Shown piece by piece: positions 1-64,000 of a stretch of DNA of 64,000 nt. The notes below the pieces were generated by a model. The model saw only the letters and a program-made list of their open reading frames with translations, did no database searches and was not told where the DNA came from. The first letter of the stretch is position 1; the number at the start of each line of letters is the position of its first letter. This DNA is from Pegea sp. RAD2-039 (taxonomy: Eukaryota > Chordata > Thaliacea > Salpida > Salpidae). Location: the NCBI GenBank assembly GCA_034620365.1, contig JAQGEQ010000003.1:124001-188000 (forward strand), given 5' to 3'. A program made the translations under genes and the position numbers.

Positions 1-3000
1 TTTGAATATTTTTTTAGTTACTTGCTTATCTACATCAGTGTCAATCTATTACTAAATATCATCTTACCATTATTCCTTTTTTCATTTTTCTTATATCATC
101 AATAGTGATGATGATTCTTTTAATAACGTTGTAGCTAAAAGATTTGTTTTTTTATTCTTCCATTTGATTACTCTTCAACAACAAACTTCTGTGGTTGTGG
201 TTGTTGTTGTTAGTTTGAAATTGTGTACAAATTTGTTGTTCGTGGTTAATAAAATCTTGAAATATCAAAAACTATATCTAATTATTGAAAATTTTCGATT
301 AGTTTCTGTTTTTGTCGATCATGTTTGTAAAAGGCAAGTGATTGGCAAAAAGTTTGATAAAAGTATTTTTGTTTAGGTAGTTTCCTTTTAGCTTATTAGC
401 TTTTAATTTAACTTCTTGTCAATTCAATTTTAGTTGGTCTAAAGTGGCTGAAGATTGAGTGTTTAAAAATTAATCATCAAATCGATAAAAACAAAATGTT
501 AAAACTTTCTGAATCTTTTTATTCATTCATCAATAATTAGATGATGATTAAATCTTCTAGATCACATAACAGCTGAATCTTTCAAAAAATACCTCAAATT
601 ATTTTCAATAGTAAATTGTAAGATCTGCTTTATTTTAACAAATATTTTTCTTTCAAAATATCTTTATATGCCGTGTATTCATACAAACTTCTTTTTGCTT
701 TAAAGCTTGTTAGCTGTAAACTAGTGAAGCGAAACGAATACTTCAACTGTTAAAGAAATAGTAAACTAGTGGTTCTAGAAGAAGACTAAAACTAAACTTG
801 AAACAATTTCATGAAATTACAAATCTTATTTTCATTGAAATCGATTAACTTTTAAACTGTCTTATAATTGCTAAGTCCGTTTAGAAGTTGAAATATTTTT
901 GACATGATTAGATATTTTAAAGAACTTGAGATAACTGGTACAATGAATTTTGTGGTTTCAAACAATTGATCTGCACTTTTACATAACATTCAATTTAGAT
1001 GCAAAATATCAATTCATTTTTCTGCTTTTTATTCATGTATTAATCATCCAAACAAAAAGTTTGAAGATGCAAGTAATTTCTATTCATATTATATTCAGGT
1101 TTGAAATTAAATTAATCAACTTAACTGAAAGTTGGATCTTAACAAAACATTTAAACAACTTCTCTATTTTTTAACACTTTAATGAAAAAATTGAAAAGTG
1201 TATTAAACCTATAAAACCACATTAATATATTTGTTTAGTTTATCATGAACGCCTAAGTAAATTAAACTATCAATTTTTAACCTTTGCATAAACAGATCAA
1301 TTAGACCAATTTCCAAAAAATTAAATGTAAAGATTAAAGTTTAACTCAAAAATCTATGATTCATAGATTGACAACAAAACGTCATCGACCATTTTTGGTG
1401 ATTTGCAATTTTTACATAGCTTCTGACTAATAAAGTGATTTTTAAAGGAAAAATTTTAAGGTGAGTTTAAAATTTCTTTAATTTTAGAATCGGTTAAATT
1501 TATTCATCCATATAATAAAAAAAATTATTAATTGACAATATCTTCTTTTATATTAGAAAAAAACAAATCGATGGATGTAGATAGTAGCTGAGTTTTGACT
1601 AAACTTAAAACATTTCTCAAATTCTTTCAAAGTAATTAAATTATTTCTAAATTTCTTAAAAGGCATTGTAAAAAAATATACGCACGATCTAACATGAATA
1701 ATATCTTATAATACCAGACTGGGCCTTTTAAAAATATAAATTCATGGTATTTTAACCCAATTTAAAATTGAATTTTAATTTAAAATGAATTAATGCAACA
1801 TAAAACTAAAGTTAAAAAAAAGAATTAAGTATGAATTGCAAATAAAATAAGTTTAGAAGTAAGTTTATTATATTTTTCGGATTGACTTTAATCGCAATTT
1901 TATGTTCAACAAATTTGTTATCTTAATGTTTTAGAAATGAATATGCTGTTTATGGTAACAATACAAGATATATATTTGAAAAGCTTTGCAAAATACTACA
2001 AGACGAGTAAACTTAATATTCACTGTTGTGGCTACCCAACTTATACTATAAACATTTAGATAAAATTTTAAGAAATCTGCGTAAGACTGAAGAATTCAAT
2101 TTGGGAATTAAACCAGATGTTATAAGCATTTTGTTCAAATCAAAATTTGCGAAATGAAACTTTTTGATAAGTTTTTCTAAGTTTAGTACTAATAAATCAA
2201 CTGTTAGATTTATGTCTTGACTGCAAAGATTTACTCAAGAGAACTTTAGTAAGTGTTTAGATTATTTGAAATTATCTTTAGAACAATCCAAAGGTACTTT
2301 TTAAACCTAGGCTGATATGATAATGAAGAAAGTTTACAAAAAATACTTACAAGTTGTAAAAACGTTAAAAAATTTTTATTACTAACAAAAAATTTCCAAA
2401 CTTTGACAATCGTTTTTTTAATAAAATTGCATTATATTTTACTTGCAGCTTTAGTTTTTCCAGCATTAAATAAAATGAATTACCAGAAACTATAATAAAC
2501 TTTTAAGATTAAATCAAAAAGAATTATTTAGATAATAGATCTGTTACACCAAATATCAATATTAAATAGAGTTTTACAAAATAATCATTATTTACAGCAA
2601 ATTATAACAACTAAATAATAAATAAATTTTATTTTATAGATTATTTAAATATTTATATATCGTAAAACATTATAAATTTTTAGCAATTTTAATGAAAAAC
2701 AAAAGACGGTTCCTTATTGTGCTTTGATGATATATAGAATAAATGCTTAAAACCAAAAAATGTTGGTTCTAAGCAAGTGGGAAATTTTAGTGATTAAATC
2801 ACCAAGTATCTCTTAAAAATAACAACAGAAGAAATTAAGTTTTGGAACTCTAGTATATTAGTTGTACGTGTTGTTTTCAATATATTTTTTGGAATGTACT
2901 ATTATCATTGTTTAGTTAGGAGGGAACTAAAATGAATTCATAGCAACATACAAAAAGAAAAACAATTTTTTTCATTTTGTCTCAGTTTATCTTTTAGCAA

Positions 3001-4020
3001 TTATTGAAATTCAATTAATTGTAAAAATTGTAAACTAAATCTGCAAATATAATTATGTCATTTTTAAAAAGTCACGTATTCTATTCTCTAAGAATAATTT
3101 ATTCACAAAGATAAGTTTTCTGGCTTTATTCAATAAATGAATTAAATAAATAATAATAGATAGGGGTTATTATAAGTTACAAAAGATCTATTTTTGGTTT
3201 TTTGTGGATATTTTTATTTTATATTATTTTCTGTAAGTTTGTATTTTAAACAAACTACAACATCTGGCTCTAAAAAAACAATATTTCCAGCTTTGTTATT
3301 TATCAACAAAAAGAGTTGTTTAGTAGGAAGTTTAAACAAAAAGTCTGAAATATAACTCAAAGATAAAAATCATTGAAGTGGTTATACTTCTTGAAATACA
3401 ACAAGTTCATATCTTTTATTACATTTTAGTTTTGTAAGAATTAAAGGAACTCTAAAAATAATTCAGATTAATAATCACCTGAAAATAATTTTGAATCTAT
3501 TTTTTAAAAATCTATATTTAATAAGGAGATCTATCTGATCATCAAGTTCTGTGTAGATAGAAGGAAATGCTTGAAATTAATATCTAAAAACCATTTAAGT
3601 AGTTGCTTAAAGCATTTTTATTTCATACACAAAATATCTAAATATAAAGAAATTTTTTAGAGTTTTTTCAATGAACTAAAATTTTGTAATTTAATTAATA
3701 TTATTTTCATCAATAAAATGCTTCTTAATAGAAAAATTCATTTTAGCCGTATGCCTTCCTTAAATTAAATTTGTGAATTCTACAGAGCAGAAGATACCTA
3801 TGACAAATTGTGAGTCATTTTTCACTTAAAACACCAACAACAGAGCGTCTTGCTCGATCTTACTATGAGCAAACACGAAGGTAGTGACTGGGGAAAACCA
3901 ACACGTCGCTACAATTCGTTTCTTTCAGCTTTCTTCTTTTGTAATCTTCTAAATTTTCTTAAAATTTTCAGATAATTAAAGTCGGTTGAAATTCTAGTTT
4001 TGTTTTTAACCAAGAATCTT
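1..4020. other. Intergenic, no gene recognised
   Basis: This is AT-rich sequence with only short chance open frames and no family-like peptide. A 36-codon frame begins at 3865 (MSKHEGSDWGKP...) and ends at 3975. Its composition is less AT-rich than its surroundings and it could be a small exon, but I have no support for a function. I see no tRNA, rRNA or long repeat here. Confidence 0.6.
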
Positions 4021-7000
4021 TTAAGATGGAAATATAGTGATGACGTCATCAGCTGTAAGTGGAGTAAAAATAAAAGAAAACAAAATGATTTAATAACATT
4101 AAAAAGTTTTAATAAATAAACACAATTAGAAATCTTTTTTTCTAGAAGTCAATTGGATAAGGAAAATTTATAAAATGATTTGTGGTGAGATTTATTTTTA
4201 CCGTGTGTTGCTGACGTCATCGAATTTCTTGTTTACAGCGTTTCTAAGTAACGTAGATACAAAATGCGAGGCGTTTCTCCTAAATTTGATATGAAAAAAA
4301 ACTGTTATTTCTGTAAGCTCAGTTACAGAAACCAGTTACGAAAATACTTTCACTTTTGATGCTGGGGAATTCCCATCAACAAAACCCTTGAAAGCTGCAT
4401 TTGTTCAACTGAATCATTTGTATTAATGAAAAAAATCTCTTAGTATTATCCTTACTATTTAATGATGCCATTCACGACGTTTGCTTCGAAGCTGGATTAG
4501 TATTTACATCAAATCTGTTAAAGTTAAATGCACAAATTTAGAAAAAAAAGGAAAGAATTTTATCAGCTTATTCATCATTTGTTTCTAGAAAGTACCACCT
4601 CGTTTAACTACCTCTATTCTAAGTTAAATTATGACGTCATGACGCGCACATACACACACAAGGCACGCAACGCTTAAAGCAAGGGTCACGCAATGATATG
4701 TTTGCAGAAAATGATTTGAATAATGATAGCGTTGCCATTGGGATTGTTCTCAGTGACTTTGAGTGTTTTGTTTCTATGGAATTTTTATGAGGCAGTCTTT
4801 TTGGAAAAACTTTTTGAAACCTATAGACGTCAAGAAACAAACCCAACTACCAATAAAATTTCAGAAACTAACTGCTGTCATGACAGTAGTACAGCGCTGG
4901 TGATGACGTCATCAAATATAAGGCGCAATCCTTATACTAACTAGTTACTTGCAATCATGTGATCAAATAGTTTTATAAAAACAGGTTTGTGCAAAACAAT
5001 TCGCTACAAGATGAGACCACGTGACTTGATATTTGCATTGTGACATACGTAAGGAAACGCGAGCGTTGCTGATGACGTCTTCGGAATGGAAAAATTTCAA
5101 AAACAAACTTTGATTTTAGAAAAATAATTTTTTGGTGAAATGAATTCTGTAATTAATTTAGTTTCAGAATTTCTATTTTAAGCTAAAAAGAGTTTCTTTT
5201 GTATCAAATTTTTCGAATTAATTAGGCTTCACCAAAAAAAAATTCCCATTTGCTAATTTAGAATAATTAGTTTAAAAAAAAACACATTTTAAAACACTGA
5301 GCAAAAAACAAGATGAGAAAAACAAATTTTATTCGCGAATTATGTAAATTCAGTGATTTCTTCTAATCTTCGGTAGTAGAAATATTTCCCGAGAATGTAT
5401 ATGATAAGGGAAGAAATTTTTTTAAATAAATATCGTGTTCTAAGCTTTTGCAGTTCAATTGATGACGTCATCAGTTGATGCTTCTCGAAAAAAATATTTC
5501 CGTTACAATACCATGAATTAAGATTAATCTTAAAATAGCATTTTGTACATTAGGTGCATTTGAGTGCATAATAGTTCAAAAATGATGAAGGAAAAATAAA
5601 GAAAAGTTGTTTGATAAAATAACGAATAAAATTTAATTAATCTTTTATTTTTTTCTTAACAACATCTCGTTTTAATTTGGAAATTAAATTTTCAAAATCG
5701 ATATAAATTTGGACTAAAAACGTTGTTTAATGACTACATTGGAAATTTTAGTAAAAAAACTCCCAAAATTTTTGGCCATAAAATTCCATACAGATTAAAT
5801 GAAATTAGTATCAGTTAAGTTCAATTAAATCTCTAGATTTAAAAAAATAATTTCTTCAATTTGTTTTGTATGTTCTAATAGCTTTTTAATATCTTAAACA
5901 ACTTGTAACTGATAACCACGTAAATCAAATATCGACTTTACAATAATTCTAAGTTTTATTACACAGTGTTCTGCATATCATCTAAAATAAATTAAACTTA
6001 TTTATTTCAGTAATTATTATTCTATAATTTATGTAACTGATAAAGATTCAATTGAAAGATTTGTTTTCTTGACTGCAATCATTTGATATTTGGAAAAAGC
6101 TTTTACTTTAATAGTTTTTCATTCAAAAATTGGATAAAAAATTTAATAAATTCTTTAATGTAAACTTTATAAGTTGTAGAAAGTTTAGTTTCAAGCTATA
6201 AGTAGTTAAGAAGCAATCGATACTTTTTTATGTTTTATCTTGGAGCAACACTTTTTTGACTAATGTAGAATTTTTATTATAGGTGACATTAAAAGAAATT
6301 AAATATTACTGAAAAAGAATAATTTTTAATGTATTAGTCTATTTAAAAATATTAAATTAAACATGTATGTAATATTTTTTTTTTTTTTTTGAAATTTTCT
6401 TAGTAGGTTAGATATTAGCTAGATTAAATATTATTTTCACCACAAATCTAAAACTTTTTTTTAAAATAAAAAATCCCCAAAACTCTTTATTTCAATGAAA
6501 AGATAATTTTAACGCTAAATATTTTAAAGTGATTTCTTAAAAATGTGGTAAATGTTTTAACAGAGAATGAATAAAAATCTACAACTTTTTAAAAACAAGG
6601 TAAAGTTAAAACTCTCTGATAATTTTGTCCAATTGTTTTGTAAGCGAAAAGATTTAAAAAAAAACATTTAAGTTTACAAACTATTAATTAGAAATTTCAA
6701 TTAATGTTGTAAGTAGAGTTTAAAAGAACTTACATTTAGACAGAACTTAATGTTACAATTTACAACAAAGTCTCATTTTTTGGAAATACCCAAAATTAAC
6801 GCCATCTCTTTACTGCCTTTAGTGGCCAAAAAGTGCAAAAGATCAAAAAATGGAATTTTTTCTCCAAATTCTGAATCATCTTTTTCGCTCTTTGTTGACG
6901 TCATCACGCTTTCTTCCACGTGCTTTTAGAAATGACAACACCAAGTGGTATATTTTTGGGAATTTTTTCATCTTTATCTTTTTCAACTTTTAGCTAAACA

Positions 7001-7263
7001 CGAAGGACTTTTGCATGATGTCAAAATCAGGCTTTCGTGACGTCATTAAAGTAATTTAAAAATCTGTTTTTTTCTGTACAATTAATTTGTCCCCAACAAG
7101 TCGACAATCGAACGATGACGTCACCGACTTCGTGAAAAATGATACAAACTCATGCAAGCGGGGATTTCCCTCCGGGTTGTTCGATAGCGCGTCATAAGCA
7201 CGGTACTTCTTTTGTAAAAGCCCCTGATCCTACCTTCGTGCTATGACGTCATTAATGACGTTA
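4021..7263. promoter_or_regulatory. Cluster of CRE/ATF palindromes TGACGTCA
   Basis: Perfect TGACGTCA octamers start at 4041, 4212, 4632, 4904, 5463, 6896, 7038, 7116 and 7244. Near-matches lie at 5073 (TGACGTCT) and 7256 (TGACGTTA). Several are extended as ATGACGTCATC. TGACGTCA is the established binding site of CREB/ATF-type bZIP proteins. The stretch is less AT-rich than its flanks and also carries CACGAAGG three times (near 3875 and 6999, and inverted near 7235). No gene was recognised inside. Whether this is an enhancer, a promoter array or part of a repeat family is not resolved. Confidence 0.6.
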
Positions 7264-8147
7264 TCACCACTGACCGCTTTATTAATTGCCGCTTCTTCAC
7301 CTTCTTAGTAAAAATCTTAAAATTTTAAAAATTTTTAGAGTTTTTCAAACCGAGGCCAAAATGGGAAAAATACATTTTAGTCGTAAGGAGAAAATCACTT
7401 TTTAGAATTTTCCACAATTTTTAGAATCTTTTTGGAAATTTTGTTATTAGAATCTCGGCTATTTCTTTGAATGATTGTTTTTAGGTCAATAACCTTTTAA
7501 TATTTTCAATTATCAACAGATAAAAAACTTTTGAAGAAATATCAAAACTAAACTATTTGATGATATCTGAAATCATAAGAAATCGAATTTTTTAATTTTA
7601 ATTTTTTGTTTTTGTTTTACTTCGAATTTAATTTTTCATAAAAAATTATTGATAGAAAAAATTTTTCTAAATGTTTATGCAGTGAAAAGTTCTTCTTATG
7701 TTTACAACAACAAAATTTTTTTCTCACTTTTTGTTTCTTTCATTTTACTCAAATTTATTATGAAAGTTAGTAGTTAGTGGTAACCTTTCAAGTACTTCCG
7801 CTGTGTACGTACAGCAGACGTCATTAAAGTTGCAAAAAAGCACCTTGGAAATATCCAAACTTATAATAATTGATAAAAAAATTACTAATAGTGAATTATT
7901 CATTGTCATGACTAATTTACAACATATAATTAAGATTTGCAATCGTTCAAAATGATCAACTTTCCTATTCGTGTAGCTTATTTAGGATAAAGTTTATTTA
8001 GAATTCTTGCACCGATTTTAAATGCTTTTTAAACTTTTTCTATAAATTTAATTCAGATTTTTTGTTTAAGTTAAAGCAGAAGCTTTTTGCCTAAAAAATA
8101 AATCTACAATAGACTGTGAAAAACATATTAAATGAAATTTATATAAT
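7264..8147. other. Intergenic, no gene recognised
   Basis: AT-rich sequence with one further partial CRE (GACGTCA at 7817-7823). The 65-codon minus-strand frame at 7745-7942 has no recognisable family features and is probably chance. Confidence 0.5.
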
Positions 8148-8259
8148 GCTGTAAATTTGCATATTGTGCTATTTGCATATAGCTAAATTGGAATTATTTA
8201 TTAGCTGTAAATTTGCATATTGTGCTATTTGCATATAGCTAAATTGGAATTATTTATTA
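8148..8259. repeat. 56-bp tandem duplication with four POU octamers
   Basis: Two identical 56-bp units lie head to tail at 8148-8203 and 8204-8259. Each contains two copies of the octamer ATTTGCAT (8155, 8171, 8211, 8227), giving a regular 16/40/16 spacing. ATTTGCAT is the classic site of POU/Oct factors and also the distal element of snRNA promoters. A TATA-like TATATAAATA lies 112 bp downstream at 8371-8380. The perfect identity of the two units suggests a recent duplication. Confidence 0.85.
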
Positions 8260-8370
8260 GCCATTATATACTTCTTTACGTAGAGGAAAAATAACAAGCA
8301 TTGAGTCTCAAAAACCCCTGCATTCTTATACTAAATCTATTGTGCAAATTGATGTTTTTTACTCAAAGTA

Positions 8371-8380
8371 TATATAAATA
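8371..8380 (+). promoter_or_regulatory. TATA-like box downstream of the octamers
   Basis: TATATAAATA follows the octamer duplication. A short inverted repeat (GGAGAA...TTCTCC, 8456-8474) lies further downstream. No coding frame or recognised snRNA follows, so the product of this possible promoter is unknown. In such AT-rich DNA a TATA match alone means little. Confidence 0.25.
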
Positions 8381-8474
8381 TCTTCGGAAACTTCAGTGGT
8401 AACTAAAACAACTTTCTCATTTGCAAAATCTTCTAAGTTATCTATTTATCTACAGGAGAATGTGATTTTCTCCT

Positions 8475-10452
8475 TTTATTATTATTAAAAATCATAGGAG
8501 ATATATAAAAGAAATTTTATACAAAATATTATCTATATTTAAATTTTCTTTTTCAGTATTTATAAATTTCAACCAATTGACAGGAAAATGCAAAAGTATT
8601 TTTGGGGATTAGTTTTATTGCTACTTTATTTTTAAAGATATCTCCTATAATGTATTTTTATGATATTTTTAACTCCAAAAACTACAAAAACAAATTAAGT
8701 TACTTAACAACTTATCACAGTTTAAAGCAAAAACTCTAATAACAAAAACAAATTCAAATAATGCTTCAGATAAACATTTTTAATAACTTATAAAGATTTC
8801 TTACTTTAAATCATCAAAAATAATAAATGTCTTGAAAAATATTTATTAATTTGAAGCAAAGTAGAGTTTAATGCTACAAAATGTCATCAAAACAGATTAA
8901 CCTCTTCTAACTGTTCACCTACTTGTAATTTACTAAAATTTATAATTGTACTTGCGGAGATTTAGTAAAAAGTTTGATAAATCAAACACCGAAATTTAGA
9001 ATGTTTGATTTGAGTTCAACTTTTTCTCGTACATATTTTTTAACTGATGTAAATGAACAATCTTATATTAATATCAAAACGTAACGAAGAAGACAGTTTA
9101 AGTCGATTCGAGGGGAAAAAATGGTCAGTAAACTTTATACACCAGGAAAATTTATCAGCTGATTCTAGGCTAAATTCACAATTCTATGTAGATAATAGTT
9201 TATTAATGTCTTTACAAATAATAATATTATTTCTATATTAGCAATAAGTTTACACTGGCCATACAAAGTTTTACTTTTTGCCAAAAGATATCTTTAGACT
9301 TTTAAAATTAAAACTTAATGGTTGAAATCGTATTTTATTTTGATTTTAATGAAGTCGTTTATGTCCTCCAGCTTCAAAAGTCTTTAAAATCTTTGTTTAA
9401 TAATTTAATAACATTTTAGTTATAAACTTTTTTATTTTCTAACTTAATGAATAAGTTTTTGAAATAGATTTAATCTCCTAACCAATTATAACTTAAGTTT
9501 TTAAACTAAAGTTTTTATTTTCACCAAAATTTAGGAAATTTTTTTTAGAAAATCTTTAAGCTAAAAAATTTGAAGAAAACTAATTACAAATATTATTTAT
9601 TACAAATTCTTCTATAAATGACACAAAAGAGTATACAGCAATGTCAATAATAGTAATACAACTGTAAAACACAATCGTTTATCTGTAAATATGTTTAATG
9701 GAAATAGAATGAGAAACAATATTTCATTATTAATAAGTAATCATTATCTCTTTGTAGCATTTATTTTCCATTTGAGTCAAGTATACTAGCAAATATTTGC
9801 ATTTTTAGTTGATGAAATATCTTACAAGTGTTAACTAGTTTTTAGTTTACTAACTAACAAGTTAAATCCTAATTTTTTTTTATCATAATACTTTACATTA
9901 GTACCTTGTTTATTAAATCTAAATTAGTTCTTCAAAGTCTAAATAAATCATGAAATTTGAGAACATTCGATTTATTAAGATAAGAGCATAATTCTATTTA
10001 CTAAATTGTTTTCAGGTTATGAGATTTTAAAATATTAGGTTCCATTACAGGCATTTTAAGGAACGTTTTTGGTATTCATAAACTTATCATAATTTTTCTG
10101 ACTTTTTTGTGCTTTATTTTTTTTTGACTTCATTATTTAATAAAATCAGAATCAATTTTTTCTCAAACTTTAATTAAACAAAATTTTTATTGATTCACAA
10201 TTATAAATTAACGGAGATTATATTTATCAATAACAAATTCAAAATTGAAAGTTTTATAGAACATAATATTCATTCATACATACATCATTACACAAACACA
10301 AATAAACGGATAATAATGTTACAAATTATCAAATGTAATTTATGCTTTACAACTATAAGTTCTTTTTTAGTTTTAAAATTTATATAAATATTTAATTTAA
10401 TAATTATTTCATGTCATTACGTCGGCAGTTTCAAGTGTATAAAACTTTACGC
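8475..10452. other. Intergenic, no confident gene
   Basis: No recognised gene. A 62-codon plus-strand frame at 9053-9241 starts with ATG and is rich in charged and polar residues in its first 45 codons (KRNEED, SRFEGKKW). It could be a small gene or an exon, but matches nothing I know. The rest is AT-rich filler. Confidence 0.45.
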
Positions 10453-10458
10453 TTTATT
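10453..10458 (-). terminator. Possible poly(A) signal of the cionin gene
   Basis: On the minus strand the reading TATTAATAAAG places AATAAA overlapping the cionin stop codon. If this is the signal used, the 3' UTR would be very short. Other signals may lie downstream. Confidence 0.35.
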
Positions 10459-12355
10459 AATATTCAAAATCTTCAGAAGTAGCTCGTTTACCAAAATCCA
10501 TCCAACCATAATAATTTCTGTTCATTCTTTTAAGATCCTCATCATTATTTGCTCCATTTAATCCTAAATGAGAAATCATTTGATCTTTTCAATAATTCTC
10601 AACATTTATGTTTGTAATTATTTTTGTAGTTTTCTGTGCATTTGTATTAAACAGATTTTAATGCTTACAAATAAACGCCAATGTTAAAAACTCTTCATGT
10701 TTTCATGAAATTTAAATTGCAATTTTATTTAATTATATTTTTTCGTCTATTTCCATAAAACACAAATTTTGATCTCAAAGTAAATTCATTTTATATAAAT
10801 TATAAACAAATACTCTTACAACCACCAGTAGTCAGTCATATTTTCAATATATTTCTGTTTCTCACCTTCTTCATGATCAGATAGTTGCCGAAAAATGATC
10901 GCTTTAAGAAATCTAGAGAACAGAGATCCTTTTTTAGCTTCCTTCCACAACTTTATCAGAGAGTTTTCACTGGCAGCACGATTATCAGCGTCACCTCCTA
11001 CATTTCAGTTGGTCATAAATTTAATTTGTTCATAATCTTCAAGAGTTAGTTGATGATAGATTTAAGATCAATTTGATTCTTTAAGATCACGTGTTAAATA
11101 CAAATTGATCAATTTATGATGCATTAGAATAAACTAATGCATACATCACTTGCTTTTACATTTGCTAATTGGTGTACTTTATCAAAATATTTAGTCAATT
11201 TGTTTAAGGTCACAAGACAATCCAAATATAGCAGAGTTTCTGAAGTAAATAATTGATGGTTTTCCAAAAGCTACCCAAAGTATCTTTCCTCTATCTATTT
11301 TGCTTCGATTTTTTCTTTCATAACTACAAATTTACTTTCTTCATTTTAACTTTTTTATTCTTAATAACATTAAATCTTAGAATGTTAAAGATAAATTGAA
11401 TTTTTAAATACGGCAACTTAATTTTTAAATCTAAAATTTATGTTTAATGACTTTTATAACTAAGATAAAAGCGATTAAAAGCTAAACACAATTTACTCTA
11501 GATCCAAAACCACTTCAAACTTTTAGGATAAAGAACACAAAGAATAAAGCTGGAGAAGAATATATTTTAAATCAAATATTCTAATCTTGTTTCTTCAATT
11601 GATTTATAATCAGGTAAAGTGAAGTAGGCCAGATAATATTCAGTATTTTGTGTTTTTCATTTTATCGGTGAATTTTACATCAAAAAATTTCTTTAAAGAA
11701 ACCTTTTAAAAACACAAAAAGTTAATGAAGTTCTACACGCTTTATCTAGCTTGTCGTAGCGTCTTGATTTTAAAAATCAATTTGAAATGGTTTTCAGGTA
11801 AATAAGCTCTAAAAATTTGAAAAAAAATTATTAAATGCACTAATTTTTAAAAAAACCAAACAAGAGAGCTTCTATTTGCTTTAATTTGCTTTAATTAAAC
11901 TACTTAATCATTTAAAATTCATGATGCTCTATCAGTGGTTTTAAACAAAACCTCATAAAGATTATTCTTTGTTTTTTAATGTAATGATTAAGGCAGTTTT
12001 TATCAAAAAATTTTTAAAGCTTTGACGTCTTAAAAGCTTTTAGCAAATACTTTTAAAAACTTTCCCAGCACCAAATCTGTACACTTATAAAACGTTTTGT
12101 TGCAATGAATAGAAATTTGCAGATAATACAAAGTTTTAAACAATTCTTGTTTCTTTGATTTTCTTAAAAGATAATATTAAACAAAATTTGATAAACAGAA
12201 ATACCTTTAAGTCGGAATTTTGATAAGAAATGATGTTGTAACAAGGTATCATCCGGAGGAGACCAAGACTCAGATGACGCCAAACCAAAAAGACCAATGA
12301 CGATGCCAAACACAACTAATTTGGTCGAAAATTTTTTAGACCCACTCAAATACAT
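10457..12355 (-). CDS. Cionin precursor (cholecystokinin/gastrin-family neuropeptide)
   Basis: Secreted precursor of an amidated CCK/gastrin-family peptide, acting through CCK-receptor-type GPCRs. Coding exons (minus strand) are 12355-12205, 10997-10866 and 10584-10457; junction phases agree and give 136 residues. Residues 11-28 form a hydrophobic signal sequence ending near ASS/ES. After a spacer, exon 3 carries Lys-Arg, then MNR, then NYYGWMDF, Gly (amide donor) and Lys-Arg, followed by an acidic tail ending in EDFEY. NYYGWMDF-amide is identical to ascidian cionin, whose two tyrosines are sulfated; WMDF-amide is the CCK/gastrin core. Lys-Arg or the single Arg before Asn would set the N-terminus. 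An acceptor-like TATTTTAG ends 2 nt before the ATG. Intron 1 is 1207 nt, intron 2 is 281 nt. Identification is firm; exact N-terminal processing is inferred. Confidence 0.93.
10484..10516 (-). other. Mature cionin peptide plus amidation and cleavage signal
   Basis: This 33-nt segment encodes NYYGWMDF followed by Gly-Lys-Arg. Gly provides the C-terminal amide and Lys-Arg is the prohormone convertase site. The two adjacent tyrosines lie in an acidic and aromatic context suited to tyrosine sulfation in the Golgi, as is known for cionin. Confidence 0.95.
11122..11146. repeat. Short perfect inverted repeat in cionin intron 1
   Basis: ATGCATTAG and its reverse complement CTAATGCAT are separated by a few A/T bases, so the RNA could form a 9-bp hairpin. 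It lies within the first cionin intron. Function unknown; palindromes of this size can occur by chance in AT-rich DNA. Confidence 0.4.
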
Positions 12356-15300
12356 ATTTCTAAAATATTAAAAGTAATCCAAGTAGCTGACTGAGAATAT
12401 TCAAAAAGTTGTGTTGAAGTAATTTGTAGAAAAATAGAAATTAGTAAAAATCTTAAATGAGATATATGACGAGAAAACATCAATCAAAATTACTAACAAG
12501 TGAAATATAAGATTCCAAAACTTATTTCTAATTGACGGGAAAATATTTATATTTTACGTAAGCGTTGAAAAGCAAAGTTTCGATAACCTGATAAGCTTAA
12601 TACTTCTTTTGCTAATTTCACTTACCAGCTATTATTATTTATTGTCAGATTTATTTACTGTCCATTTGCAAAATACTTTCTAGCACCTATTATTAATTAT
12701 CCAAAAGTGTAATTGTATAGAATATAAAGCTTATTATTTATCTTATATTTGATTACAAATAAAATGATATCTTTATATAGATCTTTAGCTTATTTTAGTT
12801 AACTATTTATTTGGCAGATTTCCCTTTTTGAATTAGCCAACAGTATTTAGAAAAATATTATCAAATTAAGCTGCCAAAATTCTTTAGACTCTCCTAAAAC
12901 TTCAGCAAATTGACTGATTCTTCATTTTGTAAAAAAATCATAATTCAATTTGAAGCAAACTTTGTTGAAAGATTAAATTCTAGAAACAATGTGGTTAAAA
13001 TGCAGATGAATTTATACTGAGATTGAAACCGGTACTGCGGGCTTACTGATGAATAAATGAAAGATAAAAAACCATAAAAGAAAAAAGCAAGAAATCAAGA
13101 ATAATGAATAAAACAAACAGGACAGAAAAAAAATCGAACAAATCACAATGATTAAAAGCTGACTAAAAACAAAACTTGTAACTAACCATCACTTTCCATC
13201 ATCATTATTTACTTCTTGGCAAAAAACAATTTTCCTTTAAAATTGAGTTTTAATCTCACACATGAAGACAGCATTCACTATAAATGCCAAACGGAAGTTG
13301 TTTACCGGAAATTGAGCCTTATTTCGTAAATTAACAAGATTTGTAAGAAACATAAGATAAATAAATCATATTTGGCTGTAATAGTTTTAAACAGGTAAGT
13401 TTTTAATTCATTATTTCATCTGAATCTGATGTGAATCATTTTGATCTTAGCAAAAGAAGTATAATTATATATGTTTACATTTAATGAGTTTCATGTTGGA
13501 ATATACTAAAGGTTACTTTAAGCAAGTTAATTAAAACTTTATCTAGTGTAAATTCATATAAATTACAATCATTTTATTTATTAGTATGTTTGTTACTTTT
13601 AATATAAACAAATTCTTTTTATTCAAAGTATTATTTTCTATTGCTACATAATCTAAACTCTTATAAATTATCTTTTAGTCTTAACATTATTCAGCAATAA
13701 TTTTCTGATGGTTACTTATGTTAAGTTCTTTTGCATAATTTAGAAAACATTTTAACTGGTATTTGTTGTGCAGTATTTGACTTAATAGTTTCTGAAAATA
13801 GATTTCAAAATCTTTTTGAAGTCATCGGTTTCTTTGTACAAAATGTTGTGACTTTATAAATCTTTAATAGACTTTAAAACTGAACACAATAGTTCAAAAG
13901 TTGAGAGTTTAACATTAAAATGAATATAAATGAGTTTTAGTCTAGTGAGTTTATGTTGAAGGCATTAAAAATCAAATACAAAAAAGAAATCTTTAAATGT
14001 AGTCTTTAGTTTATTTAATAACAAAAGTTTGATATCAATTGCTTAATAAAGTTTTTACTTTAAACAAGAATAAATAAATTTGCATTTTATAAGCAATTTA
14101 TACGTGTAATAATAATCAGAATACTTTTCCAAACCAAAGTCATATCGTTTAAAAAACCACAAATTATTTAATAAATCTTATACTATGCACAAAAGTATTC
14201 GAAAAAAGTTTAGTAAAAATACAAATTTTTCTTTATTAGTAATTAATATCTTGTACTTTCATGCATTAATAATTTATCAATTAATTAAGTTTGTAAGATA
14301 AAACATTTTTTATCTGGGATATAATAACAATCATTTTAAAGGTTTTTCATATTTATAAAAAGCTAAATAATGTTAACTGAACAGTTTACATTTTAATAAT
14401 TACACAAGCTAAGATTTTTTAATCAATATCAAACTATTTACTAAGTTTATAAAATACATATAAACGTTTTTCTTCATTTCACACTATAACTAAATATAAA
14501 CTTTTTATATAAGGTATAAATGATTTATATTAATAAGAAGTAATCGGAAATTTAAGATCGATATTATAATTTTAATATCTTATTTTTTATAGTTATATTT
14601 AAAAGGTTTATTTAGATAAATAGCTTATTAGGTTTCCGTTACTTTTCAATTACTTCAATAAGTCGTAAGTATTTGATTAGAAGTTTTCAAGGCTTTTCAC
14701 AATTAACTTTAGTATCCGTATTTTCAACTGTTATATCATTAAACAACTTATTTCTTTATTTAATATTTTTTGTAGTTTCTATTTTACTAAGAAAATGTAC
14801 AAAATGATTTGATTTATCAGTTTCTATTTACAAATTGTGGCTGTAGCATAATCTAGTTTTCATTGATTTATAAATAATTACTTATACAATATGACTATTA
14901 AACTGAAATTCAAATTATACAGCAAAAATATTGCTTGGAAAATTTAACTGAAGCTTTTTTAGCAGCTAAAAATTTTGATTTTTTAAATGTTTGTGCCTTG
15001 TTGTCGTAAGTGTCTAGAAGCAAAACAAAGAGATCCCTCAAAAACTCATCAATAGATTTTTGATCAATTATTTTAGGTGTGAATGAAATATTAGTCTGAT
15101 TTAATCAAAAGCTTTTTATGGCTAACATATTTTGGTTTGTAACTTATTTCATAAAATTTATTGAGTTTTATCATTAATTTCTTTTACTTGTCATATAATG
15201 ACACATTAAAAGCATTTCAATTATACACGAATCATACAAATTCAAATCATTTTTCGCTGAAGTCTTTTTACCGTCACAAAACTGCTAATCTAAAAAAAAC

Positions 15301-18300
15301 TTTGAATGGAAATAAACTCAACTAGATTAACTAATTTCTTGACAAAAAACTACCAACGTTATAAAGAAAAACTATCGAAATGTAGTCAATATTTTTCCTA
15401 CACCTATCTTATACAGGTAAATCTTTTTTCTGTCTTTTAAATCATCAATAGTTGACTCATCAAGAAAGAATACACTAAATGTGTAATTACTGAATAAACT
15501 TTTTAGATGCTCCATCAACACTAGTGCTTCTCTTTACCAAATAACTCTATTAATTATAAATGTTCTTGCCTAAAGAGTGACGTCACTGGGGCGGCTTGAA
15601 AATAATCACGCGCCTCACTTAAAAATCTAGTGACGTCATCATTTGTATTCATAATATTTTAAAAGTGTGATGGGTCTTTAGATAAAAAATGACCTTTTAG
15701 TGGATCTTAGCCTTTCTAGAATTGTTGTTAAATTCAGTATTTTAAACGTGGATAAATCTTAAAGAAAGTTTTTAATGCTAGACTTTAATATTTTATAAGA
15801 AAGTAATGGGTACAGAAAATAGTCTGACGTTTCAGAAATTATTTAAGGTTACTTTTACTTTTATAGATTTTAATTATTTTGTTTTTTTACAAATTATTTG
15901 ATGTAATTGTTATGGTTATATACTTCAAATATTTTAAAACTTATAGTAGACTGACAAGTCTAAAATAAATTAAAACTTAATTATTTACCAAATTTTATTC
16001 GTAATTTTCAGCAATATCCAAATGACCTTTTGATAATTTTGTAAATATTGAGATTTTATTTAAAAACATCTTATATCAATAATTGTAATTAGTTATGGAG
16101 TAGTTAAAAATATTTTGTATATTAGTTTTTAATAATTATTAAAATTTTTAGTGAGATAAATTGTCTTTGAAACATTTACAAACAAAAAATATAAACCAAC
16201 AAGTTTGAAACAGTGAGATTAAAACATGCTAGACTTTTAAAGTAATGCTTTATCTGTCTTCAGTATATTTAACACTATAGATAATCAGTTATTGTGATTA
16301 AAGTATTTTGATTTCAACTTTTTATTAATTTGACAGAAATTTGAGAAAAAGAAAATTGGAAACACCTTCATATGATTATTACAGATTATCAATAAGTTGA
16401 TTTAGAACGGAAAAACTTTCAAAAAATCTGGTAATTAATTTCCATCTACCTATAGTTATAAGTAATGACTATAGTTTTGATAATAATTATTATTATAAAC
16501 TTTAAATTATTTATTATTATAATGCTCATAATAATAAACCAAACTAAGTTTATCTATAAAGTAATTTATAAAATATGAACATTTAAAATAGATTTAATTT
16601 TCTAAACTTTTAGTATTTTGTTATATTGAAAAAAAAACAAAATAAAAAGTTTCTATCTTAAATTTTCATTATCTAATTTTGAATATCTAATAATTTAATC
16701 AAAAATTTCATCACAAGATTTTTCTATCTTTTTTAAATTTGATTATTACTTTAAATAGTTCATAATTTCAGTTCTGGGAGTTTAAATCAATAAGTGCAAG
16801 ATTTGTCAACAAATTGGGAACAGAATAAACTCACTTGGACTTCTATCTTTGACGATGAGTCACAGTTCAACGTTTTCATTTTGCTTAAATGAATTAAGAA
16901 GAACTATTTCTTGTTCAAAACATGACATATTACTAAAAGATCATCGCGACTTTGACTAATGCAAGAATTACGCAAAGCAAATTAAGGGGCTGCAATTACG
17001 TCATATAGATGTACGTCATCAGTTTTGCTGGCAGATTTGAAAATGACGAAATCAGTTTGAATTTTATAGGAATAAAATTTATTTAGCTCTAAAGAAAAAC
17101 TTATAGAAAATAAACTTTTCGATTTCTAAGTTCAAGTTTGAACTGAGCCAAAATAGTTTGAAGCCAAAAACGTTTTGCTCTGGCAATGATAAATGTTTTT
17201 GTTGTTGCTTTTTGTGCCATTGGTTTTGAATCTAGGCATTGAATTAAAGATTTTTGTTATAATAATTATATTTTATTAGTAGATTATCAACTAAATATAT
17301 ATTTATCTCATAATTATTGTAAAACGATTAAAAATAAGTTGACACTTTAAATAAACTAAGTTTATTATTATGAATAAGATTGCATTGTAAAAATTTATCT
17401 TGAATAAGCTTATCAAAAGTCTTAAAAAAGTTTTTCTTTTTTTCTTTCTTGAATAATCAAAAATTAAAAATTAATTTCACAAAGGGTAACTCAGACACTT
17501 TGATAAAAATACAAAGGTCTTAATGAAAAACAAACAGAGATTTGATAAATAGAATTCATATGAATAATAATGGCAAACTAAATTATTTTCACTAAATCCG
17601 TATTATGACTATTTACTGTCTTTTAAACTGTTAGGTAATTAGTAACAACTGAAAACCAATTTAAACAACTAGTTGAAAATGAAAGTGAAATTATTAATTG
17701 TGTTTCCTTATTAGTTTGTCTTAAACTATATTTAAAACATATAACATAGTCTTAATTTTATAAAATTATTATCAGTGATAAAAGTAACTCGAGTTAATAT
17801 ACAGGCAACTTTTGATTTAGTTGCAATTAAGATAAATAATTAATTCTTTTTGAAATTTAAAGTCTGCAGCCAAAACCTTTTTTTGTATCTTTTTAATTAG
17901 CTAATTGTTATAAATTCTATCAAATAAACGGTTAGAAATCTTTAAAATTTTATTTTGAAATTTTAAAGTTAAAATATAGATTTCTACAAAACTTACAAAT
18001 TGAAAGATCTGTTAAATAAATGATGAAGATTGAATTAAATTTTGTTTAATTCATTGAAAGAATAAACTTTTTACATCATCGCGTTTCATTAACCTCTTTT
18101 TCACATGCTAATTCACATTCTAATCGATAAAAGTTGTACTGATTACTAAACAGTTATTTTAAATCTAAATTACAAATGTTTTACTTTATAGATATAAAAA
18201 GAAATTCTGACTAAATTCCCACTATTACCAAGCAAAAAATATTTTTGTTAATTGAGGTGTTTCCTGTTATCACAATTTATAATGTGAAAACTTAACTTAG

Positions 18301-19224
18301 AGATAATTGTGAAGAATATATATGTTACAGCTAAAGTTGATTTTAAATCGATGTTATTAAATAATTTTGGAAAGATAAGTTTCTCACTTCTTGTAAAATA
18401 ATTTTAAATGATCAATTTTTCAAATTAACTTCCTTATAATACATCAATTTAGATAAAGATTAAACTCCAAGATATTTATGAATGAAGTTTGATTACTATA
18501 TTTGAGATGATTATTTGTTTATAAAAAGGAAATCAACAAACTTTTCTTATCTCAATGCTAAGATCCATAACTTGAAGTCATTGAAATGTTGTTACGTCAA
18601 AAAGTTTTAAAAACCTTCCTAAATCATAATTCTACAGACATAAGTCACATGCTGACGTTTTGACAGCTCGTTTTATGTCTATATATATCAAAATAGGTTT
18701 TATTAACAATTATGGTTTGATATTTGAAAAAAAACTTTATTTCACCTTTGATCAAAGTTTCTAAAATGACTTCATTCATTTCTTTTTTATTCTAAACGGA
18801 AAAAAGCTTTAAATTAATCATAAAATGAAAAACTTTGAAAGTTACTTTTCTAGAATTTTTTTTTTAAAAGATTATATGACATTTTTCAATTCAAAAATAT
18901 AAACTTCCGGTACAAAAAGATGAAACCTAACAACCATAAAACGTTTTTACTAATAAAGTTAGAAAGAATTATCAAGTTCTGTAGAAAGTTCAGAAAAATA
19001 TTATTTTATATGTTTTGAAAATACTTAAAGTAGGGAGGGTTTAATGTTTTTTTTTTCAACTAGGAACTTTTAATAGAACTACTTCTTGTTTAAGACAATA
19101 TAAATTTTAAATGCTTTGTTTTCAGGCAGCAGTTGAAATAGTTTTCAATTTCTTTAAGTATCTTATCGAGTGATCGATTTTAACCTCGAGTAAACTTTAG
19201 TTTTTGGCAAGATCTTCTGATCTG
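12356..19224. other. Long intergenic stretch; includes the region upstream of the cionin gene
   Basis: No coding exon recognised. It holds two perfect CRE palindromes (15578-15585 and 15631-15638) and two TACGTCA half-type sites near 16996 and 17010. ETS-like motifs (ACGGAAGT, ACCGGAAAT) occur near 13293 and 13304. These lie upstream of the minus-strand cionin gene and of the plus-strand GPCR gene, so they could serve either; this is inference. Confidence 0.5.
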
Positions 19225-20567
19225 ATGGATGATAAGATTTTAGAGCAAGCTATTAAAGCAGTTTCAGTTTTTTTGATAGTAGTTGCTTTTGTTAGCAACT
19301 TATTGGTGATCTTTACCATATTAAAATATAAAGTACTCAGAACTATTTTCAATTGTATGATCTGTAGCTTGTGTTTTACATATATCATTTCAACTCTAAC
19401 ATCATCTCTGTATTTAGTTGGTACTCTAGAAACTCATCAAAATATTTGTGAGTTGCAATATATAGTGATAATTACTTAAGAGCTTTTTTGAAATCTTTTA
19501 AAATTGTTTTTATAAACTAATAAAAATTTATGAAAAGTATTGTATATTGGATTTACAAATAAAAAACTTTAAAAAACTTTTATATTTGTAGGTATAGCTT
19601 ACTGGGCTGTTGAGTTGGCAACGGACGTATCAACAGCTCTTCATATCTTCTCAATATCAATTCGCCGCTTGAGAAGTGTTTTAAATCCTTACAAAGTTTT
19701 TGATACTTCAAAGATACTAATTGCAGTATTTATCATTCTACTTTGGATATTTTCAGCTGTTACTGCTTCAATACCATTCTTAGTGACGAATACAAGTTCG
19801 AACTTTTCGACTTGATTTTGTTTACAAATTGTCTTTTACAGATGTATCATGTGGAAGATGTGAAAAACAAAAAACTGAAACTGCCAACCCAGCAGAAACC
19901 CATGAAGCTAATTTCATCATTTATGCTGTTTGTTATGGTTTGATCGTAACAGTAATCTTAATGTTAGTCATTGCAACATTCAGAACTGGAAGGTGAGATT
20001 TAGTTTATAATATTTCAACCTTAACTGTTCGATTTAAGTTTTAAACATGAATAAATAGTAAAATAGATTTTCACTCATACTTTAGTTAGATTTTTTTTTT
20101 GATTCAATCTGTTTACTATATTTTTTGAGCCCTAATTTATAAAATGTAAGTTTGTTTTTAAGCTTTTCAAAAAAATTTATCCATAATAATTTAAAAACAG
20201 ACATAAAGTCAAAACAGAACTGGAAAAACTGAAAGATGATGATCCAGAAGAAATGAAATTTGAAGTAAGATTTCAAGTTGCTACTGGTAAAGTAAAAACA
20301 GCTCAAAGTAAACTACGAAAGTCATTTTTTGCTACTAAAAATCAAAAGGAGCTTTTTGTTCAGCTGATATTAGTTGCAATGTGTTTTTTCATCGGTAACA
20401 CTGTCTCTTTACTTCATTCATTTTCACACATGACAAAAGTATGGTTCTGCGACAAAACCTGGTACTTATCTTTTTTGTTAATGAGATTTAGTGAATGTCT
20501 TTCGCCACTCATGGTTGTTGCTGGCTCAAAATCTGTTAAAAAAAAGATTTTTTGTCATTCTGATTAG
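19225..20567 (+). CDS. Divergent class A (rhodopsin-like) G-protein-coupled receptor
   Basis: Four exons: 19225-19447, 19592-19795, 19842-19992 and 20201-20567. Phases agree and give 314 residues with seven hydrophobic segments. TM1 includes SNLLVIF. TM3 begins at the conserved cysteine of CIAYW. TM4 contains LLWIFSAV and is followed by an extracellular NVSC glycosylation/disulfide site. TM5 is FIIYAVCYGLIVTVILML. A basic third loop of about 50 residues precedes TM6 and TM7. The family signatures are degraded: SIRRLRS replaces DRY, TM6 lacks CWxP, and LSPLMVVAG replaces NPxxY, with a short basic tail. The start is uncertain: the exon opens after an acceptor-like ACTTTAG at 19200, and the first in-frame ATG is at 19225. 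The ligand cannot be told. It may be a lineage-specific orphan receptor. Confidence 0.75.
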
Positions 20568-22405
20568 TCAACCTTCATGTTTTACTTGTATAGTTTCAAC
20601 GATTTATACGTTAAGAGACTTAAACTGTTTTTTTAGATTTATATAAACTGTTGGGCTTAATTGTTTAGCATTCTAATTGCTTTTTTATTTTATTTCCTTT
20701 AAGTAATTACTTTTTCTATTTCAACATTGAAAAAAATTCAAGTATTAAGCTGATGAAGTCACTTCTAAATGTTCAAGCTTTCGTTTTAAGCTTCTAAAAT
20801 GACCCCTTAGTTCGATTGGTCTAAAAAAATCTAATTAAAAAGAAGATTTGATGTACAACCTTCTTATACAGATGTTCATAATTTCTATATGTTTGTATTA
20901 TTTTAAGTTGATGTACTGTTCTCTAATTTCTTTTTAAATGGTCAGTTTTTTGCATGCGTCAACAAATGAGAAATAAACTCTTGTAATAACCGTACCGAAC
21001 AGTATGCACTCAATTAGCTATGCTATTTAATTCTTGTATCTTCAAGAACACAAAAAAAAGATTAAGATACTCCGATAAATACTCTTTAAAAATCTATGCA
21101 AAAACATTAAAAATGCTTTTTGTGTAAAAATACTTCATTTATAAATTTAATCTCTTGACCAAGCTACAAACTGAACAAAAAGATATAACATATTAAAATA
21201 GACAATAATGCCACAGCTAAATTTAGCTTAAGTGAACTTGAACTTAAGATCTAAAGCTGATCTGCAAATAGAATTAAGGAAACTTAAAAACTCCTGTGGT
21301 GATGAAATTTTAAGCTTTTATAATATTCATGAAAATTCCTTAAACAGTTGATAGCTCTTTTTGATTTTAATATTTCTTTAGCCATGCTTTCTTGTGAATT
21401 TAAATTTAATCAATGATAATCTGTCAAATGATTAAAAATTAAGACGCCTCAATGAAGTGAAAATATATTTTTCAAGTAAATAGTTGCACTATTTCAGTCA
21501 GAAAATTCTCGAGAAACTTCTTTCATTAAAAGGTATATGAAACTTAATCTTAGTTACAAAAGCAGAGAAATTATCATAGTGATTTACTTTGTTGGTATTC
21601 TAATGTATTTTAAATAAACTTTAATTAGTTACGGTTTATACAATAATTATCATTAAGATGATCTATTGAATAAAAAAAGTTTATAACTAAGAGTTAATTA
21701 AAAACCAATAAAATTTGTAGTAATAATATGCTCATAAATTTGTGTCTGTTGTTTAATCTGCATTTAATCGATTTTAAGCTAAACAGATTTTGTTTCATGA
21801 TCAAGTAGAAAAATTTAGTTTGCATCAGACTTAAATTATTCTAATTAAATAATGATAATTAATCCTAGAAAATTTAGAAAATTTAGAATTAAACAACTTT
21901 TTAGCTTCAACTGGTTTTACTAAGAAAACTTTAATTCTTTTTAACCAAGGCGAAAGTTAAGTAATACAATCAAAGTTGAAAGTAAAACTTTCTAGATTTC
22001 TAAGCAGTTAATTCTTTAAATAAATTTTAATAATGGGAGTATTAATGTACTAAATAAATGAGTTTTTTCTAATTTTTATAGTAGTCAGTTATTAGAATAA
22101 AAGCTGAAAGTGGAGATTTAAATAATCTAATTTTTGTTTTTTTTAATTTTCTCAACCAAATTCCTTCCTTAATATAGCAACATTTTCTGTTAACTTGGGT
22201 TCATTTCTGAATTTCATGTTTTTCGTTTCCTAAATTTCAAAGATAAAATAAAACAAAGTTTATTTTTTCAACTTTTAAAGCTCTGTTTTCAACTTTCACT
22301 TACTTTCAAATATCTACTTAAAGATTATTTCTTTCTTCATTTATCTGTAATTTCAGAACAAATACTTATCAAACTTGACATTAGCCATTAGAAGCTATTA
22401 TTTAT
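20568..22405. other. Intergenic, no gene recognised
   Basis: AT-rich sequence between the GPCR stop codon and the retrotransposon fragment. Nothing with coding character was seen on either strand. Confidence 0.55.
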
Positions 22406-22855
22406 TGATAAATTCTTTATTTATTAAGTACAATAAACGTAAAGAAAGTGCTTGCAAAGAACACTTCTCACTAATACAAATTCTCACAAATAATATCTAT
22501 TAAGTTAGAAATATAGAAAGTAAAAGATGTAACTCATGACATTTCAGTAGTCCTCAAAGCATATGACAGTGAATAATTGCATAGAATGTCAACAATATAA
22601 AAATAAGAAAAAAATTCATAATGTTGACAATACCATAACGGTCCAACTTCAAGTTGAACAACACGAGTGACAATGTCTGATGGCAGCTGGTTTCAAGTAC
22701 TAATGGTGCGGTATGAGAGAAAGTTTGCTCTAAATAACGAACCAGGTGATATGAGGTTACTAAGATGTAATATGAGTCGCCTAAGTTGATATAACTTGAG
22801 GAAAGGACTAATAGAGAAGAAAGTATGACGTGGAAGGTTTTGCCAAAGTTTTGAC
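22406..22855 (-). mobile_element. 5'-truncated non-LTR retrotransposon, 3' end (copy 1)
   Basis: This segment is clearly homologous in sequence and orientation to 28560-29010, which carries reverse-transcriptase-derived coding sequence. Shared blocks include the run around GTAAAAGATGTAAC, the CAATGTCTGATGGCAGCTGG block and the TTGATATAACTTGAGG block. The shared end, read on the minus strand, finishes in an AATAAATAAA-like tail, as expected at the 3' end of a non-LTR element copied by target-primed reverse transcription. Only about 440 bp remain, so it is a dead copy. Confidence 0.8.
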
Positions 22856-23786
22856 TATTCGTTTTGTCTCAGAAATTATATAATCAAAATTACAAAATTT
22901 TAGAAAAGTATTTATTATGGGTCATCATTTTGTATAATTATAAACAGCATCTTTGTGGCACTTTTTTGATACAATTAAGAGAATTGTCAGCACTCTTGGC
23001 TACTAAGGAACATATTTTTGTTTTGGTTCGTGTATTTTTTTATCATATATTTTTATATAGTTTGCTGAGGGGCTTTAAAAGTTAAATAAAAATCAGGTCA
23101 ACTAAATCAATTAAGCTTTTATAATATTAATGAATTAAAAATACGATTTCTTGTTTAAAATAAAAGATTTTCTCAGAGCAAACTAAAATTTTTTTATTTT
23201 ATTTGTTGTGTCTGGTAAAAGGTTTGAGCTAATTTTTGCTAGAATTTTAATTTTATGATTTGTAATTTTCAACTAAAATTGAAAAAGACCTTCAGTAAGT
23301 AAATCTTATTCAACTTTTCAACTGTAAGTAAACTTACAAATGCTCTATTTAATTCTTTCATAAACTTAGTGAATACTGATTAATTAAGCTGATTACTTTT
23401 TATTTTCTTGAAGTAATCTTGTAAACAAATAAATCAATCTTTACAAGCGGAGCCTTTTTTATTGTAACTTTTTTTATCTAGGCTGTTAATGTTTTACATT
23501 CTCGTAAACTCAGCAAGCCTTAAGCATGCTAGAAGTTATAGGAGTTAAAAAAGGTTTAAAAAATACAAATTGGAAACTATTTAGTAATTGAATTAAATAT
23601 GGTGATTTCAATATTTTTTATATATTCTGAGAGTAAAGTTTTATAGAAATAATAAATTAATATCTTTATCAAATAATAATATTTTTGCTAAGAATAAATC
23701 ACTAAGAAGTTCTAAGATTAAAATTGTATTTAACTTTTCAAATACTATCTAAACTATTATCAAAGTAAGTACTTTGGTTTTTACTG
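22856..23786. other. Intergenic, no gene recognised
   Basis: AT-rich. A 73-codon plus-strand frame at 22864-23085 has hydrophobic runs but no family match and follows directly on the retroelement copy; probably chance. Confidence 0.45.
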
Positions 23787-23909
23787 CTAGGTGCTGTTGT
23801 CGGTTTTGTGAAGACGACTCATACTGAAGCTCTTGTACCGCTTATGTACAGAATCATAACTGCGGTTTCCAATATAATCATTTGCCACCATAAAACTTTT
23901 TGAGGCTAA
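23787..23909 (-). CDS. Possible orphan terminal exon (unknown protein)
   Basis: On the minus strand an acceptor-like ATTTTAG at about 23910 is followed by an open frame reading SKSFMVANDYIGNRS, then YDSVHKRYKSF and SMSRLHKTDNST before a TAG at 23789-23787. Its composition (Ser, Arg, Lys, Tyr, His) is much less AT-driven than the flanks and resembles a hydrophilic cytoplasmic tail, for example of a receptor. No upstream exon could be linked to it. It may be a real last exon or chance. Confidence 0.25.
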   Translation of the reverse strand, partial: LASKSFMVANDYIGNRSYDSVHKRYKSFSMSRLHKTDNST

Positions 23910-23934
23910 AATTATTTAAATTAATTTTTTCATT

Positions 23935-24130
23935 TATGCATGAATACAGTAGAGAGCAGTGTGCAACTGAATTACTAACATTTCTAAGTTGGTCAGACTT
24001 TTAATGACACGACTAAGTGACCTGAAAGTGTGACTTTGAGCTCAATGGGTTGTAGGTCTTTGCATTACTCGAAGCAGCTAAACCACAGTGGCACTATTCA
24101 CCCATAAGTTTGAAAATATACTTTTCGCGC
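23935..24130 (-). repeat. Possible degenerate tRNA-derived SINE
   Basis: Read on the minus strand, TGGTTTAGCTG (24085-24075) matches the Pol III A-box consensus TRGYNNARNNG exactly. A B-box-like GAGCTCAAAGTCAC follows about 25-40 nt downstream. The stretch is less AT-rich than its surroundings. The B box is degenerate and I have no second copy in the window to prove it is a repeat. Confidence 0.35.
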
Positions 24131-26135
24131 TAAATAAAAAGAAATATCTTCGTGTCTTCGATTCGGGTCACCTCATCACCACTGCTTTGTTATGTAAAAG
24201 CAGTTGGTTTCTTTCAACCCTTGATTACTGGGTGTAAAAAATTATCTCTATAATTTTTTTTTAGAGTTTACTTTATTAAAGAATTTAAATCGCTTTAACT
24301 TGAATGAAAGTTAAATCTTTTGTTTTAGGCAAGATTTTGAATATATTTGCAAGCACACTTTCTTATTGTACTGTTATGGCTACTCAGTTACGAATTAAAA
24401 TTATGCTAAAATCAAAAAAAATGTATGTCGTGAAAATATTCTGTTTAAATGTAAACAATCGCATGAAAATAAGCAATCAGTTATTAAGTCTACTAAGACT
24501 ATACCAAGATATTGTGCATACATGTAAACTCAAATAGTATGATATAAGACAATAAAAAAGCTTACCAAAAAAATAAATCATAGACTGGAAGAATTAAAAC
24601 TAAAAAAACAACAAATGAATTAAAACAACTTAAATTGTTATTCCTTACTAAGTAAAAATTGAAAAAAAGTCGCAGAGGCATGTTCAGATATTCGATTATC
24701 CTAAATATACTTGTGGAAAAACGATATAATAAGTAAAGCTGTGAAATTTTCAATATTTTAGTTTATTGATAGATTTTTACACAATTAAATAGAAGTGATT
24801 GAATTGTTTTGGTATTCCGACCTGCGCACTAATATTTTGCTTTTTTTTGCCAATGCTTTTGAAATCTCATTAATATCTGGTAGTTTGCCGTAAAGCATAA
24901 ATGTTGAAAACAAATGCCTGTTTCCCAAGAGCTTATTATATTTTAATAATTTACAAAATCCTTTTACTTATCCTAATTAAAGTTTACAATTAGATTAGTT
25001 AAGTTCTATATCACAAATTTCGTTAAAAACCATGTCTGAAACTTGTCAAAACTGTTTTATATTTGGCAGGCCATTTTAGTCGAATACATGCTTTACAGAA
25101 GGTCGTGCAATGATGATTTGATATCGCCTATATTGACTGGGTATCGATAGTCTTAATGCTTGATTAGATTAATATTTTTTCTATATTTAATATATCTATA
25201 ATTAATATATAATTAACTTTTTTTTTAAATTTTATGTTTGATAATATTTTATTTTCAAATAAAGATTTGAAAATATAATTTTGGTTTAAAAGTAAAACTT
25301 TTGTATACTCTATAATTTTTTATAAATATTTTTAAAGGTTATTTTATACTTCTAATTTTTTTTTGGTGAATTGTTTTAATAAATAATAATTTTCTTACCT
25401 AGTAATTTTGAAACATTTTTATTATTAACAATTTATTACTAAGTTAATTTTATCATTGTTAATTAAAACTTTAATTTAATTTTTAATTTTTCTGAATGAA
25501 CAAATGGATTAAACTTGAATTTAAAACAATTTTACTTCAAGTTAAAAACTTTCTTACTAGATATCTGATTCAAGCTTAAGATTATTTGTTTTATATTTTC
25601 AACCTAAAACAGTTAATTTTTTCTTGAATTTTTTATAAATTAAACTTTTTTAGGTTATTAAGCTCTTAGAATTGTTTAATGTTCAAAATCCTATATTAAT
25701 TTTACTTGTTGAAATATTATATAGTCATGTTTCTTTTATTTTGGAAATTTATCATTAAATATAATTGTTATTCTTATAAGTGAATAATTGTTGTGATTTA
25801 TTGATTTTTTAAAGATATCAAAAATTTATTTTGTTAAATTTATGATAATTTTTAGTACTATTATATTGTCTTGTTATCTTCATTATATTGGTAGCTTAGG
25901 TTTATTATTTTACTTAATTATAACAAATATCTTAGTAAACATATTAATTAGGGTGGTCAAGTTAGTTAATTTTTTTTTATGATTTATGAATAATAATTTT
26001 ATTAAACTCTTTATAATGATTTATAGAGGTATTGTTATCAGTTGGTAGTTTTTTTCATAATTATAATTTGATCATTTTTATTTTACATATTTTTACTTAC
26101 AATTTATATAATTTGTTTGCTGATTCATCATTTAG
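24131..26135. other. Region upstream of prohibitin; first coding exon probably hidden here
   Basis: Extremely AT-rich DNA. The prohibitin exon at 26136 lacks about 8 N-terminal residues and a family-type start, so a short exon of roughly 25-30 nt is expected upstream. I could not single one out. Two short frames (24304-24537 plus, 24562-24753 minus) look like chance. Confidence 0.4.
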
Positions 26136-27418
26136 TTTCTTTATCAAAATGGAATAGCAATGGCTGCAGGAGGAGCTATTCTACAATCTTCACTTTATAA
26201 TGGTGCTTATAATGCTTTTATACATATTTATTTTAATGGATACTTTTATTATTTTTTTCATTATTTATTTTGAAAATAAAATCTGGTTGGGAAATCTAAC
26301 AATTTGACTATTTAGTGGATGCTGGCTGTCGAGGTGTGATCTTTGATCGTTTTCAAGGAGTCAAAGAGAATGTGCATGGTGAAGGGACTCATTTCGTTAT
26401 CCCGCTTATCCAGAAACCCATTATTTTTGATTGTAAGGCTCGTCCAAGAAACATTCCAGTGATTACTGGTTCTAAAGGTTAATTTTTCATATTTTTAACC
26501 AACTTATTTTTTAAATTTGTTCTTTTTCAACTTATAGACTTACAGAACGTCAACATCACCCTTCGTATCTTATTTAGACCAAAACCTTCTATGCTTCCAA
26601 ACATTTTCAGTCAAATAGGTGAAGATTATGATGAACGTATCCTACCTTCCATCACTAATGAAATTCTTAAAGCTGTAGTTGTAAGTAAACTTCTAACAAA
26701 ATTTCTCTCCAAAATTAAATCTGATTTTCTTTCCAGGCTCGATTTGATGCTAGTGAGCTAATTACTCAACGAGAATTAGTCTCACGACAGGTACATCTCA
26801 TATTCGAAGTTTATGTTTTCGTAACTTGTTAATCTTAGGTCAGTGAAGATTTATCAGAGCGCGCTGACTCTTTTGGATTGATTCTTGATGACGTATCCTT
26901 GACTCATCTTACATTTGGTCATGAGTTCACTCATGCTGTTGAACAGAAGCAAGTTGCTCAACAAGAAGCAGAGCGCGCAAGATTTGTAGTGGAGAAGGTC
27001 ACTTCATCTCTAATATAATTCACTTGACTTTTTTGTTTCTAAACTTTACATCAAGTTTCTATTTAAACATTTGCTGTAAATAGATGTTCTTTTGTTCTCA
27101 AAACCAACTACTTTAGATTGATATTTTTACCATCTACCAAATGTTTTCAGGCTGAACAACAGAAGATCGCTGCTGTAACAACAGCAGAGGGTGATTCTAT
27201 AGCTGCTGAATTAATTGCAAAGTCAATTTGTAAGTGTTCTTTACTAAATATTTCCTTCCACTTTTTCACCCTTTTTTATCTCAGCTGAATGTGGGGAAGG
27301 GTTGGTCGAATTGAGAAAACTTGAAGCAGCTGAGGAGATAGCTCAGCAGATGGCACGATCACGAAACATCAGCTATCTTCCTAAGAGTCAAGGTGTCCTA
27401 TTGTCAATTCAACAATAA
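26136..27418 (+). CDS. PHB1: Prohibitin 1, mitochondrial inner membrane scaffold (N-terminus incomplete)
   Basis: Prohibitin 1 forms ring complexes with prohibitin 2 in the mitochondrial inner membrane and supports cristae, protease regulation and respiratory-complex stability. Seven exons: 26136-26202, 26316-26477, 26538-26680, 26737-26790, 26839-26997, 27151-27229 and 27285-27418. Phases agree, giving 265 codons before TAA; the usual length is about 272. Diagnostic blocks are [89 protein letters not shown], the coiled-coil AEQQKIAA and [10 protein letters not shown]. The first exon begins in phase 0 after CATTTAG; the residues it encodes ([11 protein letters not shown]) match the N-terminal membrane segment, so a short upstream exon should supply the start. 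The internal ATG at 26160 would delete half of that segment. AATAAA follows at 27546. Confidence 0.93.
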
Positions 27419-27545
27419 ATCTTGAAGAAATCTCAATATTTTGTAAATGATCAACTACTATTTGAATGCCCAAATTCATTTAAGTTGTTATATAGTGTTA
27501 AATGTGTTGGATGTTTAATAATTATTTTTTCACTACTGATTAGTT

Positions 27546-27551
27546 AATAAA
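27546..27551 (+). terminator. Poly(A) signal of prohibitin
   Basis: AATAAA occurs 128 nt after the prohibitin stop codon, a normal spacing for a short 3' UTR. Confidence 0.6.
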
Positions 27552-28559
27552 GAATTAGAATTGTATGTTGAACTGACAATGCAAATGACTAGTTTGTTCT
27601 TCAAGTCGTCTTCTTCTGGAAGCTGGCTTCTCTGTATTTCAATAAGTCAATTTTATCTTTCTGGAAATTATTAATTAGTTGTATCTTAAAAATTAAATAG
27701 TGTCTTAGTCACATAAGCAATTGCCAGCTCATCATTTAACGGTTTCTTAAATTGAAAAAAACACTTTTAAGCTTGTGCTTAAATATTTTCCATGAATATA
27801 TTATTAGTCTCATTTTTCATGTTAATAATCATTTAAGTTATGATTACTGGATAGTTAGTAATTGATATCTCAGTTAATTGAAAAGTAAATATGCTGCCAA
27901 TTGCACACAGGTGTAAAAGTTATCTAAATAATATTTTCACCTAAAAGAGTTACTATTTTATAACAAGTCTTTGAAATTAGACAATTAAGTTATTATTATA
28001 AAACCTAAAAACTTTGAAATATTAAAACATTTATTAAGCTCTGTTGCAATACATTTGTGAAATTTTAAGTATGTTTTTAATAAGTCTTATATTTTTATAA
28101 GAAATTTGATTGTCCATTAAAATTTGAATTAAATAATTTGTCTTTTTATATAATATATTTGTGAAAAATGTGATAATTTGTTTAATTTTGAGAGACAATA
28201 CAAACATCATTTTTTTAAGAATAATTGCTTCTAAGAAAGAACAAAGTTGAAAGCTTCTTACTCCCAAAAAGCAAAGTAGAATGATAAACTTTAATATCAG
28301 CATGTTTCGATGTATTTATTATAAAACCATTTTAAGGTGGATAGATTACTTAGCGAGCTGATGTTATGTTTGTCATAAAATATTGTTTCGAAAAAACAAC
28401 TTAAAGCTAAAAAAGCAAGAATTTAGGAATGAGACGCAATGAACCTAACTACGAAACTGACCACCTTCAAAAATTAAAAAAGTTATTGTACTATTCGATG
28501 ACTAGTTGTTTTCCAAACTTCAAGAATTGTGAAGAATTTATAATATTTTACTGCATGTT
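27552..28559. other. Intergenic, no gene recognised
   Basis: AT-rich. An 89-codon minus-strand frame at 28034-28303 is Ile/Leu/Phe/Lys-rich, as expected of chance frames at this base composition, with no recognisable domain. Confidence 0.5.
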
Positions 28560-29770
28560 ATAAAGCAGAATTTATTTATTCATTACAATAAATGCGAAGG
28601 AGAGTGCCTAAAGAAAGCACTTCCCACTGACACACATTTTCACAAATAACATCTGTTAAGAAATATAGAAAGTAAAAGATGTAACACATAGCATTTCAGT
28701 AATCCTCAAAGCATATAACAGTGAAAAATTACAAAGAATTATGATAATAAAAATAATAAAAAATAAAAATTCACAGTTTAGAAATGGCAATGTTGGCAAT
28801 ATCATAACGGTTCAATTTCTGCTTGAACAACGCGAGTGATTCTGACATGACAATGTCTGATGGCAGCTGGTTCCATGTACTAATTGTGCGGTATGAGAAA
28901 AAATTCAATCTGATTAACGTACTAGGTGATATGGGTTTATTAAGATGTTATGTATGTCGTATGAGTTGATATAACTTGAGGGAAGGACTAATGGAAAAGA
29001 AATCATCAAACTGAAGGTCAATTAAATTGTAGATAATTCTAAAAATAAGAATTAAGTCGTATTTAATCTGTCGAATTTCCAAAGTATCTAAATTGAAGAA
29101 GCTGAGACGATGTTTATAACTATAATATTTAATATTAAGTTTCCTGCATACCAATCTTGTAAATGTTGCCTGAACAGACTCGATTTTGTTTATATCACTA
29201 ACTTGATATGGCATCCATGCGCTGACATTGTATTCAAGAATTAGACGTACTTACAATTTGAAAAGATTGATAAAAAAGCATGGGTTCTTAGAATTAAAGG
29301 TCTTTATAATAAGGTGGACAAGGTTGATTGATTTTGCAAAGATTCTGGAAACATAATTGCGCCATTTAAAGTCAGATGATAGAGTAATGCCAAGGTCTAG
29401 GACCGAAGATATTTGTGGAATAATAAATCCATTGATAGAGTATTGCCTCAAGGAATTTGCAGGTGGTTTACGAGAAAAAGTTATAAGTTCAGACTTTGTT
29501 GGCTGGTTTCTGAGCTGCCAGCTCTCTTTCTACAATGTTTAGTGCAGTTTGAAGTTTTGAAGGATTACAAGATGATAGCTTGATGTCATCTGCATGCACA
29601 AACATACTGACATCATCTACTGCTACTAGTCTTCTGATGAGGTCTTTGATGAAAATTAAAAAGAGAAGGGAACCCAGAATGGAACGCTGAGGAACGCCAC
29701 TGGTGATTTGACTAGGAGTTGATAAGGATCTTTTTACACGAGCTTGTTGGATTCTACCTGATAAGTAATA
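28560..29770 (-). mobile_element. Truncated, inactivated non-LTR retrotransposon with reverse transcriptase remnants (copy 2)
   Basis: On the minus strand three consecutive pieces in broken frames carry the C-terminal half of a CR1/jockey-like reverse transcriptase. Near 29700-29600 are SGVPQ-type and LGSLLFLIFIKDL blocks followed by an ADDIKL motif, a variant of the polymerase YADD box. Near 29430-29260 is SSVLDLGITLSSDFKW. Near 29190-28990 is the thumb/C-terminal block with QATFTRLV, YKHRLSFFNLDTLEIRQ and YDLILIFRII. Then follow the 3' UTR shared with copy 1 and an AATAAATAAA-like tail. The 5' half, including the endonuclease, is missing and the reading frame is interrupted, so the copy is not autonomous. 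Confidence 0.88.
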
Positions 29771-30833
29771 TATGTTTCATAAAATGTTGTATCTGATAAA
29801 CGCAGACTGCTGAAAATAATAAAAGATTTTCTAATTTCACCAAATAAACGGATCAATCTATAAAACAGAGAAGAAAAAGCCACATCAAAGTTTACAACAA
29901 TTTTTTCAGCTTATCATGTTTATAGTCGATAGTTTATAGCAATGATAAAAGGTAAATTCGATTATGGTAAAAAATTAGAAATATTTTCAAAACTTAACGT
30001 GATCAGCTAAATGAAGTATTAGTTGTTAATTCCCAACAATTTTTTCAAAATAAAATGAGTAAACCATAGCCGTTATCAACAAAATTGGTTTCAATAACAA
30101 AAGTATAAATAGTACAAAATGTTACATTTACATGAGCTAAGTGAAAAAATTATTCAGTGCTCGTTATTAAGTTTATTTTCATGAGCAATTGTAATAATCA
30201 AACCTTAGGTTATTGTTAGATGAAAAAAATCTAATTTAAAAAATATCAGTCCTTATTAAAAGTTGGTTTGTGGGTAAAAAGAGAAAACCTTTTTCATAAG
30301 CTAGTCAGTACAGCTGAAACTTCAAAAAGACCTCGACATTTACAGATTCATAACAAATTTAGAAAAAAGCTGTTTAACTAAATTATTGTTAACTATAAAT
30401 TTTTAGAAATACAAATTCATGAATTTATTTTAATATAATCAAGTAAATTTTTATTTTCTTCAGAGTCACCTCTTCTATTAAATAGTTTTATAAGCTTCTT
30501 ATTCGATGATTTTACTACTATAATCATTTTAAGTAGAGTGTGTTTGTGAAAAATCTAATTCATAGTTTTTAAACTGAATATTTGCTGTTGAAACTTTTTT
30601 TTTAAAAACCATTTTAATTTCCCATTTTACGCATGTACACAAACATTGTTTTATCTAACGTGTAAAACTTATTACGTTTATCTATCATTTTATCTTTTAT
30701 CTATCTACATGGCTTAATAATTTCTTGATTATGATTAAAATCATTTAAATTAACATAATCTTTATAATACTATTAAAAAATATTTTGAAAATGATGTGTG
30801 AATATGCTTTAATTTTTGACTTTTATATTTAAG
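29771..30833. other. Gap upstream of the ETS gene; no PNT-domain exon seen
   Basis: A GABPA-type gene normally has a PNT (pointed/SAM) domain encoded upstream of the ETS domain. I scanned this stretch for such an exon and found none. The sequence is AT-rich with no other gene-like frame. Confidence 0.45.
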
Positions 30834-30854
30834 GTATTTATATTTAATGATGAA

Positions 30855-31995
30855 ATGAATTCTACCACTAATAAAATTTATCAACAAAGATCAAAAAGTG
30901 ATAATTTATTCACATTTGCAATTGACGAAAATTCACGAAAACACATAAGGTCTGTTTATGTTTTTATAACACCTTTAGCTTAATTTTTTGAATACTTTAC
31001 ACATTTTCAAACTAGGTGAATTATGATATAATAAATTATTAATTTTTTAAATTTTATTTGATTAAAAAACCTGACATATTGTTGTCAGTTTTTTTGTTAG
31101 ATAGCCCTGTATAACTTATGATTCATCAATCTTATATCTTTTAATTTATATCAATTTTTTAATATATTGTGTATATGAAGATTTAATTTATTTTATCAAA
31201 ATTGTAGTTTGTTTTAAAAAATTGAATATAATGATTGAATTAATCTCAATATAAGATGGTCAAATGAAACTAGCTTTAAAGCCTTAATTAGTTGGCTAAT
31301 ATGTATTTCTACTAATCAGCAAAAATAGTTTAAAAACCTTTTATTTTTAGATGTAAATATGTTCATAAAGCTTTAGTTTATATAACAACTTTCAAAAAAT
31401 AATTTTTTTGCTGACTTTTGAAAGACCATTTAATAAACTTGTTGTTAATTAGTTACTATCAAAATAGTTTTTATTAACTTAAGCATAAATTTCCAAGAAG
31501 CTATAAAATTGGTTAAATTGCCTTTTTAAATAGTTTTTATGTTTTTCAGCTCCAGTAATTGTGGTCCAATTCAGTTGTGGCAATTTTTGCTTGAACTATT
31601 AACAGATGCTGATTACAGGGAGTATATTACATGGATTGGAGACAGTGGAGAATTTAAACTATTATTACCTGAAAAAGTAGCAGAAAAATGGGGAGAAAGA
31701 AAAGGAAAGCCTGCAATGAATTATGACAAGTTGTCGCGAGCCTTACGTTATTATTATGATGGAAAAATGCTTGGAAAGGTTTACTGCAATTGATATTTTC
31801 AAGAGTTTTAATTTTTGTCTTTTTCCTTAGGTTCAAGGCAAACGTTTCGTTTATAAATTTGTTTGTGACTTGAAAGATTTAATTGGATATTCAGCCTCTG
31901 AACTTAATCAACAAGTCCTCGACTGTATTGATAATAGACAGAAAGAAAAAGAAATACAACCAAATGTTTTTCTTAATGATGATGAAATAATTTGA
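30855..31995 (+). CDS. GABPA: GABPA-type ETS transcription factor (GA-binding protein alpha)
   Basis: ETS-domain DNA-binding protein; GABPA pairs with GABPB and drives nuclear genes for mitochondrial function through CCGGAAGT sites. Exons: 30855-30949, 31550-31778 and 31831-31995; phases agree, giving 162 residues from the ATG at 30855. The ETS domain begins at [13 protein letters not shown] and includes [42 protein letters not shown] and [14 protein letters not shown]. Two arginines in SRALR are the GGA-contacting residues of the recognition helix. The C-terminal [10 protein letters not shown] is specific to GABPA rather than other ETS classes. Vertebrate GABPA is about 450 residues, so this model lacks the N-terminal half and PNT domain. 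The first exon can extend in frame to 30834, after TATTTAAG, so upstream exons may exist. Gene identity is firm, completeness is not. Confidence 0.88.
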
Positions 31996-32417
31996 TATAT
32001 TTTCTACTTTTGAAGATGCTGTCCTATTTGTAAGTCTTCAATATCAAGCTTCTATTACAAGGTGCCAAAAACTTCAACTTTTCATAATTTATTGTCCAAG
32101 TTCTTTCATTAATCAATTTTCTGCCACAAAACTAATATCATTTTCATCTCATTACGAATTGTTTTTCTCGTTTCTTTTATACAATTTGTGAGACTTCCTG
32201 TATTTTATGTATAAGTGGTGCTTTTGTAAATTTGTTGTTACCAATCATTTGATCTGTACTTAATACAAAATACGATTTTGAAGTTTATTATATTAAAGTA
32301 AAAGACAACTAAAATTCAGTAACTTTAGTAAAATGATCTGTAGGATATATAAAAAACTCATAAAAGCAAAAAAAAATATATCAAAGTGTAAAGAATAATA
32401 TTTTTACTAAAAGCAAA
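31996..32417. other. Convergent 3' flanks of the ETS and transporter genes
   Basis: The plus-strand ETS gene and the minus-strand transporter gene end toward each other here, leaving 422 bp for both 3' UTRs. No separate feature seen. Confidence 0.5.
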
Positions 32418-35400
32418 TCATTCGATGAGACTGTGACGGACTCCACTGTCTTCAACAATATTTTCTACAGGAGAGGACTTCTTCAAATTACTAGACATAC
32501 TAAGTTGGGTGACGAAGAATAAAATAGAACCTAGCAAAAACATACGATGATTCATCGTTTGTATGTAATGAACATATTTGGTAATAATGAATAACGCTGC
32601 AGCTAGTTTCAAAATGATTGTCAAAAATAGAAGATCAGTTTTGATAATTTAAAGCGAATAAATCATGCAAAACAAAAATGTCATGCTTTTAAAGAAATCA
32701 TACACTGATGTCTATTAATAAACAAACATATGAACATTCTGCAGACTTCAAGCAAATAACATTCACATTTAAATTATTTGATTTAAATAATTGAAAGCTT
32801 TCAAGCCAATTAATTGTCGATAAATCACAAGCTTACTGAGAAAATAAAATCCAGGATACATTATTAACAGAGCAGTACGTAAGCCACCAGTTATATGAAC
32901 TTTGATAATAGCTACAAGGACTGGGAGGTTTCCAGCGATATTAGCAATTGTAAAAGTAGATATTGCCAAACAAGTAGTCCGGACTTCTTTGGGAAGTAAT
33001 TCTACTAAAACCGCCAGCATCACTCCAAACCACATCTCAGCTTCAAGTTTTTAATTTTGTTATAATTTCAAAACAGAATCATTTTCTTAAAAGAATTTCA
33101 AAAGCAAAAAAAAACTGAAACAAAATCGTGCAAACCCTTGTGGTTAGTGACAAACATTTGGATGGTTTTAAACTAACCCGAAAAATGTAATTTCTAAATG
33201 CAAGATTGATTCAGTGACTAATTCAATGCCGTCTTACCCATGCACTGTTTCTAAATAGTTCGTAGCTTACTGATTAAAAAGAAGCCAGGATATGTGATAA
33301 GTAAAGTTGTTCTTAAAGAGGTTTTTTCTCGAATGTAAGGAGTTGCCAATTGCCCCAAACTTGCGACATTATTGATAACAAAAATGAAAATAGAGATACA
33401 GGTGGTTCGGTAGTAAAGAGGAAAAATCTCAATTAAAATTGTAAATAAGATACCAAACCACATTTCAGCTGTTAGAATAAAATACTTTGTTATAGAACTA
33501 GAAAAAAATTAATAAAATAGAAAAAAGTATTCAGTTTTAGTTACTAAACTCTGGTTCTTAGCAATAATTGAATGACTGACCGAAAAAGTATGCGACGAAA
33601 AGAGATATGAAGCAATAAGGAGGAGGCAAGTAGACTACCATAGCAGCTAGAGGTGAAGCGAACGCTTGACTAATTGTAAGAACCCACAAACGAGTACTAA
33701 CACCTGCAAGGAAATTTTATCTGACAAATACTTGAATAAAGATATATTGATTAAAAGATAAATTTTATTCTTAAGTACCTTTTGAAGATGCAATAAAGTC
33801 TGACACTATTCCTCCAGTGATAATCCCAAGACTACCTCCAATAATTGAAGCAAATCCTATATAGATGCCCACATCACTTCCAGGAAAATAATTTTCAAAG
33901 TAAAGTTTTGAGTTATACGCCCAACAGAAGCTAGCTGTTAGAAATAACAATTTAACTGAATATCAGATTTTAACAAAAATTGAAAATATTTGTTGAAACT
34001 TACCGGTGTGTCTAACACTAGCAGCTAAAAGTAATAACATCACCGAAGGCCGCTTCACAATTGTCATTAAGGATTTTATAAACTTTTCAAAAAGTCGGTT
34101 CTTGATTTGAACTGTAAATGTGATTAAGTTATAAAACAAAGAAAGAAATCGTGATTAAAAGATCATTCAAACCTGAATCTCTATCAACAATTTCTTCTAC
34201 GCCTGCAACAGGGTCACTAATTGCAACTCTGCTTGGTTCTTTTAGCACACGATAAAGAAGAAAGGCCAACAAAATACCAGGGGCACCACTAATGTAATAG
34301 GAAATTCTCCATCCTTTTCCAAAAAGGTTTTCCTCTGTTACATAAATTCCGATAATAAAAGCGAGACCATATCCTACATAAATGCCCCAGTTGAAGAAAC
34401 TCATGGCAAATGCTCTTCTTGAGGTTACAAATTTATCAGCTATTATGCTAGCACTTAAAGGAGTTATGCCAGCTTCTCTGAAATCATCACAGTTGTTATA
34501 AGAGTTAATTAGGATTTTAAAACTGATCTTATTTTTGCTTCAATTCAATTTTTTTGATTAACTTTAAATATTTTCAAATAAAAAAAATATTTTTGTTTAA
34601 ATTTGAAAGTTTAAAAACTTTTTCAAAATTGAAAAATGTTAAACTGCTAAAAAGAAAACTTACCCAATAGCAAATCCTATTCTGAAAATTATCAAATGCC
34701 AATATTTGGTGCTTATACCAGTTAACATGGCCATTAATGAAAAAAGGAAAACACAAAAAGTTAATAACTTCACTCTGAAATATCATAATCATACATGACT
34801 TTTTCTTAAACACTTTTTAACTTTGTAACCTTGATCTAAGAGCTTTTAAATAATTAAATATCTATGATAGCTTATAAAAATAACATTAATCGAAGTTAGG
34901 AATATATTACAAGATTATTGATAACTTAAAAAATTATAATTTATAAGTTTAATAAAAACTAAGGCAAAAAAAACTTTAAAAATATCTTATAAAAACTTTT
35001 CACATTTTTTAAAATAACTTTGCATCAATAAAAGTAGAGAATAAAAGTGAAAGACTTAAATTTAACAAAGTTACAGATCAAATCCTATGAGAGCTGATAT
35101 AAAAAATATATTTAAGTTTATTATTCATTTTTAAGTCATCTGAATAATTCAATAAACCTGTTATAAATATCTCCAAGTGTACCAATGATGATTCCAGAAA
35201 TTGTAAAAACAGCAATAAAAGCAGGTCCGGCTAACACTTGATACTGGACTCCAGATCCGTCGTAATCCCATGAACAGACAGATTCATTACTGAGCACATA
35301 TTGACCACAACTAGAAAATACATTTTTAGTAAATGAAATACTAACAATAAAAATTATATACTTACTCTGCTAAATTGAAGTATTTACATTTATCATTAAT

Positions 35401-35586
35401 AGTAGAATTAAACATATTAATATGGGCTGGTAAACATCTCTTATTTCCAAATTTAATATCTTGAGCTATAGCTCTTGATAAAGTAGCAATCAAAAAATGT
35501 CCAATTTCACCAACAGAATAACATAACATCAAAATTAAGGTAGACATCCACAGATACCATTTTTGATTTTGATATCTTGTACACAT
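32418..35586 (-). CDS. Major facilitator superfamily transporter, spinster-like, with duplicated alternative exon
   Basis: Multi-pass membrane transporter of the MFS fold; closest by memory to invertebrate spinster-type (SLC63-like) carriers. The substrate cannot be told. Minus-strand exons: 35586-35366, 35310-35158, 34774-34664, 34477-34173, 34111-34004, 33934-33779, 33703-33581, then 33468-33271 (8A) or 33040-32837 (8B), then 32602-32418. All phases agree, giving 519 residues with 8A or 521 with 8B. TM1 is followed by a cysteine-bearing extracellular loop (KRCLPAH to CSWDYDG), then FTISGIIIG and the MFS motif-A block GTLGDIYNR. TM4-TM5 carries GEAGITPLSASIIADKF and MSFFNWGIYVGYGLAF; GWRISYYISGAPG leads into a cytoplasmic loop with KEPSR. 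The C-terminal half has GGSLGIITGGIVSDF and WVLTISQAFASPLA. The last acceptor has two in-frame choices 6 nt apart. Confidence 0.85.
32837..33040 (-). other. Alternative exon 8B of the MFS transporter
   Basis: 204 nt, 68 codons, encoding the TM10-TM11 region: AEMWFGVMLAVLVELLP, then RTTCLAISTFTIANIAG, then GGLRTALLIMYPGFYFLS. It is clearly homologous to exon 8A, starts and ends in the same phase, and has its own acceptor (CTTGAAG) and donor (CA|GTAAGC). Confidence 0.85.
33271..33468 (-). other. Alternative exon 8A of the MFS transporter
   Basis: 198 nt, 66 codons: AEMWFGILFTILIEIFP, then YYRTTCISIFIFVINNVAS, then SLRTTLLITYPGFFLIS. Acceptor is TTCTAACAG, donor CA|GTAAGC. The phase is identical to 8B, so either exon, or even both, keeps the frame. 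Confidence 0.85.
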
Positions 35587-35877
35587 ATCTTATATCTTAC
35601 TTTACTATTAGAATTACACTCTGCAGTTTAAATTTAAAGTAAATGAAAATTAAGTAATTATCATGAAAATTATTTAATTAAAATAAACATTTTAATACCA
35701 AATCATGTGCTTTTAGTTAGTAAAAAACAATAATATTTACATTGATAGATATTTACATTTTAAATCTTTAACTTCAAGTTAATATTTCAATTAAAGTGCC
35801 TTATACATAAATATCTGTAAAATCATCTAATAATTAAAATACTTGTGACAGATCAGAGAGAGTTCAGAACACTTTCT
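35587..35877. other. Spacer between transporter and HSDL2-like gene
   Basis: 291 bp between two minus-strand genes in head-to-tail order. It must hold the HSDL2 3' UTR and the 5' region of the transporter. AATTCTAATAG, acceptor-like, ends about 20 nt before the transporter ATG. Confidence 0.4.
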
Positions 35878-36777
35878 TTACTTTGCAATTTCTTTTTGAA
35901 ACTTTTTAGCAAGAGCTTCCCAATCAACACCAATATCAACTATATCAAGCAAATGTTCTTTAGAAGTTCCAGGAACTGCAGCATACTGATCTAAATCTTC
36001 TACACCCTCTTCTATAAGAACTTCATCATCAATAAAAAAGTTGCCAGTACATAAAGAATCACGAAGTAAGATTGCATAGCTTGCATCAGCCATTATATCA
36101 GGTTTTCTACAAACTTTTGCAATCATCTCTCCTCCACCAATCATCTTCATCGCTGCAGTTATGATTCCTGTACGGGGCCACAAAGCATTTACAGCAATAT
36201 GTTGATCTCTAAACTCTTCAGCCATTCCAAGAACACACATTGACATTCCATATTTAGCCATTGTATAAGCTGTGTGATTTTTAAAAGCATCAGCTGTCAT
36301 ATTTAGTGGTGGACTCATGTTTAAGATATGAGGTTGTTTTCCTGATTTTTTTGATTTGATAAGATGTGGTAAACAAGCTTGTGAGCATAAATAAGTTCCT
36401 CTAGTATTAATCTCATTAAGTAAATCATATTTTGAAATTGGCGTTTTTGTGGTATTAGTAAGTCTAATAGCACTTGCATTATTTATTAATATATCAATAC
36501 CTCCAAACGTTTTTACACTTTGATCTACAGCAGACTTTACAGAGGTTTCATCTCTAACATCAACAACACAAGGAAGACATCTACCTCCTACATCTTCTAT
36601 CTCTTTAGCAGCAGTATAAATTGTACCAGGCAATTTAGGATGAGGATCTGTTGTCTTAGCAGCTATAACAATGTTTGCACCATCTCTAGCAGCTTTAATT
36701 GCCACCGCCTTTCCTATTCCTCGACTAGCTCCAGTTATAAAAATTGTATAGCCAGCAAGTTTACCAGTATTCTGCAT
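35878..36777 (-). CDS. HSDL2: Short-chain dehydrogenase, HSDL2-like, without SCP2 domain
   Basis: NAD(P)-dependent SDR of the hydroxysteroid dehydrogenase-like 2 type, linked in vertebrates to lipid metabolism in peroxisomes and mitochondria; exact substrate unknown. Single exon, 299 residues. The Rossmann nucleotide loop is TGASRGIG (15-22), followed by NIVIAAKTTDPHPKLPGTI, the HSDL2 hallmark. NNAS is at 99-102. The catalytic set is Ser155 in NMSPPLN and Tyr171-x3-Lys175 in AYTMAKYGMSM. Vertebrate HSDL2 has about 418 residues with a C-terminal SCP2 sterol-carrier domain and a peroxisomal signal. This protein stops after the SDR region and ends in EIAK, so it has neither. It is the only intronless gene here among intron-rich neighbours. 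CAAGCTCAG, acceptor-like, ends 7 nt before the ATG. It could be a retrocopy or a natural short form. Confidence 0.92.
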   Translation of the reverse strand: MQNTGKLAGYTIFITGASRGIGKAVAIKAARDGANIVIAAKTTDPHPKLPGTIYTAAKEIEDVGGRCLPCVVDVRDETSVKSAVDQSVKTFGGIDILINNASAIRLTNTTKTPISKYDLLNEINTRGTYLCSQACLPHLIKSKKSGKQPHILNMSPPLNMTADAFKNHTAYTMAKYGMSMCVLGMAEEFRDQHIAVNALWPRTGIITAAMKMIGGGEMIAKVCRKPDIMADASYAILLRDSLCTGNFFIDDEVLIEEGVEDLDQYAAVPGTSKEHLLDIVDIGVDWEALAKKFQKEIAK

Positions 36778-38859
36778 TATTTGTCTGAGCTTGTTAAATA
36801 AATATGAAAGTCAAATCAACAATAACTTTAAGTAGTAAAAAAACAAAAGCCAAGCAAATAAAAATTTCCCTAACATGAGTCAACTTTGTACCAAACACCA
36901 ATTTTTAATTATAACTGACTTTAATTTGAATTAGAAAATGTTGTTTTGAACTTCCACCTATAAAAAATATTTTTCAGTAAAATTATATTTATTTTGAAGA
37001 CATTTTATTATTATTATATCTATTAAAGCTTTTATATACTGTTTTTATATCGATGAAAGTTAAAACGTCTTAAAAAACTAAATATGTTTCTTTATTTATC
37101 TAGCCGGTACATTAAATACTATAAAAATATCTTTAACAAAGTTTTTTTGAAGATGTACTTCTTGCACTTGTAAGTAAATTATTGCTATAATCTCAATTAA
37201 TTATATTGAAAAACTTGCCAGTTTTGTCAGGGTATTTTTAATTGCCTCTACTCAAATATTTCGGTTGACTAAATATGTTGTTGAAAAAATTAATAATATT
37301 AAAATTAATAATAGTTAAAACTTCAGTATTTTAGAGGAGATTGTGTTAACACTTTTTAGATAAAATCTTGTCGAAAATCTGTCAGGTCAAATAAAATTTA
37401 TGTAAAAAATAAAATCTTACAGACTCTGAGTTGAAACTCACGTGAAAAAAGAAGCCCATTTCTAGTAATTTTGTACCTCGACATATAACTCTTCAGCCAC
37501 TAAAAATAAGCTCAGAATTCGACTGACAAATCTTGTGCTTAGTTAACGTATTTGACGAACAACTGTTTCTAGCAGATGGCAGCAACCAATTTACTTTCTC
37601 AATGTGATAAACACTAATCCAGCAAAATTGCGAAAGTAATAGAATATATTAAGCAATCATAAAAACTCTGTTAAATATTAAACTGAATTATAAAATATAA
37701 GTACTTAAAAGTATGTAAACTTGTTTTTGAAAAGTTTATTAAAACTTATTATTGGATTAAAAATACTCTAAATGTAGTACTAAAATTGTTTGTGAATAAT
37801 TGCTTTAAAATACATATTTAGAAAAATTGAAATACGATCCTGAAAACTGTATAACCCTCAAATAGTGATTTTTAACATTTTAAAGCTTTCATAGCTTTCA
37901 GCATTTATTGATAAATATTTTGATATCACACATTTAAACTTTTATATATTTTTTACTGACTTTATGATTTATTTATAAGGATTTTAGGCTAAATACATTA
38001 TTATTTAATTGTAATAATTTAATAAATGAAAAATTTGACACTACGTCAAAACTTTATTGCTAAATTAGTTTTGAATGCTGAATATCAATTATCAAAAAAG
38101 AGGAACAATTATTTTAAGTTTTAAACATAAATATATAAATTATTATTTTGCATTCGACAAGAAGTTTATAGGAATTATTGTCATCTATGAAAAAATTTCT
38201 TAATATTTTAAATTAGCTGTTGATTATTTGTATGTGTATTGTAAACACACTTTATTTTTAAACTTTTTAATAGAATATTTAAGTTAGAACAAGTTTCTGT
38301 AAGATTAATGGTATATTATTTATCATTAGACGTTACTTATAAAAGATGTACATTAATAAAGTTTTTGATTATTTCAAATTAAAGTTTTATTTAACTTTGG
38401 TGTTTGAGTTTATCCTCAAATTAATATATTTTTTCATAATTAATGTCATTGATCTAAAGGTCAATTGGTTTATATTGTGATACTTATTTTCTGACTAAAG
38501 TACCTTGAGTTTTATCTATGAATACTTGCTTGGAAAAATGTTTTAAGTTGGAATATATTTTATTATTTTATGTTTGTAGTTGTAGATTTTTGTAGTAGAA
38601 TAATGCCAAATACTGACTATTATAAATAATAAGAAAAAAGTAAATCTATATTTATAGGTCAATTATTTTTACACTGAAGTGTTTAAAACTAAACTTATAA
38701 AAGATTATTTATGAAAAGACATGATATACATTTTAAAAATATTTGATTTAAGTATAAAATATAAAACATTTAAAGTAAAATAATTCTTAACTTGATTCAG
38801 GCAATATTTAAAACTTTATGAGTGTTGATGATATTTTAGTATTTTTATCATAAGTTAAA
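36778..38859. other. Divergent intergenic region between HSDL2-like gene and NUBP1
   Basis: AT-rich, about 2.1 kb, flanked by a minus-strand and a plus-strand gene pointing away from each other, so it should contain both promoters. No obvious motif cluster or repeat was seen. Confidence 0.5.
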
Positions 38860-39881
38860 ATGATGGAAACTCCAGAAGATGCTCCTGAACACTGCCCCGG
38901 TGTCGAATCAGAAAAAGCTGGCAAAGCTTCAGCATGTGATGGATGTCCTAACCAAAAAATATGTGCTTCTGGTCAAGCAAATCAACCTGATCCTGATATT
39001 CCTAAAATCAAAGAGACTTTAGCAGACGTAAATTATAAAATTTTAGTGTTATCAGGAAAAGGTGGAGTTGGTAAAAGTACAATAACTTCAAATCTTGCTT
39101 ATGCTTTAAGCTTAGATGAAGATACTCAAGTAGGTGTCCTAGACATTGATCTTTGTGGACCTTCAATTCCTCGTATTCTTGGAGTTTTAGATGAGCAAGT
39201 TCATAATAGTGGTTCTGGGTTTTCACCTGTATTTGCTAGAGATAATTTATGTGTGATGTCCACCGGATTTCTTTTAAGTAGTGAGAATGATGCTATTATT
39301 TTAAGAGGCCCCAAAAAAAATGGATTGATAAAACAGTTTCTTCGAGATATTGATTGGGGAGACTTGGACTATCTTCTGATAGACACACCACCAGGAACAT
39401 CTGATGAACACTTGACTGTGTCTAAAGTTCTTGCTGAGGTATTTATGAGTTTGATTATATTTAACAGTTATAAATTTTGAGGATATTTTAGGTTGGAATC
39501 AATGGAGCCGTGATTATAACCACACCACAAGAAATCTCATTGCTTGATGTTCGAAAAGAAATTAACTTTTGTAAAGAAGTTGGTATTCCTTTAGTTGGTA
39601 TCATTGAAAATATGAGCACATTCATATGTCCCACGTGTTCAAGATCTTCCACAATTTTTCCAAGTATTAAAGGTGGGGTTAAGGGTGTTGCTGAAGAAAT
39701 GAGCCTTCCATATATTGCTAATGTACCACTTGATCCTATCATTGGTAAATGTTGTGATGAAGGTAACTCAATATTTGAAGAGTTTCCAAACTCATCAGCT
39801 GTTACTTCTTATAAAACTATTTCAGAGTGTGTTAAAAAGTTTTGTGAAATTAATGAACCTTTCATTAAATCTTCAGTTTAA
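38860..39881 (+). CDS. NUBP1: NUBP1, cytosolic Fe-S scaffold P-loop ATPase
   Basis: Scaffold ATPase of the cytosolic iron-sulfur assembly machinery, working with NUBP2 to build 4Fe-4S clusters for cytosolic and nuclear proteins. Two exons, 38860-39438 and 39492-39881, with a 53-nt intron; 322 residues against about 320 in vertebrates. The N-terminal cluster motif is complete: Cys12, Cys26, Cys29 and Cys35 follow the NUBP1 spacing CX13CX2CX5C. The deviant Walker A is GKGGVGKST (66-74). [12 protein letters not shown] is the switch region, [12 protein letters not shown] the Walker B region, and Cys239-Pro-Thr-Cys242 the second CXXC that bridges the cluster in the dimer. GATATTTTAG, acceptor-like, ends 20 nt before the ATG. 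All functional residues expected are present. Confidence 0.97.
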
Positions 39882-41029
39882 TTTCGAAGTCTATTTATTT
39901 CTAGTTTCTAATTTGGCTTTTTGATTTGTTCTCCTTAGTAAGTTTGCTCAATTGCAGTACTTATATGAAAAACTATCTACAGCTTTATACATGGCAAGTG
40001 TTTTGTAAAGGCTTTTCTAATTTATCAAAAGTTTGCTTCAAACAGTTACTGAAATTAAATGAAGTTTTCTATGAAAATCAACAAAGCATAAAATGAAAAT
40101 GTTTAATAATCATATCGATCGTATCTTTTGTCATTTGATTTGAAAATATTTGCATAATTTGTTCATATAATCAGTTAAACTTTGGTGCATCAAGCAACCA
40201 ATCAAAATCCATGTGATTTTTCACTTTTCAACTTTTTATTAACTTTTTCAGGCTTTTGTATCTAAAATTAAATTTCTTTTAAATATATTCTAATTCATAA
40301 CCTTTTTAAGTTGATAAATTGTTTTTAAATACACCATCAAACGATTTTCAAAGTAAGTAGAAATAAAATCAGCAGTTGCTGCTAAACAGGTAAAGAAACA
40401 TAAAAGTATTTAATAATTCTCATCACCTACATCATGGCCCTCGACCAAAGCAGACCTACTACTATCAGCTTATCAGTTGTATTGGAAAAACATATTACTA
40501 TCTATACAAAAATCTTTAATTATCTATTACTGATAATCTAAAATTTAAAGCAATTGAGAAGTAAAAGTCCAGTTAAAAAAATTCTTGATCTGAGAGATTT
40601 TGGTGTAGTTCAAATGTATCAGAATCTAAAGTTTTTCTCACCACCAGACGAGCAAACCAGGAATTCTAAGACTGTCCTTGTTTCCCTAGATTTCTAGAGT
40701 TGACTTATATACTGCTGTTTTGTTTTAGATATTGAAGTTAAAATCTATTTTTTATCAACACTTTTACATGATAAATTGAAAAAAAATTAGAACAAGGCTT
40801 ATGAAACTGAAATGTTTTTTTATATACTGATCAGAAAAATAAAGATTTCTTTTTTAAACGGTCTCTTTTGGAAACAATAATTCTTTAATTTCTACTGTGA
40901 ATATCAATTATACATTTTATTATATTTTGTTTTACATTTTACGACATACAGATTTAAAGCTATTCCTTTTAAAGAATGAATACTAATTGCAAAGAACTCA
41001 GTCAATAATTTATAATATTTATCAAAATC
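39882..41029. other. Convergent intergenic region between NUBP1 and sulfotransferase
   Basis: Holds the 3' flanks of two genes that converge. A slightly less AT-rich piece at about 40430-40700 shows no coding pattern that I recognise. Confidence 0.5.
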
Positions 41030-42402
41030 TTAAAGAATGTCTTTGTATTTCATCCAAAGTTTATCAAAGCCTGGGTAAGTTTTTCCACTTTCCATTAAGA
41101 GTTCATCAATTTGTTTTGCCTGTTCTTCACTCAACAAACTCTTCCAGTCTCCAATGACTCCTTTGCGAGTAAAAGGAATATCTTTTGGTCGATCTGACCC
41201 TTTTGGAGTCTTTAAAAGAAAACGAAGTTTAAAAAGTGATTAACACATGATGATATGTTGTCTTCACTTAATTACAGACTTACAAACTTCTCAAAGTTTA
41301 TCTTCATATTTTCAATTGAAGCTAGATTTGTAATTTCCTTCAGCAATTTTTGATCATCTTTTTGTAGCGAGAGTAAATAATTGTCACCCAAAAAATTAGC
41401 AATCTTGCATAACTCACTAATAAACATTAAAAGAAATTATAAAACTTAGATAATCAAGCAGGATATTAACCTGTGAAAGTCGCTTTTTAAATCTTCATAC
41501 AAAACAAAATGAATATTGCTTCTTTTTTTACATTCTTCCCACCATTCTGGTACAACTTCAAAGTAATTACCAAAATCACATTCACCGTTTATAAAAAGAT
41601 CAAAGTAATCATCAAAAGTCCCATCAGCAAAATTATACCAATTAGCAAACCCAATTGTATGATAGAAGAATGATACTACTGTGTCTTTTGGATTCCGAGC
41701 TGTGTGTTTTAATAGCAATTAATTGCTGAGTAATAAAATTAATTGCACCGTACCAATGTAAATAAATTTATTTTTGTCATTGATTGGTGCAAAACTGTAC
41801 TTGAGATGTGAATGAAGAAGATTAGGTCTGGACTCGTCTGTAAGAAAACCACTGTCCCGAAATTCAAGAGGGATGTAGTGAGAACTGAACGTGTCATCTC
41901 CGGAGAAAGTTTTGTTTCCACCGCGCAAAAGATAGAGAATATATAGCTGAAAAAATTCATGTCATTGTTTGCATATTTAACAATTTTATTAAAAAATATT
42001 TGGATACATTTTTTGACACTTTAGACAATGGTTAAGTAAACAGAAAATAATTTTCTGTTAACATTCATAGTAATATTTCATCAATTAAAAAAATTGTTTA
42101 CTCTAATCACAATAATTTTTATTTTCAGTTTTTACGTTTTAATCTTTATTATTTTTACATGGATAAAGAATTCGAATAAAAAGTTATTTTTGAAACTTCT
42201 GAAAGTCGAGCTTTGAAAGCAGCAAAATTAACCATTTTACCATCCAAGTTGTCCCATTTTTTGGGTATGATAAAACCATCAAGTCATTCTCTCTAGGCAG
42301 ATAATTAATTGCTGAATCAAACATGGCTTGAGAAATCATTGGAGGAACTGTATAAATTCCATAATTTTTATGATAAACTTTGTTGTAAGTTGGTATTTTC
42401 AT
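41030..42402 (-). CDS. Cytosolic sulfotransferase, SULT1 family type
   Basis: Transfers sulfate from PAPS to hydroxyl or amine groups of small molecules in the cytosol. Five exons (minus): 42402-42241, 41946-41754, 41699-41471, 41416-41284 and 41209-41030; phases agree and give 298 residues, the usual SULT length. The 5'-phosphosulfate loop is YPKNGTTW (46-53). LLHSHLKY contains the probable catalytic His101. IARNPKDTVVSFFY is the 3'-phosphate-binding and dimer-proximal block. YEDLKSD is conserved, and RKGVIGDWK (254-262) is the C-terminal PAPS signature. The first exon has two acceptor-like sequences before the ATG, TTCCTACAG (11 nt) and TTTTTAG (4 nt). The exact acceptor substrate, and whether it is SULT1 or a tunicate-specific branch, cannot be told. 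It is not a Golgi tyrosylprotein sulfotransferase and so is not the enzyme that would sulfate cionin. Confidence 0.94.
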
Positions 42403-43711
42403 TTTGCTAAAAACTGTAGGAAAAATTTTAAAGAATATTTTTTTAAGCCAAATAATGAAAAAAGAACTTCATTCTGATAATTTTAATTTCTCTTACATAA
42501 GGATAAATATCTTTATAATTTATTAAAAATAAATTTTATCAACAAAAAAACCTCCTTTTCAAGCTGGATGTTTTACTTTAATTTTTTCACTTCATAATTT
42601 GCTTTCTAAACATCAAAACAACAACATCAAGTCAAAAAGCTTAATTATAATGAGGGTAAAACATTGTAATAAACATTTACTAAACTTATAAAAAGCTCTA
42701 TCAAAGCGCTTTTAGCGCCCACTAGCGTTTGTTTTTTCAACCATTTTCACAAATTCTTTTTTAGATTGAGTTTTTTTAGTGTAAGATTATGTTGACGAGG
42801 TTAAAAACTATCTATACTAATAAAGAGAATACTACTAAAGGAAGCTTTTATTATATTAACAAATATATAACACCTAACTAAAATCTTCAGGCTTAAAAGT
42901 TTCTAGGACAACTTTAGAAATTAAACTTTAATATTTAAACTAATTGCTTTTTACATTAGCTTGGTAAGAACCCTTGAGTGTAGATTAAACTCTTATTTTT
43001 GAAAATACTGTTCGGTAGTTTGACTAAGTCGTGGCCACATGGTAGAAATACAAACAACAACAAAATATTTTCTAAATGAAAAAAAATATATTTGATAAAA
43101 AAACAAGAATTATAAAATGTTTTGACTTTTTACTTTCGTCAATCAACATTTTCTTGTTAAAATATAGCATTATCAGCTTTTTGAGCTTCAGCTTTTATTA
43201 GTAACCTTTACTTAAGTTCTAAGCATAAAATGCTTGACTGCTAAACTACTTAAAAGAAGAAATGCCTTGTCACTGCTATTGTAATCAAAAAACATTTCTT
43301 CCTCGACAAAGATCTATCTGCAAGACTGCAGTAACTTGACAAGTCTTTAAATACATAAAACAAACAAAGAAAACTGAATTTAATAAATAGATTTTAGTAG
43401 CTAAACATTGTACTAATTCTAATAAAATATTCGAATTTCAAAAGTTTAACTAAAATTTCTTAAATAATTTACTAATTCTTAGAAAATAAAAAAAGAATTT
43501 AAAAGCAATTTATTCGGTGGCATAAGAAATAATAAACTGAAATTTCACTACAAACAACATAAAAATACTCTTATTCTTCAGGCACACTGCTCTGAATACA
43601 GCAATTCAAATCAATTAATATTTGAAAATTGAACAAATATTTTTTAACGATTTATTTGAAAAGTTCAAAGTATGCTGGAACAGAATTGAAAAAATTGATT
43701 TAAAACTCTCT
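42403..43711. other. Intergenic, no gene recognised
   Basis: Separates the start of the sulfotransferase from the end of the PKG gene; both are on the minus strand. AT-rich, nothing further identified. Confidence 0.5.
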
Positions 43712-46700
43712 TCAGAAGTCATGATCCCAACCCGATAATTCATCTTTCACATTTTCGAATGTGTCATCAAAGTTATCAAAGTATTTTGTGTCTGTAGGAC
43801 TCCTGATTTCTGGAAGATGAGGAGCCTTCATAACACGGTGCCTGAGAGCCTCCCAGTGAAACCCCTAATTTCAAAAGTTTAATCCAACTTTAATCCAAGC
43901 TTTTATTGAAACAAATCTTTTATCTTTTTAACTTCAACGACTTTATATTGATAAATCGAATAATTAACAAACTAACTTCAAACCAACGGTGATTTCTAAT
44001 ATCATCCAAACCATTTTGTAAGTTGCCCAATCTCATAGAAGGGTTCATATGACAAAGTTTACGGATTAAAGGTTTTGCTCGATCATTTATAGCTCTCTGA
44101 AAGCACATGAAACAACTAAACGTCATTATCTTCTATTCACTCACCGGCCAATCAATTTTTTCAATTCCCATCTGGCCCAGGACATATATATGCTCTTCCC
44201 GGGACGATGAAAACGGAGGATTACCTGTGAGCATCTCAAAGACCAAGATACCAAGAGCCCAGTAATCCACTGATAAATCATGTCCCTGAAACAAATACAG
44301 TCGCTTGTAAATATGTAATCATTAAAAGACCTACTGAAGACTAAACTTATGTATTTATTAACTGATTTAATTAAATATTTTGATTGATTTTTAATAAACT
44401 TAAAAAAGAAATCTTTTATTTTTGAATAAATAAATATTTACTATGCTGGATAAATATTAAGTATGTAAAAGTTTGTGATGTAACATCTATTTAATGAGTT
44501 TTATTGAATTTGTTACAACACCGATACTAAGGTTTGTAGTATTTGTGTATTTAATTAAGTGGCTTATATCTAATAAAACATTTTTAATTAACCTTATGCA
44601 TTTTATCAGATGATTTTCTATCGTAGATTAGTCATTACCTTTTGACATTTACAATTAGTTGAACTAACTTTTTTTTGAAATATTTTTAAAACTCCTTTTG
44701 AAAGCTATAAAAGTAAATCTAAAAGAAATTTGAATTTGATTGACACTACCCTGAATATTAATGAAACTATTAACCAGCAAAAACTTAATAAGAAGTTGAT
44801 TTAACAGCAAATCTATTTGATAGCAATATTTTGTAATAATTTCTCTACTAATTAAAATCAAATCCATTAATCAAAGATTGAAAAACAAACCTATTTAACA
44901 AGAACAAACTTTCTTTACACAATGAACTTATTTGACAAGAACAAATTTTAACAACATGATCAAGTTTATTCTAAAAAGAAACTTATTAAATATAATTTTA
45001 ACATCCAAAATCTACAAGAATCTATCCTATAAGCTCGTTTATCTTATAACTGTCCTGGTAACTAACATTTTAAACTTATTTTGAAAAATTCTATAACTCT
45101 ACAAATATTAGACAAAATTAATAAAATAGTAAATTGAAAAATAAATATTTCTGCTTAATTGTTCTTTTTATCTTATAATTAAACCTTAACTTTTATATTT
45201 AGCCATATTTTATTTTATAACTCTAACAAGGTTTAAAACATCAGCACTGTTATAAAAATAAGATTATAGCGTAAACTAGTAAAACTTTTTATCACACAAT
45301 AAATAAAAAACACCTTTCTCCAAATTAAAATTTATAAAAGATGGAATCTTATATATGTATAAGATGATTTAAACTTTACAAATAGAATTTCAATTAAATA
45401 CTACTTCTAATTACACAAATTTCTTTAAATTTGGATGTATGATTTAGTAATTCTATACAATATATCAACTCGTTTGTACATTTAGATAACTTTACATGAT
45501 AGTAAAATGTATCGAATGAAAATGAATAAGTCTGAGGACAAGATAACTCACTTTGTACAAACTAATCTCCGGGGCTGTATATTCAGGTGTCCCGCAGAAC
45601 GTCCACGTCTTGTCGCCCACTTCAATCCGTTTCGCAAAACCAAAGTCAACTAACTTTGCATAACCTTTATAGTCAATTAACAAATTCTCTGGCTATAAAA
45701 AAAGTAAGTTGCTACATAAAATAATTCCTCAAAGTATCTTATAAGAGTTACTTTCAAATCTCTGTGAACAATCCTATGCCCATGAAGATATTCAAATGCT
45801 TCAACAACGCAACCAGCATAAAAACGGGCGTGTGTATTACTAAATTGTTGCTCATTTCTTAAAATAGTAAAAAGTTCACCTCCTAAACATAATTCTGTCA
45901 GAAGGTAGACAAATCTGTTGTATCAATTGAAGTTAGAACAGTCACAGAAGTTCTAAAAACTTTTGTAACTAACTTATTATCTCGAAATGTTGCTAACAAT
46001 TTGATGATAAATGAGTTATCAATGTCACGTAGAAGATCTCTCTCATTTTGTATATAGGTTTGTTTAGAGTTTTGAACAATAAATTCCTATAAGTTAAATA
46101 GATCTTAAAAAAGCTTAGTTATCTTTCACTTGCACGAAATTATAAAGTTTTAAATAACTAGGATTGAAAAATGAATAAAAAACAGTATTTATTGCTATAT
46201 ATTACTTTGGTTATTTGCTTCAAAGCGTATGTTTTTTCTTTATTGCCTTTTAAATGTGCCAGATAAACCTTTCCATATCCTCCTTTACCAAGTAGTTTTA
46301 TCTTTACAATGTTTTCTAAAGTGCTTGACCCAGATGTACTTTTGTCAAAAGATTTTTTAGGTAATACTGAGTGGGTTTCTTTTGGTCTTTGATCAGGAGC
46401 TTCAGGACGATTAGATTTTGTTGGTGTACTCTTGCTAATTTTTTCTTTAGTTCCTACTTGACTTGGTCTAAACAGCGAAGAGTTAGCCTTGGCTTCATAA
46501 TTTCTTACTTGTAAAACTCCAATATATTTCTTGAATGTGTTTTTATCTAAAGTTAAACATTTTACAACATCGCTTGTGCATTTGATGTTTGCGCTTCGTA
46601 GCCCTGAGTCATTTGTCAAAGCCATATCTCCAAAACAATCTCCAGCATACAGAGTACGATTATAGTAATCATCCGGGTCACTTTTATCTTTACGACTTGT

Positions 46701-49135
46701 CACGTCAACAATTCCTTCAGTAATTATATAAAAAGTATTTCCTATTTCATACTGACGGACTATATAGTCATCCATCTTATAACTTTCCTCCTTAACTAAA
46801 TCAATGATTCTTCCAAGAGTTGATTCGGAGTAATCATGGAATGCATTAACCTTCTTTAGCATCTGTTTAATAAAGGCTTAACATCAGTTTATATAAACAA
46901 TTTACAAACTAACAATAAGGACCTATTCAATTGTTAAGCTTATTTGTAAAATTCAAAACTGATTATACTTTAAATAACTTTTTCCTTCTTTCTTTTTCTT
47001 CAGTGACTCTTATAGTAGTATACACAGCGCGTTCGAGTTCCCAGCACTTCACTTCAGTTGTTGCTTCAACTGTTGCAGTCCTCATACATTCATGAAGAAT
47101 CGCAAGCTCACCAAACACCTGGCCTGGTTTAATTGTGGCCAAAAATTTACCATCCTGTAAAATAATTTGAATTGAACTGTAAAACCATCTCATAGTAATC
47201 CACAATGTAATTGTTGAGTTGATTTCATTTGAAATTGTTTAGAAACTATTTTCACAGATATTTAATTTTCAAAAGTTACAGGAAAATTATAGATATTATT
47301 TACAAAAATCAATCCTTCTCTTATTACAGTAAATTTAATAAATCTTTTAACCACTAATGTTTCTATCTATTAATACAGGATTTGAAACAAATTGATTAAG
47401 CTAATCATTTGACACATTCGTAAGTTTTGTATTCAACAACCAAATGACAACTTTGTATGTTTTGAGTTAATATTAAAACAGCATTGTTAGACAAATGTTT
47501 GCTTGAATTGACATATTTACATAAAAGATGATAATTATTAGTTAAAAATATACTTATATAAATGTTTTTAAAGAGAAAACAATCGACGATAAATTAACAA
47601 AACAAGTTACACACCTTTGTTACCATACATTGACCAGAATCTAAGACATAGAAAGAGTTTCCATGTGATCCTTGAGTTATAATTTTCTCTCCTTTAACTT
47701 TTTGGGTCAACTTCATGTGTTTCACAATCAGCTCTATACTTTTATTCTTTAAGTTTTGAAAAAACTTTATCTTTCCAAGTGACTACATATAGAGATTTAA
47801 AGATTACTGATAGGTACGTAGATTTAATGAAAATAAGAACCTCTGTTAACATACTCCGCTGCTGTTGGTTTTTAGGAAACCCAGAGGTAGGTAGTTCAAT
47901 CATTTCACCTTTTTGATGGATTGCATTTTTGCGTAGTTGTCTTCGCTGAAAAAAAACTTTGGTTGGAATTTTAAACCCACAAGTTAACAAGTTGTATAAA
48001 CTAAAGTAGGTGATGATGTAGATATTACGTGAGCAGTGCTTATGTAATGAAACGCGAAAAATATCAACTTCAAGTGTACACATGAGCTCAATGATTACCT
48101 GGACGCTAAAACATAACATTTAAGTTTGTCTTTTAAAATTGAACTTTTTATATGGAAAGTTTTATGTAGGATTTATTATAGCTTCTATAATTAAGCAAAT
48201 TTATTATCTTGGAATGAACAAATAAATTGTAATTACTTTAATTTCAAAATTATCTCTTGTTTACAAAAGAACAACTTTGTATCAGAGTTATTTACAAGAT
48301 TCAAGTAATTTTCTAGATTGTATTTTTATTGTAATTTCTGATTTAAGCTCATAACCACATCTGCATAAGATGATAATGATGAACTTAAATATCTATTTAG
48401 CTATCATATAGTTAAGTCGCGTTTTTTGTTTTTTCAAGTATTTGCAACAAATATTTTTCAAAGAAAACTCATATGCAGCTGTTTAAACGTGCTTTTGGTG
48501 AATTAAACGTGAGATTCAAATATTATTTTTTTATTTGTTTGTTAATTCATCACTTAAGAACAAAGTAATTTTGTCACAAATGTTTACTAAACAAACTTAC
48601 TGTTGATGGTTGTACAGACTCTAACTTGTCAGCAAGCTGATTTTTTTCATTTCCCAACTCTTTAATAAGTTGAACTTTCTTTTTCAGCTCATTTTCAAGT
48701 TTCTGAAAATTTTTATAAAACTGAATTATAAAATGTGAAATGTTGTTATTTTACACAGAAGTCAAGTCTAACTATAGCTTCAAAAGTGGTGTAGACAATT
48801 TACTCTATATTAAAAACCACTAAACAACAACCAAAAGTTTTATTTTATGCAAATTATATAAATTAAAAAATAAATCAGATGAAAAACATGCTAAGAAGAC
48901 TAAACTTGAATTTTTTCGTGTTTTTGAGTATTCTGTGTTTCCAAACTTTTCAATTCTTTAACAATTGCCTGCGAAGAGTCATCTTGTTAATTCTGTTGAT
49001 ATGTGTCTAAACAAACTTGATAGTTTTTCTACTTACTTCATTGCTTTCTTCAGATATTTTCAATTTTAATTTTAGATTTTCAATTTGTGTTTCATAAAAT
49101 GGGTCTGATATATTTCCTTTTTTAAATTTTGGCAT
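43712..49135 (-). CDS. cGMP-dependent protein kinase (PKG)
   Basis: Ser/Thr kinase activated by cGMP. Thirteen exons (minus): 49135-49037, 48968-48906, 48702-48601, 47945-47841, 47770-47615, 47154-46969, 46862-46206, 46086-45974, 45914-45752, 45692-45552, 44285-44145, 44096-43977 and 43864-43712. Phases agree, giving 732 residues. Order: coiled-coil dimerisation region (about 14-85), autoinhibitory [10 protein letters not shown] (89-98), cNMP site A (about 124-235; FGELAIL, Arg200-Thr201), site B (about 240-355; FGDMAL 314-319, Arg326-Ser327), a long Ser/Pro/Lys-rich linker (about 358-420), then the AGC kinase domain. That domain has LGKGGYGKV (428-436), Lys452, HRDLKPEN (544-551), DFGFAK (564-569), activation-loop Thr579 in [13 protein letters not shown], and the C-tail ending SGWDHDF. 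Site B and the linker differ from the usual PKG. TCGAATAG, acceptor-like, ends 20 nt before the ATG. The exon 5 acceptor (GGAAAG) is the least certain junction. Confidence 0.95.
44286..45551 (-). other. Large intron inside the PKG kinase domain
   Basis: 1266-nt intron between the exon ending ISLYK and the exon starting GHDLSVDYW. It is AT-rich and includes chance frames only; no nested gene or element was recognised. Confidence 0.7.
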
Positions 49136-51317
49136 TTTATGTTTAATAAATTGTACTATTCGACAGTTTTTAAATAAATATTGTGTTATACGAACATCTA
49201 CTTCTAGATTAAATATCAACAATCATTTCATAAACAAAACTTAAGAAAATTTAATACAAATTAAATCTCTAAAATAGACAAGCCATAAACAAAATGAAAT
49301 CCAATTCTTAAAACTTATTTAAAGATTTATCAACCTTTCTACCTAGTTTGAAGTCTTAGAACTGGCCAAGTAATATTACCTGATCAGAATGCCACTTTTA
49401 TTTGCGTTTAGATTAAACAAGTTACTACTATCCGAAACTAATCTGTTTAAATCAGTTAATGACTCAAGAAAATTCATCTATAACCCTATTCTTGTTTGAC
49501 ACAACACACTTTAAGTTTATTGAAGTACTTTAGTTCATAAAGTTGGGGAACTATTTTAGTAATGATTTAAGCAATTTGCTATTAGATTTTAAATAGTTTA
49601 GACATTCTACTTGTAGAGTTTTGTTAGGTCAAGTATATCATGAAAAATCGGGTTTGCTTAGATTATGGAATGTTAAAATCATGTACCAATACAATGAAGC
49701 TGTTTATGAAAATAACTAAACCATTCAGATCAGTTTGTTTAAGTAATAACAGAGAAATCTTGGTTTCTTGAAGTAATGCTAGTTAGAAAATCTTAGAATC
49801 AGAAACTACAAGTGCTTACAAACATAGAAATTTTAAATTGCAAAAAGATATCAATTTAATCTCAAATAAACTTTCAAATAAAAACTAAAGTTAAAATAAT
49901 CAATTACTATTAAAATACTTTCATTGTTGTGTAGTGAAGTCAAACTAGAATTTGATAAAACTATTGCATTCTAAAAGCTGCCTTGGATGACGATTACATT
50001 TTCATTTTCACATTTATGATGTTTGATATCAACTCGTCACTAAAAGAGGATAGTTAACAAAATAAACATTTGTTCTTTAAATATTTCTGTTTTCGCTTTA
50101 ACGCTGAGGATCTAGTGTTGAGTGCTTTGTTCAACATTAGAATTTCATTAAACATTTTTTGGTGTCATGAGCTTTTTATCTAACGATTGTTATTCACTGA
50201 ATAATTCTTCAATAAATTATCTTTAGATTATTAAGGTTAAAACATATTTTTCAAATTAATTTCATTAAAATAACAAAAATTCTAACTCATTAGATTATTG
50301 TAATTTGAATAATTTTCCATAAAAAAATGGAAGAAAACAACTAATCTTTTTTGTTACCGCTACAAACACTGTCACACGTGACTTTTCTTTAAAAAAACTT
50401 ATAAAAACTTCTCATTAGATGATACTTTATCTAAACAATTTGATAATATCTTACCAATTATCTTAGTATCTAAGCTGCTTTAGTTTCATAAGCACCAAGT
50501 CTAATAAAAACTTTCTGATGAAAACTAACCTAAAGTTCAACAACCTTACTTTCAGCTATGTATTGTACTACAACATGCTAAGCATAAAGCTTCTTCTTTC
50601 AGGTTAATGGTCAACTAAGCTAAGTAAACATGATAAAATACATAAAAAGTGTTTGGAAATACCAAAAGAACTTTCTCTTTTTATTTTTCTTGAAAAAAAT
50701 GAAATGTTTTTTTATATTAATCAATTTTAGTTAATTATTACAAATTTTAGTGATTCATAAATATATTTTACATAAATGAGTATATTTACAGATAGATAAC
50801 CTCAGATTTTTGTTTTAAAGGTGATTAAGGACATCACAGGAAATAAAAGCGTATCAATGTTTAGTTTGGTTGGTATCATGATACTATTACCAAAGTTAAT
50901 TCGAACTCCACGCTAGTTGGAGATTTAGTTATTTGTACAAACTTTTAAAACAATACTAAAAAATTCTTTTATCTTGATTTACTAGCTTGACTGTCTTCTT
51001 TTTCAGATTTTGCAAAATCATTTATTTAAAATACTTTTCTTATCTATCGGTTAAAAGAATCTAACCCGAAATCGCCAAGCATTCTAAAGTTTATAATAAT
51101 TTAAGTAAATCATAGAAAGTATTATTGCATCAAAAACTTTATGGATAAATTGTATTAATAATTACAACAGATCTATCTACGAACAGTATTTTTAATTAAA
51201 ATGGTCTTTTATATTAAACTGTTTTATTAGTCTTAAGCATATTCTGGCTGGATATTTAAATACCGTTGTATCAGTTTAAAATAAAAAAAATTAAAATTAA
51301 GTTATACATGCAAACGC
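49136..51317. other. Intergenic, upstream of PKG
   Basis: Contains the promoter side of the minus-strand PKG gene. AT-rich; no exon or clear motif array was seen. Confidence 0.5.
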
Positions 51318-54468
<3,151 letters not shown>

Positions 54469-57400
54469 TCAATCAACATTCTGTTCATCAACTTCATCTA
54501 TCTTCTCATGGGTTTCAGTAATTGGAGATTTCGTTGAGTCATCACTGTCTATTGAAGACTTTCTCAGACTTATTGCTAGTCTTGTAATAGCTCTGACAGC
54601 ATTAATAGATCTCTGTCGAGTTGAAAGATAGTCATAAAGTCATATTGTTATACTAATGGACTTTGAACTCTTACCTGGAGGCGTCTACGTGCGATGAATT
54701 TCTTCAAGTTACCTCTGGCTGCATTCAGGCTTTTTTGTTCCGCTTCACGACTCGCTTTCTTAAAAAAATTTTCAGAAAACCATTCATGCTCCAAGCATTG
54801 TTCACAAGTAGCTCGATTCCTGTAGTACAATATTCAGTTATGTAACATCAATTTGTGAAAGTGCTGCAAACACTAGTCAGAAAATCTTTATATATTTCAG
54901 ACACTACGATTCTTTGATATCTAAATTAATCTTTGGCAAGCTTTTAGTCTGACTTTTCACTGCTTAATATAATACTTTGAAATCGTATTTACGTAGTTTT
55001 GGTAGGAAGTGGTAATTTAGATGAGCTTTGTAAGTTCAAGAGTTGTGATATATAAGAATTTAAAGAGCTGAACTAGCAAGTAAATGTATCAAACAGTTAT
55101 CACCTCTTTATTGAAAACTTGGTTAATTGATTGTTTTTTGTCTATTTTTAGTGGTTCTTTTAATAGATGATTTAGAGGATTTTAAAAGTTCACTTCAGAT
55201 AAGATTGAAAAGATTAGTGTAGAAAAAAACGACAATAAATACCACACTACAACTGAATGAAATGTGAAGGCATTTCTTTTAGAAAATAAATTTACTTAAA
55301 AAACAGAAAAGTTCAAAATAGAAAAACGATTTAAAAAAAAAACCGGAATTATTTTTGTTGATCTTTAATTAAAATTGGTTTTACTCGGATATTTATAAAA
55401 TTAAAATTAACAAGAAGATAACTAGAAATAAGTTTAAACCATAAATAAGCTAATAAAGCGATCTACAGAAAACATAATCAAGGAATTCTCTGTTTTTAAA
55501 TATTTTATTCTCATTTCTTATTTAGTTAACTTATCAACTGAAAACTGTAAACAAATGAAACTAGGAAAGAAAATATAAATCGAATATCTCTAAGGTTTTT
55601 ATTTTTACAAAATATTAAAAATCAGAACTGTTTATAAAATACTGTCAGCGAAATTTAGCGTGGCATTTTAAGTTTTAAATTATAATGAAAATCCAAAACA
55701 ATTATTTTACAGAAATTAAAATAAAATTTCATTAAAAAATAAGTGAAAAACAAACTGAAGTTGTTATTTATTTACTTAATAATATGTTTAAAATGTATTA
55801 AGTAAGAAAAGAATTTTTGATTTACATGTATTGATATGAAAATTGTTAATAATACATTCTAAAGCTTACAATATTTCAATGCTGTTATAAAAATGTCAAC
55901 AAAAACATAAAAAAAAATGATATTAAGACACGATCGAAAACAAATTTATAATATTAATAGCTTCTAATCTTAAACTTTATCTTTAATAGTTATCTAGTCT
56001 TCAACAAATATAAAAAAGCATGTTATTCCAAATAAACTGTTTTGAAATTACCAAACAATCTCTAATTAGATATTTATTTAAATTAAATTTTTTTGTTTTT
56101 GAACAACAACTGAATAATAGCGTAATAAGTTTGCTGCCACGTGATAGCTAAAAACACAACACAAGTATTTGATAATTAAGACTCTAAATAAGTATAAAAA
56201 ACATATTAAAGATATTTTTGTTCTTACCGTTCATCTCTAGTTAGAACCATTTCAATAAAGTCTTTTGCTTCATCACTAACTTCATCAAATACTTCGTCGT
56301 CAAAGTCAAGCTCTGCCATGCAAACATTTGATAAGGTTTCCTGGTCGTTTTCACCCATAAAAGGTGAAAGACCTGAAACCCTAAGTAAACAAAAAATTAT
56401 TAAAGTTTGAGTAAGAAGAAAAATATTTTTGATCTTTTAAAATTTGTATTAGAATAAATCTTTTACTTTTGCAGACTTTATTTCTTGTTAATTATTGCTT
56501 ATGTAGTTTTTTTTTTAAATGTGTTTACAGAAATGGTATCTTTCAGTTCTATGATACAGAAAAAATATCTAAAATTAATTGAAGCTACTTTAAATTAGTT
56601 AAAGGTTTAAATGTTTTTGATTAAACAATTATAATATATTCCAATTGTATGAAATCATCACTTTTATTTAGGTGGGCCACAAATTTCTAGTTCATTCTTT
56701 AAACAAGTTAACCAATTTTTTGTTCCACAAATTTTATATTTAATAATCTAAGAAAAATAATTTACTAAATGCTAAATTTAAATCTATCTGTTATTGAAAA
56801 TACAATTGAATAATTTAAATGTTCATTAAAATACATTTAGCATCAATAAAAAAATTAGATTTTAATTTAAAGGAAACTATAAGTTGGTTCACGAACACAT
56901 TTAAACCAATTGTTTCATAAATGACTTACATAACGTAAGCTATAACTCCAATACTCCACACATCAGTTCCTTTTCCTAAAGGATCAAAGTTTACAACTTC
57001 TGGAGCTACAAACTCAGGGGTCCCAAACATAACTTTCAATGGCTTTCCAGGGTCGTAGTGACGGGCGAAACCAAAGTCAATAATTTTAATTGAATCTAAT
57101 TTATCTTTTCGAAGACATAATACATTTTCAGGCTGCAAATAATTTTAATATGAAGCCATAATAATTATAAATTGATGAGCAATTTTTAATATTTTCAAAG
57201 ATAAGTTATTTAAGTTGATTTATGAAATTAATTCAATTAGATCCTTTCATTTACTGCTGTTACCTTCAAATCTAAATGAAGGATATTCTTGCTGTGCATG
57301 TAATTGATTCCATCAAGAATTTGTTTCAGATACTTCACTGCCATTATTTCAGTCAGATCAAAATTTTCATCAGATATTCTATCAAAAAGTTCACCCCCAG

Positions 57401-58445
57401 TAACTCTGTAATTAAAAATATTTCATCTTTGATGTCTTCATTGATCGAATGATATATATTTTGATGTTTAAACACTTTTTAAAGTTCTTATAAAAATCAA
57501 AGTTATCAAAAACTTACAGTTCAAGGACAAGGGTTGCTGTTCTACCTTCTATAAACGCATCTTCACATACAAGTAGCTTTGGATGATTTAATTCATTCAT
57601 AATTGCAACTTCCTCTTCGTATTCTTTTTTCTGTGATGGTCGACGACATGGTAACTGCTTTGCCGCAAATTTCTGTCCAGTTGTTTTTTCCACGACCAAT
57701 GTGACCTTTCCGAACCTACCACTATATTAAAAAACTATTTTTAGAACTTTTATGATTGTTATTATTAAACATGATTCTGATAAATTGTAATTTCAACTCA
57801 TCAATATCATGTTTTAATATCACCAAATAACTTTTCGAAATTTATAATTATTATTATTATCAAAAACATAAAATTATATATATTTACTTACATATACTAT
57901 ATATATAAATGAAAAAATAAAATACAAAAAGATTTTTACCAGTTTATGAAAACAACATGACAATAAATTTATTTTTTTGAAGTATTTTTAAAGATTTGTT
58001 TTTTGAAGATTTTTCCATAAATAATATGGTTTTAAATTGATTATTTTGGATATTTTACATAAATTTTGTTAAAATCTTTTTGTCATGCATAAAAATGACA
58101 AACATTTCTAATATTTATGTTTTCAGATAAAAAATGTCAAATCTTATATTAAGTTTTTCATCTTTTGTTTTTCAAGTAAATAAACAGTTATGAACTTAAT
58201 TTTTTTCATATATCGTCACAAATAATATTTATTTTACATCAAGGTTTATTTATTCACATTAAACTACAAGAAAATTAAACTATGAGTATAGATTAATCTC
58301 TACTAAATTAAATACTTTAATCAAAATATCTTTATTCAATAAACTCACCTCCCAAGATTTTCTTTGAACTCATAGAGATCTTCAACTTTTTTATCACTTC
58401 TTAAAACAGTCATACCTCTGGCTGAGTTTTGATCACTTTGAAAAT
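54469..58445 (-). CDS. MYLK: Myosin light chain kinase (kinase domain and calmodulin-binding tail)
   Basis: Ca2+/calmodulin-activated kinase that phosphorylates myosin regulatory light chain. Seven exons (minus): 58445-58349, 57721-57518, 57405-57264, 57132-56930, 56380-56228, 54819-54675 and 54612-54469; phases agree. Kinase landmarks: Gly-loop LGSGRFGKV, catalytic Lys in FAAKQL, VTGGELFDRI, HLDLKPEN (the MLCK form, Leu for the usual Arg), IDFGFARHYDPG, FGTPEFVAPEV, TDVWSIGVIAYVMVSGLSPFMG. The tail has FIARRRLQ then RSINAVRAITRLAISLRKSS, matching the smooth-muscle MLCK calmodulin-binding helix (ARRKWQ..., AVRAIGRLSS). It stops about 30 residues later with an acidic tail, with no C-terminal Ig (telokin) domain. 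The first exon follows ATTTTAAAG; the first in-frame ATG is at 58413 and would give 351 residues. No Ig or FnIII exon was found up to 64000, so this is either a short kinase-only form or 5'-incomplete. Confidence 0.93.
54820..56227 (-). other. Large intron of the MLCK gene
   Basis: 1408-nt intron between the exon ending TRDE(R) and the exon starting NRATCEQC. AT-rich; nothing nested was recognised. Confidence 0.65.
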
Positions 58446-61400
58446 CTTTAAAATATATAAATTAAAGACAATTATCTTGTCCAAGAGCCTATGAAATGAT
58501 TTATTAATTAGAGAATGTTTTAATTTCTCTATTATAACAAAAGATTTCTTCTTACAAGTTAATAAAGAGGCTCATAATTTTCTTTCATTGATCAAATTAT
58601 ATTTAGCTTGAATCTTTCTAGTTTAGTTATAAAACAAGTTTACCCTTCTTATACATTTGATGGAATAAACCAAGTTAGTTTTAAAAAAGGGAATGTCTTA
58701 CATATGTTATTTTATTAAATATTCCATTGCAACATCATGCTTGTAAAGTTATACTTGTAACATTATACTTGCTACATTATACTTGCAACACTAAACAAAG
58801 AAATAGTATTCATAACCTTTTAACCGTTCAAAAGCTTTTGTTAAAAAAGCAACTTTTAAAAATCGAATTTGGAATGAAAGATTTCTCAGTTACTATCAAA
58901 CAAAGAAAAAAAACTGCAGATTCCTAATATCGGTTTCTGTTTTATACATCTTGAAGTTTAAATCTTAAAATGCAAACTTAAAGATATTATTCCTGTTTTA
59001 AATGTGTCTTTTATGTTTAAAGAGAAACCAATAAATCTAATCGAGTTTTTCAGTACTTAAGAAACTGTAAACGGATCAAGATAACATTTGAATTATCTTT
59101 TGTAATATACTTCTTACAGTATATAAACATGCTTTATAATACAATGCTTTATTTGCAGTATTTTTAAAGGTTTTGAGATAAAGGACTGTCACTTAACCAA
59201 GATTTTTCTCAACTACTTAACCTGTTTATATTATATCTGGAATAAAGTATGATCGACTTTAGTAAGCAAAAAATTATGTGTAAGGTGTACATGCTACTAT
59301 TTTTGGCAAGGGCTGTGCCTGGTTAAGGCAAACGACTTCTTGCTCTTTTGACCACTGAGAGCAATTTTAGAGTAACTCTTTAAAGACATAGTTATGCTTG
59401 TAGAGGAAGTTTACGAGGTGATAAATCGACCCAGATTACTTTGTGTGCTCTACCTAGGGTAACCAACTTTGCTGGTATTACAGATAACAGTGTTTACCCT
59501 GCTACAAAACAAAAAGTCTGAAAATATGTTTCTTATCTCAATGTCTTTAAACTACTTTCAAGCAAACTGAAGTAAATCTTTAAGAGTTTTCATCAATTCT
59601 CTCGGCTAATCTTTCTTTTAAGTGTTTCCAATAGACAGTAATTTTCAGATGTTTATAACTTTGTCGGAGTTTTCGATATTCAGCTAGTTGCTAGGCAACA
59701 ATATTTAGAAATTATATATACATCAGTCTTAAAATGCTAATAGCTGTTCAATAATTGATTGAATCTCAAAAGGAAGTTATCTAAAGACATTGTTGATTAA
59801 TATTATTTTGATTATTTGAATAATTTTGTATTGGAAATGTTATTTGCTTAAAATTACCCGATACAAACTTGTACATCAGAACACTACAAAAAATAAAACT
59901 TTAAAAAGAGTTTAATGCTTTCAATTTAGTACAAGCGTGATGTGAGATTAACCTTTTGCTCACCATAGCTATTTACTAAAACCCACCTTAGTAAATATCA
60001 ACTATAGATAGCAGACTTAATACTGAATCAACATTCAACATGTTTCAACAACTTGTAACAAATTGCAATGAATAACTAAAAAAGCAAGCTGACATAATCT
60101 AACTTTTCCATGATAAAAAAAACTTGATATAATTATATACGAACTTTCTTAAAGTCCAAATTCAAAACTTGTTTATTATAATTAGCTTTGAAACTTTTAT
60201 AAACATGAAAACTTAAAATCTTTTTTTAATACAAATAATTTAACTTTGTTTCGAATTAAATTATTTTATTGATTAAATTATTTTCGATAAGCAAAATTGA
60301 AATCTCTTAAGCTACACTTGTTGAGTGCCTAAATATTAAGTAGTTGTCAGATTAAAACACTTTAATTACCAACCAGATAATTTCTACGGAGATTATTCAG
60401 TCTTCAATGGATTCCCCCAACTTTTTTATTATTTTATAATATAGGGCTGAACTTATAAAATGTTGCCTATAATATGATCGTATTAAAAACTGATTATAAG
60501 TGACATAAAAGTTTTAATATTTTGTAATTTAACAGATTTTTAGCAGCAGAAATAAAAGAATTTAGGAAATGGCAGCCTCATAGTAAGTTTTGTTTTTATG
60601 TTATCATATTTTTTAATCAAAGCTGAGTTAAACTCCGATTAAAAAGAGTCATTCACTTTTTTCAAAGTTATTATTTTCAGCTAAAATAATAAGTAACTGT
60701 ATATTTGTTTTGAAATATAATGATAATCCTAATATAAAAAGTATTTGCTTTTTATAAAACTTAAAAAAATATATTTCTATTTGAATAAAAAAGATATAAA
60801 CTTCAATTGAAAATCACTTGCAAATACTTTTTGTATCATATAAGTAAACCTAAACTACCTCTAAGCCTGCAACTGAAAACAAGTTAATAGTTAACTATTA
60901 CAATTCTATAATATTTAATTTTCTTAGCGATAATATTTAATTGAAGCACTAAACAAATAAGCAGATACTCAAGCTCTCATTATTGATGCAAATGTTAAAT
61001 GAACTTAACTTTAGCTTGTAGTATTTATATCTGTCAATTTCTCTACACTTGCTAACTTAACTGCTCCATCTTTAGGTCGACTAAACGATTTCCTGTCAAC
61101 AAAACTGGAAGATAATTTCTAATTCATTCTACTCTGATATTGTCTTTAATTTTAAGTTATTTACAAATAAAAAGTTTTGATGAAAGTTCAAAACTGTATT
61201 CTTCATATGATAGAGTTCTGAAGTTTTCATTGAAACTTTTTCAATTTACAAATAGCACAATTGTATTGCCAAGTTAAATTTAAGTACGTCAATTTCATGT
61301 TGGAGTTAAAACGAGTTTCATTCAAAAGTACATTAAAGTAATTCTTATATTCACATTTAGAATGAAAATAAACTTTGTCAATTAGATGGGTGACAAACAA

Positions 61401-62759
61401 CGTTATCAAATTACTATAAAAAGAAAGCCGACCGTTTTTCAAACAATTATTTTCTTTTCTTTGATAAAAAACTGTACAAAGCAAACAAAATTTGCCTTGG
61501 CTGTAAAAATTTACTTTTGTACCTTGAATAAAGCTATTTAATTAGCACCAGCAAAATGCCAAACTAAAGTTTTTATTACTCAATAGAATATTTTCAATTT
61601 TATTTCAATGACTTCAACGTCATATTGCATGAGATGACGATTCACTTGACTATTTGGAAAGTGTTTGTTTTGACATTTGCATCAACATTAGATAGTCATT
61701 TATGTAAGTTGTTTCAACAAATATATTTCCACCTTTAATTTATATCATAATTTATTAAAAATACGTGAAGTTATAAACCTAAGAAGCAATTTTATGTTTT
61801 ATTACACAATTCATCAAAGCTAAAAAAATTGTTGAATTGTTTTTAGCAACTAATCTGGGTTTGCTCTTACTATGCTCTTTGGGATTATTTATTTTTCAGA
61901 AAATTTTTAAAAACTTAAATTTAACTATCTGTCTAGACTGCATAAATTTCATGACATTTAGAGATTAAAAATAAATAAAAAATTTTTAGACTTATTTAAT
62001 TTTTGACAAACGAAATTAGAATATTCATCATTATTATTATTAACATTTTGATTAAGCAGATTTAACATAAAAATAAATTTTAAAAATAGAAAAAAACTAA
62101 TTTCAATAAACTCATAAAACTCACAGACGCTTAATTATTATAAATTCAGTTTTTAATTTAAAAATGTTCTTTTGTAAAACTTATCTAAAATCGTGATACA
62201 AAAGTATAATTAAACGAAATGGTAAACGTTCAATTCATTGAAAATTTTATTTAAAGATTAGTTACAAAACTTTGAATTAAACAACGAAAACAGATATATC
62301 AAATGCTATCAAATAGAATGATAATTTATCTAACAGCTTTTTGGTTTTCATTTATCAATTGAAGCGATAAAAGTAAACTTGAAGCTTTTGAAACTAAGAA
62401 TTTAATCTAGGATTTGCTTCATCAGATTTTATCTGTTCTGTTACTTATATACTTTAACTCTTTACATTGTAAATTGTTTTCATTTTTAAATAGGGTTCGA
62501 CTATTGTTTAATTAAATTATCTATAAAGATAGCAAGGTCATAAAATTAAGCTAATAGTTAAACCTGTAATCAAAAATAAATTGATCGTTGCCATTTACTA
62601 AAAGTATCTAATATTTAAATCGTCAGTACAAATGTAACAACTGTATATATCTAAAAATCAAATTTATATCTATATTCGTTTTAGTATAAAGAAACATTAA
62701 TATATACCAGAGTTAAACTACTTTATGACAAAAAGTGATTAACTAACCTCAACAAGGAG
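58446..62759. other. Region upstream of MLCK; no exon recognised
   Basis: Searched on the minus strand for Ig or FnIII exons of a longer MLCK and found none. A less AT-rich piece at about 59285-59510 has a faint tRNA-like or repeat-like look but no clean Pol III boxes. The frames at 58727-58927 (plus) and 61227-61484 (minus) look like chance. Confidence 0.45.
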
Positions 62760-64000
62760 TAAGGTGGTTAAGCTGTTAATGACGTCATCAAAGGAAATAA
62801 AGAATAAATTGATTTAACTGTAAAAATTGTTGAGCAAATTGTCTTACTAACGAAGGAAGCTTCAGTCACGTGGCTTAAAATGCTATAGAATAATAATTTG
62901 TCTGAAAATTATTAAGTTAAAAATCATATTTTTTCAATATATTTGTTGTGTTTTGTCAAGATTTAGTAGTTTTATTTTTCGTTTATATAAATTGATTTTA
63001 ATAAAAACATCATTTTGTGTCATTACTTTGAAATAAAAAATAATCATTTTTCTGGTTGATTTTGAAGAACTTTTTTCTATTATCAGTCATTACAAGAAAA
63101 ATCAATAATTTTCTTCAAAATTATTTTTCTTATCTTGATTTTATTTCAAAAAATTCTCATGACATCAACATATCTGATAACTAATATTCAATTTTAAACC
63201 AAAAACAAATAAACCTAATTCAAATTTGTTGTTTTCTATTTCTATAACTAAGTGTACTGTAAATTAGAGTGACCATGAATTTTAGAAACCAACTAAGTTA
63301 TCTACCACTAGCATTTAATCTCAGTGATAAGAATTTTTAATTCGCTCAAATTACTAACAATCTGTTAGATTTATTCCAATCAACTTAAAGTTTATTTTAT
63401 GACAAAAATTGAAATATAAAACTGTTGACTGTTTTCTGAAATATCTGAATTATTTAAATTGAAATCCTCGGCCATTAGTCACAAGAGGAAAGTCTTTATC
63501 TTTAAAACTTCTAAATACAGTTTTTATTATTATAAATTACTAAAATAAACTCAGAAAACTAAATAATATTTAAATGATTAAAATAAAAACAGTCTTTCTT
63601 TGATTGGAGCTTTGATATTAAAGCTTTTTTTCATAACTAAATATTCTAATTTATTTGAAGCGTGGACAGTCTTAAGTTAGAGATGACGTCTTAGATAATA
63701 AGTTAGAGATGAATAAATTGATTTATAATTTGTATAATAAAAGAGTATTAGAAAAAACGCCATATATCAAAAAGTCAACAATTACTTTTTATAATTGAAA
63801 ATCAATACTTTGATATATTGTCTTTAATGAGTATTTTATTGAACTTAAAGATATTCTATTTGAAAAGATTCAGATCCATTTTTTATCAGTTTAATATGAA
63901 TATTTTTATTTTGTTTTAAGACTTTAAATAAAACGAAATAAAGTCTTCATCCTTTATAAGCGATTTATTTGAAGAAAAAAACATTTCAAGAAAGTTAATA
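62760..64000. promoter_or_regulatory. Window end with isolated CRE sites
   Basis: A perfect TGACGTCA lies at 62780-62787 in the context AATGACGTCATCAAAG, and a near-match TGACGTCT at 63684-63691 sits within a short imperfect direct repeat of AAGTTAGAGATGA. No gene was seen in this stretch. Confidence 0.35.

Follow-up and report, generated by a model that had tools for sequence, protein, structure and literature searches.

A probable cionin (CCK/gastrin-type) precursor gene and two CCK-receptor-like genes in a tunicate genome assembly

The DNA analysed was a stretch of 64,000 nucleotides (the window) from an assembly of 105,744,746 bases. On its minus strand, from 12355 down to 10457, a secretory precursor was read in three exons. 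Exon 1 (12205-12355) holds the start codon (ATG at 12355), the signal peptide MYLSGSKKFSTKLVVFGIVIGLFGLASS and the start of the propeptide, and closes at the donor AAAG/GTATTT (the slash marks the splice point). Exon 2 (10866-10997), recognised by GC content and codon score, encodes the middle of the propeptide (GGDADNR...HEE) between a weak acceptor and a good donor, GAAG/GTGAGA. Exon 3 (10457-10563 from its preferred acceptor, TTTCTCATTTAG/G), recognised by acceptor score, codon score and family profile, carries the peptide, its amidation and cleavage sites, an acidic tail and the stop codon. The first AATAAA past the stop lies at 10186-10191 on the same strand, and ATTAAA also starts at 10401 and 10396. 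The precursor is short and probably disordered. Its octapeptide, NYYGWMDF, was located at 10516-10493 by inspection and by pattern search and is followed by a glycine (the amide donor) and Lys-Arg, the segment YYGWMDF-GKR occupying 10513-10484. The initial annotation had described a minus-strand gene of three exons with a signal peptide and the layout Lys-Arg, MNR, peptide, Gly-Lys-Arg, acidic tail; its coordinates, strand and 136-residue translation were reproduced as written, and the layout was read as KRMNR-NYYGWMDF-GKR-ATSEDFEY.

Other features were recorded elsewhere in the window. GPCR-like open frames lie on the plus strand at 19201-20564, the first of which does not reach the 7tm_1 and Srsx cut-offs of Pfam. 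On the minus strand, broken retroelement frames were found at 28951-29776, where 29492-29776 matched reverse transcriptase and two neighbouring frames were without a Pfam match. A sulfotransferase of the Sulfotransfer_1 family (minus strand, 41449-42468; tested over 41449-41718) is presumably cytosolic and SULT-like, not of the tyrosylprotein type. A long trinucleotide repeat at 51274-51702 reads as poly-Asn, poly-Ile, poly-Tyr or poly-Leu depending on frame. No Rfam match was obtained at gathering thresholds within the window, and a known structured RNA was set aside on this ground as a reading of the locus.

The spliced protein was compared with the Pfam Gastrin/cholecystokinin family (PF00918) and matched at 39.2 bits against a cut-off of 22.2 (E=1.6e-9), in agreement with the single CCK/gastrin-type peptide first annotated; both splice versions (129 and 136 residues) stood above the curated cut-off. 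A degenerate 26-nt pattern for NYYGWMDFG had one match in the whole assembly, and chance occurrence was set aside on a reversed control with 0 matches. The core had been equated with that of cionin, and the NYYGWMDF found here agrees with the cionin octapeptide, the full sequence of which was reportedly given by Johnsen and Rehfeld in 1990. Spelled out as NYYGWMDF, it was not found in the open-access literature searched, nor in PMC8149874. No second gene copy was detected assembly-wide, either with the exon 1 protein as query (which found only itself) or with the peptide pattern, searches that are blind to a paralog in which both peptide and signal exon are altered. The minus strand from 12355 to 10457 very probably encodes a cionin precursor of the CCK/gastrin type and belongs to a tunicate that is not Ciona intestinalis.

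Splice acceptor scores were trained on 11 acceptors from two receptor genes and NUBP1; splice points were placed by eye, and of 13 junctions in all, 2 in an unalignable third loop were left out of the acceptor set. Donor scores are rough because the nine donor strings, which also served in the signal-peptide scan, include the two dropped-loop junctions, one of these mistyped; the donor at 12205 had a middling score. For exon 3 the acceptor at 10563 (score 6.54, rank 4 of 94 AGs) was preferred to that at 10584 (score -4.05, rank 67 of 94) on the strength of these scores, the frame being kept by both. The intervening 21 nt (10564-10584, minus strand), assigned to exon 3 in the initial annotation, more likely form the last part of intron 2, and 18 nt of this stretch had a codon score of -1.8 bits. 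From 10563 the codon score of exon 3 was 14.7 bits, the 99th percentile for 36 codons being 12.1. Exon 1, exon 2, the frame and the peptide of the annotated model were retained, and its last acceptor is probably to be moved to 10563. The precursor then has 129 residues instead of 136, with DQMISHL lost and the mature peptide unchanged.

The acceptor of exon 2 at 10997 was weak (score -0.15, rank 33 of 94 AGs), and the middle exon is therefore the least certain part of the model. Its GC content was 40%, a level attained by 104 of 4862 equally long, overlapping control windows; the introns on either side have 24% and 22%. Its codon score, 12.7 bits, fell between the 95th (7.6) and 99th (14.9) percentiles of 1324 open stretches of noncoding DNA, each 44 codons long. 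The control stretches for the codon and signal-peptide scans overlap as windows and may contain unknown exons. An in-frame candidate exon of 90 nt at 11239-11150, with better splice scores of 7.16 and 7.23, was set aside as an extra cassette exon because it carried no coding signal (-3.1 bits).

The case for exon 1 rests on the signal peptide; the codon score was uninformative at 1.9 bits, or 0.04 bits per codon, within the range of three receptor exons of the training set (0.02-0.09). GC content of exon 1 was 37.7%, reached in 219 of 4850 control windows. The hydropathy of the annotated signal peptide peaked at 2.8 over 12 residues. A rule-based scan for a signal peptide with a phase-1 donor, its criteria fixed after exon 1 had been seen, gave 1 match, exon 1 itself, on the minus strand of the 5 kb preceding exon 2; in 38.6 kb of control DNA read on both strands (77,200 strand-bases) there were 0 matches. 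Directly before the ATG lies a 3' splice site candidate of modest score (2.16), TTTTAATATTTTAG/AAAT (12356-12361, minus strand), which might be a trans-splice acceptor for a spliced leader or the end of a 5' intron. A stronger AG upstream of the ATG, with 12390 as first exon base, scored 6.9.

The source of the DNA was examined with marker genes. In tunicates CesA is a fusion of cellulose synthase and GH6 domains, and its GH6 domain was recorded in 8 of 8 tunicates and in 0 of 35 other metazoans (PMC6523144, in part). A GH6 domain (PF01341) was matched at C14:74494-74718; an open frame containing QRSRW, on the same strand and about 1.6 kb upstream of it, matched glycosyltransferase 2 and cellulose synthase profiles. 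Adjoining on the DNA, these two would represent the tunicate CesA mark, with a putative fusion by splicing. The 16-nt spliced leader of Ciona, ATTCTATTTGAATAAG (PMC7986045, in part), was found with a following GT at 99 places in the assembly (reversed control 0). A tandem array at C4:1135044-1142219 contains 33 exact copies, spaced mostly about 199 bp apart, and the leader continued as GTAAGT in 8 of 8 array copies viewed; in the one array unit viewed, inspection by eye did not reveal an exact copy of the Sm motif of Ciona, AGCTTTGG. Outside the array, scattered leader copies were followed by GTTA or GTTT and not by GTAAGT (7 of 7 viewed), and two such loci (L006 and L009) each have two leaders close together; these are possibly retroposed copies of trans-spliced RNAs.

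The joined exons of a voltage-sensing phosphatase (VSP) gene matched best to PDB chains of that name (380 bits; human TPTE2 313, PTEN 122), with 175 of 275 residues (64%) identical to the best chain, which we take to be Ciona VSP. Two very similar, intronless PTEN-like frames of 411 residues stop-to-stop were also observed on contigs C28 and C75 and are a possible retrogene pair, Pfam having been run on the C28 frame. A search for mitochondrial COX1 gave no match in the assembly. The CesA/GH6 neighbours, the spliced leader and a VSP only 64% identical identify the host as a tunicate, the lineage first proposed, and most likely not C. intestinalis. The marker genes went against a non-tunicate host, the refuting condition set in the initial annotation.

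Receptors were sought with a CCK1R fragment as query, which gave 9 matches in the assembly; the best two places, on contigs C15 and C3, are both multi-exon genes. The joined exons of the first (recognised at C15:240437-246649, minus strand) matched CCK1R (E=1.8e-81) and CCK2R (E=3.9e-73) in PDB, and the orexin receptors followed as the next family at 1.3e-36. The second (C3 near 2.80 Mb, minus strand) was classed as CCK-receptor-like by its likeness to the first, the PDB comparison having been made on the C15 gene: 191 of 273 residues are identical, and the intron positions look common by eye. The cionin gene (C15:134457-136355) and the C15 receptor gene share this contig and the minus strand, with 104 kb between them. 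Calculated after the fact and by area alone, the chance of either of two receptors lying this near is about 0.4%. It is a tentative and rather doubtful suggestion that this linkage is an old chordate arrangement lost in vertebrates, and that the receptor duplication preceded Ciona, contrary to the published account in which CioR1 and CioR2 separated within the Ciona lineage.

Other explanations of the locus were weighed against these data. The peptide exon may be real and the middle of the precursor spliced otherwise, by another acceptor, by way of the cassette at 11239-11150, or with exon 2 skipped (exon 1 joins exon 3 in frame). On paper the frame would be kept by 25 direct joins and by 1669 middle exons, and the rank of the acceptor at 10997 leaves room for them; exon 2, however, has coding-like GC and codon use, which the cassette lacks. 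Such splicing, which overlaps with the cionin-gene explanation and is compatible with it, is considered unlikely but worth bearing in mind. A decayed or unexpressed gene copy is extremely improbable, given a frame intact across signal peptide, peptide, amidation site and tail, the retention of receptor-like genes in the assembly, and the failure of the exon 1 and peptide-pattern searches to find a second copy.

The identical spliced leader and the same octapeptide would also be expected if the window came from Ciona intestinalis or C. robusta and the gene were the published cionin itself. The identity of the VSP to its best PDB chain, taken to be that of Ciona, speaks against this, and neither published Ciona cionin primer had a match in the window at up to 3 mismatches. 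One CioR1 primer was likewise without a match at the C15 receptor, and one CioR2 primer at the C3 receptor; primer mismatch is minor evidence, because junction-spanning primers would fail too. A Ciona origin is accordingly given hardly any weight, and a cionin gene of another tunicate is the reading retained.

Candidates for the processing enzymes were found in the assembly: a PAM-type domain, convertase P-domains and a Sulfotransfer_3 gene, one exon of which resembles TPST. Judging from the gene layout and from Ciona, the transcript would be spliced as modelled and the signal peptide would direct the precursor into the secretory pathway. Cleavage by a convertase would take place at the Lys-Arg before MNR and behind the peptide, and also at the single Arg ahead of Asn; in vertebrates there is precedent for this in the cleavage at Arg before CCK-8. 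A tyrosylprotein sulfotransferase would sulfate both tyrosines, the basic residues would be trimmed, and PAM would convert the glycine to a C-terminal amide. The predicted product, NY(s)Y(s)GWMDF-amide, may then be released to act on one or both of the CCK-type receptors of the same genome, a pairing suggested by homology, with a role in the nervous system, gut or ovary as in Ciona. In that animal cionin is sulfated on both tyrosines (positions 2 and 3), carries WMDF-amide at its end and has CioR1 and CioR2 as its receptors; its neurons are found in the anterior cerebral ganglion, and cholinergic neurons carry CioR1 (PMC10942981, in part). Ovulation is induced there by cionin, with CioR2 in the inner follicular cells (PMC8149874 and PMC8936170, both in part).

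With the cionin of C. intestinalis or C. robusta the gene shares the octapeptide, the single gene and the two receptors; the species differs, and of the precursor itself the comparison covered the octapeptide. Vertebrate cholecystokinin and gastrin resemble it in GWMDF with Gly and a dibasic site, in one active peptide per precursor and in the PF00918 match, and their precursors too have an acidic tail after the peptide. The gene differs from them in having two adjacent tyrosines, Asn at position 1, and one gene where vertebrates have separate ones for CCK and gastrin. Sulfakinins and other protostome or ambulacrarian CCK-type precursors are alike in a Tyr-containing amidated peptide, a secretory precursor and a CCKR-type receptor, but are without the GWMDF-amide ending, which is common to the chordate members and absent in other animal groups (PMC6219549, in part). 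The coding introns predicted here contrast with a 2022 review scheme of selected species, where mammals and C. elegans are the only ones with introns noted (PMC8921109, in part).

The kind of hormone is already known, cionin having been described in Ciona among the open-access literature matches listed. What this assembly adds is a prediction of how the gene is divided into exons, a receptor pair in a second tunicate, and the linkage of ligand and receptor. The octapeptide is the same as in Ciona although the VSP of this genome has just 64% identity to the Ciona protein, which suggests that the peptide is strongly constrained. With a ligand gene and two receptor-like genes from one assembly, a receptor tree can be built and the linkage tested; cionin itself, encoded by a single gene, stands in for the ancestor from which CCK and gastrin arose.
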